Shown here: positions 1 to 60,870 of the stretch, piece after piece
Layout: every line of letters starts with the position of its first letter
Position numbering within the stretch: the first letter of the stretch is position 1
Assembly: GCA_021802055.1 (NCBI GenBank)
Contig: JAKAAY010000009.1
Span: 1 to 60,870 of the forward strand
Direction of reading: 5' to 3'
Source of the DNA: Thermoplasmata archaeon
Lineage (GTDB): Archaea; Thermoplasmatota; Thermoplasmata; Thermoplasmatales; Thermoplasmataceae
DNA length: 60,870 nt
Program-made: the position numbers and the translations under genes
Notes under the pieces: generated by a model
What the model was told of the DNA's origin: nothing
Databases searched by the model: none
Seen by the model: only the letters and a program-made list of their open reading frames with translations

Positions 1-182
1 ACGGGACTCCACCCATAAACTCTTTTCGGGTGTAAGCGGGCCCACTGATCTTTGTATACATCCTTGCAGGCTTTGTGACCATCTGTCTCAGACCTAGATA
101 GCAGCGTGTATAAAAAAGGAATCTCTTGGCTCAATATGCAGGACATCACTACCGTAGACATAATTACCAAATATACGCAAAA

Positions 183-195
183 GTAAATATACCAC
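183..195 (+). promoter_or_regulatory. TATA-like box of the AbrB-like gene
   Basis: An A/T-rich element (aaagtaaatata region) is centred about 27 nt before the ATG at 215. That is the spacing expected for an archaeal leaderless transcript. It supports the small downstream ORF being expressed. Confidence 0.45.
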
Positions 196-214
196 TCTAG
201 ACATATTAGCGTCA

Positions 215-376
215 ATGGATCGAAGGCAACTCATAGATGTGTCCCACATTTCCTCGAAGGGGTCGTCATTCAGAATCACTCTTCCCAGGAAGATAGTGCA
301 GAAGCTAAATCTCTCACCTGATGACATCATTGCGTTCTACGAAGACGATGGGATCAAGATAGATAAACTGCAATAG
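215..376 (+). CDS. small AbrB/SpoVT-type DNA-binding protein (53 aa)
   Basis: This 53-residue protein has the swapped-hairpin AbrB pattern: residues 8-24 read DVSHISSKGSSFRITLP, followed by a basic RKIVQKLNL helix and a closing strand. The central serine/glycine turn followed by R-x-T-L-P is typical of SpoVT/AbrB antitoxin-like or autoregulatory domains, which bind DNA as dimers. The ATG at 215 lies about 27 nt after a TATA-like box. No toxin partner is visible, since the next 320 bases hold no convincing gene. It could be a stand-alone regulator or the N-terminal half of a longer PhoU-type regulator that has been truncated. The family call is by pattern only. Confidence 0.62.
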   Translation: MDRRQLIDVSHISSKGSSFRITLPRKIVQKLNLSPDDIIAFYEDDGIKIDKLQ

Positions 377-697
377 CCAGTCTTTATTGCCCAGAAAAAC
401 CTGGTGGTTTACAGTAAAAGGAAGGTATGATCTGCAGTTGAGGATTCCCACTCCTCCACGTTTCCCATCCTCAATGATGGTTCTTTCGTGGCCCATACTT
501 TTTTTTTCTTCTGGCCGCCACTTATGGATATAGGCCTAGCTGGAATGTTCATATCCATACCATTTATCCTTATTCTCCGACATGGAAAAGGCGGGGCGAT
601 CCGAAATCGATGGTTGCCCCGTCGACAGTACAGGAGGAAATCATGAATCCAGGATCAAAAGACCAAAAATGTCAGGCAATTAGGGATCCCGCGTGTA
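377..697. other. no supported gene
   Basis: About 320 bases between the AbrB-like gene and the 3' end of the zinc-ribbon membrane protein gene. The stretch contains a run of eight or nine T near 499-507, which could end transcription from the left. No ORF with a recognisable product was found. Confidence 0.4.
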
Positions 698-1804
698 TCA
701 TCTGCCTCTTCTCTGGAACTCTATTCTGATGTTCATAGGGCCAGAATAATCTCTATCTATCTTCTCACTGCAGTTACTGCAGGTCATGGAAAAGTCATTT
801 TCCAGTTTGAACGTTGCTCTGCCGCAGGAAGGGCAGGAAGACCTGATCCACAGATCTGAGGGATTTGCAGATTTTTGGGTCAGGTTTTCTTGGGATGCCT
901 TCTTTGTCTGCCTCGCCTCTGAAATCTGGCTGACCTTGAGGAAGGAACTAGCCAGTCCGAAAATTGATAACAGGAGAATAATCAGGAAAACGCTGGTGGA
1001 TATGTACCCGTTTATGGTACTAGAATCAGCTGAAGTAACAGTATAGACCGCTGAAAGGATATTGAAGCAGAAGGAGGCCATAAATAACTCCTTCAAACCG
1101 AATCTGAAATAAATGGATATGAGAAGGAATGAGGTTACCGCCAGGCTTATCAGGTTGGGGACAAAATCTGGCGAGCCAAGAAGGAAATACGCAGAAAAGA
1201 GCGTGGAAATCATTGTCGATCCCAATGCGAGTTCCGCCAGCTTCACCGGCTCTGTGATGCCAGGAGAGGCAACACCCTTAATGCCACTTGGCACCGAGAA
1301 TCTGACAGCAATATACGCTATGATCAGTGCAGGAATGGTTTCAGTTAAAATAAGCTCCATATAGAACCACTGGAAATATAGGAATGAAATGTAAAGACCC
1401 TCGGGGAAGGCCTGAATTGCATTCAAAGTGGATACAAGACCTGGAAAAACAGACGTCAGAACGGTTGACAGAATGAGTTCCAGTAGAAAGACAATGGAGA
1501 GATAGACAAAAAAATTCCCCCTTCTCTCCCCGCTGGCTGCGGAAGCAATAGAATTTAAATTCAATCGGTCGAGAAAGAAAAAGACCGCCATTGCCAAAAA
1601 AAAGGCAGATCCCAAGAGCAGAACAACAAAGAGAACAAACGTAAGAGAAGGATCAAGTCCAAGAATAGGTGCCGAAAATGAGACAACAGACCACGTTTTA
1701 CCTATCATCACCGGGTAGAACACGAAATATACAAGGACGGCGACGGCAAACCCTATCCACCCTATGAATTCAGCGACCTCGTAAAACGTGCTTCTGTTTG
1801 CCAT
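698..1804 (-). CDS. polytopic membrane protein with C-terminal zinc ribbon
   Basis: The 368-residue protein has about eight hydrophobic segments in residues 10-295. A polar linker rich in Lys, Gln and Ser follows, then a C-terminal zinc ribbon with CPSCG and CSNC knuckles at roughly residues 322-345. The ribbon is predicted to be cytoplasmic and may bind a partner protein or nucleic acid. I do not recognise a named family. The ATG at 1804 follows a TATA-like tttata element about 22-26 nt upstream, which overlaps the end of the upstream AlaX-like gene. It therefore seems to have its own promoter although it sits only 22 nt behind that gene. Confidence 0.75.
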   Translation of the reverse strand: MANRSTFYEVAEFIGWIGFAVAVLVYFVFYPVMIGKTWSVVSFSAPILGLDPSLTFVLFVVLLLGSAFFLAMAVFFFLDRLNLNSIASAASGERRGNFFVYLSIVFLLELILSTVLTSVFPGLVSTLNAIQAFPEGLYISFLYFQWFYMELILTETIPALIIAYIAVRFSVPSGIKGVASPGITEPVKLAELALGSTMISTLFSAYFLLGSPDFVPNLISLAVTSFLLISIYFRFGLKELFMASFCFNILSAVYTVTSADSSTINGYISTSVFLIILLLSIFGLASSFLKVSQISEARQTKKASQENLTQKSANPSDLWIRSSCPSCGRATFKLENDFSMTCSNCSEKIDRDYSGPMNIRIEFQRRGR

Positions 1805-1826
1805 GTTCTCATTCCCCTATAAACCT

Positions 1827-2546
1827 TTAACTCTGTTGAAGGTTTATGATGAGCCTCTTGTTGATCTTCCCCTTCACAAGAGTTGTCTTAATGGCTATCT
1901 TTCCAACCTCCTTTGTGTTCTTTACCTGGGTACCCAAATCGGGCATAGCGGGAAGTCCATCGATCTTGGTGAGTCTTATCCTTTCATAGTCTGGTATTTT
2001 ACCTCTCACGAAATCAACCAGCTTTCTGTCGCTGGAAAACTCTTCCTTTGAAATATAAGTGGTCTCGACATCGATACCGGAAGAAACGATTTCATTCGCC
2101 TCCGATTCGAGCTTCTTTACCATATCCTCAGTTATATCGTCAACCATGACATCGATCCAGGCATGATCCTCATAGGTCTGATTTATCCTTATGGAACAAC
2201 CATAATCCCTGAAGGCTATGCCTCCGATTATAAAAAGTGCCGTCCTGTGTTTCATGTGTCCATACCGTATATCCCAGTTTATAACCTGTTTAACGGTCTT
2301 TCCAGCTAAGTCCTGGGGATAGGTGTCCAGAGACATAAGGTGGATCCAGAGCCCATCGATCCAAGAATCTACAATCAAGTATTTTTTTCCGTCAATTATG
2401 ACGTCTCCCTTGTCGTTTGGTTGTCCCTCACTAGTAGGGAAGAAAACAGACCGGTCAACGGTCAAGTCCGTAAACTCCACCATCTGGACGGTACCTTCCG
2501 CTTCAGTCAAGTAGGGATCATCCAGATATAACTTCTCAGTTCCCAT
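1827..2546 (-). CDS. AlaX-like alanyl-tRNA editing domain protein, metal ligands missing
   Basis: This protein matches the AlaX/AlaRS editing fold. It opens MGTEKLYLDDPYL, carries a degenerate GGGQP-D-G loop (SEGQPNDKG), and has the helix and strand order of a medium-length AlaX. Canonical AlaX binds zinc through HxxxH and CxxxH and hydrolyses Ser- or Gly-tRNA(Ala). Here the first motif reads HRTALFI, with R and F where the two His belong. The second reads DLGTQ, with D for Cys and Q for His. All four ligands are changed. The start is set at 2546, not 2603, because a TATA box lies 24 nt upstream and the family N-terminus begins there. It may bind tRNA without hydrolysis, or act on another substrate. 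Alanyl-tRNA synthetase in this window keeps an intact editing site. Confidence 0.78.
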   Translation of the reverse strand: MGTEKLYLDDPYLTEAEGTVQMVEFTDLTVDRSVFFPTSEGQPNDKGDVIIDGKKYLIVDSWIDGLWIHLMSLDTYPQDLAGKTVKQVINWDIRYGHMKHRTALFIIGGIAFRDYGCSIRINQTYEDHAWIDVMVDDITEDMVKKLESEANEIVSSGIDVETTYISKEEFSSDRKLVDFVRGKIPDYERIRLTKIDGLPAMPDLGTQVKNTKEVGKIAIKTTLVKGKINKRLIINLQQS

Positions 2547-2565
2547 AGCGAGTGAAACTCTGAAA

Positions 2566-2575
2566 TTATTTATTA
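2566..2575 (-). promoter_or_regulatory. TATA box of the AlaX-like gene
   Basis: On the minus strand the sequence aataaataat is centred about 24 nt before the ATG at 2546. It lies inside the longest ORF, which argues that the extra N-terminal 19 codons are not translated. Confidence 0.55.
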
Positions 2576-2617
2576 CTTCCTTTGTCGGGGCACTAAGCCC
2601 CATATTTTCTTCACAGG

Positions 2618-2633
2618 AAGCACGATCGTGCTT
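2618..2633. promoter_or_regulatory. perfect 16-bp palindrome upstream of the AlaX-like gene
   Basis: AAGCACGATCGTGCTT is identical to its reverse complement. It sits about 45 nt upstream of the TATA box of the AlaX-like gene and about 75 nt from its start. Its symmetry and position suit a dimeric regulator. No second copy was noticed in the window. Confidence 0.4.
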
Positions 2634-3592
2634 ACCGGCACACTCCTTTCCAGAAATACGCAGGCATCATTTCACCATAAAAGCGGCAACCTGGCCAATC
2701 ATGAAAATACGCTCTGGAAAGCATTCAGAGAAGCCGGTTGCTAAAGTTTCTGACACCCCTGACATCCTACTCACCGTTAAGTAACTGGAATTCAATTTTC
2801 ACATGATGGCACAGTCCCCCTGATCTGTTCACGACCATAGGGCACAATCATTTCTTATCACTTTCATGAATTGTCCCAGAATTCCCTGCGATTAACACCT
2901 AAACTTTTCCTCCAGCGCATTATCTGGAATGTCCTTCTTTCCTGATGGCTCTAATGGCATAACTGAGCGTTCCGGGGCACCTTAATCTCGTTCTCATTCA
3001 CGATGAGATTTCCATTTTCCAGATCCAGCCTTCTCACCATGTGCGTGGCATAGAAATTCTTTAGCTCCCCTTTCCCCCCAGTCCCAAAGGCAGGAATCAA
3101 AGCGGAAAGGGTTGAACCTTCAAGGCAAAGAGGCGCAAGAAAGGACTATTGGGTTATTCGTTTACCATGACGGATCCAGGACCAGGCTGTACATCAACTC
3201 CGGTTCTTCCATGAGATCGGATAAGGAGGCATAGGACTGGGTAATGAATCTTACCCCATCGGAATTGAAATGGACCCCGCCCTGATAAGTGCATTTATCC
3301 ATTGCCTTCATACACGGAAAATCTGTGTGGAAAGAGACCTCAAAAATACCGAAGAGGAACTCCAGCCTCAAGGACCAGGGAAAGGGATCGAAATTGGGTC
3401 GACTATCTGGATCACTTTCATTCCGGTAAAAATGCAAAACATTCAACCTACATTGACAGAAGTACACTAAGGGTGAGTTTCCTCAGTATAAGATGCCATA
3501 CCTGGAACTTTCCAACATGGGCGGGGCTTAGAACAGTATTCAACACTTTCTGGTTTCACTAACTATAACTAATTGGTGGACATAGCTCCCCG
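2634..3592. other. gene-poor kilobase with decayed coding sequence
   Basis: About 960 bases separate the AlaX-like gene from folC. Only short overlapping ORFs with no recognisable product occur here. The stretch 2892-3145 on the minus strand reads like a frameshifted gene fragment and is listed separately. A TATA-like taactata element near 3560 probably belongs to folC. Confidence 0.5.
2892..3145 (-). pseudogene. frameshifted remnant of an unidentified protein-coding gene
   Basis: Reading leftwards from 3145, one frame gives a protein-like stretch containing FGTGGKGELKNFYATHM and then LDLENGNLIVNENEIK. It stops near 2957. Continuing in the two other frames extends it with AIRAIRKEGH and DNALEEKF to a stop at 2892. 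Mixed charge and amphipathic character across two apparent frameshifts suggest a decayed gene. I cannot name the family. A minus-strand ORF at 3162-3467 may be an upstream part of the same relic. Confidence 0.35.
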
Positions 3593-4873
3593 ATGTCTCA
3601 AGTCAACCTGGACTTTCTCTATGGGCTAAAGAGAGAGGGGATCAAGTTGGAACTCTCGATTATGAGGCAGTTATCTCAACAGATGGGTAACCCTCAGGAT
3701 TCCTTTCAATCGTTTCACATCACCGGTACCAACGGCAAGGGATCTACGTCGGCTTTCATCTTTAACGTGCTCAGGAAACTTGGTACATCTGGCCTTTATA
3801 CGTCGCCGCATCTGGTGAAATTCAATGAAAGAATTGCAGTGGACACCCACCTCATCGAGGACGCGTACATTGAGAAATTCATGGACGAGAACAGGAGGCT
3901 GATTGAAAGTCTGATGCAAAAAGAGCGGAATCCCACATTCTTCGAGGCAACAACCATTCTTGCCTTTCAGTATTTCAGGGACCAGAAGGTGAAAGTTGCA
4001 TCAGTGGAGGTTGGACTAGGGGGAAGGCTTGATTCAACCAACATTGTGACTCCCGTGGTCAGCGTCATTACTTCAGTGGGCTATGAACATGCGGACAAAC
4101 TTGGCTGTTCCCTGGAGGCAATTGCTTACGAGAAAGCGGGAATAATAAAGAAGAGCCGTCCTGTGATCCTGGGCGACACCAAGCCACAGGTGGTTAGGAT
4201 GGTGAAGAGAATAGCGGATGTCAATGAAAGCAGATTCATTCAACTGGACAACGCCGTGAAATTTTCTAACTTGGAATTCTCCCTTGAAGGGTCAAAATTC
4301 TCCATAGGTACAGAGCATGACACATATGACCTGGAAACACGGCTTATAGGGGACTTTCAGGCCAGAAATGCTGCAATGGCTGTACTCGCACTTGAAAATA
4401 GTGGATTGAACGGAATATCGCGGAAGGTTATAGAAGACGGAATCAGAAATACCGTATGGCCAGGCAGGATGGAAATCATTTCCAGAGAGCCTCTTGTCAT
4501 GGTTGATTCTGCACACAATCCTCCCGCTGCCAACGCCTTAGGCCATAACATCAGCAAGGTGTTGCGAGAACAGCCGGTCCTGATCATCGGCATGATGAAG
4601 GACAAGGACATATACTCATATCTTGCCGCTATACGCAGGATAAGCGGGTCCGTGATCTTTACCACACCTGATGAGCCCATGCGGGCAGCGGACCCTTGCA
4701 TGCTGAACCGGACCTATGGACCCATGTTCAATGAAAGCCTCTGTATCCCCGATCCGGTGGAGGCTCTTGAGTATGCCGTGAGCAAGTATTCTTCGATCCT
4801 GGTCACCGGTTCTATGTATTTAGTGGGTGTAATAAAAAAAAATTTACACTCCGCAGCAGAGCCTTTTAAATAA
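3593..4873 (+). CDS. folC: folylpolyglutamate/dihydrofolate synthase family ligase
   Basis: This is an ATP-dependent Mur-ligase-fold enzyme that adds glutamate to reduced folates (or joins dihydropteroate and glutamate), in the cytosol. The P-loop GTNGKGST is at residues 45-52. The family motif VEVGLGGRLDSTN is near 135, and the C-terminal ligase domain contains DSAHNPPAA near 305. At 426 residues the length is normal for FolC. The ATG at 3593 is the first good start and follows an A/T-rich element by about 30 nt. The stop is 79 bases before orc1/cdc6 on the same strand. In Thermoplasmata the pterin acceptor could be a modified folate, so the exact substrate is inferred from the family. Confidence 0.9.
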   Translation: MSQVNLDFLYGLKREGIKLELSIMRQLSQQMGNPQDSFQSFHITGTNGKGSTSAFIFNVLRKLGTSGLYTSPHLVKFNERIAVDTHLIEDAYIEKFMDENRRLIESLMQKERNPTFFEATTILAFQYFRDQKVKVASVEVGLGGRLDSTNIVTPVVSVITSVGYEHADKLGCSLEAIAYEKAGIIKKSRPVILGDTKPQVVRMVKRIADVNESRFIQLDNAVKFSNLEFSLEGSKFSIGTEHDTYDLETRLIGDFQARNAAMAVLALENSGLNGISRKVIEDGIRNTVWPGRMEIISREPLVMVDSAHNPPAANALGHNISKVLREQPVLIIGMMKDKDIYSYLAAIRRISGSVIFTTPDEPMRAADPCMLNRTYGPMFNESLCIPDPVEALEYAVSKYSSILVTGSMYLVGVIKKNLHSAAEPFK

Positions 4874-4952
4874 TGAAAATATAAACTCCAACAAGTTTTC
4901 TTCTATCATTACAAACGTTTAAAACGGCTGCACCGGTCATGATACCGTTATT

Positions 4953-6278
4953 ATGAATAATCCATTTACAAAGGTCAACAGAACCGCTCCTTTCCTCATT
5001 GGGGATCTCTCCACTCTTGGTTTGTCGTTTGTTCCTGACAGTCTGCCGCACAGAGAGTCACAGATTGAGTACATGGTCTCTCTCCTGGAGACCGCAGTAA
5101 GAGGCACAAAACCGTCAAACATCATTCTTTTTGGAAAGACAGGTACGGGAAAGACATCCACTGCAAGGCATGTTACTTCCATGCTGACGGAGGCAGTTGA
5201 AGATAGGATCTCAGTAAGTTACATCAACTGTCAGATCTATGATTCACCTTATTCTATACTCATAACCATTGCCCAGTCCATCAGTGTAAAGGCTGACCCA
5301 ATTCCGCCGCTGGGATGGCCGCTGGACAGAGTTTACAACGAGATACTCAGGAGGATCAGGGAGTCAAAAAGGGACCTGATAATAATACTCGATGAAATAG
5401 ACAAACTGACGCAGAAGAACGGCGGAGATTCCCTCTACGTGCTTCTCAAACTTTGCGAGGACCAGGTAACCCCTTTTGTTTCGGTAATCGGCATCACGAA
5501 CAATAACTCCTTCATTCAGGAACTGGATGCCAGGGTACGAAGCAGGCTCAGTCAGGAGAGCGTAGTCTTCAACCCGTACAATGCATCTGAACTCAGAGAT
5601 ATTCTTAATTTCAGGGTAAAAGGCGTGGTACGGGAAGACCTTATGGAACCTTCCGTGATCAATCTTTGTGCGGCGATAGGGGCACAGGAACATGGAGATG
5701 CCAGAAAGGCTCTGGATCTGCTCCGAATATCCATCGAGACTGCTATCAGGGAAACAAGTGAAAGAGTGAGCGAAACTCATGTCATTAAGGCAAGAGCCAA
5801 ACTTGAAACAGACATTCTGATGGAAACCGTTAATGGGCTTCCGCTTCACTCCAAACTGGTGCTTCTTGGAGTCATAGTATCCGGTGAGATGGAGAATACA
5901 CAGGCATTCAGCGGCGAAATAATGGAAAATTATCGCAACATCTGTAAGGAACTGGGTTACACCCCGCTGACTTCCAGAAGGTTTGGAGATCTCATCTCAG
6001 ACTTGGGAGAGTCTGGTCTGGTGATAACGAAAATAAAGAATCTGGGAAGGCATGGCAGGACAAGAATGATAACGGTTGCAGACAACCCCGAGGTTATTAA
6101 GAGGTGCCTGCTTGAGGACGACAACCTGCGGACTTTTCGTGGTGTTCATTTAGGCAAGCAGGCCAGGTTCACTCCTTACGGAGATGACAGTAAACCAACG
6201 AATGAAGAACAGAGTGAGATTGATAACATCCTGGACGCCGATCCTGAACGGCCCAAGGACAGAGGCGAAAATCCATAA
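4953..6278 (+). CDS. cdc6: Orc1/Cdc6 replication initiator
   Basis: This AAA+ ATPase recognises replication origins and helps load the MCM helicase. Walker A GKTGTGKTS is at residues 61-69 and Walker B LIIILDEIDKL at 142-152. A sensor-1 ITNNN is near 178, and a C-terminal winged-helix region follows from about 300. The 441-residue length fits archaeal Orc1/Cdc6. The acidic, proline-rich tail of about 40 residues is probably disordered. A TATA-like tttaaaa lies about 30 nt before the ATG. Archaeal origins often sit next to this gene, but I could not recognise origin recognition boxes in the short 79-bp gap upstream or in the 332-bp gap downstream. Confidence 0.94.
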   Translation: MNNPFTKVNRTAPFLIGDLSTLGLSFVPDSLPHRESQIEYMVSLLETAVRGTKPSNIILFGKTGTGKTSTARHVTSMLTEAVEDRISVSYINCQIYDSPYSILITIAQSISVKADPIPPLGWPLDRVYNEILRRIRESKRDLIIILDEIDKLTQKNGGDSLYVLLKLCEDQVTPFVSVIGITNNNSFIQELDARVRSRLSQESVVFNPYNASELRDILNFRVKGVVREDLMEPSVINLCAAIGAQEHGDARKALDLLRISIETAIRETSERVSETHVIKARAKLETDILMETVNGLPLHSKLVLLGVIVSGEMENTQAFSGEIMENYRNICKELGYTPLTSRRFGDLISDLGESGLVITKIKNLGRHGRTRMITVADNPEVIKRCLLEDDNLRTFRGVHLGKQARFTPYGDDSKPTNEEQSEIDNILDADPERPKDRGENP

Positions 6279-6610
6279 CCAGACCATGCATGAAATAAGC
6301 CTTCATACCTGCAAAAAAGCCTTGAAAGCCCGGGGGGTTGTGGGAAGTTTCTCACATCAGGAATTTCAGTAGATGAATGACTTTAGCGTAGTTGAACCGG
6401 ATGCTTTTCAGGGCTTGCGAAAATGATCCCAGCAAAGAAGAATCACGACTCGTCTCCATGGAGTTACGGAAAGGCCTGTTCATGGAATATATGAGATTAA
6501 CAGCACGAACTGGTGTGTGCAGAGGGCATTGTTGATTGGCCCGGAGACCTCTGCAGCGGTAGTTTGTTATGAGGAACCCAACGGGGGCGATTCAGCGCTC
6601 AAGCCCAGAC
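6279..6610. other. convergent intergenic region without a supported gene
   Basis: This 332-bp stretch lies between the 3' ends of cdc6 and the UPF0173 gene. I see no ORF with a recognisable product, no tRNA, and no clear repeat array. It could be a transposon scar or simply a spacer. Confidence 0.35.
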
Positions 6611-7384
6611 TCAGGCAACCATTTTGCCGCTATCATCGAATATCATTTCCTTTCCAATTTCAGCAACAATGACCTCTGTAGACTTGTCCTTTCTTGTGAG
6701 ATCCGCAAGCACTCCAGGATCGCTCATCACCTTGTCGAACGTGTTATAATGCATGGGAACTGTATACCTCGATCTTATCATCCTGCAAGCTATTGCAGCT
6801 TCTTCTGGTCCCATGGTGTAATGCCCTCCAATAGGCAGCATAGAAAGATCCGGTTTGTAATAATCCCCGATCAGTTCCATGTCCTTGAATACTCCCGTAT
6901 CGCCTGCGTGGTAAATCCTGAACTCCCCCAGATGCCCAGCACGGTTCAAATATTCCCGCCTCGTACTGTCGGCCTGATGCCCCCTGAAGTCCCTTCCTAT
7001 GACCACACCCATTGGCGGTCCGACAAACTCCCCATTATACGTGGAACTGTGGACAGCCTGCACTGAGGACACTCTGACTCCCTTTATTGTTGCAGAGCCA
7101 CTAATGTTTATGTCGTGCACTTTCAGGTCAGGGTTTTCCTCGGCAAGTTTCCAGGCAAGTTCCACCATCGTGACCAGTTCTGCTGAATTGTTCTTGCAGA
7201 TCTCCACTGCATCTCCCAGATGGTCTGAATGTCCATGTGTTACCACGACGATGTCAGCCTTCACCTCATCCGGAGTTATATCCGCCTTGGGGTTTCCGTT
7301 GAGGAACGGGTCGACCACTATCTTTGTACCCATGTCGATGGTAAAACATGCGTGTCCATGCCATGTAACCTTTGTCTGAGTCAT
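6611..7384 (-). CDS. UPF0173-type metal-dependent hydrolase
   Basis: This is a metallo-beta-lactamase-fold protein of 257 residues. It has the metal-binding HGHSDHLGD motif at about residues 50-58, a further His near 109 (VQAVHS), HAGDTG near 160, and a late PMHYNTFD. These are the features of the UPF0173 family, whose members are predicted cytosolic hydrolases of uncertain substrate. All expected metal ligands appear present, so it should be active. The ATG at 7384 is 24 nt after a TATA-like taataaatatt, implying a leaderless transcript. That promoter is merged with the terminator of the upstream oxidoreductase operon. Confidence 0.88.
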   Translation of the reverse strand: MTQTKVTWHGHACFTIDMGTKIVVDPFLNGNPKADITPDEVKADIVVVTHGHSDHLGDAVEICKNNSAELVTMVELAWKLAEENPDLKVHDINISGSATIKGVRVSSVQAVHSSTYNGEFVGPPMGVVIGRDFRGHQADSTRREYLNRAGHLGEFRIYHAGDTGVFKDMELIGDYYKPDLSMLPIGGHYTMGPEEAAIACRMIRSRYTVPMHYNTFDKVMSDPGVLADLTRKDKSTEVIVAEIGKEMIFDDSGKMVA

Positions 7385-7404
7385 GGTGGAGAATTGCCCA
7401 ATAT

Positions 7405-7440
7405 TTATTAAAAATTGATCCCGCTTCGGGGATCAAAAAA
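7405..7440 (-). terminator. hairpin plus T tract ending the oxidoreductase operon, merged with next promoter
   Basis: An 8-bp perfect stem (7415-7422 TTGATCCC with 7429-7436 GGGATCAA) encloses the loop GCTTCG. On the minus strand it is followed by a run of T. It lies just past the stop of the beta subunit gene. The T-rich tract continues into the TATA box of the UPF0173 gene. Confidence 0.6.
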
Positions 7441-7453
7441 CCTGAAAAAAGGA

Positions 7454-8386
7454 TCAGGACACCGGTTTCAGAATTTTATCGGTAAAGGTTGCTTCCGGAT
7501 CCACAAGCGTATACCCGTTCCTGTCTGCAACCGCCTGGACGGCAGGCGGAGACTCAAGGTATTCGTGCGCACCCTGGCTTATCCTCTTGGGGAAACTGGG
7601 GATTGTGTTGTTCTCGTAGAAGACTCCGGTGGGAATATGGTCATCCCACTCCTGGGCTCTCGCAAGGGCCATGGCAAGTTTTGAGGCTCCATCCTTATCT
7701 CCAGCATTTACAACAGGGTTCCAGCTAGCGTCATCTTCCAGCTTGTAGACCTTCTTCCTGTAGAACTCCATGGTGTTGATATTGTTGTATGTAGGGCATG
7801 GCTGCAGTACGTCTATGAGAGAGGAACCCTCGTGAGATATGCCTCTCTTGATAAGGTCCTTAAGCTGTTTCCCGTCAAATGAGAACCCTCTTGCAACGAA
7901 GGTGTATCCTGTGGTCAGGGCAAGGGCTATGGGGTTGACCTTCCCAAACATATTTGGTTTGGTCAGGCTCTTTGTCTTGTTCCCAAGCTCCATTGTGGGA
8001 GCAGCCTGTCCCTTTGTTAGCCCATATACTTCATTATCGTAGAGTATGACCGTGAGTCCAGAGTTTCTTCTCCCTTCCCCAACAAAATGTCCCGCTCCAA
8101 TACTCATCAGGTCACCATCTCCGCCCGTAACCACTACCTTAAGGTTGGGATTAGACAGCTTAACCCCCGTGGCATATGGGATAGACCTGCCGTGAAGCGT
8201 ATGCGCTCCTGCAGCGTTCACATAATGCGGGGTCTTCCCGGAACACCCGATTCCAGATATGATCGCTACGTCATTAACTCCAAGGTTCAGTTCTCCCAGA
8301 GCCTGTTGCAGGGCATTTAGAATGCCAAAGTCTCCACATCCAGGGCACCAGTCAATAGCAACGTCATTCCTAAAATTATGCGCCAT
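7454..8386 (-). CDS. korB: 2-oxoacid:ferredoxin oxidoreductase, beta subunit
   Basis: This TPP-binding subunit catalyses CoA-dependent oxidative decarboxylation of 2-oxoacids with ferredoxin as acceptor. DWCPGCGDFGIL near residue 12 and GCSGKTPHYV near 48 supply Cys residues that bind the Fe-S cluster in this class. VTGGDGDLMSIG, followed by the Asn of YDNEVYGLTKGQ, forms the TPP/Mg site at about residues 87-125. The length (310 aa) fits the two-subunit archaeal enzymes. Its start overlaps the end of the alpha gene by 11 bp, so the two are co-transcribed and probably translationally coupled. Such enzymes can be broad in substrate (pyruvate, 2-oxobutyrate, 2-oxoglutarate), so the symbol is conventional only. 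Confidence 0.92.
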   Translation of the reverse strand: MAHNFRNDVAIDWCPGCGDFGILNALQQALGELNLGVNDVAIISGIGCSGKTPHYVNAAGAHTLHGRSIPYATGVKLSNPNLKVVVTGGDGDLMSIGAGHFVGEGRRNSGLTVILYDNEVYGLTKGQAAPTMELGNKTKSLTKPNMFGKVNPIALALTTGYTFVARGFSFDGKQLKDLIKRGISHEGSSLIDVLQPCPTYNNINTMEFYRKKVYKLEDDASWNPVVNAGDKDGASKLAMALARAQEWDDHIPTGVFYENNTIPSFPKRISQGAHEYLESPPAVQAVADRNGYTLVDPEATFTDKILKPVS

Positions 8387-10274
8387 TTGTAAGCACCACT
8401 TTCTTTTCCTTCCCGCTCAGAATGGATTTCACGCCATTCACTACCTCATCCTCTGTAATGTGCCTTCCATTGTACTTCAGGATGTAATTTTCTATGTTTA
8501 TCCCTGTGTTTGCTTTGATTACTTGGGCAGCCTGTCCTGTCATGTTGCTTTCCAGGTCAACAACGGTCTTTGCTGTGCTCAGGAATTCAGCAACAAATTC
8601 TGAGGGGAACGGCTCGAACATCTTCAGATAGAGCATGTTGGCGTTTATACCTGCCGATTTGAGCGTTTCCATTGCATCCAGAACCAGTCCTTTCTGCGAA
8701 CCCCAGGTGATAATGGTAACATCTGCTTTCTTGGGGCCGAAGACCATAACCTTCTCCTCCAGTGGTATCTCTCTGGAAGCAAACTCGATCTTCCGGAATC
8801 TCTTCTCCATCTGAATATCCCTCATTGCCGGATCCTCAGTCACATGGCCAAGTTCATCATGCTCATCCCCGGTTAACCAGAATAGGTTCTTCCCAAACAC
8901 TCCAAAGTTAGATATGCCGTTTTTAGTGTCAATATTGAACCTCTTGAAACCCTCATTTTTCGGCTCAATGCGCTGGACAAACAGCTTAACCTTTCTTGGA
9001 TCTATTTTCTCAACCAGTTCAGTTGTATTAGCCAGATTCTTGTCTATAAGATGTATGACAGGAAGCTGGTATTTGTGTGCGTAATTGAGCGCATTCATTG
9101 AATCGTATATGGTCTCCTCGACATCTCCGGACGAAATCACAATCCTGGGGAACTCCCCATGTCCGGTGTGCAGTGCAAACAGCAGATCAGACTGCCCATT
9201 CCTCGTGGGAAGTCCTGTGCTGGGTCCTCCACGCTGGTAGAATGTAATCACAATGGGAATCTCATCCATTCCTGCAAAGGAGATCGCCTCAGCCATTAGT
9301 GCAAAACCAGGGCCGCTGGTAGCAGTCGAACTTCTGGCTCCAGTGAGTGCTGCTCCAGATGCCATGGCAATGGCCGAAATTTCATCCTCCGTCTGGACCA
9401 CCACGACTCCGCCTTTGGCCAGGTCATCCCCCTCGGTTGTAAGCCACTTCAGATCTTCGTGCTCTTCCAGAATAGTGCTTTCATCGCTTGCAGGGGTTAT
9501 TGGATAATAGGTCTGGAATCTCAGACCTCCCATGGTCTTACCAATTGCAGCTCCGTCGTTTCCTGTAATAATGTATCTCGGTTTTCTTCTGGTTTTCTCT
9601 ATCTTTCTGCCTACGAGCCTGTTACTCTCGCAGTATTCATAGGCCTTACCCACAACTGCCAAGTTGGTCTTAACTACATTTTCTTTGTTACCAAAGACCA
9701 GCTTTATGGCCTCTTCCATGGACTCCCTGTCTATCCCACTTATGCTCATTGTGATAGCGGCACCGAAGGTGTTGAAGTACCTTGTTGTGGGGCCATCTTT
9801 AACCACCTCCACCAGTGTAAGATCAAAAGGAACTGGCACCAATTTGGCTCCAGCCTCTTTCATCACTTCCAGTACTCCCTTGATGGTTTTGGGCTGATTG
9901 TGTTTCTCAAGATGCTCTGCAATGTGCCTTTGGGTATCCCTCATTATCATCCTTGCCTGGGCCAGGTCGGAACTCTCGAACTGGCTGTCATAGATGACCA
10001 GGCTACCGCTTGACACATCTGAATAATGTTCAAACAGAGTATCTGGATCGAGGGCAACCAGAATGTCCACCGGGTACCGGAGAGAGCGGACGACGCTGTC
10101 ACGTGCCCTTATGTGCACATAACTGTGTCTCCCTTTTATGTTGGAATGAAACTCCCTTACTGAAAAAACCTCAAGGCCCGCAAGCGCAAAAGCTCTGACA
10201 ATCATGTTGGCAGAGGTATCTATTCCTCCGCCCTGTGGGCCGCCAATGACTATACCAACGTCCAGATCAGACAT
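8376..10274 (-). CDS. korA: 2-oxoacid:ferredoxin oxidoreductase, fused gamma-alpha subunit
   Basis: The 632-residue protein joins an N-terminal gamma domain (about residues 1-190, beginning with a GGPQGGGID nucleotide-type loop) to an alpha domain from about 225. The YPITPASDES motif near 255 is the signature of 2-oxoacid oxidoreductase alpha subunits and contacts the 2-oxoacid and TPP. GLPTRNGQSDL near 360 is also typical. This fused form occurs in Sulfolobus and Thermoplasma-type archaea. A TATA-like ctattataaatt about 30 nt before the ATG drives a two-gene operon with the beta subunit. With that subunit it would feed reduced ferredoxin from pyruvate or TCA-cycle 2-oxoacids. Confidence 0.92.
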   Translation of the reverse strand: MSDLDVGIVIGGPQGGGIDTSANMIVRAFALAGLEVFSVREFHSNIKGRHSYVHIRARDSVVRSLRYPVDILVALDPDTLFEHYSDVSSGSLVIYDSQFESSDLAQARMIMRDTQRHIAEHLEKHNQPKTIKGVLEVMKEAGAKLVPVPFDLTLVEVVKDGPTTRYFNTFGAAITMSISGIDRESMEEAIKLVFGNKENVVKTNLAVVGKAYEYCESNRLVGRKIEKTRRKPRYIITGNDGAAIGKTMGGLRFQTYYPITPASDESTILEEHEDLKWLTTEGDDLAKGGVVVVQTEDEISAIAMASGAALTGARSSTATSGPGFALMAEAISFAGMDEIPIVITFYQRGGPSTGLPTRNGQSDLLFALHTGHGEFPRIVISSGDVEETIYDSMNALNYAHKYQLPVIHLIDKNLANTTELVEKIDPRKVKLFVQRIEPKNEGFKRFNIDTKNGISNFGVFGKNLFWLTGDEHDELGHVTEDPAMRDIQMEKRFRKIEFASREIPLEEKVMVFGPKKADVTIITWGSQKGLVLDAMETLKSAGINANMLYLKMFEPFPSEFVAEFLSTAKTVVDLESNMTGQAAQVIKANTGINIENYILKYNGRHITEDEVVNGVKSILSGKEKKVVLTNGA

Positions 10275-10297
10275 ATTAAGCCGTTCTGAATCCCTAT

Positions 10298-10310
10298 GAA
10301 TTTATAATAG
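10298..10310 (-). promoter_or_regulatory. TATA box of the oxidoreductase operon
   Basis: The minus-strand sequence ctattataaattc is centred about 30 nt before the ATG at 10274. A T6 run precedes it. This fits a very short or absent 5' leader. Confidence 0.5.
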
Positions 10311-10510
10311 TTTTTTAAAGCTCCAGGAAGACAAACTCATGAAACGCGACCTTTTCACTCAACCTGATTGAAACATCTCACTAAATTCGCGCTCCCCGAG
10401 CGCAAAATTGGAAGGAAGAAACTGGCGATGGGCCGGCAGACTCGATTAAAATAGGAGCGCAAGGCTCATATGCGGTACTAATCAGGAATTCTTTCGTGGT
10501 TGGTCCCGAA

Positions 10511-10524
10511 AAAGGTTTTAATCC
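10511..10524 (+). promoter_or_regulatory. TATA-like box of the FBP aldolase/phosphatase gene
   Basis: aaaggttttaatcc is centred about 27 nt before the ATG at 10545. It lies inside the longest ORF, so the upstream start at 10500 is unlikely to be used. Confidence 0.45.
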
Positions 10525-10544
10525 AGCTGCCTATAATGATTTGT

Positions 10545-11705
10545 ATGAAAACCACTATTTCACATATAAAAGCAGACATTGGAAGCCTTCCAGGGCATTC
10601 TTCTGTGTTTCCCCCGGTGGTGGATGAAGTTGCAAAGTACGTGAAGGAGCATTCCCAGGGACTTCTTACAGATCACTATATTTCTCATGTGGGAGATGAC
10701 ATCCAGATCACCATGATCCACAACAGAGGAATAGATGACAGCGAAGTCCACAAGCTGGCATGGGATGCTTTCAAGGCTGGAACTGAACTCGCAAAGAAAG
10801 TCGGTCTGTATGGAGCCGGTCAGGATCTGCTCAAAGACGCATTTTCTGGAAACATCAAGGGCATGGGACCAGGCATTGCCGAGATGGAGATCACTCCTAG
10901 GAAGTCAGAACCTTTCATTATCTACATGATGGACAAGACCGAGCCGGGTGCTTTCAACTACCCAATATACAAAATGTTCGCGGATCCATTCAATACTCCG
11001 GGTCTGGTAATAGATCCAAATATGCACGAGGGTTTCATTTTTGAGATTTGGGACATAATGGAGGCAAAGAAAATCGAACTTCCAGCGCCGGAACTAAGCT
11101 ATGATATTCTCGCCATGATTGGATCAAAGAGCAGATACGTGGTCAAGAGGGTCTTCACGCGTCCGACCCATGAAAAGCTGCCTGACGAAAACGTTGCAGT
11201 AATTACCACGGACAAACTGTCATTGATTGCGGGTGAATATGTTGGTAAGGACGACCCGGCAGGGATTGTGAGGATTCAGTCGGGCCTGCCTGCTTCAGGT
11301 GAATCTCTTGAGGCGTTTTCCCATCCATACCTTGTTTCGGGGTGGATGCGAGGTTCATTCAATGGTCCTCTGATGCCCGTGGGCATGAAGGATGCCAACA
11401 TGACCAGATTTGACGGCCCCCCCAGAGTCGTCGCGTTGGGCTTTGTCCTCAAGGACGGGAAGCTCTCTGGACCCATTGACATGTTCGCAGATCCAGCTTA
11501 CGATGGAGCCAGGAGAACCGCAGTCGACGTGGTGGACTATCTCAGGAGAATGGGACCTTTCGAACCCCACAGACTGCCAGACTCAGAAATGGAATACACC
11601 ACACTTCCCAAGGTGGTATCGAAACTTGGTAGCAAGTTTGTCCCCATTGAGAATCCGGTAAAGAAAAAAGCCCGTCTGGCTAATCCGACAAGAGACATGG
11701 ATTAA
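10545..11705 (+). CDS. fbp: fructose-1,6-bisphosphate aldolase/phosphatase (FBPA)
   Basis: This is the archaeal bifunctional gluconeogenic enzyme that condenses triose phosphates and dephosphorylates the product to fructose 6-phosphate. The N-terminus MKTTISHIKADIGSLPGHS carries the first Mg ligands. LLKDAFSGNIKGMGPG, MFADPFNTPG and DMFADPAYDGARRT are conserved family segments. I set the start at 10545 because the family begins there and a TATA-like box precedes it. The protein is then 386 residues, which is normal. Its stop overlaps the end of the convergent Fe-S membrane protein gene by 4 bp. Presence of FBPA indicates a working gluconeogenic route. Confidence 0.95.
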   Translation: MKTTISHIKADIGSLPGHSSVFPPVVDEVAKYVKEHSQGLLTDHYISHVGDDIQITMIHNRGIDDSEVHKLAWDAFKAGTELAKKVGLYGAGQDLLKDAFSGNIKGMGPGIAEMEITPRKSEPFIIYMMDKTEPGAFNYPIYKMFADPFNTPGLVIDPNMHEGFIFEIWDIMEAKKIELPAPELSYDILAMIGSKSRYVVKRVFTRPTHEKLPDENVAVITTDKLSLIAGEYVGKDDPAGIVRIQSGLPASGESLEAFSHPYLVSGWMRGSFNGPLMPVGMKDANMTRFDGPPRVVALGFVLKDGKLSGPIDMFADPAYDGARRTAVDVVDYLRRMGPFEPHRLPDSEMEYTTLPKVVSKLGSKFVPIENPVKKKARLANPTRDMD

Positions 11706-13711
11706 GGTTTTCCGGTCTCTTTTCTTCCCTTTCTATTTCTGATGTAGTTCCGCACATCATAGAAGAAGATGTTATCATATGGGCAGGCTTCAAGGCATGA
11801 ACCTGAGCCGACGCATTTAGAACTTTTGAAATAACCGTTCCTGATGAACTGGGCGGGGAGATCTCCCAATCCGACTTCGCAGGCAGTCACGCAATCCTTT
11901 GTAGGGCACGTCACACATTGCCGGGAATCCCTGACCTTCAGCCTGAACAGACCAAGCCTGCTGAAAAATCCCACAAAGGTTCCGGTGGTACACCAACCGT
12001 ATCGCCTGCATGGGCTCATTCCAATGAAGGGGATTGAAATGAAGTACATGTACCAGATAAAATTCCATACCATGAGGCTGAAGAATACGCTCACATCTAT
12101 ACCAAACAGATCAAGCCTTAAGGTAGAATTGGAGATGTATGATATGACAGACACGGAAAACAGGGCTAGCCAGGATGCATATATATAAGGATAAATTTTT
12201 TTCGGGAACCTGGAACCAATGTTGGCCCTGCTCTTCTTGGACCCATAGTTGTATGAAATCATCTCCTGACCAAGTGTACCTCCGTACATGACAGCAGAGG
12301 GACACAGGGTACCGCAGTAGCTCCTCCTCCCGAAGAGAACGGCCAGGATTGCATATATTGCATAGCTGCCAATTATGGCTGCAGTGAACCCTGGAAGAAA
12401 TGGCCCCAGCGATCCTACGTTTGCCCATACAGGGAAGACCCGGGAAATTCCACTGGGAGCAACCGTTGGTATGTAGGTTGTATAAAGGGCGAATGCGGCA
12501 AGTGCAAGTGCCAGATTTATCCTCTTCCCCCTCTGGTGGAGCTGGCGCATTCTGAAGACAACCAGTGAACCCATTTCAAGGCCCATTATGGCGAGAAACC
12601 AGAAGCTGCTGGTCACGGCACCCAGTATATAAAGAACATCCACTGGAATGGAAATTGCACTGAAATATGATACTCCTCCCAAGGCATTTGAAAATGCCCC
12701 GAAATTTCCGAGGCCGTTTGAGCCGGCAACCGGGGACTGTGAAACAAAGAGAATGGCCGCACCGATAAACCACTCTGCCACAAAGGATGAACCAAGCACA
12801 TAAGTCATGAACCCCGGATGCTTAACCCACCCCACCCTCTTTTCATCATTATCCGAAACAGGAGGAAGGACGAGATAGAAATAAAATGCCATGCCCATTA
12901 CCATGGATATGGCAACACCGACCCATGCAACCGGTATTGGAAGATAGTAGACCGATCCAAAGAAGGTGCCGGCCATCATGAGCATGAAGAGGGAAAATAC
13001 CAGATATGCAGATTTCATCTCCCCATATTTGAGTGACAGCTTCCTTCCGCTGATTCCCTCGAAAAGGCACACCATAATTACCACCATGATGAGGGCGTCG
13101 GCAATGAGGAAATACTCCAGGAAATAATAATTCCACAATATGACAGGAGAAAGAAACGACGTAATGAGGATGGAAATCATGGCGATTCTTCGTAAACCGA
13201 CAGGCTTGGTATAGAAAATGGTAAAAACCATTTCGAATGCCATAGGAACCGCGAAAAAGACAGAATCTGTGCCAAGGCTGAAGAGATTGGTCAGCGAAAG
13301 CAGCAGGTTTCCATGGACATAGAAACTTCCGGTGCCGAAAGCAAGGGAATAGGAAAGAATGCCCATGGAAACCTCATTCCACGCAATCAACAATATGAGC
13401 GAGAAGAGGGACATCCTTCCCATTTTCATCTCATTGCGGGACGTTGCAATCCAAAGCAGCGCAGATATTGCGACGGACATCGTGATCATTGAAATTGAAA
13501 GTGAAAACACGGTGTTGAAGAACGTATAGGGGGCAGATACGAAATATGCGATGGAGTCCAGCATTCCCGCCATCATTGTGAGAACCAGCACCAGTATTGC
13601 GAATTGCCTCAGGCCAATGGCACTGTACTTCCTGATTATGTAAGCCACTATGCCTGTAATGAAAGCGGTCATCACGGCTTCAAGGAGAATGATGGCGATG
13701 AGATCCTTCAC
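11702..13711 (-). CDS. polytopic membrane protein with C-terminal NapH/ferredoxin-like Fe-S region
   Basis: The 669-residue protein has roughly a dozen hydrophobic segments (about residues 1-450). A CGTLCPSA motif follows at 466-473, then three more hydrophobic stretches and a ferredoxin-like tail at 599-644. The CxxxCP-type motif resembles NapH/NosR/CcoG membrane ferredoxins, which pass electrons between the membrane and soluble Fe-S partners. A second such motif is degenerate (CRRYGWCTTG, 568-577). In the tail CVTCPTKDCVTAC is complete, but the last cluster reads CVGSGSCLEACP, with Ser where the usual CxxC supplies a Cys. The role is unknown; membrane electron transfer is the inference. It is divergent from rpl40e and converges on fbp. 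Confidence 0.8.
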   Translation of the reverse strand: MKDLIAIILLEAVMTAFITGIVAYIIRKYSAIGLRQFAILVLVLTMMAGMLDSIAYFVSAPYTFFNTVFSLSISMITMSVAISALLWIATSRNEMKMGRMSLFSLILLIAWNEVSMGILSYSLAFGTGSFYVHGNLLLSLTNLFSLGTDSVFFAVPMAFEMVFTIFYTKPVGLRRIAMISILITSFLSPVILWNYYFLEYFLIADALIMVVIMVCLFEGISGRKLSLKYGEMKSAYLVFSLFMLMMAGTFFGSVYYLPIPVAWVGVAISMVMGMAFYFYLVLPPVSDNDEKRVGWVKHPGFMTYVLGSSFVAEWFIGAAILFVSQSPVAGSNGLGNFGAFSNALGGVSYFSAISIPVDVLYILGAVTSSFWFLAIMGLEMGSLVVFRMRQLHQRGKRINLALALAAFALYTTYIPTVAPSGISRVFPVWANVGSLGPFLPGFTAAIIGSYAIYAILAVLFGRRSYCGTLCPSAVMYGGTLGQEMISYNYGSKKSRANIGSRFPKKIYPYIYASWLALFSVSVISYISNSTLRLDLFGIDVSVFFSLMVWNFIWYMYFISIPFIGMSPCRRYGWCTTGTFVGFFSRLGLFRLKVRDSRQCVTCPTKDCVTACEVGLGDLPAQFIRNGYFKSSKCVGSGSCLEACPYDNIFFYDVRNYIRNRKGRKETGKP

Positions 13712-13879
13712 TCAAACCCCATTCTGCCATACTATAAATGGAATTCATCACGACGCTGACAACATACCAATGCTGAGCTGGATTTTAACTACTGGAACCG
13801 CGTGCGAAACGCATAACTCCTGAATTAACCGGAGTGAACAGGCGATGAGATACGTATTTATATCCACCGGAATTTACGG

Positions 13880-13915
13880 TTTGTGTCAGATGGGCCCATC
13901 AGGCTGAGACACAAA
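13880..13915 (+). promoter_or_regulatory. structured 5' leader upstream of rpl40e
   Basis: TTTGTGTC (13880-13887) pairs with GACACAAA (13908-13915). The 20 bases between them contain the perfect 12-bp palindrome GATGGGCCCATC (13889-13900). A TATA-like tatttata lies near 13855-13863, so the element falls at the 5' end of an unusually long leader for this genome (about 45-50 nt). It could be an autoregulatory RNA structure or a DNA operator. Confidence 0.45.
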
Positions 13916-13931
13916 TAAGATGGTATGAGTT

Positions 13932-14081
13932 ATGGCGTTTCCGGAAGCTGTGGAGAGAAGATTGAACAAGCTAGTGTGCATGAAATGTGATGCAAGGAAT
14001 GCTCCAAAGGCAAAGAGATGCAGGAAATGCGGCTCCACTGAACTTAGGCCAAAGGCTAAGGAGCGAAGAGGTGGACAGTGA
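13932..14081 (+). CDS. rpl40e: ribosomal protein L40e
   Basis: This 49-residue protein starts [16 protein letters not shown] and has four zinc-binding Cys in CMKCD and CRKCG, within a very basic sequence. This is the stand-alone archaeal L40e, a zinc-finger protein of the large ribosomal subunit. It is too short for common ORF cut-offs and is easily missed. Its stop codon overlaps the GTG start of purQ (GTGA), so the two are translationally coupled. The leader contains a strong inverted repeat, listed separately. Confidence 0.93.
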
Positions 14082-14914
14082 GCCATCAAGGCGGCTCAAA
14101 TCTACACCCTAAAGCAGCAGTTCTGAGAATGGAGGGTACGAACAATGAGGAAGAGACCTACATTGCCCTCAGAGAATCAGGATTTTCACCGGAATATGTG
14201 CACGTTAAGCAGTTGGAAAACGGCACAAGGAAGATTAAGGAGTTTTCACTTATTTTCATCCCTGGAGGGTTTTCTGCTGGAGATTATGTAAGAGCCGGTG
14301 CAATATTTTCAGCAAGACTCAGGAAGTCTTCAATTGGTGACTTCGAAGAATTCAGTGACCTCGGAAAGCCCATTATAGGGGCATGCAACGGTTTTCAGGT
14401 ACTCGCAGAAATGGGCATGCTCCCGGATGCCGATGGAAAGAAATCAGTTGACATGACAGTCTCAATCAATGAATCAGCGAGATTTGAATGCAGATATATT
14501 TACCTCAAGGTAGACGCAAACAATCCTCTGATGGCCGGATTCCAGGGTAGGGATATTCCATGGGTTGCTCCGGTTGCACACAGCGAGGGGCGGGTTATAT
14601 TTAGCAGCGACTCCCTTTATGAGAAAATGAAAAAGAACGGACAGGTTATCTTCACTTATGTCGATCCCGAGGGAAAACCTGGGGAGTATCCGTGGAATCC
14701 AAATGGCTCCAGATTCTCCATTGCGGGGATCTCAAACAGAAAGGGGAATGTTATTGGGCTCATGCCGCATCCAGAGAGGATTTACTTTCCCAAGCTTGGT
14801 ATTCCAGCCCCAGGTGGAGATACCTTTGGCAATATATTCTTCAGGTCTCTCTATGAATATACGATCTCCTCGACTGAAATGAGCGTATCCGGCGTAAGGT
14901 CACGGGTCTCTTAG
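14078..14914 (+). CDS. purQ: phosphoribosylformylglycinamidine synthase glutaminase subunit
   Basis: PurQ supplies ammonia from glutamine to the PurL subunit in step four of purine synthesis. The class I amidotransferase nucleophile is Cys103 in IIGACNGFQ. An [10 protein letters not shown] oxyanion region lies at 61-70, and the HPE of the triad (MPHPERIYF) is near residue 230. At 278 residues it is the longer archaeal/bacterial stand-alone form. The GTG start overlaps the rpl40e stop. No purL or purS is adjacent, so the partner subunits must lie elsewhere. The 3' end overlaps the convergent UPF0200 gene by 15 bp. Confidence 0.93.
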
Positions 14915-15463
14915 AGATTTTAGCCTCTTCAGCAGAGTTCCCGCCCTGGAATAAAACTCATCGAGTGAAGAGTCGTTAACCACCATGAAGTCGGCAAGTG
15001 CGATGACCTTTGCAATGCCCCAGGACAGTTCTCTTTCATCCCTCCTGATGAGTTCATCTCTGGTACGTACGTCATCAGGTCTGTGCCTTACCATAATTCT
15101 CTGATACCTATCTTCCCTGTTGGCAAAGACAGCTACTATCCTGAAATTGAGATAATTCTTTTTGAAAAACTCAACTTCCTCTATGTTTCTTATGCCATCT
15201 ATAACGACAAAACTGGCATCACCAATTTCCACAGAGGTTCTCTTGGCCCATATGTCCATGCCGTTGGTCTGGCGTTCGGATGTGGCAAACTTTCCTATTT
15301 CCTGGTCAGTGGAAGGAATTCCGTTATTACGGGCGTAAGTTCTGACGGTGTTTCCCATGTGGAAATCCTTAAAACCCATGCTGCTAGCCACAGAGATAAA
15401 CTCATCCTTTCCTGATCCGGGCATGCCTGTCACAGATATAATGAGGGGGCCCCTATCACTCAA
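14900..15463 (-). CDS. UPF0200 P-loop kinase-like protein
   Basis: This 187-residue P-loop NTPase has Walker A GMPGSGKD at 13-20. A nucleoside-monophosphate-kinase-like layout follows, with VVIDGIRN as Walker-B-like strand and an Arg-rich lid (RHRPDDVRTRDELIRRDERE). This pattern is that of archaeal UPF0200, a family related to dephospho-CoA kinase and adenylate kinase whose substrate is uncertain. It lies last in the lon-cgi121-97-aa gene run and overlaps its upstream neighbour by 8 bp, so all four are probably one transcript. Assignment to CoA or nucleotide metabolism would be a guess. Confidence 0.85.
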   Translation of the reverse strand: MSDRGPLIISVTGMPGSGKDEFISVASSMGFKDFHMGNTVRTYARNNGIPSTDQEIGKFATSERQTNGMDIWAKRTSVEIGDASFVVIDGIRNIEEVEFFKKNYLNFRIVAVFANREDRYQRIMVRHRPDDVRTRDELIRRDERELSWGIAKVIALADFMVVNDSSLDEFYSRAGTLLKRLKSLRDP

Positions 15464-15749
15464 AGATAAACCCCAGTCCCTGATCGGATTTGTCCTCTTC
15501 TTCTCTGATCTTTGAAATTACTTTCTGGGTGTTGTTGGAGTCCAGCACTTTGAGCGAACCTTTCCCTAACTCTTCAGCCTTTTTTAAGGATTCCTCGCTT
15601 CCTTCTATAATGACAGTTACAGTTTCTCCAGGAAGGCCAAATAGTTCAGAATTCCTAACTGTTATGGACTGCCGCCCTACAATATCATCGTTCTTTAGCG
15701 AATCGATGACGGCCTGGTTTGCCTTATCCAATGAATATACTCTGATCAT
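15456..15749 (-). CDS. small conserved-looking protein of unknown function (97 aa)
   Basis: The protein alternates charged helices and beta-prone segments (VTVIIEGSEESLKKAEELG) and ends in an acidic EEEDKSDQGLGFIFE tail. No motif identifies a family. It lies between cgi121 and the UPF0200 gene, is separated from the first by 36 bp and overlaps the second by 8 bp. This suggests co-expression with KEOPS and Lon. The alpha-beta pattern could be a small RNA- or ligand-binding fold, but that is a guess. Confidence 0.75.
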   Translation of the reverse strand: MIRVYSLDKANQAVIDSLKNDDIVGRQSITVRNSELFGLPGETVTVIIEGSEESLKKAEELGKGSLKVLDSNNTQKVISKIREEEDKSDQGLGFIFE

Positions 15750-15785
15750 CTCGGCTGGACAATACAGCGTGAATTAAATCTTATT

Positions 15786-16220
15786 CTATGAGACCAGGCG
15801 CAACTGGGAACTGACCATCTTCCCGAAGAGTTCCGCATCTCTCTCAGGTGACGTGCTGGGTAAAAGTGGATCCTTTGAGACCTTGAAACAGTCAAACATA
15901 CGCAAGAAATCAATCATGGTGTTTTTGGACTCATACAGGCATACAGCACTCCTGGTATCTGGCCTTATGCCTGCCTTTGTAATGGCATTTTTTATCTGGT
16001 GCTCACCGGAGACAAGACAGAGAAGGAGGAGAGGCTTGCTTCTTATTCTTGCCAGGTTCCTGATGCGTTCTAAACGTTCAGTCGCAAAGATCAACTGCTC
16101 CTCGGAAATGAGCGCCGAAACGTCAATCAACTGAAAAAAATTTTTCAGGCCTCTGGCGTATTCGACTATGTCCTGGACGGGCAAAATGGTCTCGGAAACG
16201 AGGTACTGAATCTCATACAA
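15786..16220 (-). CDS. cgi121: KEOPS complex subunit Cgi121
   Basis: Cgi121 binds tRNA and the Bud32 kinase in KEOPS, the complex that makes N6-threonylcarbamoyl-adenosine at position 37 of ANN-decoding tRNAs. This 144-residue protein has the family core: [15 protein letters not shown] near residues 55-69, a basic strand [22 protein letters not shown] at about 75-98, then an ITKAGI turn. The SGE-Q-I segment is particularly typical of Cgi121/TPRKB. Its start overlaps the end of lon by 8 bp. The other KEOPS genes (kae1, bud32, pcc1) are not in this window. Confidence 0.85.
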
Positions 16221-18180
16221 CGTTGGGCCCTTGCCTGCCAGAAACCTTTCCGGACGGTATCTTTGGCCCCAGCAGCGACCCTATGCGATCGAAGAAGGTC
16301 TTTCTCTCCGGAGTAGAAACGAGAGCATTCTCAAGCACTTCCATTATGCTGGAAACCGGAACAATCTCGATTTTGTCCTTGTGGGCCTGATCAAGTATAA
16401 CATCCTCAACATTAGAGGCAGGTATGAGGACTTTTTTCAATCCTGCCTCGATTGCAGCTTCCACTTTCGCAGTAACTCCACCAACAGGCAGCACATTGCC
16501 TCTCACGCTAAGCGAACCTGTCATGGCGATCTCCTGATTCACGGGAATATCTTCAATGGCTGAGATGACAGCAGTGGCTATTGAAACGCTTGCGGAGTCT
16601 CCTTCAACCCCTTCATACGTTCCGATGAACTGTATGTGAATGTCGTGATCCGATATGTCGTCCCCGGTTATCTTCTTGAACACAGCAGATACATTCTGCA
16701 CAGCTTCCTTGGCTATCTCACCAAGCTTACCCGTTGCAATCACGCTGCCATTTCCCTTATGCTGCGATGGAGTGACTTCAGCAACTATTGGCATCAGGAC
16801 TCCCGTGTAATCGGACATTCCAGTATCCGCTCCAACCACAGCAAGGCCATTGACCATGCCCACACGGTTTCCTTCAGTAAGGAATGTTTTGTAAGATTTC
16901 TTGATCTCCACTGAGCGGTCAGCAACCTGTTGCTCCAGAGGTTTTGCAAGGTTCTTCGCAGCCACCACATACTTGGCGGAAACAAGTTCTGCCTTCTCTG
17001 AAATGGCTATATCGCCAGAAACACGTATGAGCCCACCAAGTTCTCTCAGTCTGAGAGTGAGCTTACCCTTCCTCCCGGATCTTCTCTGGGCCTCTTTGAT
17101 AATCTCCACAATGGCAGACTTGTCGAAATGAGGGATTTTCTTGTCTTTAACCACTTCCTGGGCAATGAACTGAACAAGCTTCCTCCGGTTCTCTTCGGTG
17201 TCTTCCATGGTATTCTGCACGTACACCTCATACCCGTAACCACGTATCCTTGATCTGAGTGCGGGGTGCATTCCCTGTATAGCGTCAAGGTTTCCTGCAG
17301 CCACAAGGACAAAGTCGCATGGAACCGGCTCAGTCTGAACCATCGCACCGGCCGACCTCTCGCTCTGACCAGATATTGGGAATTTCTTCTCCTGCATGGC
17401 AGTTAGCAGAGCCTGCTGACTTTCCAGCCTGAGCAGGTTGATTTCATCCACAAAGAGGACACCTCTATGGGCCTTGTGTATATTTCCTGCCTCAACCCTG
17501 TCATGAGACGGTGTCTCAAGTCCGCCTGACTGAAATGGATCATGTCGTACGTCACCGAGGAGGGCTCCAGAATGCGCTCCGGTGGAATCGACAAATGGTG
17601 GCTTATCATTTGTGGTATGCGAAACCAGCAGCTTCGGAGCAAGATTTCTCTCAACCCTGAAAGCCGGGTTGAACGCAAGTGCCATATACAGTATGGCTGC
17701 CGCTATAAGAGCCATGAAAACAACAAGAACATCATCAAGATAGATGGCAAGCAGTACTCCACCAATAAATACAGTCAAAATAACAAAGACAAGGCTCCTG
17801 GATCGCTCCCGCTTGTCACGTTCTGCCCTGATCTGGTACTGCCTGACTATCTCCTTCCCCTTTCCCGCAGGGAATGTTTTTATCTTGGGCTTGTTGTTGT
17901 CTTCCGGGTTTGGAAAAACAACGATGTCTTCAAGCTCCTCCTTGGGCAGGAAATCAGTCATGGACTGCGCAAGCATGGACTTGCCAGTACCTGGATCGCC
18001 AATAAGCAAGACATGACGCTTCTGCAGCGCCGCCTTTTTTACTATATATGAAGCCTCGTCCTGGCCGATCACCTGATCGAACAGTATCTTGGGAACCTGA
18101 ACATCCTTTGTGCTGGTGATGTCCAGTGACTCGACGAAGCTTTCTACATTTTCCAGACTATCCGTCACAATAGTTGACAT
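16213..18180 (-). CDS. lon: membrane-anchored ATP-dependent protease LonB
   Basis: Archaeal LonB is an AAA+ serine-lysine protease held in the membrane, and it degrades unfolded and regulatory proteins. Walker A GDPGTGKS is at about 61-68 and Walker [12 protein letters not shown] near 245. Two membrane segments inserted in the AAA domain lie at about 130-172. The protease domain has [10 protein letters not shown], with the catalytic Ser, and a Lys about 43 residues later in [15 protein letters not shown] start it at ATG 18180, not the TTG at 18192, because a TATA-like agtattaattg lies 20-25 nt upstream. The protein is 655 residues, normal for LonB. It leads an operon with cgi121. Confidence 0.94.
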
Positions 18181-18192
18181 TGAATCTCGCAA

Positions 18193-18657
18193 TTAATACT
18201 TTTGCCAGTATTGCGTGAACGGGCCGAAAAATTAATTCAACGTTGTCAGGCTGCTTTACCCATGTCATCATCGCAGCGCAGATCACTTAAGCCACGTATT
18301 TGGCCATACGGGAAGGCAACTTTCCAAAACGCCCAGGGGGACTGTCTCAGGATCTTCCCATAACTTCTGGATATTTCAGTTGCGCTCACATCCGGGTTGA
18401 CGTTCAAAGGATTCAGAAGTATTGTGATCAGGAGCACGTTAATAACGCATGAGGGAAGCAGAACCGGGAAGGCTCAATGCTTGCTGATCCAATCCCCCAC
18501 TGAGTTGGTTTCCCATGCCGGAGGGTTTGCCGAAGTATGTATGTCAACGGGGTTCGAATATTCGCGTTTCCGTCAGGCATTCACACCTAACCCTCCATAA
18601 AAGACGGCTTCCCGGAATTATATACTTTTATTTTGTAAAACGTGATGCTAGTGAAGC
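18193..18657. other. divergent lon-aroC intergenic region
   Basis: This 465-bp region carries the lon promoter (TATA-like element near 18196-18206, minus strand) and the aroC promoter (attatatac near 18614-18622). A 63-codon minus-strand ORF at 18246-18437 has no recognisable product and may be a relic. No RNA gene was seen. Confidence 0.4.
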
Positions 18658-19761
18658 ATGTCTTTTACAATAGGACACTCTCTGAAACTTACCATTTTCG
18701 GGGAATCGCACGGCCAGCTCGTAGGGGGAACTCTTGATGGCCTCCCATCGGGGATACGAATATCCATGGAAGAGATAAACAGATGGATGTCGCTGAGAAG
18801 GCCTTCACAAAGTTTTATGACATCGCAGCGCAAAGAGGACGATTCAGTGGAAATCGTAAGTGGTGTGGAGGCCGGATATTCCAACGGAGGCCCAATCACA
18901 ATCCTCATTAGAAACAGGGATGCCATAAGCAGTCATTACGACGAACTGAAATACAGGCCTCGCCCTGGTCATGCAGATCTGACATCATTCTACAAGTACG
19001 GAGAACACAGGTCTTACTCCGGCGGAGGCTTCCTTTCGGGCAGACTCACTGCTCCCATGGTCGCCATAGGTTCTATCACGATTGGGGTCCTGGAAACGTT
19101 GGGCCTGCACGTGATTTCTGCGATTGATCGCATAGGAAGTATAGTTTCAGGCAATGCCCCGGAAGGGCCCATGGACGCTTATTCTTATCTCACCAGGATT
19201 CCAGAAAGGGAAAAGGATGCGGAGGCACAGTCTCTGATTCGTGAACTCCTTGGGGCCGGCGACAGCATTGGCGGGTCAATACACACACGCGTTAAAGGGC
19301 TCCCCCCGGGGTTAGGGGAACCCGTGTTCGACTCTCTGGAAAGCGTCATCGCCCATGCGATGTTTTCCATTCCGGCCGTTAAGGGAGTGGAATTCGGCAC
19401 CGGTTTTGGCCTTGCAAGCATGCGCGGTTCTGAGGCAAACGACCAGTTCGAGTTCAACGGAAACAGCATAATGAGTTCCACTAACCATAATGGTGGGATA
19501 CTGGGAGGCATTTCAAGTGGAATGGATATAGAGTTCAGGGTCGTGGTGAAACCAACATCGTCAATAAGGATTCCGCAGAAAACGGTGGACCTTAGAACGA
19601 AGGAACAGGTGCGCATCTCCGTCACGGGGCGCCATGATCCATGCATAGCCATCAGGGCGGTACCTGTGGTCCAGACAATGACGTCCCTGGTTCTGGCTGA
19701 TGTCCTCCTGGGATCAGGATTCGACCTGTCAGGCAAGCAAAAGGTAAAAGGGAAGGAATGA
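18658..19761 (+). CDS. aroC: chorismate synthase
   Basis: This enzyme converts 5-enolpyruvylshikimate 3-phosphate to chorismate, the last common step to aromatic amino acids, using reduced FMN. The N-terminal GESHGQLVGGTLDGLPSG contains the catalytic His. YRPRPGHADLTSFYKYG and the GGGFLSGRLTAP segment form the FMN/substrate site. The late NHNGGILGGISSGMDI is also diagnostic. The 367-residue length is normal. A TATA-like box lies about 38 nt before the ATG. No other aro genes are nearby. The 3' end overlaps the convergent DUF2070 gene by 33 bp. Confidence 0.95.
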   Translation: MSFTIGHSLKLTIFGESHGQLVGGTLDGLPSGIRISMEEINRWMSLRRPSQSFMTSQRKEDDSVEIVSGVEAGYSNGGPITILIRNRDAISSHYDELKYRPRPGHADLTSFYKYGEHRSYSGGGFLSGRLTAPMVAIGSITIGVLETLGLHVISAIDRIGSIVSGNAPEGPMDAYSYLTRIPEREKDAEAQSLIRELLGAGDSIGGSIHTRVKGLPPGLGEPVFDSLESVIAHAMFSIPAVKGVEFGTGFGLASMRGSEANDQFEFNGNSIMSSTNHNGGILGGISSGMDIEFRVVVKPTSSIRIPQKTVDLRTKEQVRISVTGRHDPCIAIRAVPVVQTMTSLVLADVLLGSGFDLSGKQKVKGKE

Positions 19762-21456
19762 AAGCACAAGAGACCCCAGAGACGTTGCAATGAGGTAGTA
19801 TTTGGACTTGCGAATCGAAGCAAATACCACACTCTGCAGCTTTTGGAATATCCTCTTCTCACCCATGTTTACAGTGACCTGCGCCTCTCCATGGAATAGC
19901 TTTACCTCTTCCACCGAGTGCAGTGATTCTTTAACGCATTTGACAACATTGGCAGAAATCTTATCCTGGTCGTCCCTCTCTCCAAGAGGATTCATGTCCA
20001 GGGTATTCCTGTTTACAAAGTGGTTGTCTGTGGTGTAAATCTCCAGCGAATCCACCACGCCTCCTAGAAGCTTCCTGGATTCTTCGATAATCTCTTTCCT
20101 GATATTGTTTGAATCGGTAAGCACAATGGCATCTTTCCTGCCGTCTGAATCGCTCACATAGCACTGGATTCCCATGCTACCGAGTCCCGGTGTCTCCATG
20201 GCCACCCTGGCATAACCGAACCTGGGTATGCACTTGTCCTTGAGTTCTTCGGCAGCCTTTATGATCTGATCCTTCACCGGGGCTATGTTCTCGATGGGAC
20301 CAGCCCGGTGAGAAAAAAAGTTCTGTGCATCGACTATTACTGCCTGTTCTGCACCGCTATCCTTTAAAGCTGCAGCAAGTTTCAGCCCCTCGTCCAATTC
20401 TATGTCATCAAATGCTTTTTTCTCCGGCACCAGGGCGCACAGAATGAACCCTCCGAACTTCTGAAGACCAGCGACGTACTCGCCTGCGTCTATCTTCGTG
20501 AATGCTGAAATAGTCGTGCTCTCTCTTGCCACATTTATGGCAGCCCTGACTCCCGAGGCTACGGAATCGACGTCGCTGTCGCCGCCACAGTTGTTGCTGT
20601 TGGTGGTAGCGGTATGGAAAACCATTATCTCGTTGGTCAGGTCAGAAAGTCTTGCCTGTAGTTTTGCTGGAAGATTTGAGCTTCCCACCTCCCCAAACGG
20701 TCCAGGATGGATATACGGGAAAACCATGAGGAATTTCCTATCCCCATTGAGTCTCCTCACGTCTACTACTGACACGGGGATCTCCCTTGAAAAAGAATAT
20801 ATGTCGGAGAAGAAGTCAAGGCCATCCTGGTGCTCCCGGCCCATTGAATGCATGTTCAGGAACATGTTCATGACCTTAACAGGGCTCCTACCGAATTCCT
20901 TGCGAAAATCGCTCATGCTGAGATGGGCAAATATGAATCCGGACAGTGAGAATATTATGGCTGCGGCCAGACCCACTGCGAATGGAAGCGGGCTCATCTT
21001 GTAAGCCAGGAAGATTGAAGCCTCGCCCAGAAAGAAGGTGAGAGACGGCAGAACGGATTTCCATACAGTATCTCCATAATACACATAGAAGACCATGGAC
21101 TTGACGTAGGAAGTGAACGAGAATGCATAGAGCAACAGGTAATCCATGCCGAGACCGCCGGCATGGAAGATCCCAAGGACCCAGAATAGCCCGGAACAGA
21201 TACTGAGCACAAAGAAATTCAGGTAGAACACACGCCGGATGGGAAAATAGAATTTGCCCACTCTTATGACCCATGCATCCAGGAGGGATACGAGAGCAAA
21301 GCCTCCGATCACCATTATAAGAGAAAATACAAGATCACTGGTGAACAGATAATCGAGGAGGGAGATAATGATTAGAGGCACCGGGTACATCCTGTACCTC
21401 GGCGCCCTTCTCAGGAACTTGGACAGGTCAGCAAAGGTTCTCTCAAAATCTGCCAT
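19729..21456 (-). CDS. DUF2070 family membrane protein
   Basis: This is a 575-residue archaeal protein with about six or seven membrane segments in residues 20-190, then a large soluble region and one closing C-terminal membrane segment. The soluble region holds the family hallmark YIHPGPFGEVGSSNLP near 245-260, and also HTATTNSNNCGGDSDVDS with several possible metal ligands. The His-Pro-Gly-Pro loop and clustered Asp/His suggest a metal-dependent activity, but no DUF2070 function is known to me. It could process a membrane-associated substrate. Its last 33 bp are antisense to the end of aroC. Confidence 0.88.
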   Translation of the reverse strand: MADFERTFADLSKFLRRAPRYRMYPVPLIIISLLDYLFTSDLVFSLIMVIGGFALVSLLDAWVIRVGKFYFPIRRVFYLNFFVLSICSGLFWVLGIFHAGGLGMDYLLLYAFSFTSYVKSMVFYVYYGDTVWKSVLPSLTFFLGEASIFLAYKMSPLPFAVGLAAAIIFSLSGFIFAHLSMSDFRKEFGRSPVKVMNMFLNMHSMGREHQDGLDFFSDIYSFSREIPVSVVDVRRLNGDRKFLMVFPYIHPGPFGEVGSSNLPAKLQARLSDLTNEIMVFHTATTNSNNCGGDSDVDSVASGVRAAINVARESTTISAFTKIDAGEYVAGLQKFGGFILCALVPEKKAFDDIELDEGLKLAAALKDSGAEQAVIVDAQNFFSHRAGPIENIAPVKDQIIKAAEELKDKCIPRFGYARVAMETPGLGSMGIQCYVSDSDGRKDAIVLTDSNNIRKEIIEESRKLLGGVVDSLEIYTTDNHFVNRNTLDMNPLGERDDQDKISANVVKCVKESLHSVEEVKLFHGEAQVTVNMGEKRIFQKLQSVVFASIRKSKYYLIATSLGSLVLSFLPFYLLLA

Positions 21457-21507
21457 CAGGTTTCTCTGCGAACCAACAGAACTTAAATAATGTTTTCCAG
21501 AACGTTC

Positions 21508-22578
21508 TCATTCCTCGAAACGAACGAGCGGAACCAGCCTGAAGTAGCCATAACCAAAAAGAACCCTGATAAACCCCGGTATCTGCATTTCAGGATCAAT
21601 GTCCAGAGCAAGGCGCTTAAGGCTGTTGAGCTTCCCCTCCCCTGCAATGACCAGTATGTTGTCAAAGCCGATTCTGTTGAGGACTCTGGCGGATATCTGT
21701 CTGTTTCCCCTGCCCAGCAGGAATCCAAGTCCGCCTACGGGTGACAGAATCAAGGTGGTTTCGGGGCTGGAATATTCGTAGAGCTCAGCTTCTGGAGCAT
21801 CACTCACAACAATCCTGCCGTCTCTCATAATATCAAAACCGAGGCGCTCGGTGTGAAATCCCAGCCGCTCAGTTACCTTTTTGCACGTCGAGCCAGGTCC
21901 AACGAAGTAGAACTTGTCCCTATCCATTGAATTAACTATATAATCAACCGCACCTTCGACATCATCCTCAGGGTATTCAGATTTGGATTGGGTAGAAGAC
22001 ATGGAGTCTATCACAACTCGCATCTCCCCGTACGAGTTGATCTGGTAAATGCCTGTTTCAAAGTACTTCCGGTCGAGGTCTGCCACCTCGCCATTAACGA
22101 TCCGGTAGCCATCACCACGCAGGAAAGCCTCCAGCAGAAAGGCAGCATGTCTCTCATCCAGTGCAAAGACCGAGCTATACATCTTCATGCCCGCTGGTAT
22201 GCCTATGACAGGGACCTTCATGTCTATTACTGCCGCTGTATCGGCTGCAGTACCGTCTCCACCGCAGAAGACAACCAGGTCCGGAGATTCCTTCATTGCA
22301 GCTTCCAGAAAGGTTCTCGTATCAAGAGAATCCGTTATTTCCTTCGGAGTGAAGATCTTCTTCTGATTGAAGCCTTTACCGGACGCAACATCCTCACCCA
22401 TGATGCCTGCCGGAACGAGCATTGCAAAATTTCTTGTCTTCAGACTCCTGAGAAAATTCTCCGCCCTTTTTACGGAGTATGGGATTTCAGAACGGGATAC
22501 TTTCACCCCTGCAGAATCCTTCAGATTATACAGCAAGCCAGCACCGGCTGTGGGGTTCACGAAGAAAGCCACCTTCAT
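21508..22578 (-). CDS. ATP-NAD kinase family protein
   Basis: The 356-residue protein has the NAD-kinase/diacylglycerol-kinase fold. VFCGGDGTAADTAAV near 105-120 is the phosphate-donor loop, and VIGIPAGMKMYSSVF follows. An N-terminal FFVNPTAGAG and late SPVGGLGFLLGRGNRQ match the long ATP-NAD/AcoX-type kinases common in archaea, rather than the short NadK. I prefer the ATG at 22578, where the family begins, over 22596. The reaction is presumably NAD phosphorylation, but members of this subgroup are little tested. It sits 6-24 bp downstream of the site-2-protease-like gene and may share its transcript. Confidence 0.85.
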   Translation of the reverse strand: MKVAFFVNPTAGAGLLYNLKDSAGVKVSRSEIPYSVKRAENFLRSLKTRNFAMLVPAGIMGEDVASGKGFNQKKIFTPKEITDSLDTRTFLEAAMKESPDLVVFCGGDGTAADTAAVIDMKVPVIGIPAGMKMYSSVFALDERHAAFLLEAFLRGDGYRIVNGEVADLDRKYFETGIYQINSYGEMRVVIDSMSSTQSKSEYPEDDVEGAVDYIVNSMDRDKFYFVGPGSTCKKVTERLGFHTERLGFDIMRDGRIVVSDAPEAELYEYSSPETTLILSPVGGLGFLLGRGNRQISARVLNRIGFDNILVIAGEGKLNSLKRLALDIDPEMQIPGFIRVLFGYGYFRLVPLVRFEE

Positions 22579-22602
22579 GTGAGCAACGTTGCCCACATAT
22601 GT

Positions 22603-24318
22603 TCAGGGATGATATACGTTCAGGATCACCGCATCGTAACCGGGAGTGATAAATGCAATGCTGGCACTCTGAAAGGGAGTGTAAAATTCAAACCACAATT
22701 CGATACTTGATCCGTGAGGAAGCCTCATCTGGTTGAGCATAAGGAACCCATTGCCAGCGAGCGTTGTATTCCCGTATATGGTGGTATTGACCTTGACCGA
22801 ATATGCAACATGAGAGACAGAAAAGAGATACATGGAAACATTCTGGGTAACCGGTCCATGGTTGGCAAGTACAACAGGAAAAGCCTCATTTTGCCCAATA
22901 ATCACGGAATATTCTCCGAAACTCCCGTTAATGGTCAGGTTGAGACTTGTCTTCACATACTGGATGCTGACGTTGACGGATGACTTCACAACTCCTGAAT
23001 AAGCAGTAATTACGTAAGAATGCAGGCCCGTTGAATTAATGGACCCTGGAAACAGGGTGATATTGTATAAATGGTCCTGTCCAGGTGAGAGGGCTTTTCC
23101 AGCGGAGCTAACTGCAAAAGGCACCGTGGGTGAAACGGCAAAACCCGGAGTAAATGAGTGGTTACCTGTATTCAGTACGGAGATCTCAAAAGTGGACGAA
23201 CTGTCGATCCCCATGATGCTCACAGATGAGGTGCTTATGGCAGAAACTTTCATGCTATCCAGGTACTGGTGGGTCGGAACCGGGACCAAAGTAAGAATTG
23301 CGGCCAGGACAATAACAGCAAAAATGGCTTTCTTGTTCAGCGGGATCGGCGATCTTGAATTCAGGGGCTCCGGGCTCTGGTATCCGGTTATGAGTACCGC
23401 AACCGGCAGGATGATCAGAAAAGTCAGAAACAGTCCCACGAGAACCAGCCCAATGGTGATAAGCAACTGGTAGGATCTCAGCCTGCTTCCTGCAACTGCT
23501 CGCCATACGAGACCGCCGTCCAGATTTCCAAGGGGTAAACTGTCAATGGCACTTATTATGACACCTGCCCAGCCTGCAAATTCAATGGGTGAAAAAACTC
23601 CATTTGCAGGTACCACCGCTTCCAGCACAGGGGAGAAAAGCAGCGGATTTCCGAGCCGCAGGTATTCAGGTGTTGCCACCGATGGAGAAGCATGGTATGG
23701 GAGGCTGATTATGGTTCCCAGGGAAACCAGAAGAAAGGACGCAACATAGCCCATGAGTATCGGCAGCCCACCCTGCTCAAGCATCTCCCTTCCGTTTCTG
23801 AAAGCAGAGCCCTGCGTGGAGACGCTTCCAGCAAATCCAAGGAGTATTGGGTTTGGTATCATAACGGGAAGCTCATATTTCCTTTCATATCGTGCCGATG
23901 CAATAAACCTGCCAAACTCACGGAATCCGATGAAAAAGAGCATCGGCACAGCAAAGTACATGGTTGCAAGGAACAGGTCTGGGAATATGCCCCCCTCCGA
24001 GTAGTAAGCAGACACGTACTGGTATCCTGCGAATATTATTGATGCCAGAGTGAGCAGAAAGGCAATCAGCTTGATCCTGAAATGCCTGGAGTCCTGTTTT
24101 CTGGCCTTTACAAAGAATATCTGTGCATTTTCGGATCCAGCGGTGAATAAGGTATACCCCCGTGAGGCAGCCAAATCGTTGAGGCGGTTGAATATTTCAT
24201 CCCTGACGATCGATTCCTCAAGCGAAATTTCAAGAGAATCCTGTGTGGAACTGTATCTGATTATGGTGAGCAGTTTCCCCGCCTCCTCCAGAAAGAAGGA
24301 CACATCGTCTTCGTTCAT
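22603..24318 (-). CDS. site-2-protease-like (M50) membrane protein with altered active site
   Basis: The 571-residue protein has a soluble N-terminal domain (about 1-75), a polytopic M50-like core (about 80-320) and a C-terminal extracytoplasmic part of roughly 220 residues with beta-rich, Asn/Ser-rich repeats. Active M50 proteases bind zinc through HExxH and a distant LDG. Here the first motif reads FREFGRF, so both His are Arg while the Glu is kept. The second, SLPLGNLDGGLVW, is intact. Loss of both His should abolish zinc binding, making this a probable pseudoprotease that binds or sorts membrane proteins. The lesion is in an open reading frame of normal length, so it is not random decay. 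It starts 12 bp after the stop of alaS. Confidence 0.82.
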   Translation of the reverse strand: MNEDDVSFFLEEAGKLLTIIRYSSTQDSLEISLEESIVRDEIFNRLNDLAASRGYTLFTAGSENAQIFFVKARKQDSRHFRIKLIAFLLTLASIIFAGYQYVSAYYSEGGIFPDLFLATMYFAVPMLFFIGFREFGRFIASARYERKYELPVMIPNPILLGFAGSVSTQGSAFRNGREMLEQGGLPILMGYVASFLLVSLGTIISLPYHASPSVATPEYLRLGNPLLFSPVLEAVVPANGVFSPIEFAGWAGVIISAIDSLPLGNLDGGLVWRAVAGSRLRSYQLLITIGLVLVGLFLTFLIILPVAVLITGYQSPEPLNSRSPIPLNKKAIFAVIVLAAILTLVPVPTHQYLDSMKVSAISTSSVSIMGIDSSSTFEISVLNTGNHSFTPGFAVSPTVPFAVSSAGKALSPGQDHLYNITLFPGSINSTGLHSYVITAYSGVVKSSVNVSIQYVKTSLNLTINGSFGEYSVIIGQNEAFPVVLANHGPVTQNVSMYLFSVSHVAYSVKVNTTIYGNTTLAGNGFLMLNQMRLPHGSSIELWFEFYTPFQSASIAFITPGYDAVILNVYHP

Positions 24319-24330
24319 CAGATTCCCTTT

Positions 24331-27030
24331 CTACAGATTCAGAAGTTTCCTAATTAAACTTTCATCCATTTTTTCCTGCGTACGGAATTCTATCATTCTG
24401 CTGTTTCTCGATATAAGTTCAAGCCCGTCAGATAATCTCAGCGATTCTACGCCCTTGCCGTTGCCAACGATGGTATAGCCACCTGCGCCAATATCGCTCC
24501 TCGGGGCTATCAAATAGGTGGTTTTCTTTATACGGAGCAACCTGGGGATGAGGGCATTAATCTCCCTGGATTCAAGCGGCGTTTCCACCATGATGGCTGT
24601 GGTTCTGCCTGTACCTTTCAATGGTTTGGAGTGTTTCAGCAGAAGGTCTGCAATGGTTCCCGAAGACCTCTCCGTGTACTTTGATGACGACCCGAACTGA
24701 CTTATGAAATTCTCAAGTCTCGATGGCAGATCAGCAAGAGACGAAGACAGGTATGACTGCATTCTAGAGGAGACTGCCTCGATCTCCCTTGTGTACCTCA
24801 GGGCCGCAGGTCCGGCAGCGAAAATGACACGCTGAATACCCTCCTGGATCGTCTCTGTGGATATTATCTTGATGAACCCTATCCTTGACGTGTTATCAAG
24901 GTGGGTACCGCCGCAGCCTTCAGCATCAACGCCTTCAATGACGACCACTCTCACCTTGGAATCCAGTGGGACTCCTCCCTGGAACAGCCTGAACCCGTAT
25001 CTCTGTAGCGCTGCATTCCATTCCACATTTTTCGCAAGTATGGATCTGCCCTGGGTTATATACTCTAGACACCTGTTCTCTATTCTCGTGACGTCTTCCC
25101 TGGTCAGCTTGTCATAATGGGTTATGTCAATCCTCGATGTATCGAACCCCTTCTGAACCCCGCTCTGCCACACGTGATTTCCAAGAATCTCTCTCATCAC
25201 GCCGAGAAGCAGGTGGGTGGCAGAGTGGTGTACCATGTGCTGCCACCTGCGCTCATAATCGATGATGCCTTTGACTCTCGACTTATCTGGTATATATCCA
25301 TCAATGCGGTGAACAATGGTCTTTCCCAATTTCTCCACCTTCTCCACCCTGATCTTTTTGCCACCGTATTCAAGATATCCAGTGTCTGAAGGCTGTCCTC
25401 CGCCTTCAGGATAGAATGCAGTCTGATTCAGAACAACTATTCCGTCTCCTGAATAGATCACGACACCGGTGAATTCACGAATGCTGGTATCATCGTAGTA
25501 TAGAGTTCTGGTGGGGAAATAAGGGATATGCTCCTCCTCTTTCCTGGCTGGGGGCTTCTTGTCATGCAGTAAAACCACTCTCTCATGGAAATCGTCTGGG
25601 ACGCGCAGGTTCTCTCCTGTAACCTCCTTGACAACTTCTGCTACGAAGTCCGGTGGGAGGCCCCCGGAATCATACAATTTTATCATGTCATCATCGGAAA
25701 TGCTCTTGGCCTTCTGCAGAATCCTCTGGATCTGGGACTGGCCCGATTGCAGGAGTGATTTGAGCTTTTCCTTCTCCCGTTCGATCATGTTCGTGGCAAA
25801 GGCCTCATCAAAATGTTCCAGTATGTCGGAGTACTGGATTCTCTGAAGCCTCACGAGATCTTCCAGCCCGAGGCGGAGAGATATACTGTCGGCAGCCCTT
25901 AAGGCTCTCCTTGCGATGAGCCTGGCCAGATACCCAACCTTCACATTTGAGGGTATCACGTAATCAGAAAGCAAAAATAGGAGGGTTCTGGAATGATCTG
26001 CGAGAACGTAGCACGATCTGGCATACTCAAACATTTCTGAAAGGTTGTCCGCGTCAATCCTGCTTTTCCTGTGGTACTGGTCAATGGTCTCCTGCACCAC
26101 CACAGATTCAGGTTTACCCTCCATCTTCAGGAAGTTGTTAAGCAGGAGGTCCATGAAATCTTCCGGTGGAAACTTTCCTGTTGAGTTCTCTCTTATGGTT
26201 TTGAGTATTTCGGGATATACCGTTTCAAAGATGGTCATTGAGCCACTGGATAGCCAGCTAAGCCTTTCGAGGCCGTAACCAGTGTCAACCACGCTCATGG
26301 GCATCTTAGAATATCTGACGCCGTCCAGCAAAATATCTCCTTCGGGGTCCTCCTTCAGGTCCATGAAGACCAGGGTGGCGACTTCGAGTCCTGAAATAAG
26401 TACCTCCATGGCGTTACCGGCATTTCCGCCGCCTGCCCATGGCTTTTCCTTGTAGACTATTCTCTTCTGCTCCACCCCAAGCCGGGTGGTGAGAAATTCG
26501 TTGCACAGTCTTACTGTCTCATTATTCCAGTAAACGAATTTATCGGGGTAATTGAATGAATCGTGGCACATCATCTCGAAGCTGGTGAGATGCCGTCCAG
26601 TTATGCCCACTTTATCCACGTCCAGCATTCTTATGCATGGCTGCGACATAACAATGGGATTTCCCGGAGGGGCTGCATATCCACCTGTGACCTGTGGCTG
26701 AAAATCATAGATGGATGCATTGACCAGGAGAACATCCTCTCTCCATCTGGGAACAACGGGGTATGGTTTGACAAACTGATGGTCATGGTCGAAGAAATCC
26801 ATGAAAAGCTTCCTCATTTCCCTGACAGAGACAGGCCCCCTGTTAATGGGTCTTCCAATGAAAGTATAGACGTCGCACGGTGGGTCCCCGCATACCCTTC
26901 TCTCGTCGTCTGAAGTCCAAAAAAAGGAGCCGCAGATTATGCACTTTCTGCGTTTCATCTCAAGGCTGTGAAAAATCTCAAGGTCAAAAGGCCCAACTTC
27001 CTCCATCGGTCGCAATCCTCGCAAATGCAT
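24331..27030 (-). CDS. alaS: alanyl-tRNA synthetase
   Basis: This class II synthetase charges tRNA(Ala) and hydrolyses mischarged Ser/Gly-tRNA. It has an archaeal N-terminal extension with a Cys-rich segment (CIICGSFFWTSDDERRVCGDPPC, split zinc-like ligands near residues 34-56). A catalytic core from about 60 to 450 follows. The editing domain is intact: FYPEGGGQPSDTG, HHSATHLL and GCGGTHLDNT supply all zinc ligands. A C-terminal dimerisation region ends at residue 899, a normal length. It is the functional counterpart to the metal-less AlaX-like protein at 1827-2546. A TATA-like ttatttaacc lies upstream. Confidence 0.95.
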   Translation of the reverse strand: MHLRGLRPMEEVGPFDLEIFHSLEMKRRKCIICGSFFWTSDDERRVCGDPPCDVYTFIGRPINRGPVSVREMRKLFMDFFDHDHQFVKPYPVVPRWREDVLLVNASIYDFQPQVTGGYAAPPGNPIVMSQPCIRMLDVDKVGITGRHLTSFEMMCHDSFNYPDKFVYWNNETVRLCNEFLTTRLGVEQKRIVYKEKPWAGGGNAGNAMEVLISGLEVATLVFMDLKEDPEGDILLDGVRYSKMPMSVVDTGYGLERLSWLSSGSMTIFETVYPEILKTIRENSTGKFPPEDFMDLLLNNFLKMEGKPESVVVQETIDQYHRKSRIDADNLSEMFEYARSCYVLADHSRTLLFLLSDYVIPSNVKVGYLARLIARRALRAADSISLRLGLEDLVRLQRIQYSDILEHFDEAFATNMIEREKEKLKSLLQSGQSQIQRILQKAKSISDDDMIKLYDSGGLPPDFVAEVVKEVTGENLRVPDDFHERVVLLHDKKPPARKEEEHIPYFPTRTLYYDDTSIREFTGVVIYSGDGIVVLNQTAFYPEGGGQPSDTGYLEYGGKKIRVEKVEKLGKTIVHRIDGYIPDKSRVKGIIDYERRWQHMVHHSATHLLLGVMREILGNHVWQSGVQKGFDTSRIDITHYDKLTREDVTRIENRCLEYITQGRSILAKNVEWNAALQRYGFRLFQGGVPLDSKVRVVVIEGVDAEGCGGTHLDNTSRIGFIKIISTETIQEGIQRVIFAAGPAALRYTREIEAVSSRMQSYLSSSLADLPSRLENFISQFGSSSKYTERSSGTIADLLLKHSKPLKGTGRTTAIMVETPLESREINALIPRLLRIKKTTYLIAPRSDIGAGGYTIVGNGKGVESLRLSDGLELISRNSRMIEFRTQEKMDESLIRKLLNL

Positions 27031-27066
27031 AGCTAATGATTATTTAACCAATTTCTGTGAAAGTAA

Positions 27067-27708
27067 TCATATTCTCTCCACATACAGAAGATAGTTTCCT
27101 ATGCTATACGGGGCTAGATCGATGGCCTGCCTTGTTATGAAATTACTGATTCCCGAAACCGCTTCCCTGAGGATTTCCTGATCTTTCTTCCTTGAGTTTA
27201 TGGATCGTGCCTTCACTATGAGGATCCCTCTCTTGATTGAAGGAAAAAACTCTGTAGTCCGGTTAAAAATCTGGATCTGGTTTCTCTGGGATATATCCTG
27301 GTAAATTGAATCAGGAGAATCAACAAAAAAACCGTATTTTTCGACAAGATTTGCATCCTCCATTAGCGGAAGCACGTTCTTTCTGGCCTCGGCCAGATCC
27401 ATGAGTTTGAGGAATGAATCATAAGAAATCTCCACCGCGTAGATAATTCCGCCTGTGAGTACGTCTGACAGGTGGCTAACCGTAGTTCCCGACGATGCCC
27501 CCAGGTACAGCAGCCTTGAATCGGCTTCGAAGGGGAAGCGTTTAAGCCCCTTTTTTATTGCCGCAGCGAGTTTGCTCCTCTTTGGCTCCCATGACCTCAG
27601 GTACTGCCGCCCGTAACGTACCACGTCTTCCCCGTGATGCCTCAGGTTATCCTCGCTCACGGAAAACAATCCGTTCTTGTTGATCACTATGGTTTCAGGA
27701 ATGCTCAA
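27067..27708 (-). CDS. flpA: fibrillarin-like rRNA/tRNA 2'-O-methyltransferase
   Basis: Fibrillarin is the catalytic subunit of box C/D RNPs, which methylate ribose at sites chosen by guide RNAs. The SAM-binding region reads RLLYLGASSGTTVSHLSDV, then IYAVEISYDSF, and the upstream EPKRSKLAAAIKKGL is a fibrillarin signature. The longest ORF starts at 27843 but would add a hydrophobic stretch foreign to the family. I place the start at the TTG at 27708, because the family begins there and a TATA box (27734-27744) sits about 30 nt upstream. The protein is then 213 residues, as expected. The usual partner gene nop5 is not adjacent. Confidence 0.88.
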   Translation of the reverse strand: MSIPETIVINKNGLFSVSEDNLRHHGEDVVRYGRQYLRSWEPKRSKLAAAIKKGLKRFPFEADSRLLYLGASSGTTVSHLSDVLTGGIIYAVEISYDSFLKLMDLAEARKNVLPLMEDANLVEKYGFFVDSPDSIYQDISQRNQIQIFNRTTEFFPSIKRGILIVKARSINSRKKDQEILREAVSGISNFITRQAIDLAPYSIGNYLLYVERI

Positions 27709-28156
27709 TGCTACAAGGTGTGATAGGTCAGGTCGATATATTGCTTTATCTGGTGTGAGCGGGAAGACTCCATGACTTGGCGCTGGGATTAACGCTAACA
27801 ACGATAGCCAGATACATGGCAATGCAATCCATATTATCCACACCTGAAGCAGTAAGGCACTCTGCCTGAGGGCAGGACAGTCATGACGGACTGTTTCACA
27901 GGAAACAAGGGTTCCGGATGCAGGTTCAACATGAGGAAAGGGGATACAACTTCAAGCCTTCCGCTGGAACCAGGCCATGGGCAATTCTAGGAAGGGATAA
28001 AGTACAGAAACCCGCCTCTGGAAACGAAAAGTAAACAAGCCAACCGTTGCGTCCTTATCCACGAATCCCGGGCAGCTACCCTGAAATGGATCAGGCAATT
28101 CTTCGCTTAATGGTGACTGTTGGAAAGGATAATACACCCGTTACCAATCCGAAACA
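27709..28156. other. divergent flpA-mbf1 intergenic region
   Basis: About 450 bases carry the fibrillarin promoter (27734-27744, minus strand) and the MBF1 promoter (ggataataca at 28127-28136, plus strand, 26 nt before its ATG). No gene or RNA was recognised between them. Confidence 0.45.
27734..27744 (-). promoter_or_regulatory. TATA box of the fibrillarin gene
   Basis: On the minus strand gcaatatatcg is centred about 30 nt before the TTG at 27708. It lies within the longest ORF and decides the start choice. Confidence 0.5.
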
Positions 28157-28603
28157 ATGCCTGATTGCGAGATGTGCGGCAAGAGAGTTCCAAACCTAAC
28201 CAGGGTGCGCATTGAAGGAGCAATAATGTCCGTCTGCGATGCATGCCAGCATTTCGGTACTGTGCTGGAGACGAGAAAGCCAGCTGCTTTCAGGCAACCA
28301 CAGGAAGCGAAACCCTTTGTGCCGACGAAGAGGGAGATCCAGCAGGTGGTAAAGCACACTCCGGCAAGACCACGACCGAAAGAGGCAGATATTGAAAATC
28401 TTTATGTAGTCGAAGAATTTTCGAGACTCATAAAGGAAGCTAGAGAAAAAATGTCCTGGACGCAGGAAGACCTTGCTAAAAGACTGATGGAACGCAAAAA
28501 TGTTTTGTCCAATATAGAGCGGGGGGCGCTTGTCCCTGACATAAAATTTGCAAAAAAGCTGGAAAGAGTTCTTGGTATAAAACTTCTTGAGGATACCAGT
28601 TGA
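28157..28603 (+). CDS. mbf1: archaeal multiprotein bridging factor MBF1
   Basis: aMBF1 is a ribosome- and transcription-associated protein with a zinc ribbon and a Cro/C1-type helix-turn-helix. The ribbon uses CEMCG (residues 4-8) and CDACQ (about 33-37). A charged linker follows, then the HTH (LIKEAREKMSWTQEDLAKRLMERKNVLSNIERG) at about 92-124, which is the most conserved part of the family. The length of 148 residues is normal. A TATA-like ggataataca lies 26 nt before the ATG, so the transcript is likely leaderless. Confidence 0.93.
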   Translation: MPDCEMCGKRVPNLTRVRIEGAIMSVCDACQHFGTVLETRKPAAFRQPQEAKPFVPTKREIQQVVKHTPARPRPKEADIENLYVVEEFSRLIKEAREKMSWTQEDLAKRLMERKNVLSNIERGALVPDIKFAKKLERVLGIKLLEDTS

Positions 28604-28714
28604 TTTCATGCTGACCTTCAATTCCTCGCACTATGATGAGTTCATGATGTTGAACCAAAAAGACTTAATTTCATGGGGCAGTTTTTCTGTGGGGTGTAAC
28701 TTCTGAGGTTAGCA

Positions 28715-28978
28715 GTGGGACAACGGATGGACCTGGAGATTGACCGGGAAGATCTAGATTACATCGAGGGGAACACAGTGATAGCGACATGGTACCATCT
28801 TGGAAACCCAATATACATCGAACTCTCTGTCAACAAGTCTCTGATACGGGAACTAAACCTCTTCTTCGAAAGGAGCGGAAAGAAGTCTGCGCTTTTTTCA
28901 ATAACCAGGAAGTCTAAGACACGCTACGTAATAGAACCCACGGTGGTTCTCATTAACAGAGACAGGAAGGAAGTCTAG
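28715..28978 (+). CDS. small protein of unknown function (87 aa)
   Basis: This 87-residue protein is rich in charged residues and alternates beta-prone segments (GNTVIATWYHLGNPIYIELSV) with a basic tail. I do not recognise the family. GAGGT lies 5 nt before the GTG at 28715, a good Shine-Dalgarno match, so that start is preferred to the ATG four codons later. Its stop overlaps the end of the convergent hydroxyacyl-CoA dehydrogenase gene by 4 bp. It may be monocistronic, since mbf1 ends 111 bp upstream. Confidence 0.7.
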   Translation: MGQRMDLEIDREDLDYIEGNTVIATWYHLGNPIYIELSVNKSLIRELNLFFERSGKKSALFSITRKSKTRYVIEPTVVLINRDRKEV

Positions 28979-29934
28979 TACCTGAAGAATCCTTCCTCCG
29001 TCTTTCTGCCAAGTTTTCCAGCATTCACAAGCCTTTTGATCAGCAACGAGGGAGCGTACTTCTGGTCTCCATATTCCCTATACAGTATGTCCATGACATC
29101 CTTTACTATGTCAAGACCCACCATGTCCGACAGTTCAAGGGGTCCCATGGGCATCCCTGCGCCAGCCTTCATCGCCGCATCTATGTCCCCCGCTGCAGCA
29201 ACTCCTTCATCAAGCATCCTGGCGGCCTCATTCATCATGGGGACGAGGATCCGGTTCACCACGAAACCAGGCACTTCCTTTACTCTGACCGGGAGCATCT
29301 TTCCTCTGTGGTTCTTAAGGCCAGAAATGAAGGAGGCCACACTTTCAGCAGTTTCTGGGCTAGTGTTCAGGCCTGGAACTATCTCAACCAGGGGAAGGGT
29401 ATAAGGGGGATTAAAGAAGTGGGCAATGATAGTTCTTTCTGGCCTGGAGTAAGACCCTGCTATCTGAGTTATGCTGAGCGAAGACGTGTTTGAAGCAAGG
29501 ATGGCGTCCTGGCTGAGCACCTTCGACAACTCTGAGAAGATATCTTTCTTAACCTCCATGTTCTCGAACGCCGCCTCGATGACCAGGTCAGACTCCTGAA
29601 GGGAGGAATAGCTTGTAGTGGGGGTGATCCTGGAGAGGACCGAATCTCTGGACTCAACGGTGAACTCGGGCTTGGTGGCGGCCTTAAGCCTCTCAAGCTG
29701 ATCGGTGGTCAGTTCTATCCCCATTTTTTTCAGTCTTGCGATCTCCTTTCCTGTTCTTGCGGAATGAAACGCAACCAGATCATCGAGGATCTTCTGTATT
29801 CTCCCCATTCCCCTAGCCAGGACCTTATCATCCACGTCCCTCATGGTAACCTGATAACCGTTGAAGGCCATTACCTCGGCAATGGCAGATCCCATACTGC
29901 CCGAACCAACAACTCCAATATTCCTGATTTTCAT
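28975..29934 (-). CDS. hbd: 3-hydroxyacyl-CoA dehydrogenase
   Basis: This NAD-dependent enzyme oxidises (S)-3-hydroxyacyl-CoA in fatty-acid or amino-acid carbon breakdown. The Rossmann loop GVVGSGSMGSAIAE is at 7-20. LASNTSSLSITQIA with the catalytic Ser/Asn region, and IAHFFNPPYTLPLVEIVPG with the active-site His and Glu, are near 150-185. The C-terminal PGFVVNRI and GMPMGPLELSDMVGLDI segments belong to the dimerisation domain. At 319 residues it is slightly longer than the bacterial 280-290, partly from a charged insert (ARTGKEIARLKKMG) near 60. No other beta-oxidation gene is adjacent. Confidence 0.93.
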   Translation of the reverse strand: MKIRNIGVVGSGSMGSAIAEVMAFNGYQVTMRDVDDKVLARGMGRIQKILDDLVAFHSARTGKEIARLKKMGIELTTDQLERLKAATKPEFTVESRDSVLSRITPTTSYSSLQESDLVIEAAFENMEVKKDIFSELSKVLSQDAILASNTSSLSITQIAGSYSRPERTIIAHFFNPPYTLPLVEIVPGLNTSPETAESVASFISGLKNHRGKMLPVRVKEVPGFVVNRILVPMMNEAARMLDEGVAAAGDIDAAMKAGAGMPMGPLELSDMVGLDIVKDVMDILYREYGDQKYAPSLLIKRLVNAGKLGRKTEEGFFRY

Positions 29935-30507
29935 TGTGTGGGATTGTTTCTGGCGTATTTTTATTTGTCACTTAACCTTTGAGGCGGAAGAACACGTTCG
30001 GGAACATGGGCAGAGTGCGGGCAATGAAAAGTCACTCCTGATGGGCAGGAAAGGGAGGGACTCAGCCTACAACCTGTTTATACGTTCATTAAACATTGCG
30101 CTACGACCTGGTGTCACAGCGACATGCTTTGCCTGATATTGGAGCTCGAAATCAAACACGTCCTGGGTTTCTGGGGAGCCTCCCTGATTAAATTGCAATC
30201 TCAATACTTAACCGTTAGTTCTCGTCGGAATTGACAGCTTGAAATTTGGAAAGACTCCAAAATCGTTTTTCCAGGAAAGCATCCTTATGTTATCCAGTGC
30301 AAACTCCCAGAGGATGAAGGCAGTCTGCATATCATGGCTGGGGAGGAACAATCAAGGTTCCAGGGTAAATGCCAATGGCCGGTATGGGGTGAACGTAACA
30401 AGGCCCAGCGGAATGACAGAAATTTGAGGTGAAATGGAAAGAAGAGTTAAACAGCTTTCATTACGGGAGCCGAAGGCGTCATAATGGACTCAGGCATAAC
30501 TCATATC
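29935..30507. other. gene-free stretch before the ABC operon
   Basis: About 570 bases between the hydroxyacyl-CoA dehydrogenase start and the palindromic operator of the ABC transporter operon. Only short ORFs without recognisable products occur. No tRNA or box C/D RNA could be made out. Confidence 0.4.
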
Positions 30508-30528
30508 TGTGTCTAAAATTTAGACGCA
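30508..30528 (+). promoter_or_regulatory. palindromic operator candidate of the ABC operon
   Basis: GTCTAAAATTTAGAC (30511-30525) is a perfect inverted repeat with 7-bp arms around one base. It extends to 21 bp with one mismatched pair. It ends about 6 nt before the BRE/TATA region, an ideal site for a dimeric winged-helix protein. The last gene of the operon encodes such a protein. Confidence 0.6.
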
Positions 30529-30533
30529 TCTCT

Positions 30534-30546
30534 TTGTTATAATATG
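30534..30546 (+). promoter_or_regulatory. TATA box of the ABC operon
   Basis: ttgttataatatg is centred about 26 nt before the ATG at 30567. This fits a leaderless operon mRNA. Confidence 0.6.
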
Positions 30547-30566
30547 CCAGAAGACTGACTCAATCA

Positions 30567-31358
30567 ATGGATTTGGAGCTTGATGGTGTAAGCCTGGCAT
30601 ACAGGAGAACCCGAAAGAATATACTTTCCAACCTGAACCTGAAGCTTGACTCGGAAAAGATAGCAGTAGTTGGTCCAAACGGCTCCGGCAAGACAACAAT
30701 CATTAAGGGAATTATTGGCCTGACAGAAATAACAAGCGGCTCTGTTAGGCTATTTGGCGAAGATATTAGAAATGTCAGCGGTATGACGGGAGTAGCCAGC
30801 AACTTGGTTGACACATATCGTATACTGGAAGCCCCAGCAAGGATCATAATGGAAACTTACTGTTCCATGCTGAATACTGAGCCAGAAAAGATCGTTTCTC
30901 ACCTTAAGAAATATGAAATGCTAAGCATACTCCCAAAAAGGCTCAGAGAATTGAGCACAGGCCAGCAAAAAATATTTTGCAATATAATGGCCCTTGAATT
31001 TGGCCGGAGAATAGCTCTCCTGGACGAGCCATTTGAAACGCTGGATATGCAAAGGAGACTCATGCAGCTTCAGGATCTTAAGAACTTTAAGGGCAGTATA
31101 CTTCTGAACACCCACGACTTTGGTGCCCTCAAATCGCTTCCCGGTTTTGGTATGTACATAATAATTGAAGGAAAGCTTTATGGAAAATTCAACTCTCGCG
31201 ACATAAACCGATTATATCTCACTAAAGGTGAAGTCTCTCAGGCCATTTCGATTATTCATACAAATTATGGAACATTCTGTATCACAATGGACGAGGGCGA
31301 TATTCCGCTTTCCATTTCCACAGATCTGTCAGATTCCATCCAGGAAGTGATCGGATGA
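30567..31358 (+). CDS. ABC transporter ATP-binding protein
   Basis: The 263-residue nucleotide-binding subunit has Walker A GPNGSGKTT at 36-44. The signature LSTGQ is near 128, Walker B with RIALLDEPFETLD follows, and the switch His lies in LNTHDFGAL. The signature lacks the final Gly-Gly of many transporters (LSTGQQK) but is normal for the CcmA/multidrug-export class. It is the first gene of a four-gene operon with a permease, a second membrane protein and a winged-helix regulator, each overlapping the next by a few bases. The arrangement suggests export of a small molecule, lipid or peptide, with autoregulation; the substrate cannot be told from sequence. Confidence 0.9.
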   Translation: MDLELDGVSLAYRRTRKNILSNLNLKLDSEKIAVVGPNGSGKTTIIKGIIGLTEITSGSVRLFGEDIRNVSGMTGVASNLVDTYRILEAPARIIMETYCSMLNTEPEKIVSHLKKYEMLSILPKRLRELSTGQQKIFCNIMALEFGRRIALLDEPFETLDMQRRLMQLQDLKNFKGSILLNTHDFGALKSLPGFGMYIIIEGKLYGKFNSRDINRLYLTKGEVSQAISIIHTNYGTFCITMDEGDIPLSISTDLSDSIQEVIG

Positions 31359-32161
31359 TCACCGGGTATTATTTTCACTCGCTCTTACGGAACAAATTCC
31401 TATGGTTTTGGGGAGGATTTTTCAGCCTGATGTGGTCAGCGCTGGGGGCATTCATCCTGGAGAGCGGCTCTATAACACCATCAAACGCACTGCCAATTAC
31501 GGCTTCCTGGTATGCGATCATAACCCTTGTTTCGTTTTCATCTGTCTCGGTGACACTTTCAATTGATCTGGCCTGGTCAACGAACTCCCTTCTCTTCTCG
31601 TTCAAATTTACAAAACTCAGCCGCGGAAAATATCTCGTGGATCTTCTGTCGGCGTGGGTTATGCTGTCAGTTTTTCTGATATCAACAGTCATCCTGTTCA
31701 CTGCGCTGATGTTTTCAATCTCCAGTAAAACCTATGTATTTCCAGGTCCTCTATCCTTTCTTAAAACATTCGCCGTTGCAATGCTTGTTGGAATATTTTT
31801 TATGTTGTTAGCTGTAATGTTGGTTTTACTTGTGACAGACTACTCCAACATAAAATTCGTTCAATTTCTATCCTTTATACCCATGGTGCTGGTATTTGTT
31901 TTGAGCTACCAGTTAATCTATGGCTCCCCATCAATATTGCTCTTATACATTTCGCCATGGGATTCGGCTCCGAGTCTACTTCAGGCAACGTACCTGAACA
32001 GTTTACCGGTTAACACCTTTGTTTCACCTTATCCCAAAGAACTTAGCTGGCCTCTGGCACTGGCGGGCATCGTCCTATGGGAAGTTATTATATTTGCTCT
32101 GGATGTTTACCTCCTAAAACATATCAAGCCTCAAGAGCCGGAGGCGATGAGACAGGTATGA
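31355..32161 (+). CDS. ABC-2-type transporter permease
   Basis: The 268-residue protein has six hydrophobic segments spread over residues 15-258, the usual layout of ABC-2 permeases. The ATG overlaps the stop of the ATPase gene by 4 bp (ATGA), so it should form the channel for that ATPase. Subfamily and substrate are not recognisable. The C-terminal tail is short and acidic. Its own stop overlaps the ATG of the next gene in the same ATGA fashion. Confidence 0.83.
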   Translation: MITGYYFHSLLRNKFLWFWGGFFSLMWSALGAFILESGSITPSNALPITASWYAIITLVSFSSVSVTLSIDLAWSTNSLLFSFKFTKLSRGKYLVDLLSAWVMLSVFLISTVILFTALMFSISSKTYVFPGPLSFLKTFAVAMLVGIFFMLLAVMLVLLVTDYSNIKFVQFLSFIPMVLVFVLSYQLIYGSPSILLLYISPWDSAPSLLQATYLNSLPVNTFVSPYPKELSWPLALAGIVLWEVIIFALDVYLLKHIKPQEPEAMRQV

Positions 32162-32805
32162 TATCCGAAACCCATGATTATTTGGCGGAAGGAAGGTCGC
32201 TCATCGAGAAGGTCTTTGACTTTGAAGACTATCTTATAAGGCGTTCCCTTGGCCTTTACTACGTTGGGTGGGGATCGGCCTTTATGCTTTTCGCCCTTTC
32301 GGGGCTTTTTTACGAAGACCTATCTTCATATCCCTGGTCCATGCCGGTAATGTACGTTGTGGCATCATTAATCGTAATGCTCTTCACGAGGTATGTATTT
32401 ATAAAGGCTCCAAAAGCTCCGGCAGTTCTCCAAAAAGTTTACGGAAAAAGTTATACAGTTTTTGACTATGTTTTGTTTGCCATTATTCTGGGCGTTGCAT
32501 CAGTTGCGATATTTTATCGTTCATATGATTATTTAATTGTATTCTACATAGCCCTGTCGATCTACGTTCCGTGGGTGATATTCCACCTAATAAAGAAGAG
32601 TCTGACCAGCATTCACGCGGAATCATGGATCGCAATAGTTACCTTCGCCGCTGCTTGCGTGATCTCAGTAGCAGGCATAGAAAAAGGCACTTATTACGTT
32701 TTGTCGCTCAGTTGGATATTGGAAGCTGTGGTCTGGCTCGTCTGCGGAATCCTCGGAATATTTAACGCGTTCTACCAGAGTGTGGTAATTGTAGATGACG
32801 AGTGA
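32158..32805 (+). CDS. membrane protein of the ABC operon
   Basis: This protein has 215 residues. An N-terminal amphipathic stretch (HDYLAEGRSLIEKVFDFED) precedes six predicted membrane segments. I start it at 32158, where ATG overlaps the permease stop; a longer ORF from 32077 would overlap the permease heavily. It is probably an accessory subunit or sensor for the transporter, judged only from tight coupling. Its 3' end overlaps the regulator gene by 11 bp. Confidence 0.78.
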   Translation: MISETHDYLAEGRSLIEKVFDFEDYLIRRSLGLYYVGWGSAFMLFALSGLFYEDLSSYPWSMPVMYVVASLIVMLFTRYVFIKAPKAPAVLQKVYGKSYTVFDYVLFAIILGVASVAIFYRSYDYLIVFYIALSIYVPWVIFHLIKKSLTSIHAESWIAIVTFAAACVISVAGIEKGTYYVLSLSWILEAVVWLVCGILGIFNAFYQSVVIVDDE

Positions 32806-33157
32806 ATCAGATTCTTTTGCAGTACTCTCGGCAATTTTTAATGACAGGGTGCTGAAGTCATCCTCCCGTCTGCTAATTCTTCTCTGCCTTTCAATGAACA
32901 AAAAACTTGGTTTTACAGAGCTTTCACGGCTTACGGGTCTGTCAAAAGGGAGTCTCGGAAACCACCTCCTGAAATTAAGCACTTCTGGTTATGTTACCAT
33001 GACCGAATATGCGTTTTTCTCGTCGAAGAGGGTGACTGTTAAGATAACAGAAAAAGGAAACGATACAGTTCACAAGTATATCGTGGCGATAAGTGAAATA
33101 GAAATGGAAAGGAGAGAAAACACCTCATCGAAGCGTTTGGATGATTCTCTGGAGTAA
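32795..33157 (+). CDS. winged-helix transcriptional regulator of the ABC operon
   Basis: This 120-residue protein has a MarR/ArsR-like winged helix. Its recognition region reads NKKLGFTELSRLTGLSKGSLGNHLLKLSTSGYV at about 33-65, and a wing with SSKRVTVKITEKG follows. A C-terminal helix (HKYIVAISEIEMERRE) likely dimerises it. Regulators of this type often follow ABC export genes in Thermoplasmata and repress the operon until a ligand binds. The palindrome at 30508-30528 is its likely operator. This link is inferred from position. Confidence 0.87.
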   Translation: MTSESDSFAVLSAIFNDRVLKSSSRLLILLCLSMNKKLGFTELSRLTGLSKGSLGNHLLKLSTSGYVTMTEYAFFSSKRVTVKITEKGNDTVHKYIVAISEIEMERRENTSSKRLDDSLE

Positions 33158-33242
33158 TTTACTTATGAGGAGGGATCTGCCAGTGCATAAACAGAAAGGT
33201 TATTATAACCGTTTTCCCATAATAAGTCTGTCGTGGTAAAAC

Positions 33243-33380
33243 ATGGCAAAGGTCAGGATGAAAAAGGAAGAGATTTTGGAGGAGTCCAGCCCTGATGAAA
33301 TGGATGCACTGGTTTTCGGAGAAGAGAGAAAAACCAAGAAATCATGGAACGATTCTGGTTCTGTCTCTCGGAAACAGTGA
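33243..33380 (+). CDS. short charged protein (45 aa), function unknown
   Basis: An ATG at 33243 opens 45 codons beginning MAKVRMKKEEILEESSP. The product is highly charged and looks disordered. A TATA-like element within the palindrome GGTTATTATAACC (33198-33210) lies about 40 nt upstream. The last 39 bp are antisense to the end of aspS. The codon use looks protein-like, but there is no family match I can name, so the gene is tentative. Confidence 0.42.
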   Translation: MAKVRMKKEEILEESSPDEMDALVFGEERKTKKSWNDSGSVSRKQ

Positions 33381-34631
33381 GGTTTCCCTTATATTTTTGA
33401 GGTCTAGCAATATCATCGCGAGGCGCTCCAGTCCAAGGCCCCAACCTGCGTGGGGAGGCATTCCATACCTGAATGCGTTGAGATAGAACTGGAAATCTTC
33501 GGGGTTTAAACCCTTGGCAACAAACCTCCTGCGGAGCATTTCTGGGTCATGGACTCTCTGGGCACCGGATGTAATCTCGCGCTCCCTGAACTGGAGATCA
33601 AAGGAGTTGGTGAGCGTTTCATCGTCCGGATCGACCATGGTATAGAAAGGCCTTAGCTCAGAAGGCCATTTGGTAATGAAATAGAATCCCGGATACTTTT
33701 CTCCGATTACCCTGAGGTGTTCGGGGCCGAAGTCTTCACCAAACTCGATCTTCCCTCCTGCATTCTGCACCATGGAGAGACACTTGCTGTATTCTACGCG
33801 GGGAAACGGTAGCTCTGGCACCTCCAGCATCCTTAACTGGTAATTGCCTGAATTGTGGGCATGACTCAGGGCATTCTCTATTCCGGATTTCACCGAGCCT
33901 TCCAGCATGGCCATTGCATCCTCATGATTGGAAAAGCCCATTTCTATATCTATGGAAGTGAACTCGTTGAGATGGTATGTGGTATTGTGCTTTTCAGCCC
34001 TGAACGCAGGGCCAACCTCAAACACGCGTTCAAAACCTGACGATATGAGTATCTCCTTGTACAGCTGCGGTGACTGGTTAAGATAGGCATCCATCTCAAA
34101 GTACTGCACCCTGAACAGGTCAGCTCCCCCTTCTGTCGATGAAGCTACAATCTTGGGTGTGTTGACCTCCACAAATCCGTGGGTGTGAAGAAATGACCTT
34201 ATGCCCCAGAGAAGATTGCTTTTCGTATGGAAGATGGCATAATTTTCATGCCTCCTGAGATCCAGGAATCTGTTGTTGAGTCTGGTTTCAAGATCAGACT
34301 CAATGTTCTCCGCAACAGGTAGCGGAAGAGGAGTGGCAGCGACGTTAAGTAAATCTATCTTGCTGGCAGTTATCTCCTTCATTTTTTTGCTGATCTGTTT
34401 CTCGGGAAACTCGCCTGTAACCCTCATGACGCTTTCCCTTGTCAGCGATCCAAGATCTATGCCAATCGGTGTCTCCGTCTTCTTCACTGTAACCTGGACA
34501 ATGCCTGTCTTGTCCCTGAGCATTATGAAGTCAACGCTCTTCAGGCGTTTTATCTCATGAATCCAACCTTCAACGGTAACGGTCTTTCCCAGATGGTCAT
34601 TGTCCAGTTCTGAGATCAATGTCCTCTTCAT
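33342..34631 (-). CDS. aspS: aspartyl-tRNA synthetase, archaeal type
   Basis: This class IIb synthetase aminoacylates tRNA(Asp), and often tRNA(Asn) in archaea that use the amidotransferase route. The N-terminal OB-fold anticodon domain spans about residues 1-105. Motif 2 is recognisable in FEVGPAFRAEKHNTTYHLNEFTSID near 205-229, and motif 3 (GWGLGLERLAMILLDLKNIRE) is near 400. At 429 residues it is the short archaeal/eukaryotic form without the bacterial insertion. Whether it is discriminating cannot be judged by eye. The start codon ATG at 34631 is followed by a family-typical KRTLISEL. Confidence 0.95.
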   Translation of the reverse strand: MKRTLISELDNDHLGKTVTVEGWIHEIKRLKSVDFIMLRDKTGIVQVTVKKTETPIGIDLGSLTRESVMRVTGEFPEKQISKKMKEITASKIDLLNVAATPLPLPVAENIESDLETRLNNRFLDLRRHENYAIFHTKSNLLWGIRSFLHTHGFVEVNTPKIVASSTEGGADLFRVQYFEMDAYLNQSPQLYKEILISSGFERVFEVGPAFRAEKHNTTYHLNEFTSIDIEMGFSNHEDAMAMLEGSVKSGIENALSHAHNSGNYQLRMLEVPELPFPRVEYSKCLSMVQNAGGKIEFGEDFGPEHLRVIGEKYPGFYFITKWPSELRPFYTMVDPDDETLTNSFDLQFREREITSGAQRVHDPEMLRRRFVAKGLNPEDFQFYLNAFRYGMPPHAGWGLGLERLAMILLDLKNIRETSLFPRDRTRIVP

Positions 34632-34667
34632 TGCATGGGAAATAAACTGCTATGATTAAAATGAATC

Positions 34668-35444
34668 TCAGAATCTGAACATTAGTTGTGGGACATCCTC
34701 ACCCAGGAAAAGGCTTTCCTCTATGGCGCTTCTCAATGGTCCCCACAATAAACCAGAAGAGAGCATCCTGCCGATGAGGCTGCGTCTGATCTCATAGGTC
34801 TTTACCTTGATCTTACCACCCAGGTCTTTTTGTATTGCCTCAAGCGCATCAGAGTAGTCACCGATCCGGTCTATGAGTCCGTTACCAAGGGCTTTTTGTG
34901 CAGAGAAAATTGCGCCATTGATGACACCGGGTGCGTTGCCTTCGCTTATATGCCTCCTGGATACGACATCTTCCCTGAACTTGCGGAATACGTCAGAGAG
35001 AACCTGGCCGTATGCAGCGGTCTCCTGTTCTGACCCTTCAGAGAAGGGAGAGTTCATGTCCTTCATCGGCCCGATCTTGCTGACCTCAACTTTCACGCCC
35101 ATCCTGTCCAGAAGCTTAGAAATTCTAGGTACTATGCCTATGATACCTATGGAACCGATAAGTGATGTCTCCATGGCAAATATCATGCTGCAGGATGAGG
35201 CGATCCAGTAAGCGCCGGATGCAGCCATACCTTCAACAACGCAGTATACTTTCTTCCTGGATGCGAGTCTGAATATGCTGTTCGCAAGGATCTGGGATGC
35301 ATTGGCCTCACCGCCGGGAGAATTTATTACGAGAATTACCCCTTTTATTCTGCTGGATCTGGCAACATCCTGAAAGAGGGGGAGATACCTGTATACGGTG
35401 CGTTGCGTAATCTGCTCCCTTAGATCAATCCTTGCGGCAATCAT
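34668..35444 (-). CDS. sppA: signal peptide peptidase SppA-like (S49)
   Basis: This Ser-Lys protease of the ClpP/crotonase fold degrades signal peptides and membrane protein fragments. The nucleophile lies in EGMAASGAYWIAS near residue 85, and the Lys in VSKIGPMKDMNSPF near 135. An INSPGGEANAS strand near 45 is typical. At 258 residues it is the short form. The usual N-terminal membrane anchor is not evident, because the protein opens with a basic amphipathic stretch, so the cytosolic or membrane location is open. It is divergent from the NfeD-like protease gene across a 113-bp gap. Confidence 0.9.
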   Translation of the reverse strand: MIAARIDLREQITQRTVYRYLPLFQDVARSSRIKGVILVINSPGGEANASQILANSIFRLASRKKVYCVVEGMAASGAYWIASSCSMIFAMETSLIGSIGIIGIVPRISKLLDRMGVKVEVSKIGPMKDMNSPFSEGSEQETAAYGQVLSDVFRKFREDVVSRRHISEGNAPGVINGAIFSAQKALGNGLIDRIGDYSDALEAIQKDLGGKIKVKTYEIRRSLIGRMLSSGLLWGPLRSAIEESLFLGEDVPQLMFRF

Positions 35445-35557
35445 GGTTCAGTAAAATACGGTTGACTATATGGACATATACAGACGGCAGTAAAGCAGAA
35501 GTAAGAATAACCTGAAATGCATGTTCATTCCCTGAATAAAGGGTTGAGAGTATAATT

Positions 35558-36844
35558 ATGCTTAGCTCAAGGATGCTGTTCTTATTCGGCCTCATAATGG
35601 TCATCTTCCTGCTGCCGTCCATATCACATTCTCAGCAGCCTGCCAATGTCGTGATAATCAATCTGAATGAAGCCATTGATCCAGGATCAGCCTCCATGTT
35701 CCAGTCCGCACTGTCCTCTCTTTCGCGGGCCAGCGTTTCTGCCGTGGTAATTGAGATGAATACGCCCGGGGGGTACCTTGCCAGCATGCAGGATATAGTG
35801 GATGCCATCAACTCTACGGAAGCTTTAGGGATACCAGTTTACACTTACATAACCCCTGACGGTTTTGGTGCGTCTGCCGGATCCTATGTGGCTATGTCCA
35901 CTGACAAAATCTTCATGGGGCCAGGGTCATTCATAGGCCCGTCCACACCAGAGGTGGTGGGAGGGACTGCACTTGAGCAGCAGCATGTGACTGCTGCGTG
36001 CGAGGCGCTTATGGTGTCAATGGCACAGTCGCATGGCAGAAACGCTTCCGCCGCATATATCATGGTATCGCAAAACATTGCCTATTCAGCGCAGGAAGCT
36101 TATGCCAATGGTGTGGTAAATGGAATGTATTCGAACTTGTCTGCGATGCTGTCGGCACAGGGATTAAGCGGGCAGCAGGTTTATGTGAACCCATCACCCT
36201 ACGATAACTTCCTGAGCTTCCTGAGCAATTCTTATGTCGACGGCCTGCTCATACTCATCGGCAGCCTTGCGGTGCTTCTTGACCTCTATCACGCATCAGT
36301 GGTTCTATCGGTGGTGGGCCTGATCATGATTGGCCTGGGACTCGTAGGCGTCGGAATACTTGGCGGCAACTTTTTGGGGCTCATATTGGTGGTGCTGGGT
36401 TCGGTAATTATGCTCTTTGAAATTAAGACTGGGCACGGCATAGCACTTTTATCAGGCCTTGCCATGGGACTTATAGGTGCTTTTCTGTTGAGCCCGGCAT
36501 ACATCAGTTCTGGCCCCCTTACTTCAGGCGTTTCTCCCTTCAGCACTGCCAACATCATCACCGCGGCAGTTATTGTGGCGATTGGAATCCTTGTGGCATT
36601 TTACCTGATGCAGATATACAAAGGGTTCAGGCTCAAAAAATTCACTGGTGCTGAGGCCCTCATAGACACCATTGCAATAGCCAAAAGCACCTTTGATCAC
36701 GAGGGCTGGGTTTCCATCGAGGGTCAGGAATGGAAGGCCATCTCAAGGAACTCGGAGACAATTGAGGCAGGTGAAAAGGTACTGGTTGTGGGCCGAGAAG
36801 GGCTCAAACTAACGGTGATCAAGATGAAGCAGGGCGGTCCCTGA
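35558..36844 (+). CDS. nfeD: NfeD-type membrane-bound ClpP-class serine protease
   Basis: The 428-residue protein has an N-terminal signal/anchor (residues 1-25, ending in SISHSQQ) and a ClpP-fold domain to about 220. MNTPGGYLASM and the nucleophile in FGASAGSYVAM lie in that domain. Four or five membrane segments (about 225-345) and a C-terminal NfeD OB-fold domain follow. The family (p1510/STOPP type) cleaves membrane-associated stomatin partners. No stomatin gene is adjacent; the next gene is a ROK kinase that starts directly after the stop. With the divergent SppA-like gene it makes a small membrane-proteolysis locus. Confidence 0.92.
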   Translation: MLSSRMLFLFGLIMVIFLLPSISHSQQPANVVIINLNEAIDPGSASMFQSALSSLSRASVSAVVIEMNTPGGYLASMQDIVDAINSTEALGIPVYTYITPDGFGASAGSYVAMSTDKIFMGPGSFIGPSTPEVVGGTALEQQHVTAACEALMVSMAQSHGRNASAAYIMVSQNIAYSAQEAYANGVVNGMYSNLSAMLSAQGLSGQQVYVNPSPYDNFLSFLSNSYVDGLLILIGSLAVLLDLYHASVVLSVVGLIMIGLGLVGVGILGGNFLGLILVVLGSVIMLFEIKTGHGIALLSGLAMGLIGAFLLSPAYISSGPLTSGVSPFSTANIITAAVIVAIGILVAFYLMQIYKGFRLKKFTGAEALIDTIAIAKSTFDHEGWVSIEGQEWKAISRNSETIEAGEKVLVVGREGLKLTVIKMKQGGP

Positions 36845-37828
36845 ATGATCAATGCCCATGGGCATATTCTTGGGTTCGACGTGGGCGGGACCAAAATCTC
36901 CGCAGTCATCGGGAATGACAGGGGAGAAATTCGCGCCAAGATTGAAAGATTGACGGTAAAGCACCTTGGCAGGGACAGGCTGACTCAACAGCTGTATGAA
37001 ATGGGCCAGGAGGCAATGGATACGGTGGGACTGAGACATGTGGATGGAATCGGCATTGTATTTGCCGGGATCGTGGATAATGATCGGGGGATGGTTGTGA
37101 ACGCCCCAAATATCCCCGGGATGAGGAAATATGAGATAGTACCTCTGATCCAGGGGCGGTTTGATGCACCGACAGTGCTGGAGAACGATGCAACCGGGGC
37201 AGCAATCGCGGAAAGGATGTACGGTTCTGGCCGCAATGTCAACGATTTTGCCTACATAACCCTCAGCACAGGCATAGGCGGAGGTTTCTTCTCCGGAGGG
37301 AGACTGGTCAGGGGAGCACATGGGATTGCGGGCGAATTCGGGCATAACGTGATAATGGTCAATGGGCCAACCTGTGGATGCGGAAGGCAGGGCTGCCTTG
37401 AATCACTGGCAAGCGGTAAGGCCATAGCAAGACGGGTAAAGGAGAATATCAGCGCCTTCAGGGATTCAGGAGAACTGAGCCGGATTCCCATACAGAAAGT
37501 CGATGCAAAGGCAGTGTTTGATGCGATGGAGAAGGGCGATGGGTTATCCAGGCTTATCGTGGAAGAAACTGCGTATTACCTGGCAGTGGGGATCGTCAAC
37601 ATCGTGTGCACGCTTGACCCGGAAGTTATTATACTGGGTGGAGGCATCACGAAGTCAGGAAATTATCTTTTTCCACAGCTAAGGAAGGCTATAAGAGATG
37701 AATTCAAGTCCATGAAGCGACCCGTGAGAATTGTAAAGGCATTACCAAACGTAACTGACCTTGCCGCGGTGTCTCTTCCTCTTTTTTATAAAGACAGGCC
37801 TGGTCGCAAGTCGACCGGCGGAAAGTGA
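36845..37828 (+). CDS. ROK family sugar kinase (probable glucokinase)
   Basis: This 327-residue ROK kinase phosphorylates hexoses at C6 using ATP. FDVGGTKISAVIG near residue 10 binds ATP phosphate. ENDATGAAIAE near 117 contains the catalytic Asp. GEFGHNVI with the zinc motif CGCGRQGCLES at about 176-186 is the ROK signature. The ATG follows the nfeD stop directly, so the two genes are likely co-transcribed. Substrate preference (glucose, fructose, N-acetylmannosamine) cannot be fixed from these motifs. The basic C-terminus (RPGRKSTGGK) is short. Confidence 0.9.
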   Translation: MINAHGHILGFDVGGTKISAVIGNDRGEIRAKIERLTVKHLGRDRLTQQLYEMGQEAMDTVGLRHVDGIGIVFAGIVDNDRGMVVNAPNIPGMRKYEIVPLIQGRFDAPTVLENDATGAAIAERMYGSGRNVNDFAYITLSTGIGGGFFSGGRLVRGAHGIAGEFGHNVIMVNGPTCGCGRQGCLESLASGKAIARRVKENISAFRDSGELSRIPIQKVDAKAVFDAMEKGDGLSRLIVEETAYYLAVGIVNIVCTLDPEVIILGGGITKSGNYLFPQLRKAIRDEFKSMKRPVRIVKALPNVTDLAAVSLPLFYKDRPGRKSTGGK

Positions 37829-37896
37829 TATCACGCGGGCATACCGGCTTTATCTGATGGGCTAATATGGTCATCTTCCCTATTGGTACAGGCAAT

Positions 37897-38364
37897 TCAG
37901 TGCACGGAGTGTCTGCGTCCCTGCATTCCAGCAATCCTGTCCTGACAGAATCTGTAAAGTGCATCATAGAGCGGGAACTGGAGACGCATATTTTCAAAGT
38001 CATCACTGCACATTGAGCTGAAACCCAGTGCGGCAGCCTCAAGTCCAGCAGACTCCGGAGGCGCGTCATGGATATCGGCATCCGCCCCCCTGACAATTCT
38101 GGCAAGCTCAAGCAGCGCAGGATCCTTCAGGGAATACTTCTTGATTATGGAATCGAATGAAACATATTCATTTCCAGCCTCTGTGAAATGGAAAAGTTCT
38201 GCCCCACGCACATCAAATGGTATCGCTTGGTGCTCGCGCGCAAAATCCATGACCTTCTCTCCCGGAAGGAAAACAAATTCTGCTGCAGGGTCTACAAACC
38301 TTTTTATGACCCATGGGCAGGCTATGCGGTCAACCCTGGCCTTCTCTCTTGTCACCCATTTCAT
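37897..38364 (-). CDS. ChrB-like (chromate resistance domain) protein
   Basis: The protein matches the ChrB C-terminal domain: it opens MKWVTREKARVDRIACPW, contains FVDPAAEFVFLPGEKV, FDVRGAELFHF and HDAPPESAGLEA. I choose the ATG at 38364 because the domain begins there and a TATA-like ctttatgtg lies 25 nt upstream. A longer ORF to 38526 looks non-coding at its front. The product has 155 residues. The domain is tied to chromate resistance in bacteria, but in archaea it often stands alone, as here without a ChrA transporter gene, so the biological role is uncertain. Confidence 0.86.
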   Translation of the reverse strand: MKWVTREKARVDRIACPWVIKRFVDPAAEFVFLPGEKVMDFAREHQAIPFDVRGAELFHFTEAGNEYVSFDSIIKKYSLKDPALLELARIVRGADADIHDAPPESAGLEAAALGFSSMCSDDFENMRLQFPLYDALYRFCQDRIAGMQGRRHSVH

Positions 38365-38585
38365 ATAAACATAACGAAGCTTGTCACATAAAGTTTTAGA
38401 GTCCATATCCGATCTCTCGCTAACATTATTTTCAGGACAGCTTCTTTTTGCCCCACCGGTACTGAGGTGGATTTCTCCCAGTGTGGGATTAGTTGGGTTG
38501 GCGTGAACCAGTTGATGGCGATACAATCTCTCCGCAAATTAAAATACTGAGGCCTGCATGTTCATTTTGCATTCCGGCGATTTCT

Positions 38586-40382
38586 ATGCGGAACCACTTT
38601 CTGGTCATCTTAATGGTTCTCTTACTGTCCATGAGTATACTTTTTGGTACGGCCGCAACTTCGCGCGGAGAGGCTACTTCAGGCGATCATCCAACACCTC
38701 AGGTATCAACTTCACCAAATGGATCGGGATATGTCATTATGCCCTACCTCTATCCTGTATATCCTGGATACCAGAATGATCTGGAGAACCACACTTCAAT
38801 CATTTCCGGGCTCCAGTACGAAGACTATGCGATAAATACAACCGGTGCCCTTATCCACTGCGGCAGTGGGGGTGTCACCCAATCCCTCAAGCAGGCTGGT
38901 ATACCCGCATGGCCCATGATCGTTAACCTTTGCAATGTAACCGCAGTGAAAAATCTCGTTCATAATAAAAGCGGGTCTGAAGAGGTCTTTATCCAGAATG
39001 CGGTGGCTGATGCAGTAGACAACAATTACTCAGGATACTCCGTGGATTTTGAACCACCTTCCTCAGGTAACTTCAATCTTTCGGACGGGGCGTGTTATAT
39101 CACTTTTCTGAACAAGTTTCAGGCAGCCATGGAGGCCGTCGGCAAAGGGGTTTCTGTGGCAATATATCCTGCATACCAGGGATGCGTTTCTTCTGATCTC
39201 TACTACTACTTCTATCATCCCGTAGCCAGGATCAATGTGAGTTACGTTATGCCTATGGATTATTCAGCCTCCTTCAGCGGAAGTTGTGGCTTCAAGTCAT
39301 CGGTCGATTCCATGTTGAATGCTACAGGCACCTACATTCCAGAATCACATGTCGAGATCCTCATCATAACTACAAACTGCAACGACAATCTACCGATGAC
39401 TCAGAACCAATTATCTGAGAGAATCAGCTATATCCAGTCAGAGGGCATCACCGCAATGGGGGTATGGTCAATGAATATGACCGGAGGCTTTTACCCTTCT
39501 CAGAATCTGTGGAATCTAATGGGAGATTTCCATAACGGAAGCGAGATGTCAAAATACCAGGTGGAAGCTTTCTCTTCCGGCCTTCCCACTGGATCACAAT
39601 GGTGCATAAATGTGACCGGCTTGGGCAGTTATGCGGCATCCGGAGGTCCTGTATGCATCCAACTGCCCGATGGAACGTACCAGTATACAGTATCCTCCGC
39701 GAATAAGGATTACGTGCCCTCCTCATATTCCGGAAACTTCCGGGTCAACAATTCCTCTCTAAACATCACCTTAATCTTCCATGTTCTTTCATTTACCGTC
39801 TCACTGATGGAAAGCGGGCTCTCGGGTGGATCAGGATGGACCGTCTCACTTGCAGGGGCCACATATCAGCCATCCGCATCAGGTGAGGTTCAGACAAGCC
39901 TTTCTAACGGCACTTACCATTACTGTGCAATACCGGTCAATAGGGATTACAAACGCACCTGTGGTAGTTTTACCGTGAAAGGTGGATTCACGGAAGTAAC
40001 TGTTCATTTTTATCCCGTCACATACAGGGTAGAGGTAGTCTTACCAGACCCAGGGAACATAACGAAATGGTACATTGATCTCAACGGGTCTTCCAACATG
40101 TCTTCCGTCTCAAATTCCATCGTCTTGAACCTTATGAATGGGACATATCATGCAACCGTGGGCACCCTGACACCATACTACTCAAATCAGAACATTACGA
40201 TTACAGTAAACGGATCGAACCTGTTAATAAATGTGACCTTCAGCGGGTCTTGTGCAAGACAGCATCAGCAAACAATCTTCAGCATCCTGTACGAATATTC
40301 AATGCTCCCCCTTGCAATCTTATTCTCCATCATAGCCGTCTTCTTTTTCAAGACGAGAAAAAAACGGTCCCCAGGAAGATAA
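38586..40382 (+). CDS. secreted, membrane-anchored GH18-like protein
   Basis: The 598-residue protein has a signal peptide (MRNHFLVILMVLLLSMSI) and a glycoside-hydrolase-18-like barrel (about 40-340). In the barrel GYSVDFEPP corresponds to the DxxDxDxE motif with the catalytic Glu kept. Two or three beta-sandwich repeats follow (each with a SGLP/SGLSGG-SGW-V and NGTYHY pattern, about 350-560), then a C-terminal membrane anchor before RKKRSPGR. Many Cys in the barrel suggest disulphides. Asn-x-Ser/Thr sites abound, so it is probably glycosylated on the cell surface. The repeats are common in surface proteins of cell-wall-less Thermoplasmata. The start is the ATG at 38586, since the hydrophobic core begins there. 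Confidence 0.82.
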   Translation: MRNHFLVILMVLLLSMSILFGTAATSRGEATSGDHPTPQVSTSPNGSGYVIMPYLYPVYPGYQNDLENHTSIISGLQYEDYAINTTGALIHCGSGGVTQSLKQAGIPAWPMIVNLCNVTAVKNLVHNKSGSEEVFIQNAVADAVDNNYSGYSVDFEPPSSGNFNLSDGACYITFLNKFQAAMEAVGKGVSVAIYPAYQGCVSSDLYYYFYHPVARINVSYVMPMDYSASFSGSCGFKSSVDSMLNATGTYIPESHVEILIITTNCNDNLPMTQNQLSERISYIQSEGITAMGVWSMNMTGGFYPSQNLWNLMGDFHNGSEMSKYQVEAFSSGLPTGSQWCINVTGLGSYAASGGPVCIQLPDGTYQYTVSSANKDYVPSSYSGNFRVNNSSLNITLIFHVLSFTVSLMESGLSGGSGWTVSLAGATYQPSASGEVQTSLSNGTYHYCAIPVNRDYKRTCGSFTVKGGFTEVTVHFYPVTYRVEVVLPDPGNITKWYIDLNGSSNMSSVSNSIVLNLMNGTYHATVGTLTPYYSNQNITITVNGSNLLINVTFSGSCARQHQQTIFSILYEYSMLPLAILFSIIAVFFFKTRKKRSPGR

Positions 40383-40495
40383 TTTGAATCCATAAAGCCG
40401 GTCCTGGCTAGGATACCCATGGTCTCCTAAAACCTGAATTCAGTGGGTGTGAAGCCAAATCGTACCATTTTCGGCTTGGATACTGAAACTCTGCA

Positions 40496-40569
40496 AGCCG
40501 TCGACGGGATTCGATCCCGCGACCTTGTGCTTACCAAGCACACGCTCTACCAGGCTGAGCTACGACGGC
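40496..40569 (-). tRNA. tRNA-Thr (anticodon GGT)
   Basis: The reverse complement folds into a complete cloverleaf. The acceptor GCCGTCG pairs with CGACGGC. D-arm GCTC/GAGC, anticodon arm TGTGC/GCACA with loop TTGGTAA, and T-arm GCGGG/CCCGT (one weak pair) with loop ATCGAAT complete it. The loop puts GGT at 34-36, reading Thr ACC codons. CCA is not encoded and no intron is seen. A TATA-like tttttatata lies about 48 nt upstream on the minus strand. Confidence 0.95.
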
Positions 40570-40866
40570 GCCAAGCGCTGCTCACAGGCAGGCAGGGTCA
40601 AGTCCAATTAGAAGACTATATAAAAATCTTCCATGGATACGGGACTCTGCAGCGAATTCACCATTTAAACTGCAAAGCCATCCCTCTGGGGGATCTTAAA
40701 CAAGGCAGAGTAATTTTTGCCTCTTTGGGCGCAATTCAACACATTCCTGGACAATTCATGATGGCGGTAAGAGCGGACTGTCTTCCATGCCTTTCAACCG
40801 GGCCTTGCAAGTTCATTGGCAGATTCTAGGTCAAAATATTCTAATGAAGAAATCGGGGATGCCTCA
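40570..40866. other. intergenic region between tRNA-Thr and ahcY
   Basis: About 300 bases that carry the tRNA promoter (tttttatatagtc near 40613-40625, minus strand). A plus-strand ORF across this stretch runs through the tRNA and is not credible. Nothing else was seen. Confidence 0.4.
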
Positions 40867-42117
40867 TCAGGTACCCTCATTCCACGACTCAGAATACCTG
40901 ACCTGATCAGGGGTCAGTTGGTCTATCCTGATGCCTAGAGATTCAAGTTTTATTGAGGCAACCAGGCTGTCTATGGTATCAGGCACGCTGTATACTCCAG
41001 GCCTAAGGTCTTCATGATGCCCCACAAGATGTTCAGCGACCAGGGCCTGAATCGCAAAGCTCATGTCCATTATCTCAACAGGATGCCCCTGTCCGGAAGC
41101 CAGGTTGACTAGTCTTCCGTCTGCAACCAGGTTTACAAGATTTCCGTTTTCCAGTTTATACCTGACAATCTGTTCCCTGACTTTTGTCCTTTCCAAAGAC
41201 CTCTTTTCAAGCTCGCCAAACGGAATCTCATTGTTGAAATGTCCGGCGTTTGCCAGAATAATGTTTGGTTTTGCCTTGAGCAAATCATCATAGCTGACAA
41301 CCTCCTTCATGCCAGTTGCAGTCACAACAATGTCCGCGTTGCGTATTGCTGCGTTCATCTTTTCAACCTCAAACCCGTCCATCACAGCTTCGATAGCCTT
41401 GACGGGGTCCACCTCAGTTACCTTCACCTTTGCACCCATGCCCTTCATTCTCATTGCAATGCCTTTTCCGCAGTATCCATATCCTGCAACCACGACCGAT
41501 TTTCCCGCAATGAGGATGTTGGTAGAGTTCATGATCCCGTCCAGAGTGCTCTGTCCTGTGCCGTATCTGTTGTCGAAAAAATGCTTCATCTTTGCATCAT
41601 TAACGTCAAACATCGGAAACTTTAACACTCCGGCCTTTTCCATGGCCTTCAGCCGCACCACCCCTGTCGTTGTCTCCTCATTGCCTCCGATGATGTCCTG
41701 CAGTAGATCCTGTCTGGTATCATGAACGATGTTGACAAGATCCCCGCCGTCATCAATGATTACATTTGGCCTGAGGTCAAGCGTTTTGTTTAGGTTCTCA
41801 TAATATTCTTCCTGGGACATTCCTTTCTTTGCATATACCTCCATCCCATGATCCTTCCTGAGTGACTCCACAACGTTGTCGTCAGAGCTAAGCGGGTTAC
41901 AGGACGCCATTCTCAGGTGGGCTCCACCCTCCTTCAGGAGGAGAGCGAAAATGCCCGTCTTTGCCTCAACGTGCAGAGCCATTGAGATCTTGAGTCCTTT
42001 GAATGGCTTTTCCTCAGCGAAGCGTTTCCTTAATCTGCCACATACATCCATGTGATCCCTGGCCCAGTTCAGTCTCATCAAACCTATCTCAGCACTCAAT
42101 TCAAACACTGTTTGCAC
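40867..42117 (-). CDS. ahcY: adenosylhomocysteinase
   Basis: This NAD-dependent enzyme splits S-adenosylhomocysteine, the by-product of SAM methyltransferases, into adenosine (or in some archaea inosine) and homocysteine. ALHVEAKTGIFALL near residue 46 and the NAD loop VVAGYGYCGKGIAMRMKG at about 208-225 are family motifs, and the late ASGQGHPVEIMDMSFAIQ is also characteristic. The 416-residue length fits the archaeal enzyme without the plant/protist insertion. The ATG at 42117 or the one at codon 14 (MRLNWARDHM) could start it. It supports the several methyltransferases in this window. Confidence 0.95.
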   Translation of the reverse strand: MQTVFELSAEIGLMRLNWARDHMDVCGRLRKRFAEEKPFKGLKISMALHVEAKTGIFALLLKEGGAHLRMASCNPLSSDDNVVESLRKDHGMEVYAKKGMSQEEYYENLNKTLDLRPNVIIDDGGDLVNIVHDTRQDLLQDIIGGNEETTTGVVRLKAMEKAGVLKFPMFDVNDAKMKHFFDNRYGTGQSTLDGIMNSTNILIAGKSVVVAGYGYCGKGIAMRMKGMGAKVKVTEVDPVKAIEAVMDGFEVEKMNAAIRNADIVVTATGMKEVVSYDDLLKAKPNIILANAGHFNNEIPFGELEKRSLERTKVREQIVRYKLENGNLVNLVADGRLVNLASGQGHPVEIMDMSFAIQALVAEHLVGHHEDLRPGVYSVPDTIDSLVASIKLESLGIRIDQLTPDQVRYSESWNEGT

Positions 42118-42227
42118 ATAACGAGGAGGTATTCAAATATGATTAGATGCTGCCATTTGTCCCTGCCACAGGCTAGAAATAATGCCGGGAAATCAGTAAT
42201 AATAGTTGGGGGATACAGGTAGAATAA

Positions 42228-44306
42228 ATGAAGGTCAGCGAAGCGGGTTTCGGGCAGGATTTCCTTTCCCTCACCGGAGGAAAGGATTTCGATCTTTATC
42301 CTCATCAGAGAGAGGCCATAGAGAAAGTGGCTGAGGGTAAGAACGTGCTTGTCACGGTTCCCACAGCAGCCGGTAAAACAGTGATCGCATATGCAGGCAT
42401 ACTTCACAATTTCAGGAAAGGACGGAAATCCCTCTACATTGTACCGCTGAAGGCTCTGGCTTCCGAGAAATTCTCGGAACTTAGGGCCATGAGGTCCCTG
42501 GGTGCGAGAGTTACCATTGCCATTGGCGACTACGATGTGGATCCTTCTACTCTCGGCAGATACGATGTGATCATATGTACCTCTGAGAAGGCTGACTCCC
42601 TCATCCATCACGACCCTGATTTCCTTGCTGAAGTGGGGCTCATAGTGGCGGACGAGCTTCATCTCATCGGTGAGAAATCGAGAGGTTCCAGGCTGGAGGC
42701 GGTACTGACTGCAGCCAGAATAGTGAACCCGGGCACCCAGATAGTAGCCCTATCTGCAACCATTACAAATGCAGGGGAAATCGCCAGATGGCTTGACGCT
42801 GATCTGGTTCAGAGCGATTTCAGGCCTGTCCCCCTCACATCCATGATTCTTTACAGGGGCAGGTACTATGATGGAGACGGCAATCCTCTTGACGAGAAGT
42901 CACCTGCAAGCATGGAAGAACTGGTCAGGACGCAGGTTGAGGCAGGCGGTCAGGTTATAATATTCAGAAATTCCAGAAAGAGGGTCGAGGAAACAGCGGT
43001 ACAGTTTCCAAATATATTGCCGGTTCATGAAGAGGGCAGAAGTGAAGATACTGGCGAAACGGACAGGCTCACCGGGATCATAGACGAAATTGCACCCAGG
43101 GGGATCGCCTTCCATCATGCGGGACTCCCAATAGGTACCCGGACCAGGATCGAGGACCACTTCAGAAAGGGGAGGATAAAGGTCATTGTGGCGACTCCAA
43201 CTCTTGCAGCTGGCGTGAATCTCCCTGCCAGGGCAGTTATTATTAGGGACATCACAAGATATTCAGGCGGAGTCAGCGACTACATTTCCACGGGCGAGGT
43301 GAAGCAGATGATGGGTAGGGCGGGTAGGCCTGGATACGACACCCATGGTGTGGCGGTGATCTTTGCCTCCTCAGACATGGGGTTTGAAAGATCTATGAGA
43401 TATCTGAGCGAGGAGGCTGAGCCAGTACTTTCGCAGCTCAACAGTGAAGAACTGATCAGGTTCAATGTGCTTGCACTTGTTGCGTCCGGCCTGGCATCAG
43501 ATCATAAGGGAATTATGGAATTCTTTGAGAAAACTCTCATGCACTCTCAGGGCCTCTCGAGGAACGTGGAGAAATTTGTAGACGAATCCACGAAATTTCT
43601 CCTGGAAAATTCATTCCTGCGGAAGGGATCGGATGGCTACAGGGCCACGAGCTTCGGTGAGATGGTCAGCAACCTGTATATTGATCCCGTGGTCGCCCTT
43701 GAGATAAAGAGATACCTGGAAGGAGAATTCAGGGAGTCCACTGCAATATACCGCGTAGCTCTTGTGAGTGACATTGGATACATATCCATGACACGGGACG
43801 ATTATTACATGGTTGAGAATTTTCTTGATAAGAACGGGATAGAGGACTATAGCGAAGAATCATACAAGGCGGCAAAAATCGCGATGATATTCCTGGACTG
43901 GATAGAGGAGATCCCAATCAGAAATATAGAGGATAAGTACAACATTGGCTATGGGGACATTCAGTCAAGGTCATCGACTCTTGAATGGCTCCTGTATTCC
44001 ATGGCCAGACTGGCACAGATGTTCAGGCCGGAAGCACAGAGAAGATGCGACATGCTGGCACTCAGGGTAAGGGAAGGGATAAGGGAAGAGATAGTTTCCC
44101 TCACTACTATCCCAGGCATTGGCCGCGTCAGGGCCAGGAGACTCTATGTAGCTGGGCTCAGGACGCCCAAGGAAGTGGCCAGGAGCACAGTTGAGAGGAT
44201 TTCCTCCATCTTCGGCTTCTCCCAGAAACTGGCCACAAGTATCATCGCTTATGCCAGGAGAATCACGGGGGAGAAAGAGAATGAAGGAACACCTGAAGAT
44301 CCATAA
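42228..44306 (+). CDS. hel308: ATP-dependent DNA helicase Hel308
   Basis: This superfamily 2 Ski2-like helicase acts at stalled replication forks in archaea. It has a Q-motif-like YPHQREAIEKV near 24, Walker A TVPTAAGKT near 39-47, DEAD-type DELH, LSATITN (motif III), and motif VI in QMMGRAGRPGYD near 362. A helix-hairpin-helix near the C-terminus (TTIPGIGRVRARRLYVAGL) matches domain 5 of Hel308. The 692-residue length is normal. Its last 26 bp overlap the following trm5-like gene, showing an operon. Confidence 0.94.
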   Translation: MKVSEAGFGQDFLSLTGGKDFDLYPHQREAIEKVAEGKNVLVTVPTAAGKTVIAYAGILHNFRKGRKSLYIVPLKALASEKFSELRAMRSLGARVTIAIGDYDVDPSTLGRYDVIICTSEKADSLIHHDPDFLAEVGLIVADELHLIGEKSRGSRLEAVLTAARIVNPGTQIVALSATITNAGEIARWLDADLVQSDFRPVPLTSMILYRGRYYDGDGNPLDEKSPASMEELVRTQVEAGGQVIIFRNSRKRVEETAVQFPNILPVHEEGRSEDTGETDRLTGIIDEIAPRGIAFHHAGLPIGTRTRIEDHFRKGRIKVIVATPTLAAGVNLPARAVIIRDITRYSGGVSDYISTGEVKQMMGRAGRPGYDTHGVAVIFASSDMGFERSMRYLSEEAEPVLSQLNSEELIRFNVLALVASGLASDHKGIMEFFEKTLMHSQGLSRNVEKFVDESTKFLLENSFLRKGSDGYRATSFGEMVSNLYIDPVVALEIKRYLEGEFRESTAIYRVALVSDIGYISMTRDDYYMVENFLDKNGIEDYSEESYKAAKIAMIFLDWIEEIPIRNIEDKYNIGYGDIQSRSSTLEWLLYSMARLAQMFRPEAQRRCDMLALRVREGIREEIVSLTTIPGIGRVRARRLYVAGLRTPKEVARSTVERISSIFGFSQKLATSIIAYARRITGEKENEGTPEDP

Positions 44307-45246
44307 GTCATCCGGCGAGGTCGCAATCAGGATACTCAAGAATTCCGGGGCAATCGACCATGGATTCAGCATCATCAGGGCTGGAGAATTCCTGCTGATC
44401 CCTCTGGCTTTTGTGCCTTCCGCAGGCGATCTGCCGGGGGAGGTCGTGAAGCATGAGGAGGAACCAAGGGAGAAGAGGCCGTATCCTTCAAGGATTTCCG
44501 GCAGTTATGATGTCATAGGCCATATCGCCATATCCAAGGAGAAGGATCCAGCAAAGTTGAAGGAACTCGCCGAAGGCCTGCTCAACTCAGGAAAGGGCAT
44601 AAAGAGCGTATACTTCGATGGTGGCGTAAAGGGAGATACGCGGATCAGGGATCTGGCTCTCATTGCCGGAGAAGATGCACCAGTTGCGACCTACCGGGAA
44701 AATGGTATTATCCTCAAGGTTGACGTGACCAGAGTCTATTTTTCACCACGGCTCGCCACGGAAAGGTTGCTTCTTTCCTCAAAGGTTGCCAGCGGTGAGA
44801 AAATAGTGGACATGTTTTCAGGCGTGGGCTCCTTTGCCATTAACATCGCTTCGAAGGTAGACGCGCACATCACCGCCATTGATATCAATGCCGCAGCGGT
44901 TTCACTCATGCGGGACAACATTCTCATCAACAGGCTCAAGGGGACTGTAGAACCTGTACTAGCAGACTCTACAGCAACTATTCGGGAATACGGCAACATG
45001 GACAGAATAATAATGAACCTACCTCACGGGGCACATTCGCACGTCAGGCAAGCGATGTGGAGTCTCAGAGAAGGCGGAAGAATAAACTATTATGAAATAT
45101 GTGACTTCGAAGGGTTGGAATACAGGCTTGAGGAGTTCAGGGAGCTGGGCCTAACTGTAGCGGAGAAAAGGGAGGTTCATGCCTATTCCAGCAGGGAAAG
45201 AATGTACTCCGTGGAACTCATTAAAGGCAGTCAGGCCAGGTCATAG
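44281..45246 (+). CDS. trm5: Trm5-family tRNA (guanine37-N1) methyltransferase
   Basis: This class I SAM methyltransferase should modify G37 next to the anticodon to prevent frameshifting. FSGVGSFAINIASK binds SAM, IDINAAAVSLMRDNILIN follows, and MNLPHGAH is the Trm5/Taw2 NLP motif. An N-terminal domain of about 150 residues with YDVIGHIAI is as in Trm5. I start at 44281, where ATG overlaps the helicase end, not at the longer 44191. The protein has 321 residues. Trm5 and the wyosine enzyme Taw2 are close relatives, so Taw2 remains possible. Confidence 0.88.
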   Translation: MKEHLKIHKSSGEVAIRILKNSGAIDHGFSIIRAGEFLLIPLAFVPSAGDLPGEVVKHEEEPREKRPYPSRISGSYDVIGHIAISKEKDPAKLKELAEGLLNSGKGIKSVYFDGGVKGDTRIRDLALIAGEDAPVATYRENGIILKVDVTRVYFSPRLATERLLLSSKVASGEKIVDMFSGVGSFAINIASKVDAHITAIDINAAAVSLMRDNILINRLKGTVEPVLADSTATIREYGNMDRIIMNLPHGAHSHVRQAMWSLREGGRINYYEICDFEGLEYRLEEFRELGLTVAEKREVHAYSSRERMYSVELIKGSQARS

Positions 45247-45302
45247 ATATCGTAACCCAGCATTCACAGATTTCCGCACAACCATCATATACCCGCGATT
45301 GA

Positions 45303-45788
45303 ATGGGCACATTGATGATCCGTCTAGTCCAAATGAATGAAGAGGAATTCGAACCTTTCGCCCATGCCATCGCAATAAACTACGCCGATGGGAAGGTGAA
45401 ATCTGGAAGCTGGGATGCGGACAACTCCATTGGGAGGGCCAAAATGGTTCTTGAGGAAATCCTCCCGCAGGGCATGAAAACCAGGAACCATTTTTTCTAC
45501 ACGATTCAGGACGGGGGAAACGGGGAACATGTTGGGAGCATCTGGCTTGGAGTCAGGGAGAAAACCGAAGACCCACCGGGGCTCTGGGTATGGGATATAA
45601 TGATTGACGAAAAATTCAGACGCAAAGGATATGGGCGGCAGGCCATGCTGGCCGCCGAGAATCTGGGACGTGAAATGGGCCAGAACTCCATCTCTCTCCA
45701 CGTTTTTGGCCATAACAGGGCTGCCGTGGAGCTCTACAGAAGCCTTGGTTATGAACCGGCAAGCATCGTTATGACAAAACAGCTGTAG
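45303..45788 (+). CDS. GNAT family N-acetyltransferase
   Basis: The 161-residue protein has the acetyl-CoA loop RRKGYGRQAMLAAE near 103-116. The typical GNAT beta4 strand LWVWDIMIDEKF comes before it and HVFGHNRAAVELYRSLGYEPASIVM after it. It probably acetylates a small molecule or a protein N-terminus. It does not look like RimI, whose substrate loop differs. It starts 56 bp after trm5 and could be read from its own promoter. An ATG at 45315 is an alternative start. Confidence 0.88.
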   Translation: MGTLMIRLVQMNEEEFEPFAHAIAINYADGKVKSGSWDADNSIGRAKMVLEEILPQGMKTRNHFFYTIQDGGNGEHVGSIWLGVREKTEDPPGLWVWDIMIDEKFRRKGYGRQAMLAAENLGREMGQNSISLHVFGHNRAAVELYRSLGYEPASIVMTKQL

Positions 45789-45920
45789 ATCGAGACCAGG
45801 CATTACCCGAAGACTGGCCGCAGAGAGTTGCTTGAGTGGCAAAAACCGAGTACCCCGCGATCTCATTTAAACAAGAGATTTGCTTAAAAAGGCATACGCG
45901 CTCTGGGATCGGGCAAGTAA

Positions 45921-46697
45921 ATGAGCATTGCTGAAAGGATAGGCAACCTGGCATCCGGCGTAGTGGAGAGGCTCATTCTTGAGGAGGTAAAGAAGAGCCC
46001 GCCTCCGAGACACCTTGCCATAATCACCGACGGCAACAGAAGGTTTGCAAGATCCGCTGGACTGGATGACAACTCAGGGCATGTCCTCGGGAAAGGAAAG
46101 CTCGAGGAGGTGCTGGAATGGAGCCGCGAGGTTGGTATCAAGATCGTTACTGTTTATGCCTTTTCTACTGAAAACTTCAAGAGGAGCAACGAAGAGGTGG
46201 CATTTCTCATGGATCTCATAGAATCGTCCCTAAGGGGCCTCCTGGATGATCCCAGGATCTTCGAAAACAAGATTCGGGTCAAGATTATAGGGGACTGGAG
46301 CAAGCTGCCAGAGAAACTGGTAAAGACGGCACGTGAAGTGGAAAGGAAGACGGCAAGGTTCAAGAACTTCAGGCTCAACCTGGCGGTGAGTTATGGGGGC
46401 AGGGCTGAGATCATCGATGCAATCAAAAAAATTGCCCTTGAGGTCAAGGCCGGCAAAATCGCCCCTTCCGAAATCACAGAGGAGAGGTTCAGGTCGTATC
46501 TGTATGACAATACGATGCCTGACCCGGATCTCATAATCAGGACCAGCGGGGAAGAGAGAATATCAAACTTTCTTCTGTGGCAGAGCGCCTATTCTGAACT
46601 TTATTTCTCTGATCTCAACTGGCCCGAGCTCAAGAAGATTGACTTTCTGAGAGCGATACTGGCATACCAGGGCAGAAAGAGAACGTTCGGGAGCTGA
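45921..46697 (+). CDS. uppS: cis-prenyltransferase (undecaprenyl/polyprenyl diphosphate synthase)
   Basis: This enzyme lengthens allylic diphosphates with isopentenyl diphosphate in cis. In archaea it yields the long polyprenyl (dolichol-type) carrier used for glycosylation. IITDGNRRFARSAG with the catalytic Asp is near residue 37. VYAFSTENFKRS and the late DLIIRTSGEERISNFLLWQSAYSELYF motif are fully conserved. The 258 residues are normal. A TATA-like ttgcttaaaaa lies about 30-35 nt before the ATG. It leads a run with tiaS one base downstream. Together with the secreted glycoprotein it fits an N-glycosylating cell surface. Confidence 0.94.
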   Translation: MSIAERIGNLASGVVERLILEEVKKSPPPRHLAIITDGNRRFARSAGLDDNSGHVLGKGKLEEVLEWSREVGIKIVTVYAFSTENFKRSNEEVAFLMDLIESSLRGLLDDPRIFENKIRVKIIGDWSKLPEKLVKTAREVERKTARFKNFRLNLAVSYGGRAEIIDAIKKIALEVKAGKIAPSEITEERFRSYLYDNTMPDPDLIIRTSGEERISNFLLWQSAYSELYFSDLNWPELKKIDFLRAILAYQGRKRTFGS

Positions 46698-46698
46698 C

Positions 46699-47967
46699 TT
46701 GTTCATCGGTATTGACGATACAGACTCCAGGGAAGGGATGTGCACCACGTACCTTGCATCCAGGATATATCACAGGTTCAGAAAAACGGCTTCTGATTTT
46801 CCATGGCTCGTCAGGCTGAACCCAAACATAGCATACAAGACCAGGGGCAATGGGGCCGTGGTTGTGGAAATGCTAACTCCCCCATCTATGGACGCAAAGA
46901 CCATGGAACGCCTTCCGGATGGCGAATACTATGCGGCATATGGGGAGATTATTGACTATACCATAGATCTGGTTTCAAACCTATCCATGGTTTCAGAAGA
47001 GACAAACCCGGGAATAGTCTTTTCAAGAAGGAAAATTCCTGAAACCCTTTACAGGGCAGCCCTATACAGGGAAATATCCATGGATGAGGTTAGATCGTTA
47101 CTTGACAGGTATGGTGCAAGGTTCTATGCCATGGGCAACGGCCGCGGGCTCATAGGGGCATCGGCTGCCATTTCATGGCCAGGCAAGAGGCATACCTACG
47201 AGGTGATGAATTACTTTTACCCACATGGCAGGCATCGGACTCTCGCAGATAAGATTAAGATTGCCGGTGAAGCAGACCTCCATGAATGCACCTTCGACTC
47301 CGTCGACAGAGCCAACAGGAGGCCGGCTATTTTCCCCCGGGAGAGAACGCCGGTTGTATATGGGATCAGGGGGACGGACCCAGTCGCACTTAAGAATATA
47401 GCAGAAGGCCTGAACAGAAGGCATTCCATAGAAAGTGAAATGATTACAGTTTTCAAGACCAACCAGGGAACGGATGACCATATAGTTGCCGATCCGGAGG
47501 CTGTGGAAGAGCTTGGGTCATATGCTTTGAAGTGCATGGTTTCGGAATCCCCTCACCCGACCACGGGGGGTCACTACTTCTTCCATGCTATCTGTAATGG
47601 CCGGATCATCAAGTTTGCGGCCTTTGAGCCTACGAAGGAATTCAGGTCCGTTGTACGCAAGCTCGTTCCAGGGGATGAAATCGTGGGATATGGTTCATAC
47701 ATCGATTCAACGATCAACCTGGAAAGACTCACCATGGAGGCATCCGCATCAGTGTACACAAGGAGGGCACCGGCTTGCAAGCTGTGCGGCAAACCCATGT
47801 CAAACCGTGGCGCACATGATTTCAGGTGCATCTCATGCGGCACTGCGGACAACCTGCCGTCGTTCTCAGGGGTTGAACGATCCATAGAAGAGGGTGATTA
47901 TGAAGTGCCGGTTGCAGCCAGGCGACATCTCTCAATGCCTCTTGTCTTGAGCAGGAATGGTGAATAG
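46699..47967 (+). CDS. tiaS: tRNA(Ile2) 2-agmatinylcytidine synthetase TiaS
   Basis: TiaS modifies the wobble C34 of tRNA(Ile2) with agmatine so that it reads AUA in archaea. The N-terminal FIGIDDTDSREGMCTTY is its ATP-binding signature. An OB-fold and a C-terminal zinc ribbon (CKLCGKPMSNRG...CISCG, about 356-380) complete it. The start is a TTG at 46699, one base after the uppS stop, and fits the family's N-terminus exactly. The protein has 422 residues, a normal length. It is essential in archaea. Confidence 0.92.
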   Translation: MFIGIDDTDSREGMCTTYLASRIYHRFRKTASDFPWLVRLNPNIAYKTRGNGAVVVEMLTPPSMDAKTMERLPDGEYYAAYGEIIDYTIDLVSNLSMVSEETNPGIVFSRRKIPETLYRAALYREISMDEVRSLLDRYGARFYAMGNGRGLIGASAAISWPGKRHTYEVMNYFYPHGRHRTLADKIKIAGEADLHECTFDSVDRANRRPAIFPRERTPVVYGIRGTDPVALKNIAEGLNRRHSIESEMITVFKTNQGTDDHIVADPEAVEELGSYALKCMVSESPHPTTGGHYFFHAICNGRIIKFAAFEPTKEFRSVVRKLVPGDEIVGYGSYIDSTINLERLTMEASASVYTRRAPACKLCGKPMSNRGAHDFRCISCGTADNLPSFSGVERSIEEGDYEVPVAARRHLSMPLVLSRNGE

Positions 47968-48415
47968 CCAGATGATCTGTATCACCGGTGTTCCCGGGAC
48001 AGGGAAATCAACCATACGGAATATGCTCACAGACGATGGTTTACAGTGCATCTCCCTGGATCAGCTGGCCCGCAGCAGCGGATGCGTTGATCAGGATAAT
48101 GTGGACATAGACTGCCTTGCCCGGAAGATCGGAGTCGGGTACCGTTGCGTAGAATCGCATTATTCTCACTTGCTGGAATGCCAGTTTGTGATTATCATGA
48201 CCACCCGCGAAGACCAGCTGGTTTCCAGACTTTCAGGCAGAGGTTACGGCATGGAGAAGATTGACGAGAACATCGGGGCCCAGAGAGCAGATATCATCTA
48301 TTACGAAGCGCTGGAACGTCTTCCCGCATCCAGAATCATCAAGGTTGCAAACGATGACGGCACGCTCCCGTCCGCATACCGGACGGTTAAGAACCTGATT
48401 CAAGGCAAATTTTAA
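47957..48415 (+). CDS. Fap7/AK6-like P-loop adenylate kinase
   Basis: The 152-residue NMP-kinase-like protein has Walker A GVPGTGKST and an Arg-rich lid with TTREDQLVSRLSGRGYGMEKIDEN. This pattern is that of archaeal Fap7/AK6, which helps 30S ribosomal subunit maturation as an ATPase in complex with uS11. Its ATG overlaps the end of tiaS by 11 bp. An in-frame ATG at 47972 (MICITGVPG) may be the true start, since the family begins at that strand. A T6 run with a weak hairpin follows the stop, possibly a terminator. Confidence 0.83.
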   Translation: MVNSQMICITGVPGTGKSTIRNMLTDDGLQCISLDQLARSSGCVDQDNVDIDCLARKIGVGYRCVESHYSHLLECQFVIIMTTREDQLVSRLSGRGYGMEKIDENIGAQRADIIYYEALERLPASRIIKVANDDGTLPSAYRTVKNLIQGKF

Positions 48416-48420
48416 TACCA

Positions 48421-48431
48421 TTTTTTATCTT
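48421..48431 (+). terminator. possible T-tract terminator
   Basis: TTTTTTATCTT lies 6 bases after the stop of the AK6-like gene and within the 25-bp gap to the next gene. Archaeal RNA polymerase can stop at such T runs alone. The downstream GTG start follows closely, so read-through is also possible. Confidence 0.35.
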
Positions 48432-48440
48432 CTAACCCGC

Positions 48441-49043
48441 GTGGAGCAAAAAGAGCGTCCCGGTCAGATTTATGCCAGGAGACTTTCCGCTCCATTCATG
48501 AAGTTCAAGCCAGACACCATTTCCCTTGCCTCGCTTGTCATCGCGTTTGCATCGGCTTTTCTCTATTTCCTTGGAGGCCTGTACCTGGTACCTGCCCTTA
48601 TAGGAATAGTGTTCGCCTCCTTTTTCGATGCCATTGACGGCGAGGTGGCAAGACAGAGAAATCTTCAGTCCCCCAGGGGAGATTACGTTGATCACGTCAT
48701 AGACCGGTACGTGGATGCCGCTCTCATAATTGGAATAGGGTTGAGCCCCTACGGGAACGCCGTGGTGACGATTTTCGCAGTGAGCGGGATAATGCTGACA
48801 TCATACCTCGGAACGCAGGCCCAGGCCATCGGTCTTGACAGGGACTATGAAGGCATAATGGGCAGGGCAAACAGGCTAGTTCTGATCATTGTCCTCGGTG
48901 CCCTCCAGATCATCCTGCCAGTGAGTTATCCCATGGGCATTCTCACCATGACCCCCAGCCTTGTGCTCCTCATAATACTGGCAATCGGCGGTCACGCCAC
49001 AGCGGTCACAAGGGTACGCAGGGCGATGCAGAAACTCAAGTAA
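48441..49043 (+). CDS. CDP-alcohol phosphatidyltransferase family protein
   Basis: This 200-residue integral membrane enzyme transfers a phospho-alcohol from a CDP-activated lipid. The catalytic motif D-x2-DG-x2-AR-x8-G-x3-D-x3-D is complete in FDAIDGEVARQRN and GDYVDHVIDRYVD. Six membrane segments are predicted. Archaeal homologues are archaetidylinositol- or archaetidylglycerol-phosphate synthases. The GTG start at 48441 gives a normal N-terminus (EQKERPGQIYARRL). The exact head group cannot be decided here, so no symbol is given. Confidence 0.88.
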   Translation: MEQKERPGQIYARRLSAPFMKFKPDTISLASLVIAFASAFLYFLGGLYLVPALIGIVFASFFDAIDGEVARQRNLQSPRGDYVDHVIDRYVDAALIIGIGLSPYGNAVVTIFAVSGIMLTSYLGTQAQAIGLDRDYEGIMGRANRLVLIIVLGALQIILPVSYPMGILTMTPSLVLLIILAIGGHATAVTRVRRAMQKLK

Positions 49044-50405
49044 TCAGGGTTTCAGTGCGTTCAGCACCATTGACTGGAGGATTAGTGCTGCCTTTTCATT
49101 CTTTGAATTTACGTAAACCCTCACGACAGACTCAGTACCGGATGGCCTTATGAGGCTCCACCCATCCTCAAAGAATATCTTCAATCCATCAGTCTCATCA
49201 CGCCTGTTGTCGGGAAACGCGCTAAGGAGTTTCTTCTTGAGTTCGCTCCATGGTCTCCCCTCAGTTTCCATGGATTTTTTAAGGAGAATATAACGCGGGA
49301 GTTCGCCTATAAGCGCAGATAGAGGTTTTTCCGTCATTGCCATGATGTCCAGAACCTTTGCGAGAGTCATCCCTCCGTCGCGGCAATACTGGTTATCGCC
49401 TATGATGACCCCCCCATTCTCCTCCCCGCCCAGACTAGCCTTCTCTTCCATCATTGTGCGTGCCACGATGGGGGCACCCACCTTTGTCTTGATGAGCCTG
49501 AGTGACTTTCCCCGGCAGATCTCTTCGATGACATCTGATGAACTTACTGGCGTGACAATCCTGTCTCCCTCAGAGGCCATGTACTTTATAATGAGAGCAA
49601 GCGTGTTCTCGCCCTCTACAAATTTTCCACTCTCATCAATGAAGACAGCCCTGTCAGCGTCTCCGTCATGAGCCACTCCAAGATCGAAACCTCCCGATTT
49701 CATCACGAGCATTAGCTCGCTGAGGTTTTCAGGTCTAGGTTCTGCATTTCTGGAAGTGAAGAGTCCGTCCGGGTTGGAATTGAGGGATACCACCCTGCAC
49801 CCGAGTTCGGTCAGGAGTTCAGGAGAGCTCCTGAATGCAGCACCGTTGCCGGTATCTATCACCACCCTGTAGTGCCTTGACCTGATTCTTTCCGTATCAA
49901 CAAGGCTCTTTATGTTCTCAATGTATCGTCCGACCTGGCCGTCATCCCGTGTGATCTTTCCCACGCTGGACCAATGAGATTTAAGGAAGTCAGAACGATG
50001 GTACAGATCCTCAATGGCAGACTCGTCGGTACTTCTCAACTCGGTACCGTCTGAATCAATGCATTTTATGCCATTGAACTGGGGAGGATTATGGGAGGCG
50101 GTGATTACAATTCCAAACCTGTGGGTGTTTCTGCAATACAGTTGAAGGGCGGGTGTAGGAATTGTGCCGAGGTCCACCACATCCTTTCCCGTTGAAAGTA
50201 CCCCTGCTGTAACTGCCGATCCAATGAAATCTCCCGATAGCCTTGTGTCTCTGGCCACAGCTATGGTTTGACTCCTGGCAAACGTGCCTATTGCTGCACC
50301 GATCCGGGAGCAGAATCCAAATGTCAGGAGTTCGTTCGGTATCCCACGTATGCCGTTGGTGCCAAACAACTTGCCTGATCCCTCTTCCCTCCTCTCCGTC
50401 ATCAT
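49044..50405 (-). CDS. glmM: phosphoglucosamine/phosphomannomutase family enzyme
   Basis: This alpha-D-phosphohexomutase moves phosphate between C1 and C6 of hexose or hexosamine phosphates. LFGTNGIRG near residue 13, the phosphoserine loop TASHNPPQFNG, the metal loop DGDADRAVF, and RPSGTESVVRVYV at the C-terminus are complete. I start at ATG 50405, because a TATA box (attattatgcg near 50421-50431, minus strand) sits about 22 nt upstream, giving 453 residues. The family in archaea includes both GlmM and phosphomannomutases, so the symbol is tentative. It would feed UDP-sugars for glycosylation. Confidence 0.85.
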   Translation of the reverse strand: MMTERREEGSGKLFGTNGIRGIPNELLTFGFCSRIGAAIGTFARSQTIAVARDTRLSGDFIGSAVTAGVLSTGKDVVDLGTIPTPALQLYCRNTHRFGIVITASHNPPQFNGIKCIDSDGTELRSTDESAIEDLYHRSDFLKSHWSSVGKITRDDGQVGRYIENIKSLVDTERIRSRHYRVVIDTGNGAAFRSSPELLTELGCRVVSLNSNPDGLFTSRNAEPRPENLSELMLVMKSGGFDLGVAHDGDADRAVFIDESGKFVEGENTLALIIKYMASEGDRIVTPVSSSDVIEEICRGKSLRLIKTKVGAPIVARTMMEEKASLGGEENGGVIIGDNQYCRDGGMTLAKVLDIMAMTEKPLSALIGELPRYILLKKSMETEGRPWSELKKKLLSAFPDNRRDETDGLKIFFEDGWSLIRPSGTESVVRVYVNSKNEKAALILQSMVLNALKP

Positions 50406-50539
50406 TTGGTGATAACCTGACGCATAATAATCTGATCCACCCGGCGTGACGTAGAGACTGGCATGGTCATGAGTCACACACGACAAACAGGGAGTGTGCA
50501 GCGGTAAAAGCCTATTATCAGCAAGGTTCTACCCTTGTC

Positions 50540-51049
50540 ATGGGTATCAGCATAGGGTCTGAGTGCTACATTTCTCCAAGTTCCGTGTTTTCCGGCGACG
50601 TGGCTGTTGGGAACAGGGTAGCAGTCATGCATAATGCAGTGTTAAGGGGTGACTTCAACCTGATCGAGATTGGTGACGACAGCAACGTGCAGGATAACGT
50701 ATCGATCCATGTCGAGGCATCCAATCCTTGCATTGTTGGCAGGGGAGTCTCCATCGGACATAATGCCATCGTGCATGGGTGCGTGATAGGCCACGATGTC
50801 CTCGTGGGCATGGGTGCAATAATAATGAACGGATCAAACATAGGGAGCGGCAGTGTCATAGGGGCGGGCACTCTACTCACGGCAGGATTCACCTGTCCGG
50901 AGAACTCCCTTGTAATCGGATCCCCGGGGAAGGTGATCAGATCGGGACAGGAAGTGGCAGAAATGGCTAAAAAGAATGCAGCTTCTTACTCCGCCCTGAG
51001 GGAAAGATATATTTCCGGTGAGTTCGATGTACTAACCGGTCATCGATAG
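50540..51049 (+). CDS. gamma-carbonic-anhydrase-like left-handed beta-helix protein
   Basis: This 169-residue hexapeptide-repeat protein belongs to the gamma-class carbonic anhydrase/acetyltransferase-like group. The zinc ligands would be the His in NVSIHVE near 53 and the two in SIGHNAIVHG near 74-79, all present. RGDFNLIEIGDDSNVQDNVS is the family's core. No acetyl-CoA motif is obvious. It may hydrate CO2 or act in an unrelated role, since many members have weak or no activity. It is divergent from the mutase gene. A TATA-like tattatca lies about 25 nt before the ATG. Confidence 0.85.
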   Translation: MGISIGSECYISPSSVFSGDVAVGNRVAVMHNAVLRGDFNLIEIGDDSNVQDNVSIHVEASNPCIVGRGVSIGHNAIVHGCVIGHDVLVGMGAIIMNGSNIGSGSVIGAGTLLTAGFTCPENSLVIGSPGKVIRSGQEVAEMAKKNAASYSALRERYISGEFDVLTGHR

Positions 51050-51151
51050 TTAAATTAGAGTTCGGATAATGTTAGCAGAGTTGACTGATCCCTGCACCAT
51101 TGAAGGAGTTGGTATACTATAGTTACCGAAAGTTCTCCAAAACAGAGCCGA

Positions 51152-54100
51152 GTGTCGAAGAAAATCTCATCGATCATTTACGACATCAACTATGCCGACC
51201 AGGATCAGCCCTTCGACAAGAATTTCCAGAAACTTCAGGAAGGTCTGGAGGCCTTTGTCAAATCTGGGGAGGATAAGCCTGACAGCAACCTCATTGAATC
51301 CATTAAGCTCTTCTTTGAGAACCAGTCCATTGCGCCGGACAAGAAAGTAAGGATCATAGACATTCTGAAAAAGAGCCAGAATCTGAACTTTCTGGCAGTG
51401 GTGCTGGAATTAAATCTATTCATAGGGTCTGGAATGAAGAGAGAAGCCTTTGACCGGATCGTTACGGACCCCAGATTCCGAACATACGATGGAACTGTCA
51501 ACCTCCTGGTCAACTCAATCTCAACCGATGATGACTATCCTGTGGCGACAACATTCCTGTCGGAACTGGGCGTGTTCCGGGATGATATTTTCCTGAGGAC
51601 TCTTGAACTCACGCAGGAAAGCGGCTTCTGGGAGAAGATCACCAACAACCTCAAAAACTCCGGGAAGCGAATGGAATACATTGACTACCTGGAATTCAAG
51701 CTGGTGCACCTAAAGGATCGTTCCACGGTGAGTGAGTTTGTCGGAGTTCTTTCAGCGATTGGCGATTGCCAGAAGGTTACTGAAAAGCTGGCAGCCCTGA
51801 AGATGGAAAGGATCACGGAAACAGAGGATCTTCTGAGTCTCTCAAAACTTTTTGAGCAGTGCAGGGACTTTGAGAACGCACTCAAGGCGACAAGGGCTGC
51901 ACTGTCCAACGATCCCAAGAGACTTGAAACCAGGCTCTCGCTTGCCGGGGTTCTCTCAGTCCTAGGGAGAAATGCCGAATCCTATAAGATCCTGCAGGAA
52001 CTGCATGCGGATTATCCGGACAACAAGGACGTGCTGAAGCTCCTTGTCCGCGAGGCATATGCATGCAACGACTATGGCGAGTTTCTCCGGTTTGTTTCCA
52101 TCCTTGAGCCGGGCGATATATCATTATCAGACATGGAGCACAAGATAGACTCAGAGATCAGGGAATCAAGATACGATGATGCTGAAAAGGACATAAGGAC
52201 GGTTCTTTCGGGAAACCCGACAAACCTCAATGTCAACAGAATGAAGCTTAAACTCCAGATCTCGCTGGGAAAAGAAAGCGAGGCTATGGAAACAGCAAAG
52301 ACGCTTGTGGGTATTGATCCTAATGACAGGGATGGCGCTGAGTACATCCTGAGAGGTCTCTATGAGAGGAAGGAATTCACTCAGTTCATTGAAAAATTCA
52401 AGCAGGTGGGATACAGGTCCGAGGATATGACAGCCATGTTTGCGGCGTCGCTGCTGAATACAGGAGATCTGCGAGGTTCCATAGGGATCATGAAGTCCAA
52501 TCCTGAGGTCCTGTCCAGAGGTTATTTTCTGGATGCAGTGTTTCGCATCAGCAGGATGGAGGAGGATCTCTCAGCCATGGAAGCGGAAACGCAGGCCATT
52601 AAATCCTTTTCAAGGAATTTTGATATTGTTTCAGGTTTTCTTAGGGGGTTCATGGATTTTGACCTCTCCGAACTCCTGAATGCCGCGACTGCCACTTCAT
52701 CCGTAGCCATTGGATGGGTTGCATGCCTCAAGGGAATTGACTTCAAGTCCAGGACTGTTCCCGGAGAACTGGATAAGATGATGTCTAAAGCCCATTTCGC
52801 TGGCCTTAGAATTCTCACAAAGACCATAACGGACATTTATGCAGGTAACTACCGGGAAGATATCCGAGACTCCTCGTTCTTCATGTATCCCGTCAGCACG
52901 GTTCTTCTGGAACTTGGCAGGACAGACGATGCTGCTACCAAGATCGAGGAATCCTATGACAAGAGGAACCCTGATCCTTTCTACTTCTTTGTAACATCCA
53001 GATTACAGGCGGCAATAAACGACTACACAAATTCACTTAAGTCTGCACGCAAAGCAATAGGGGCTTTGCGGAACAACAGGTTCATCAACCACTCCATACA
53101 GATATCGCTCAAGGCTGGGGATCGCAATGCTCTTCTCTGGTCCCTCAACGAACTGAAGGAACTTGGCAGAGAGGAAGCGTTCCCGGCAGAGCTGGTTTAC
53201 GGCTACATTGCGGCCCACGGGGACGACGAGGTGCTTAAAGCTGCATTCGACGTACTTGAACACGACGATAGCCGTGACATCTGGATAAACCGCATAAAAA
53301 GAGACTGGTTGTTGAAAAATGGACGAGGATCTGAGGCCTTACCATTCTCAGAAAAGATCGTAAACAACAGGGAGGCTAAACCGGAAGATCTTGCCCTGCA
53401 TGCGGATATCCTGGTCAATTCAGGAAAAGCTGCTGATGCCGTGCAGTTCCTGGCGACGAGGGTGGGAGAAAATCAGCACCTCATCATAAAGCTAGCTGGC
53501 ATACTGATGTCCCTGAAGAGATACGATGAGGCATCGGTGCTGTACTCCAGAATTGACCTGTCTGCTGTCTCAGGAGACACGCTATCCAATTTCTGCGTGG
53601 CCCTCATGGAAACTGGTGATTATGCCGGGGCCAGAACTCTCATAGAGAGATACAATCTGGGCACTCTTTTGCAGGGAAAACTGTACCTGAAGTCGAGAGA
53701 CCTCGCTGGCATCCGGAGCATCCTGGGCAATCTGAACCCCTCAGACACCGATCAGCGATCGCTGCTCTCCGAGATTGCGAAACAGATGTTTCAGAACAGC
53801 GAGATACGCTCTGCAATTCTTGAGATTTATAGGAAAAGCGGCTCTCTTGAACTCGGGGACGCGATTGCCGATCTACTTGAAAATTCCGGAAATCTTGATC
53901 AGGCGTCCACAATCAGGAAGGCCATATACAGGAAGAATCCAGAGGATTCCAAGAACCTGTGTAGGCTTGCTGACGATTATGAGGGCCAGAAGTTCTTCAG
54001 CGACGCAGTTGCTCTATTAAGGAAATGGCTCAAGACAAAGGCTGACAGTAAAGATTTCGGGCAGGTGGTGTCCAAGCTCATTGAGATGTACTTTAACAAA

Positions 54101-54814
54101 GGATTTTATGAGGAGGCGATCTCGACGTTTGAGACATTCAAGCAGATTCCCGACTCCAAAACCCTCATGCTTGTGATACGAAGTTACATGGAAATCCAGG
54201 AGTATGAAACAGCAGACTCCCTTCTGGGGAAATACCAGGACACTCTCATTGACAGCGACCTGCTGACGGAACTCAAGGAAGAGATGGCACTGCGCAGGAA
54301 CTTCTTCGAGATCGTGAACCTCACCCGGAGACTACTGGTCACCGAGTTTAAACTGGGCCGTACGCTGGAGATTTCGGAAGCGGTCTCTGTGGCGGAAATC
54401 CCACTGGACACAGTTGACCTGGTTTACCAGTTTCTTGGAGAAACCCAGTACTATGAGGACATCAATGAAACCAAATATGAAATGCTATCTGCTGACATCA
54501 TTCAAAGGTCGGTCAAACGCAGGAACCTGACATCGATTCATGAGTTGAAGATCAACATCATCTATGGCGTGATGCAGCGTCCCAATGTGCTGGTGGCGAA
54601 GAACATGTACCTTTATGTGAAGGGTTCGGTTGAAAAGAAGTGGAAGATCACCACGGAAGACCCGGAACTTAACAAGCTGCTCAGAAGTGCACTCAGGGCT
54701 GGTCTAAAACCAGAGCCGCTCCAGGTAGCATATGAACTTGGCGTTGGAATTTCCCAGGCCATGAAAGTCATCCGGCTTATGGAGCATGTGGCCAGAATCA
54801 GCGGTGGGTCCTGA
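51152..54814 (+). CDS. giant TPR-repeat protein (1220 aa)
   Basis: This long, soluble, helical protein is built of many TPR-like repeats. One clear block is at about residues 225-315 (LLSLSKLFEQCRDFENALKA, then LSLAGVLSVLGRNAESYKIL), another at about 880-1010. There is no signal peptide or membrane segment. The last 55 residues (LLRSALRAGLKPEPLQVAYELGVGISQAMKVIRLM) look like a winged or helix-turn-helix element. The start is a GTG at 51152, with a TATA-like tatactata about 35 nt upstream. It may be a scaffold for a large complex. It runs directly into an M50 protease gene with no gap, so the two likely act together. Confidence 0.8.
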   Translation: MSKKISSIIYDINYADQDQPFDKNFQKLQEGLEAFVKSGEDKPDSNLIESIKLFFENQSIAPDKKVRIIDILKKSQNLNFLAVVLELNLFIGSGMKREAFDRIVTDPRFRTYDGTVNLLVNSISTDDDYPVATTFLSELGVFRDDIFLRTLELTQESGFWEKITNNLKNSGKRMEYIDYLEFKLVHLKDRSTVSEFVGVLSAIGDCQKVTEKLAALKMERITETEDLLSLSKLFEQCRDFENALKATRAALSNDPKRLETRLSLAGVLSVLGRNAESYKILQELHADYPDNKDVLKLLVREAYACNDYGEFLRFVSILEPGDISLSDMEHKIDSEIRESRYDDAEKDIRTVLSGNPTNLNVNRMKLKLQISLGKESEAMETAKTLVGIDPNDRDGAEYILRGLYERKEFTQFIEKFKQVGYRSEDMTAMFAASLLNTGDLRGSIGIMKSNPEVLSRGYFLDAVFRISRMEEDLSAMEAETQAIKSFSRNFDIVSGFLRGFMDFDLSELLNAATATSSVAIGWVACLKGIDFKSRTVPGELDKMMSKAHFAGLRILTKTITDIYAGNYREDIRDSSFFMYPVSTVLLELGRTDDAATKIEESYDKRNPDPFYFFVTSRLQAAINDYTNSLKSARKAIGALRNNRFINHSIQISLKAGDRNALLWSLNELKELGREEAFPAELVYGYIAAHGDDEVLKAAFDVLEHDDSRDIWINRIKRDWLLKNGRGSEALPFSEKIVNNREAKPEDLALHADILVNSGKAADAVQFLATRVGENQHLIIKLAGILMSLKRYDEASVLYSRIDLSAVSGDTLSNFCVALMETGDYAGARTLIERYNLGTLLQGKLYLKSRDLAGIRSILGNLNPSDTDQRSLLSEIAKQMFQNSEIRSAILEIYRKSGSLELGDAIADLLENSGNLDQASTIRKAIYRKNPEDSKNLCRLADDYEGQKFFSDAVALLRKWLKTKADSKDFGQVVSKLIEMYFNKGFYEEAISTFETFKQIPDSKTLMLVIRSYMEIQEYETADSLLGKYQDTLIDSDLLTELKEEMALRRNFFEIVNLTRRLLVTEFKLGRTLEISEAVSVAEIPLDTVDLVYQFLGETQYYEDINETKYEMLSADIIQRSVKRRNLTSIHELKINIIYGVMQRPNVLVAKNMYLYVKGSVEKKWKITTEDPELNKLLRSALRAGLKPEPLQVAYELGVGISQAMKVIRLMEHVARISGGS

Positions 54815-55435
54815 TTGTACACCATAAACCAGTTTGACAGGGAGGAGGCACGCGATATTGGCATCAGCGTCCTTGCACTGTTTGTGGGTGTTACAGTGAT
54901 CGTTTACATCCATTACCCTAGGGGCATTTTCTCCCCTGGAGGACTTGCTGCCTTCAGTCTTGCCGCTGGAGCATTGACAGCCGGGACAGGTTTTCTGCTG
55001 CATGAGCTTGCCCACAGGCAAACCGCCCGTCATTTTGGTGGTTTTGCGAGGTTCAGAAAGTGGGATCTGGGAATCATCATGATCCTGATCACCAGCCTTG
55101 TGGGATTTCTTTTTGCAGCACCCGGGGCAGTTTACTTCACAGGTATATATGACAAAAAGCAGGTCGGGATCATCTCCGCTCTTGGACCAATCACAAATAT
55201 GGTGATGGGTTTGATCCTTTTTACGGGCGCAGTTCTGACTGCAGGATCACTATTCATATCCGGCATCCTGCTCTTTGCAGGGCAGATAAATCTCTGGCTC
55301 TTCCTGTTTAACCTCATACCTGTATGGCAACTTGACGGCGCCAAGGTTTTCGCATGGAACAGGGAAGCATTCGTCACACTCTTTGCAATCTCGATCCTTC
55401 TATTTATTCTAACATCTGCCTATCTCGTCTTCTGA
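54815..55435 (+). CDS. site-2 protease family (M50) membrane protein
   Basis: The 206-residue compact M50 protease has the zinc motif HELAHRQTARHFGG near residue 64 and the third ligand in LIPVWQLDGAKVF near 165-178. Both are intact, unlike the protein at 22603-24318. About six membrane segments are predicted. The start is a TTG at 54815, immediately after the stop of the TPR gene, so translation is coupled. Such enzymes cleave membrane-embedded regulators or signal peptides. The likely partner is the TPR protein. The C-terminus lacks a PDZ domain. Confidence 0.87.
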   Translation: MYTINQFDREEARDIGISVLALFVGVTVIVYIHYPRGIFSPGGLAAFSLAAGALTAGTGFLLHELAHRQTARHFGGFARFRKWDLGIIMILITSLVGFLFAAPGAVYFTGIYDKKQVGIISALGPITNMVMGLILFTGAVLTAGSLFISGILLFAGQINLWLFLFNLIPVWQLDGAKVFAWNREAFVTLFAISILLFILTSAYLVF

Positions 55436-55446
55436 TTTCATGGCCT

Positions 55447-55719
55447 TCAGTTGAGAAATTCTGCAGATGTTAGCTTTCCGTCGACCGGGGAAAGGAAGAA
55501 TATGGTATTTTCTCCAACGTCAATGTTGAATTTTACGTAGAACACAGCTTCTCTTCTCCCGCTCAGCATTACTTCGCGTGACTTCTTGAAGTGCATCCAG
55601 CTTTTTTTAGAAGGCTTCACTATTATCCCGATGAAAAAAGGAGTCTCAGAGGCCACAAATATATTATCAAGGGGAAGTCCCTGGTTCTTTGTCTCAGGAA
55701 AAATGAGTTTTATTTCCAC
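55447..55719 (-). CDS. small protein of unknown function (90 aa)
   Basis: The protein has several short beta-prone segments (NIFVASETPFFIGIIVKP, AVFYVKFNIDVGENTIFFLSP) and basic loops. No family is recognised. It is convergent with the M50 gene (11-bp gap) and divergent from the zinc-ribbon/aEF-1beta group. Codon use resembles its neighbours, and the ORF is open without alternatives on the other strand, which supports it being real. Confidence 0.62.
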   Translation of the reverse strand: MEIKLIFPETKNQGLPLDNIFVASETPFFIGIIVKPSKKSWMHFKKSREVMLSGRREAVFYVKFNIDVGENTIFFLSPVDGKLTSAEFLN

Positions 55720-55829
55720 TTTCAGTAATCCTCAGTAAAGAGAAAAAATGTTGCATGGTTCCGTGAGAGGCCTGCCTTGAAGGCATGTCGATTGAATCTG
55801 GGAAAGTGCACCGGCATGGACTGCCAAAA

Positions 55830-55840
55830 CTTATATTAAA
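55830..55840 (+). promoter_or_regulatory. TATA box of the zinc-ribbon/aEF-1beta operon
   Basis: cttatattaaa is centred near 55836. A transcript would start near 55861, at the foot of the hairpin listed next. Confidence 0.5.
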
Positions 55841-55861
55841 AGCTTAAATGTCCCGGGGCTG

Positions 55862-55881
55862 TAAATGCCATAGGGCATTTA
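55862..55881 (+). promoter_or_regulatory. 5'-terminal hairpin in the leader of the zinc-ribbon/aEF-1beta operon
   Basis: TAAATGCC and GGCATTTA form a perfect 8-bp stem around the loop ATAG. It begins about 25 nt after the TATA box, so it would sit at the very 5' end of the mRNA and about 25 nt before the first start codon. It could protect the mRNA, control translation, or be a DNA operator. Confidence 0.5.
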
Positions 55882-55906
55882 GGTAAATCGATAACGGGTG
55901 GATCTG

Positions 55907-56074
55907 ATGCTTGGAAAGGATAATTGTACATCATGCGGAACTGGATTGATAGATAAGGGATTTTCAATATTCTCCTGCCCTAACTGCGGCGAGGAGACAA
56001 TCGGGAGATGCAAGAACTGCAGGGAGCACTCAACGCCATACAGGTGTGTCAAGTGCGACTTTGTCGGGCCATAG
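55907..56074 (+). CDS. zinc-ribbon RNA-binding-like protein (55 aa)
   Basis: Eight Cys in four CxxC pairs (CTSCG, CPNCG, CKNC, CVKC) make a double zinc ribbon in 55 residues. It resembles the archaeal Zn-ribbon proteins encoded next to aEF-1beta (HVO_2753-like), which are implicated in RNA binding. The ATG at 55907 is used here; an in-frame GTG at 55898 is possible. It lies 6 bp before aEF-1beta and is too short for usual ORF cut-offs. A tight hairpin in the leader suggests control at the RNA level. Confidence 0.85.
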   Translation: MLGKDNCTSCGTGLIDKGFSIFSCPNCGEETIGRCKNCREHSTPYRCVKCDFVGP

Positions 56075-56080
56075 GGTAGA

Positions 56081-56356
56081 GTGAGTTCATTGGGAGACGT
56101 AGCTGTTGTGTTCAGGATACTTCCTGAAAATCCGGATGAGGACATTGACGAACTCGCTTCCAGGGTCAAAGACACCGTAACCGGCAAATGTGAGATCAAC
56201 AGGGTGATCACAGAGGAAATTGCATTTGGCCTCAAGGCCATACGGCTTGAAATCATAGTTCCCGATGAGGAAGGGCTCATGGGGGCAATAGAGTCTGATC
56301 TGGCGTCTGTTTCCGGGGTATCGCAGGTAGATACCGAAGATGTCACGCTTATCTAG
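56081..56356 (+). CDS. ef1b: translation elongation factor 1-beta
   Basis: aEF-1beta exchanges GDP for GTP on EF-1alpha. The 91-residue protein has the archaeal pattern GDVAVVFRILPENPDEDIDEL, EEIAFGLKAIRLEIIVPD and a C-terminal VSQVDTEDVTLI. The GTG at 56081 is the only sensible start and lies 6 bp after the zinc-ribbon gene. Family length is normal. The gene order zinc ribbon then aEF-1beta is conserved widely in Euryarchaeota and supports both calls. Confidence 0.93.
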   Translation: MSSLGDVAVVFRILPENPDEDIDELASRVKDTVTGKCEINRVITEEIAFGLKAIRLEIIVPDEEGLMGAIESDLASVSGVSQVDTEDVTLI

Positions 56357-56362
56357 TTCCAA

Positions 56363-57547
56363 ATGGGAATAATATTTCTTGCACTGCTGATTTACACAGT
56401 ATTTCTTTGCCTTATTGCGACTGGGCTTATTGTCCTGAGTGCAGTCAGCAGGGTCAAGGATGAGCCCGTTCCGGAGTATAACCCATACACTCTGGTAATA
56501 GTTCCGTGCCGGGGGAAGGACTACTCCCTCAGGCAGAACCTCATGTCCATAAAGAGCCAGTCTTACAGCAACTTCAAGTTGCTTGGAGTGGTGGACTCAA
56601 GCGATGATCCAGCGGTGGAGGATCTGGGCAGTACCGGGACTGATTACATGATCTCGTACTTTGCCTGTTCCACGTGCAGCGGCAAGGTTAGGGCCATTAC
56701 CTCGGCAATCAAGAGTCACCCGGGTTTTCAGGTTTATGTGATCGCGGATTCAGACATAACAGTGGGAAAGGACTGGCTTAGGGACCTTGTAGGGCCACTT
56801 AAGGACGACTCTGTAGGACTTTCGACAACCTTTCCCTACTTCAGACCGGTGGGGGGCTTCTGGTCGCATTTCAAGTCTGGTTGGGGAGCAGTTGGAAAGG
56901 CCCTGATGAGGAGCAGGGCGACCAGGTTCGGATGGGGCGGGTCCCTGGCATTCAGAGCATCTCTTCTTGATGACCGGTCGCTTGAATTCTTTTCACTGTC
57001 TGTGTCGGATGATACGGCCCTGACAGAGATCTGCAAAACAAAGGGACTGGAGATTCAATATTCGGAGCGGGCAGAGCCAGTTGTAAACAGCCCTGAGAGC
57101 TTCAGCCAATTCCTGGAATGGTCCGATCGCCAGACTGCCCTGTCCATATCCGCGAGTCCGGAAGTGTTCACGTATGGCCTGCTCTATTACTCGCTTGAAA
57201 TCCTGCTGCTGATATCGGCTCTCATCTTTTCAGTCATAATCACGCCGCTTTTCCTGCTTCTGGTTGTTCCCGAGGTCGTCAAGACAGTTAATCTTTCCAG
57301 GGAGATACCAGAGTCAGCAAGATACGCACCAATAATCGAAATCATTCTCCCGTTTTTTTACATTGCAAACCTTTTCAGGGCCTCAAGAATGGATAAAATC
57401 ACGTGGAGGGGGAGATCATATGCCCTGCAGAGAAACCGCAGAATGTCAGAAAGTTCCAGGAGAGAAAATAATAATAATGCTGCAAACCATGCGATTGAAT
57501 CCAGTTTGGAGAATGATGGTGCGAGCAATGGATGGGGAGTGAAATAG
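56363..57547 (+). CDS. membrane-bound family 2 glycosyltransferase
   Basis: The 394-residue GT2 has one N-terminal membrane segment (about 1-25). A GT-A domain follows with VIADSDITVGKDWL near 127 (the DxD-type metal motif) and QFLEWSDRQ near 252, resembling the Q-x-x-R-W motif of processive or ceramide-glucosyltransferase-like enzymes. Two or three C-terminal membrane segments end at about 345. A Ser/Asn-rich tail follows. It probably transfers a sugar to a lipid or surface polymer. It starts 6 bp after aEF-1beta, but a functional link is not obvious. Confidence 0.85.
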   Translation: MGIIFLALLIYTVFLCLIATGLIVLSAVSRVKDEPVPEYNPYTLVIVPCRGKDYSLRQNLMSIKSQSYSNFKLLGVVDSSDDPAVEDLGSTGTDYMISYFACSTCSGKVRAITSAIKSHPGFQVYVIADSDITVGKDWLRDLVGPLKDDSVGLSTTFPYFRPVGGFWSHFKSGWGAVGKALMRSRATRFGWGGSLAFRASLLDDRSLEFFSLSVSDDTALTEICKTKGLEIQYSERAEPVVNSPESFSQFLEWSDRQTALSISASPEVFTYGLLYYSLEILLLISALIFSVIITPLFLLLVVPEVVKTVNLSREIPESARYAPIIEIILPFFYIANLFRASRMDKITWRGRSYALQRNRRMSESSRRENNNNAANHAIESSLENDGASNGWGVK

Positions 57548-57548
57548 G

Positions 57549-57896
57549 CTGTCGGTCCCATACAGGATTACAGTTAGAGTCTCCGAGGAAACCATGCGCA
57601 AACTCGAAGAACTTGTGGAAAGTTATAATTTCGAGAGCGTTTCGGACGTCATCAGAAAAGCCATCGAGGAATTTATAGAGAAAAACTCGAAGAAGACTAC
57701 CAGGGGTCCGGGAATAAAGGTCACCAGAAACATTTTGGAGAATTTGAATAAGGGTCTCACAGATGATGCGGGCATTACTATTGAGGATCTGGTGAGGGCC
57801 GTTCTAAGAGAATATACCGCCAATATCATGAACCGTGAAATTGAAAAGCTTACCAAGGGCGAACCCAATCATGGGGAAACCGAAGACGGAGAATGA
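57549..57896 (+). CDS. ribbon-helix-helix DNA-binding protein with likely CTG start
   Basis: The protein has a CopG/NikR-type ribbon-helix-helix: RITVRVSEETMRKLEELVE, then NFESVSDVIRKAIEEFIEK. The first ATG (57594) would cut off the beta strand RITVRVSEE that contacts DNA. The frame is open back to a TGA at 57540, and the only start-like codon is CTG at 57549. GGGGAG lies about 10 nt upstream. From that codon it has 115 residues, with a second helical half (LEDLVRAVLREYT). It overlaps no gene, and its SD-like sequence lies in the end of the glycosyltransferase gene. Confidence 0.75.
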   Translation: MSVPYRITVRVSEETMRKLEELVESYNFESVSDVIRKAIEEFIEKNSKKTTRGPGIKVTRNILENLNKGLTDDAGITIEDLVRAVLREYTANIMNREIEKLTKGEPNHGETEDGE

Positions 57897-57952
57897 CAGC
57901 GGCCTATGCCTGGATGCATTGACAAACATGAGGAGTGTGATCTCGCACGGTA

Positions 57953-59566
57953 GTGATAAGGAGACCTTTATCCGAGATTTCTCATTTTTTTGGCGAGAGT
58001 TATCTGAACCGCCTGAAGATGTTTTCAGGTGTCGTGGGATACGGCCTGGATATTGACGACGAGGTGAAGGTCGAACTCAATCCCGACCGGCTGGACCTAG
58101 CATCCTTCCACTCACTTGAACGGGCAATGAATCTCTATTATGAAGGAAGGGAGTCACCCTTGACATTGACATGGACCGACATGCAGTTGCTCCATGTGGG
58201 AAAAGACGCTCTGGGTTTGAGGCCATTCATCTTATGCTTCGTTGCAGAGGGGTCAAGCCTGGGGGAGAAGGTGCAGGACCTCATCGATTTCCAGGAGAGA
58301 ATACACAGTTCTATAGGCAAAGACAGGAAAAAAGTGTCCATTGGGCTCCACGACATGGATAAAATTCACCCGCCACTGACATATGTGACTGCCCGTCAAG
58401 AAGAACTGAGTTTTACGACATATGACGGATTCCAGGGGACAATCAGGGAGATCATCAGCGGCCATCCCAAGGGGATGCTCTATGGAGTCCTTATTGGAAG
58501 CAGTGACCTCGCACCGGTCATTCTCGACTCCGAGGGTTCGGTGCTGTCTGTGCCTCCCATCGTTAATGGAAATCATTCTCTTGTCGACCCGGGCACATCG
58601 AAACTATTTGTTGACATTACCGGCACCGATTTCAGGGCCTTAAGGGACTCATTCTACCTGTTGGCAGGTGAGCTCAGCTCGTATGGATTCACCATCGCTG
58701 TCCCGTATCTTGACATTCCCCGCAGCAGAAAAAGACATCTGATGGCGTTTCACAACAGATCTGTGCGCGTTTCCCGCCGTGAGATTAAGGAGGTGCTCGG
58801 AAGGGAGGCCGTGTCAGCAGATCCTGTACCAGCACTTGCCAGGATGGGTCTCAGCGCCATTCCTGAGGGCGGCGGTTTCATTGTGACAGTACCGGGCAAC
58901 AGGATAGACATAATGGGGGCTGTTGATATTATCGAGGACTACGCCAAGTCATCAGGATTTGATGCAATTCCAGAACTGGAACCGCAGATTGCCACTGCTG
59001 GAGAGGTTCTTGCAAGTACCAGAAAAGCTGAGACACTGAGGGGTCTGGGCATTGGAATGGGCTTCCAGGAAATCATGACGTTCGTTGTCACATCTTCCAA
59101 ACACTACAATAACAGGGAATATTCCGGTGGCGTCAGTATAATCAATCCCAAATCTGTCGATAACTCTGTGATCAGAGACCGACTTTACCTAAACACCCTT
59201 GAGTTCTTTTCCAACAACAAAAACAGAGGTTATCCTCAACGGGTATTCGAAATCGGCAAGGTTGTCGTGAACACGGAGGAGGAACCAAGGCTCTGCTTCG
59301 GCCTCACAGGGTCACGCGCCTCTATAAACGATGCCAGAAAATATGCGGAGTATGTTTTGAGCAGGGTGTCCCGAACCAGCATATCATACCAGCCGGCAAC
59401 ATCCGGAGATTTCATAGACGGGAGATACGTCCTCGTCTCCCTGGGAAGCGTAGAGGCGGGATTCATGGGGGAGGTTCACCCGTCAGTGCTTCAGGAGTTT
59501 GATCTGCAGATGCCAGTGGCATTTGTGGAATTCAGAGTGGATAAGCTCATGCAACACACCCCATGA
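57953..59566 (+). CDS. pheT: phenylalanyl-tRNA synthetase beta subunit
   Basis: The beta subunit of the alpha2-beta2 synthetase carries tRNA recognition and editing. The 537-residue protein has the archaeal layout. VELNPDRLDLASFHSLERAM is near residue 40, the B3/B4 editing region is at about 90-270, a B5 domain (PGNRIDIMGAVDIIEDYAK) near 305-330, and a class-II-like core ends with GFMGEVHPSVLQEF. The GTG at 57953 gives an N-terminus (MIRRPLSEISHFFG) matching the family. The alpha gene pheS is not next to it, so the subunits are encoded apart or pheS lies beyond the window. Confidence 0.93.
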   Translation: MIRRPLSEISHFFGESYLNRLKMFSGVVGYGLDIDDEVKVELNPDRLDLASFHSLERAMNLYYEGRESPLTLTWTDMQLLHVGKDALGLRPFILCFVAEGSSLGEKVQDLIDFQERIHSSIGKDRKKVSIGLHDMDKIHPPLTYVTARQEELSFTTYDGFQGTIREIISGHPKGMLYGVLIGSSDLAPVILDSEGSVLSVPPIVNGNHSLVDPGTSKLFVDITGTDFRALRDSFYLLAGELSSYGFTIAVPYLDIPRSRKRHLMAFHNRSVRVSRREIKEVLGREAVSADPVPALARMGLSAIPEGGGFIVTVPGNRIDIMGAVDIIEDYAKSSGFDAIPELEPQIATAGEVLASTRKAETLRGLGIGMGFQEIMTFVVTSSKHYNNREYSGGVSIINPKSVDNSVIRDRLYLNTLEFFSNNKNRGYPQRVFEIGKVVVNTEEEPRLCFGLTGSRASINDARKYAEYVLSRVSRTSISYQPATSGDFIDGRYVLVSLGSVEAGFMGEVHPSVLQEFDLQMPVAFVEFRVDKLMQHTP

Positions 59567-59577
59567 CTGCATAAGAA

Positions 59578-60609
59578 CTAGAAGATGAGCCTGTCCTTTA
59601 TGGTGTCGAACGAGAATGGCAGCTTTGATTTCTCCAGATAATTCATGATAGTCTCCCGATCGAACTTCAGGTCAAAGTCATAGTGTGAAACAGATTCATC
59701 GAACGACTGAGTGGAAACGCACTTGGTCTTTATGAGTTTCCTGGCCCTTTTAAAATCAGCTTCCGACAATTCAGTGTGTCTCCACTGCCTGTTCTCTTCA
59801 AGAATCTCCATGGCGTACTGGCGGCCGCCATCAAGGAACTGCTCTGAAAAGGCCATGGAACAGCACGGAATGGATCCCAGAAGCTCCCTGTAGGTGAGTG
59901 ACTGCACAAAATTGCTATTTCTGGTCAGTTCAGTTACGTAAGGTTCCCATATTGCAAGTTTTCCGAATTTTCCATCCAAGAAGTTTTTCACTGCGACACA
60001 GGGGTCTTCATATCTCGAGATTATTGCCTCTGGGTCTCTCTGAAAAGCCTCTCGAGCGAGGAGCATCATGGACGATGGTTCGGTGGTGGCCAGGACATTT
60101 GTCTTTACATTCAAATTGCTGAGCAGGGCCGAGCCCTGTGATGCTATAAAGTCACAGATCAGTATGTTGCGTCTAGTGAAGGCATACATAAGCTGGGCAA
60201 CAACTGGAGCCATGGTTATTTCAAGGACACCATAACTCTGGTCCACGAGCAGACTGGAGACACTATCGTAAACGTAGAAATTTGCTTCAATATCTTTTTC
60301 CTTGCAGTAACGCTCAATTGCAAGGGCAGCCCTGGAGTACTCACTGGATCTCAGCATGCCAATTCTCATGAATCCGTCCCTGTACCTGGGAAAATACCTG
60401 GGCAGCCAGATCCTGTTTCCAGGCCCAGCAAATCCGTTCCTGATTACTCGTCCCTCTTTTTCCATGGTGGTTAGCGTCTCGGATATATGCGATTTGGAAA
60501 ACCCGGAAATAACTTCGAACTCACGCTGGTAAATGCCGTCATGTTTTCTCTTTCCCAGCTCTTTGAGCAAGAGTTTTCTGGCATCTCCTTGTTGCTCGTT
60601 CCTGATCAT
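59578..60609 (-). CDS. HTH regulator fused to a solute-binding-like domain
   Basis: The protein has an N-terminal winged-helix domain (about 1-75: DGIYQREFEVISGFSKSHISETLTTMEKEGRV). A C-terminal domain of roughly 250 residues follows, resembling type 2 periplasmic-binding (NMT1/SsuA-like) proteins: LRSSEYSRAALAIERYCK, VLEITMAPVVAQLMYAF and AIWEPYVTEL. It has no signal peptide, so it should sense a ligand inside the cell and regulate DNA. I start at ATG 60609, because a TATA box (60632-60642) lies about 28 nt upstream. It is divergent from the gene that begins at 60849, a likely target. Confidence 0.85.
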   Translation of the reverse strand: MIRNEQQGDARKLLLKELGKRKHDGIYQREFEVISGFSKSHISETLTTMEKEGRVIRNGFAGPGNRIWLPRYFPRYRDGFMRIGMLRSSEYSRAALAIERYCKEKDIEANFYVYDSVSSLLVDQSYGVLEITMAPVVAQLMYAFTRRNILICDFIASQGSALLSNLNVKTNVLATTEPSSMMLLAREAFQRDPEAIISRYEDPCVAVKNFLDGKFGKLAIWEPYVTELTRNSNFVQSLTYRELLGSIPCCSMAFSEQFLDGGRQYAMEILEENRQWRHTELSEADFKRARKLIKTKCVSTQSFDESVSHYDFDLKFDRETIMNYLEKSKLPFSFDTIKDRLIF

Positions 60610-60631
60610 TGTACATAAATGGATTCCCATG

Positions 60632-60642
60632 ACTTATATATC
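60632..60642 (-). promoter_or_regulatory. TATA box of the HTH-solute-binding-like regulator
   Basis: On the minus strand gatatataag is centred about 28 nt before the ATG at 60609. It adjoins the upstream ATG at 60630, which is therefore unlikely to be in the mRNA. Confidence 0.55.
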
Positions 60643-60803
60643 TATCTTCAGCAGGGTAATTCCAAATGATAGGCTGCAGATAACAGCCCGGTTGAAACTT
60701 ATTAGCATGACGCGGTCTTAAACTGGCGCACTATCAAGCATCATATTTACCATGCAAATCCACGGGTTCTTCCAAGATCGGGCAGTAGCCTAATGTTAGC
60801 AAA

Positions 60804-60813
60804 AGATTTATAT
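60804..60813 (+). promoter_or_regulatory. TATA box of the gene at the right edge
   Basis: gatttatatt is centred about 40 nt before the ATG at 60849, with a purine-rich BRE-like aaaa before it. Transcription would start near 60834, inside the inverted repeat that follows. Confidence 0.5.
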
Positions 60814-60818
60814 TGATT

Positions 60819-60843
60819 GCCCTATCATTAATAGAAATAGGGC
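60819..60843 (+). promoter_or_regulatory. inverted repeat between TATA box and start of the edge gene
   Basis: GCCCTAT (60819-60825) and ATAGGGC (60837-60843) are a perfect 7-bp inverted repeat 11 bases apart, centred near the predicted transcription start. This position suits a repressor operator. The regulator at 59578-60609 is the obvious candidate to bind it. Confidence 0.5.
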
Positions 60844-60848
60844 AAAAC

Positions 60849-60870
60849 ATGCACGTAATAGAAACCAGCA
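60849..60870 (+). CDS. start of a gene truncated by the window edge
   Basis: ATG at 60849 opens MHVIETS before the sequence ends. The promoter and inverted repeat just upstream support it as a true start. Product unknown from seven codons. It is divergent from the HTH-solute-binding-like regulator. Confidence 0.5.

Follow-up and report, generated by a model that had tools for sequence, protein, structure and literature searches.

The window considered here, the whole stretch of 60,870 nucleotides from a Thermoplasmata archaeon, contains on its reverse strand an open reading frame that is a homologue of the site-2 proteases (S2P, M50 family), with RExxR where HExxH is expected. In the following we will refer to its product as the altered S2P. 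Its parts, its neighbours and two further M50 genes are listed below; coordinates are those of the window, except in the last line.

22603-24318, reverse strand: open reading frame of the altered S2P, 571 aa, ATG start
24094-24318, reverse strand: soluble N-terminal alpha/beta domain, residues 1-75, probably on the cytosolic side (model; alignment with active relatives)
23284-24093, reverse strand: S2P membrane core, residues 76-345 (core model; sole confident PDB match mjS2P, 3b4r)
23908-23922, reverse strand: RExxR in place of HExxH, read as F-R133-E134-F-G-R137-F (sequence; orthologue alignment)
23821-23865, reverse strand: predicted membrane-reentrant beta-hairpin, residues 152-166 (models; conserved P155, P157, G161 and G164)
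23512-23523, reverse strand: LDGG motif, residues 266-269, with invariant D267 (alignment)
22606-23283, reverse strand: C-terminal tandem Ig-like beta-sandwiches, residues 346-571, probably on the extracellular side (model; fold search)
24331-27030, reverse strand: alaS, the immediate upstream neighbour, conserved across families (gene maps)
21508-22596, reverse strand: ATP-NAD kinase-like gene, the downstream neighbour within the family (gene maps)
54815-55435, forward strand: small intact M50 gene with HELAH and LDGA, not a close paralogue (Pfam M50, 29.7 bits, cut-off 27.2)
G000:C25:64658-65689: short HExxH S2P, 369 aa, the close paralogue in the source genome

The two arginine codons of the motif, read directly from the sequence, are CGT and AGG. 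Since no histidine codon can be reached from AGG by a single change, RExxR is no single sequencing slip. The Asp of LDG (D267), the third zinc ligand, is present, and a scan of the entire 571-aa protein found no HExxH elsewhere. The Pfam M50 profile matched 23/23 members, the score of P0001 (18.1) lying below the cut-off of 27.2, and a single-sequence PDB search with the altered S2P gave no useful match. Profile comparison by hhalign aligned the altered copies with the HExxH families over 552 columns, outer part included (100%, E 2.6e-76).

At the structural level, the fold search with the full-length model (mean pLDDT 80, pTM 0.66) showed that the outer part resembles tandem Ig-like domains. 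Such matches dominated this search, and the core was therefore modelled separately (pTM 0.84). With the core model, Foldseek returned two mjS2P chains (3b4r) as the only confident PDB matches (probability 1.00, TM-score 0.43-0.56); a rhomboid fold was not seen, the confident fold matches being to S2P only. Altogether, the altered S2P has both the core fold and the profile homology of an S2P, and its core is predicted to have kept the S2P fold. In the model the beta-hairpin directly follows the motif helix, at the same place as in known S2Ps, where the re-entrant loop is the substrate-binding element (PMC4597795, PMC11486902). The hydrophobic segments and their basic flanks suggest that the N-terminus lies inside and the C-terminus outside. 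The preliminary description had claimed that both zinc-binding histidines were replaced by arginine with the Glu and LDGG kept, and that a soluble N-terminal domain and a C-terminal beta-rich part were present; the codons and the alignment confirm the former and the structure model the latter. It had also raised a nearby alternative HExxH, of which there is none in the protein, and correctly located a second, intact M50 gene at 54815-55435.

This small M50 gene was considered as the paralogue of the altered S2P and rejected, a closer paralogue being encoded on contig C25. It adjoins a gene for a 1220-aa TPR protein (boundary at 54814/54815; both within 51152-55435), an arrangement that suggests joint action of the two products.

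All 77 genomes analysed from the host's family of acidophilic archaea, which includes Acidiplasma aeolicum and the uncultured archaeon ASS_A1, gave matches, and the long copy was found in nearly all of them. For the motif count, 80 distinct entries without HExxH were aligned, 77 of them readable at the motif; the other three comprise one copy containing undetermined bases, one fragment that does not cover the motif and, from genome G057, the broken short copy. Every readable long copy of the family (77/77) carries [R/K]Exx[R/K], with no intermediates and no HExxH (0/77). The first motif position is Arg in 75 copies and Lys in 2, and the fifth is Lys in 46 and Arg in 31 (n=77). The motif Glu is invariant in 77/77, as is D267 in every full-length altered copy. 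HExxH was present in 50/50 other aligned copies, namely short paralogues and the long copies found outside the family, all with LDG[G/S]H, and in 70/70 copies from further families in the order and the class; these two sets share a few entries and together comprise roughly 115. The swap is thus family-wide and, in this sample, confined to the host family. Fixation of RExxR in orthologues, which the preliminary description had proposed to check, therefore holds in the form [R/K]Exx[R/K]. HExxH orthologues at the same position, which it had named as counter-evidence, do exist in sister families, but they do not refute the proposal; they give the direction of the change, which took place once and is fixed in the family. 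A second long altered S2P, likewise without HExxH, was seen in two genomes (L182, G085:C1:140843-142543; L220, G086:C66:1736-3067).

To find the loci of relatives, alaS served as an anchor. Among loci with enough flank, it lies directly upstream in 46/48 altered copies and in 17 of the 19 long HExxH copies; the two exceptions among altered copies (L178 and L181) both belong to genus g6. As the altered S2P and the HExxH version of the sister families both stand behind alaS, the zinc ligands were lost once, at the ancestral locus. Two genes away from the altered S2P lies a DUF2070 membrane protein gene (window 19729-21456), which likewise occurs near an HExxH version in another family of the order (L064, 4200-5924). 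A LonB-type protease is encoded at window 16213-18192, in a neighbourhood also present in L061 and L062; it would conceivably matter should the altered S2P act on membrane clients.

The short HExxH S2P shares the N-terminal domain and the membrane core with the altered S2P, but its active site is intact, the outer Ig-like part is missing and the gene lies at another locus. Compared with the long HExxH copies found in sister families, the short copy is about 36-47% identical and the altered one about 24-28%. Most class-level HExxH copies measure 450-650 aa, indicating that the ancestor had an outer part, which then disappeared from the short copy. This is a reciprocal loss, of HExxH from the long copy and of the outer Ig-like part from the short one, and hence probably a division of labour. 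In the careful tree, the altered clade and the short HExxH clade each have a single origin (support 100/100) and are not sister, although grouping them is not rejected (p-AU 0.31); quick trees join the two with support of 13 and 88. Both copies co-occur in 35/35 genomes that are at least 90% complete, the short one of G057 being split. In this closed genome the short copy lies in two distant pieces, one of them at the contig end (L233, G057:C1:695000-696800, and G057:C1:1935067-1935168), by either a rearrangement or an assembly fault. In the class-level family f11, S2P is missing from most genomes, and G202 encodes an HExxH version of 364 aa that lacks the outer part (L292).

Regarding selection, altered copies were compared in pairs, and where dS was usable the core dN/dS values were about 0.01-0.19, mostly below 0.1 (lowest about 0.013) and usually lower than those of the outer part. 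Such low core values indicate purifying selection on a protein that is not decaying. The zinc ligands are lost yet the gene is conserved by selection, as expected of a pseudoprotease.

The active-site surroundings have changed as well. Q265, H270 and H315 are lost in altered copies, the position of H270 now being taken by varied, mostly hydrophobic residues and that of H315 by varied, mostly small ones. Only Arg or Lys is found at both former histidine sites, even though a single-base change in a His codon mostly yields some other residue, and the restriction to basic residues therefore looks selected. Across the 74 full-length altered copies, R/K133, E134, R/K137 and D267 are the only conserved charges deep in the predicted membrane helices; other frequent charges sit at the helix ends. 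Another His/Cys metal site in the core was ruled out, as no conserved His or Cys column was found in the core of these 74 copies, 22 of which have no core His at all. By residue count, the two basic and two acidic side chains would balance, replacing zinc, two His and one Asp, and they are presumably in contact. In the hairpin/loop region, R170, P172 and G186-P187 are degraded, so that substrate binding may differ.

Taken together, family-wide fixation, purifying selection and fold strongly support the view that this S2P homologue, with its beta-rich outer part, is catalytically dead. As to its role, we think it likely that the altered S2P is a fixed zinc-free S2P pseudoprotease with a salt-bridge core, which serves membrane segments as a receptor or chaperone and does not cut them. 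A gene duplication would have been followed, before the family diversified, by a single swap of both zinc histidines to Arg/Lys in the copy at the alaS locus. This copy would have kept the S2P membrane fold with its re-entrant hairpin, the residues E134 and D267, and the Ig-like outer part, and the other copy would have retained catalysis and dropped the outer part. R133 and R/K137 may then pair with E134 and D267 in a charge-neutral salt-bridge core replacing the metal site, and a transmembrane segment could still dock on the hairpin but would not be hydrolysed. Zinc-free SpoIVFB still holds Pro-sigmaK uncut, the substrate adding a strand to the re-entrant loop (beta-augmentation; PMC11486902); by analogy, a permanently zinc-free S2P could do likewise. 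Thus the altered S2P would bind, stabilise or present membrane segments, its Ig-like part might sense or bind something extracellular, and clients might be handed to, or shielded from, the short active S2P as a putative partner. An iRhom-like role, in which membrane substrates are bound and their fate controlled, is plausible.

In falling likelihood, the rivals are a heteromer, a pure anchor and metal-free catalysis. The first, a special case of the receptor/chaperone reading, makes the altered S2P a subunit that regulates the short HExxH S2P, with client recognition and catalysis split between the two. We regard it as possible but somewhat unlikely: the reciprocal loss of two ancestral features and the presence of both copies in all near-complete genomes are in its favour, but the two genes are unlinked, and the closed genome G057 has an intact altered copy beside its split short one (where an assembly fault may be involved). 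Less probable still is that the altered core only anchors the N-terminal and Ig-like domains in the membrane, its ability to bind transmembrane clients having been lost. The outer part is indeed retained in altered copies and gone from the active short ones, and the hairpin/loop sequence is partly degraded; however, the core is usually under tighter constraint than the outer part, and a plain anchor would need neither invariant E134 and D267 nor fixed in-membrane charges.

The third rival turns the two invariant carboxylates of the membrane core, E134 and D267, into the catalytic pair of a metal-free, acid-type intramembrane peptidase, with pKa values tuned by Arg/Lys, as a replacement of zinc catalysis by carboxylate catalysis in acidophiles. 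We consider this very improbable, because Q265, H270 and H315 are gone from the active site; moreover, the two basic neighbours would lock the carboxylates in salt bridges, and the S2P fold offers no precedent. Finally, a decaying relic or sequencing artefact, which could explain the missing catalytic His pair, H270 and H315, is rejected, as 77/77 copies are open, full-length and [R/K]Exx[R/K] under strong purifying selection.

Returning to the altered S2P as a putative receptor or chaperone, one of its closest comparisons is the long HExxH S2P of the sister families, which shares the alaS locus, the domain order and the 552-column profile match but has intact HExxH and LDGGH and occurs as one copy per genome. 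mjS2P (3b4r) and SpoIVFB share the S2P core fold, and SpoIVFB retains substrate binding when zinc-free; unlike the altered S2P, they are active zinc enzymes with CBS domains. The rhomboid pseudoproteases iRhoms and Derlins are dead intramembrane protease folds that bind membrane clients (PMC3149277, PMC8641752). They offer a comparison in the way of working only, being eukaryotic and of an unrelated serine-protease fold.

A family-wide swap with a known ancestral state at the locus and reciprocal losses amounts to a natural experiment on a non-cutting S2P fold, and the altered S2P predicts that a buried network of salt bridges can take the place of a zinc site. In the case of the plant EGY proteins, a soluble N-terminal domain precedes the core as well. 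Pseudoproteases are known among rhomboids; among S2Ps, the literature found holds only EGY3 of plant chloroplasts, which was called the only S2P-family pseudoenzyme, in plants only, in 2022 (PMC9355673). An archaeal or bacterial S2P pseudoprotease was not found in the open-access literature. Like the altered S2P, EGY3 is an S2P homologue without HExxH that is conserved in its lineage beside active relatives, EGY1 and EGY2 (PMC9355673, PMC10978774). The altered S2P differs from it in the fixed [R/K]Exx[R/K] and in the outer Ig-like part, and the archaeal clade presumably arose separately. With EGY3 described as the sole S2P pseudoenzyme, the altered S2P would be a new, prokaryotic variant and, as far as could be checked, would represent the first prokaryotic S2P pseudoprotease clade, distinguished by its charge-swapped motif.
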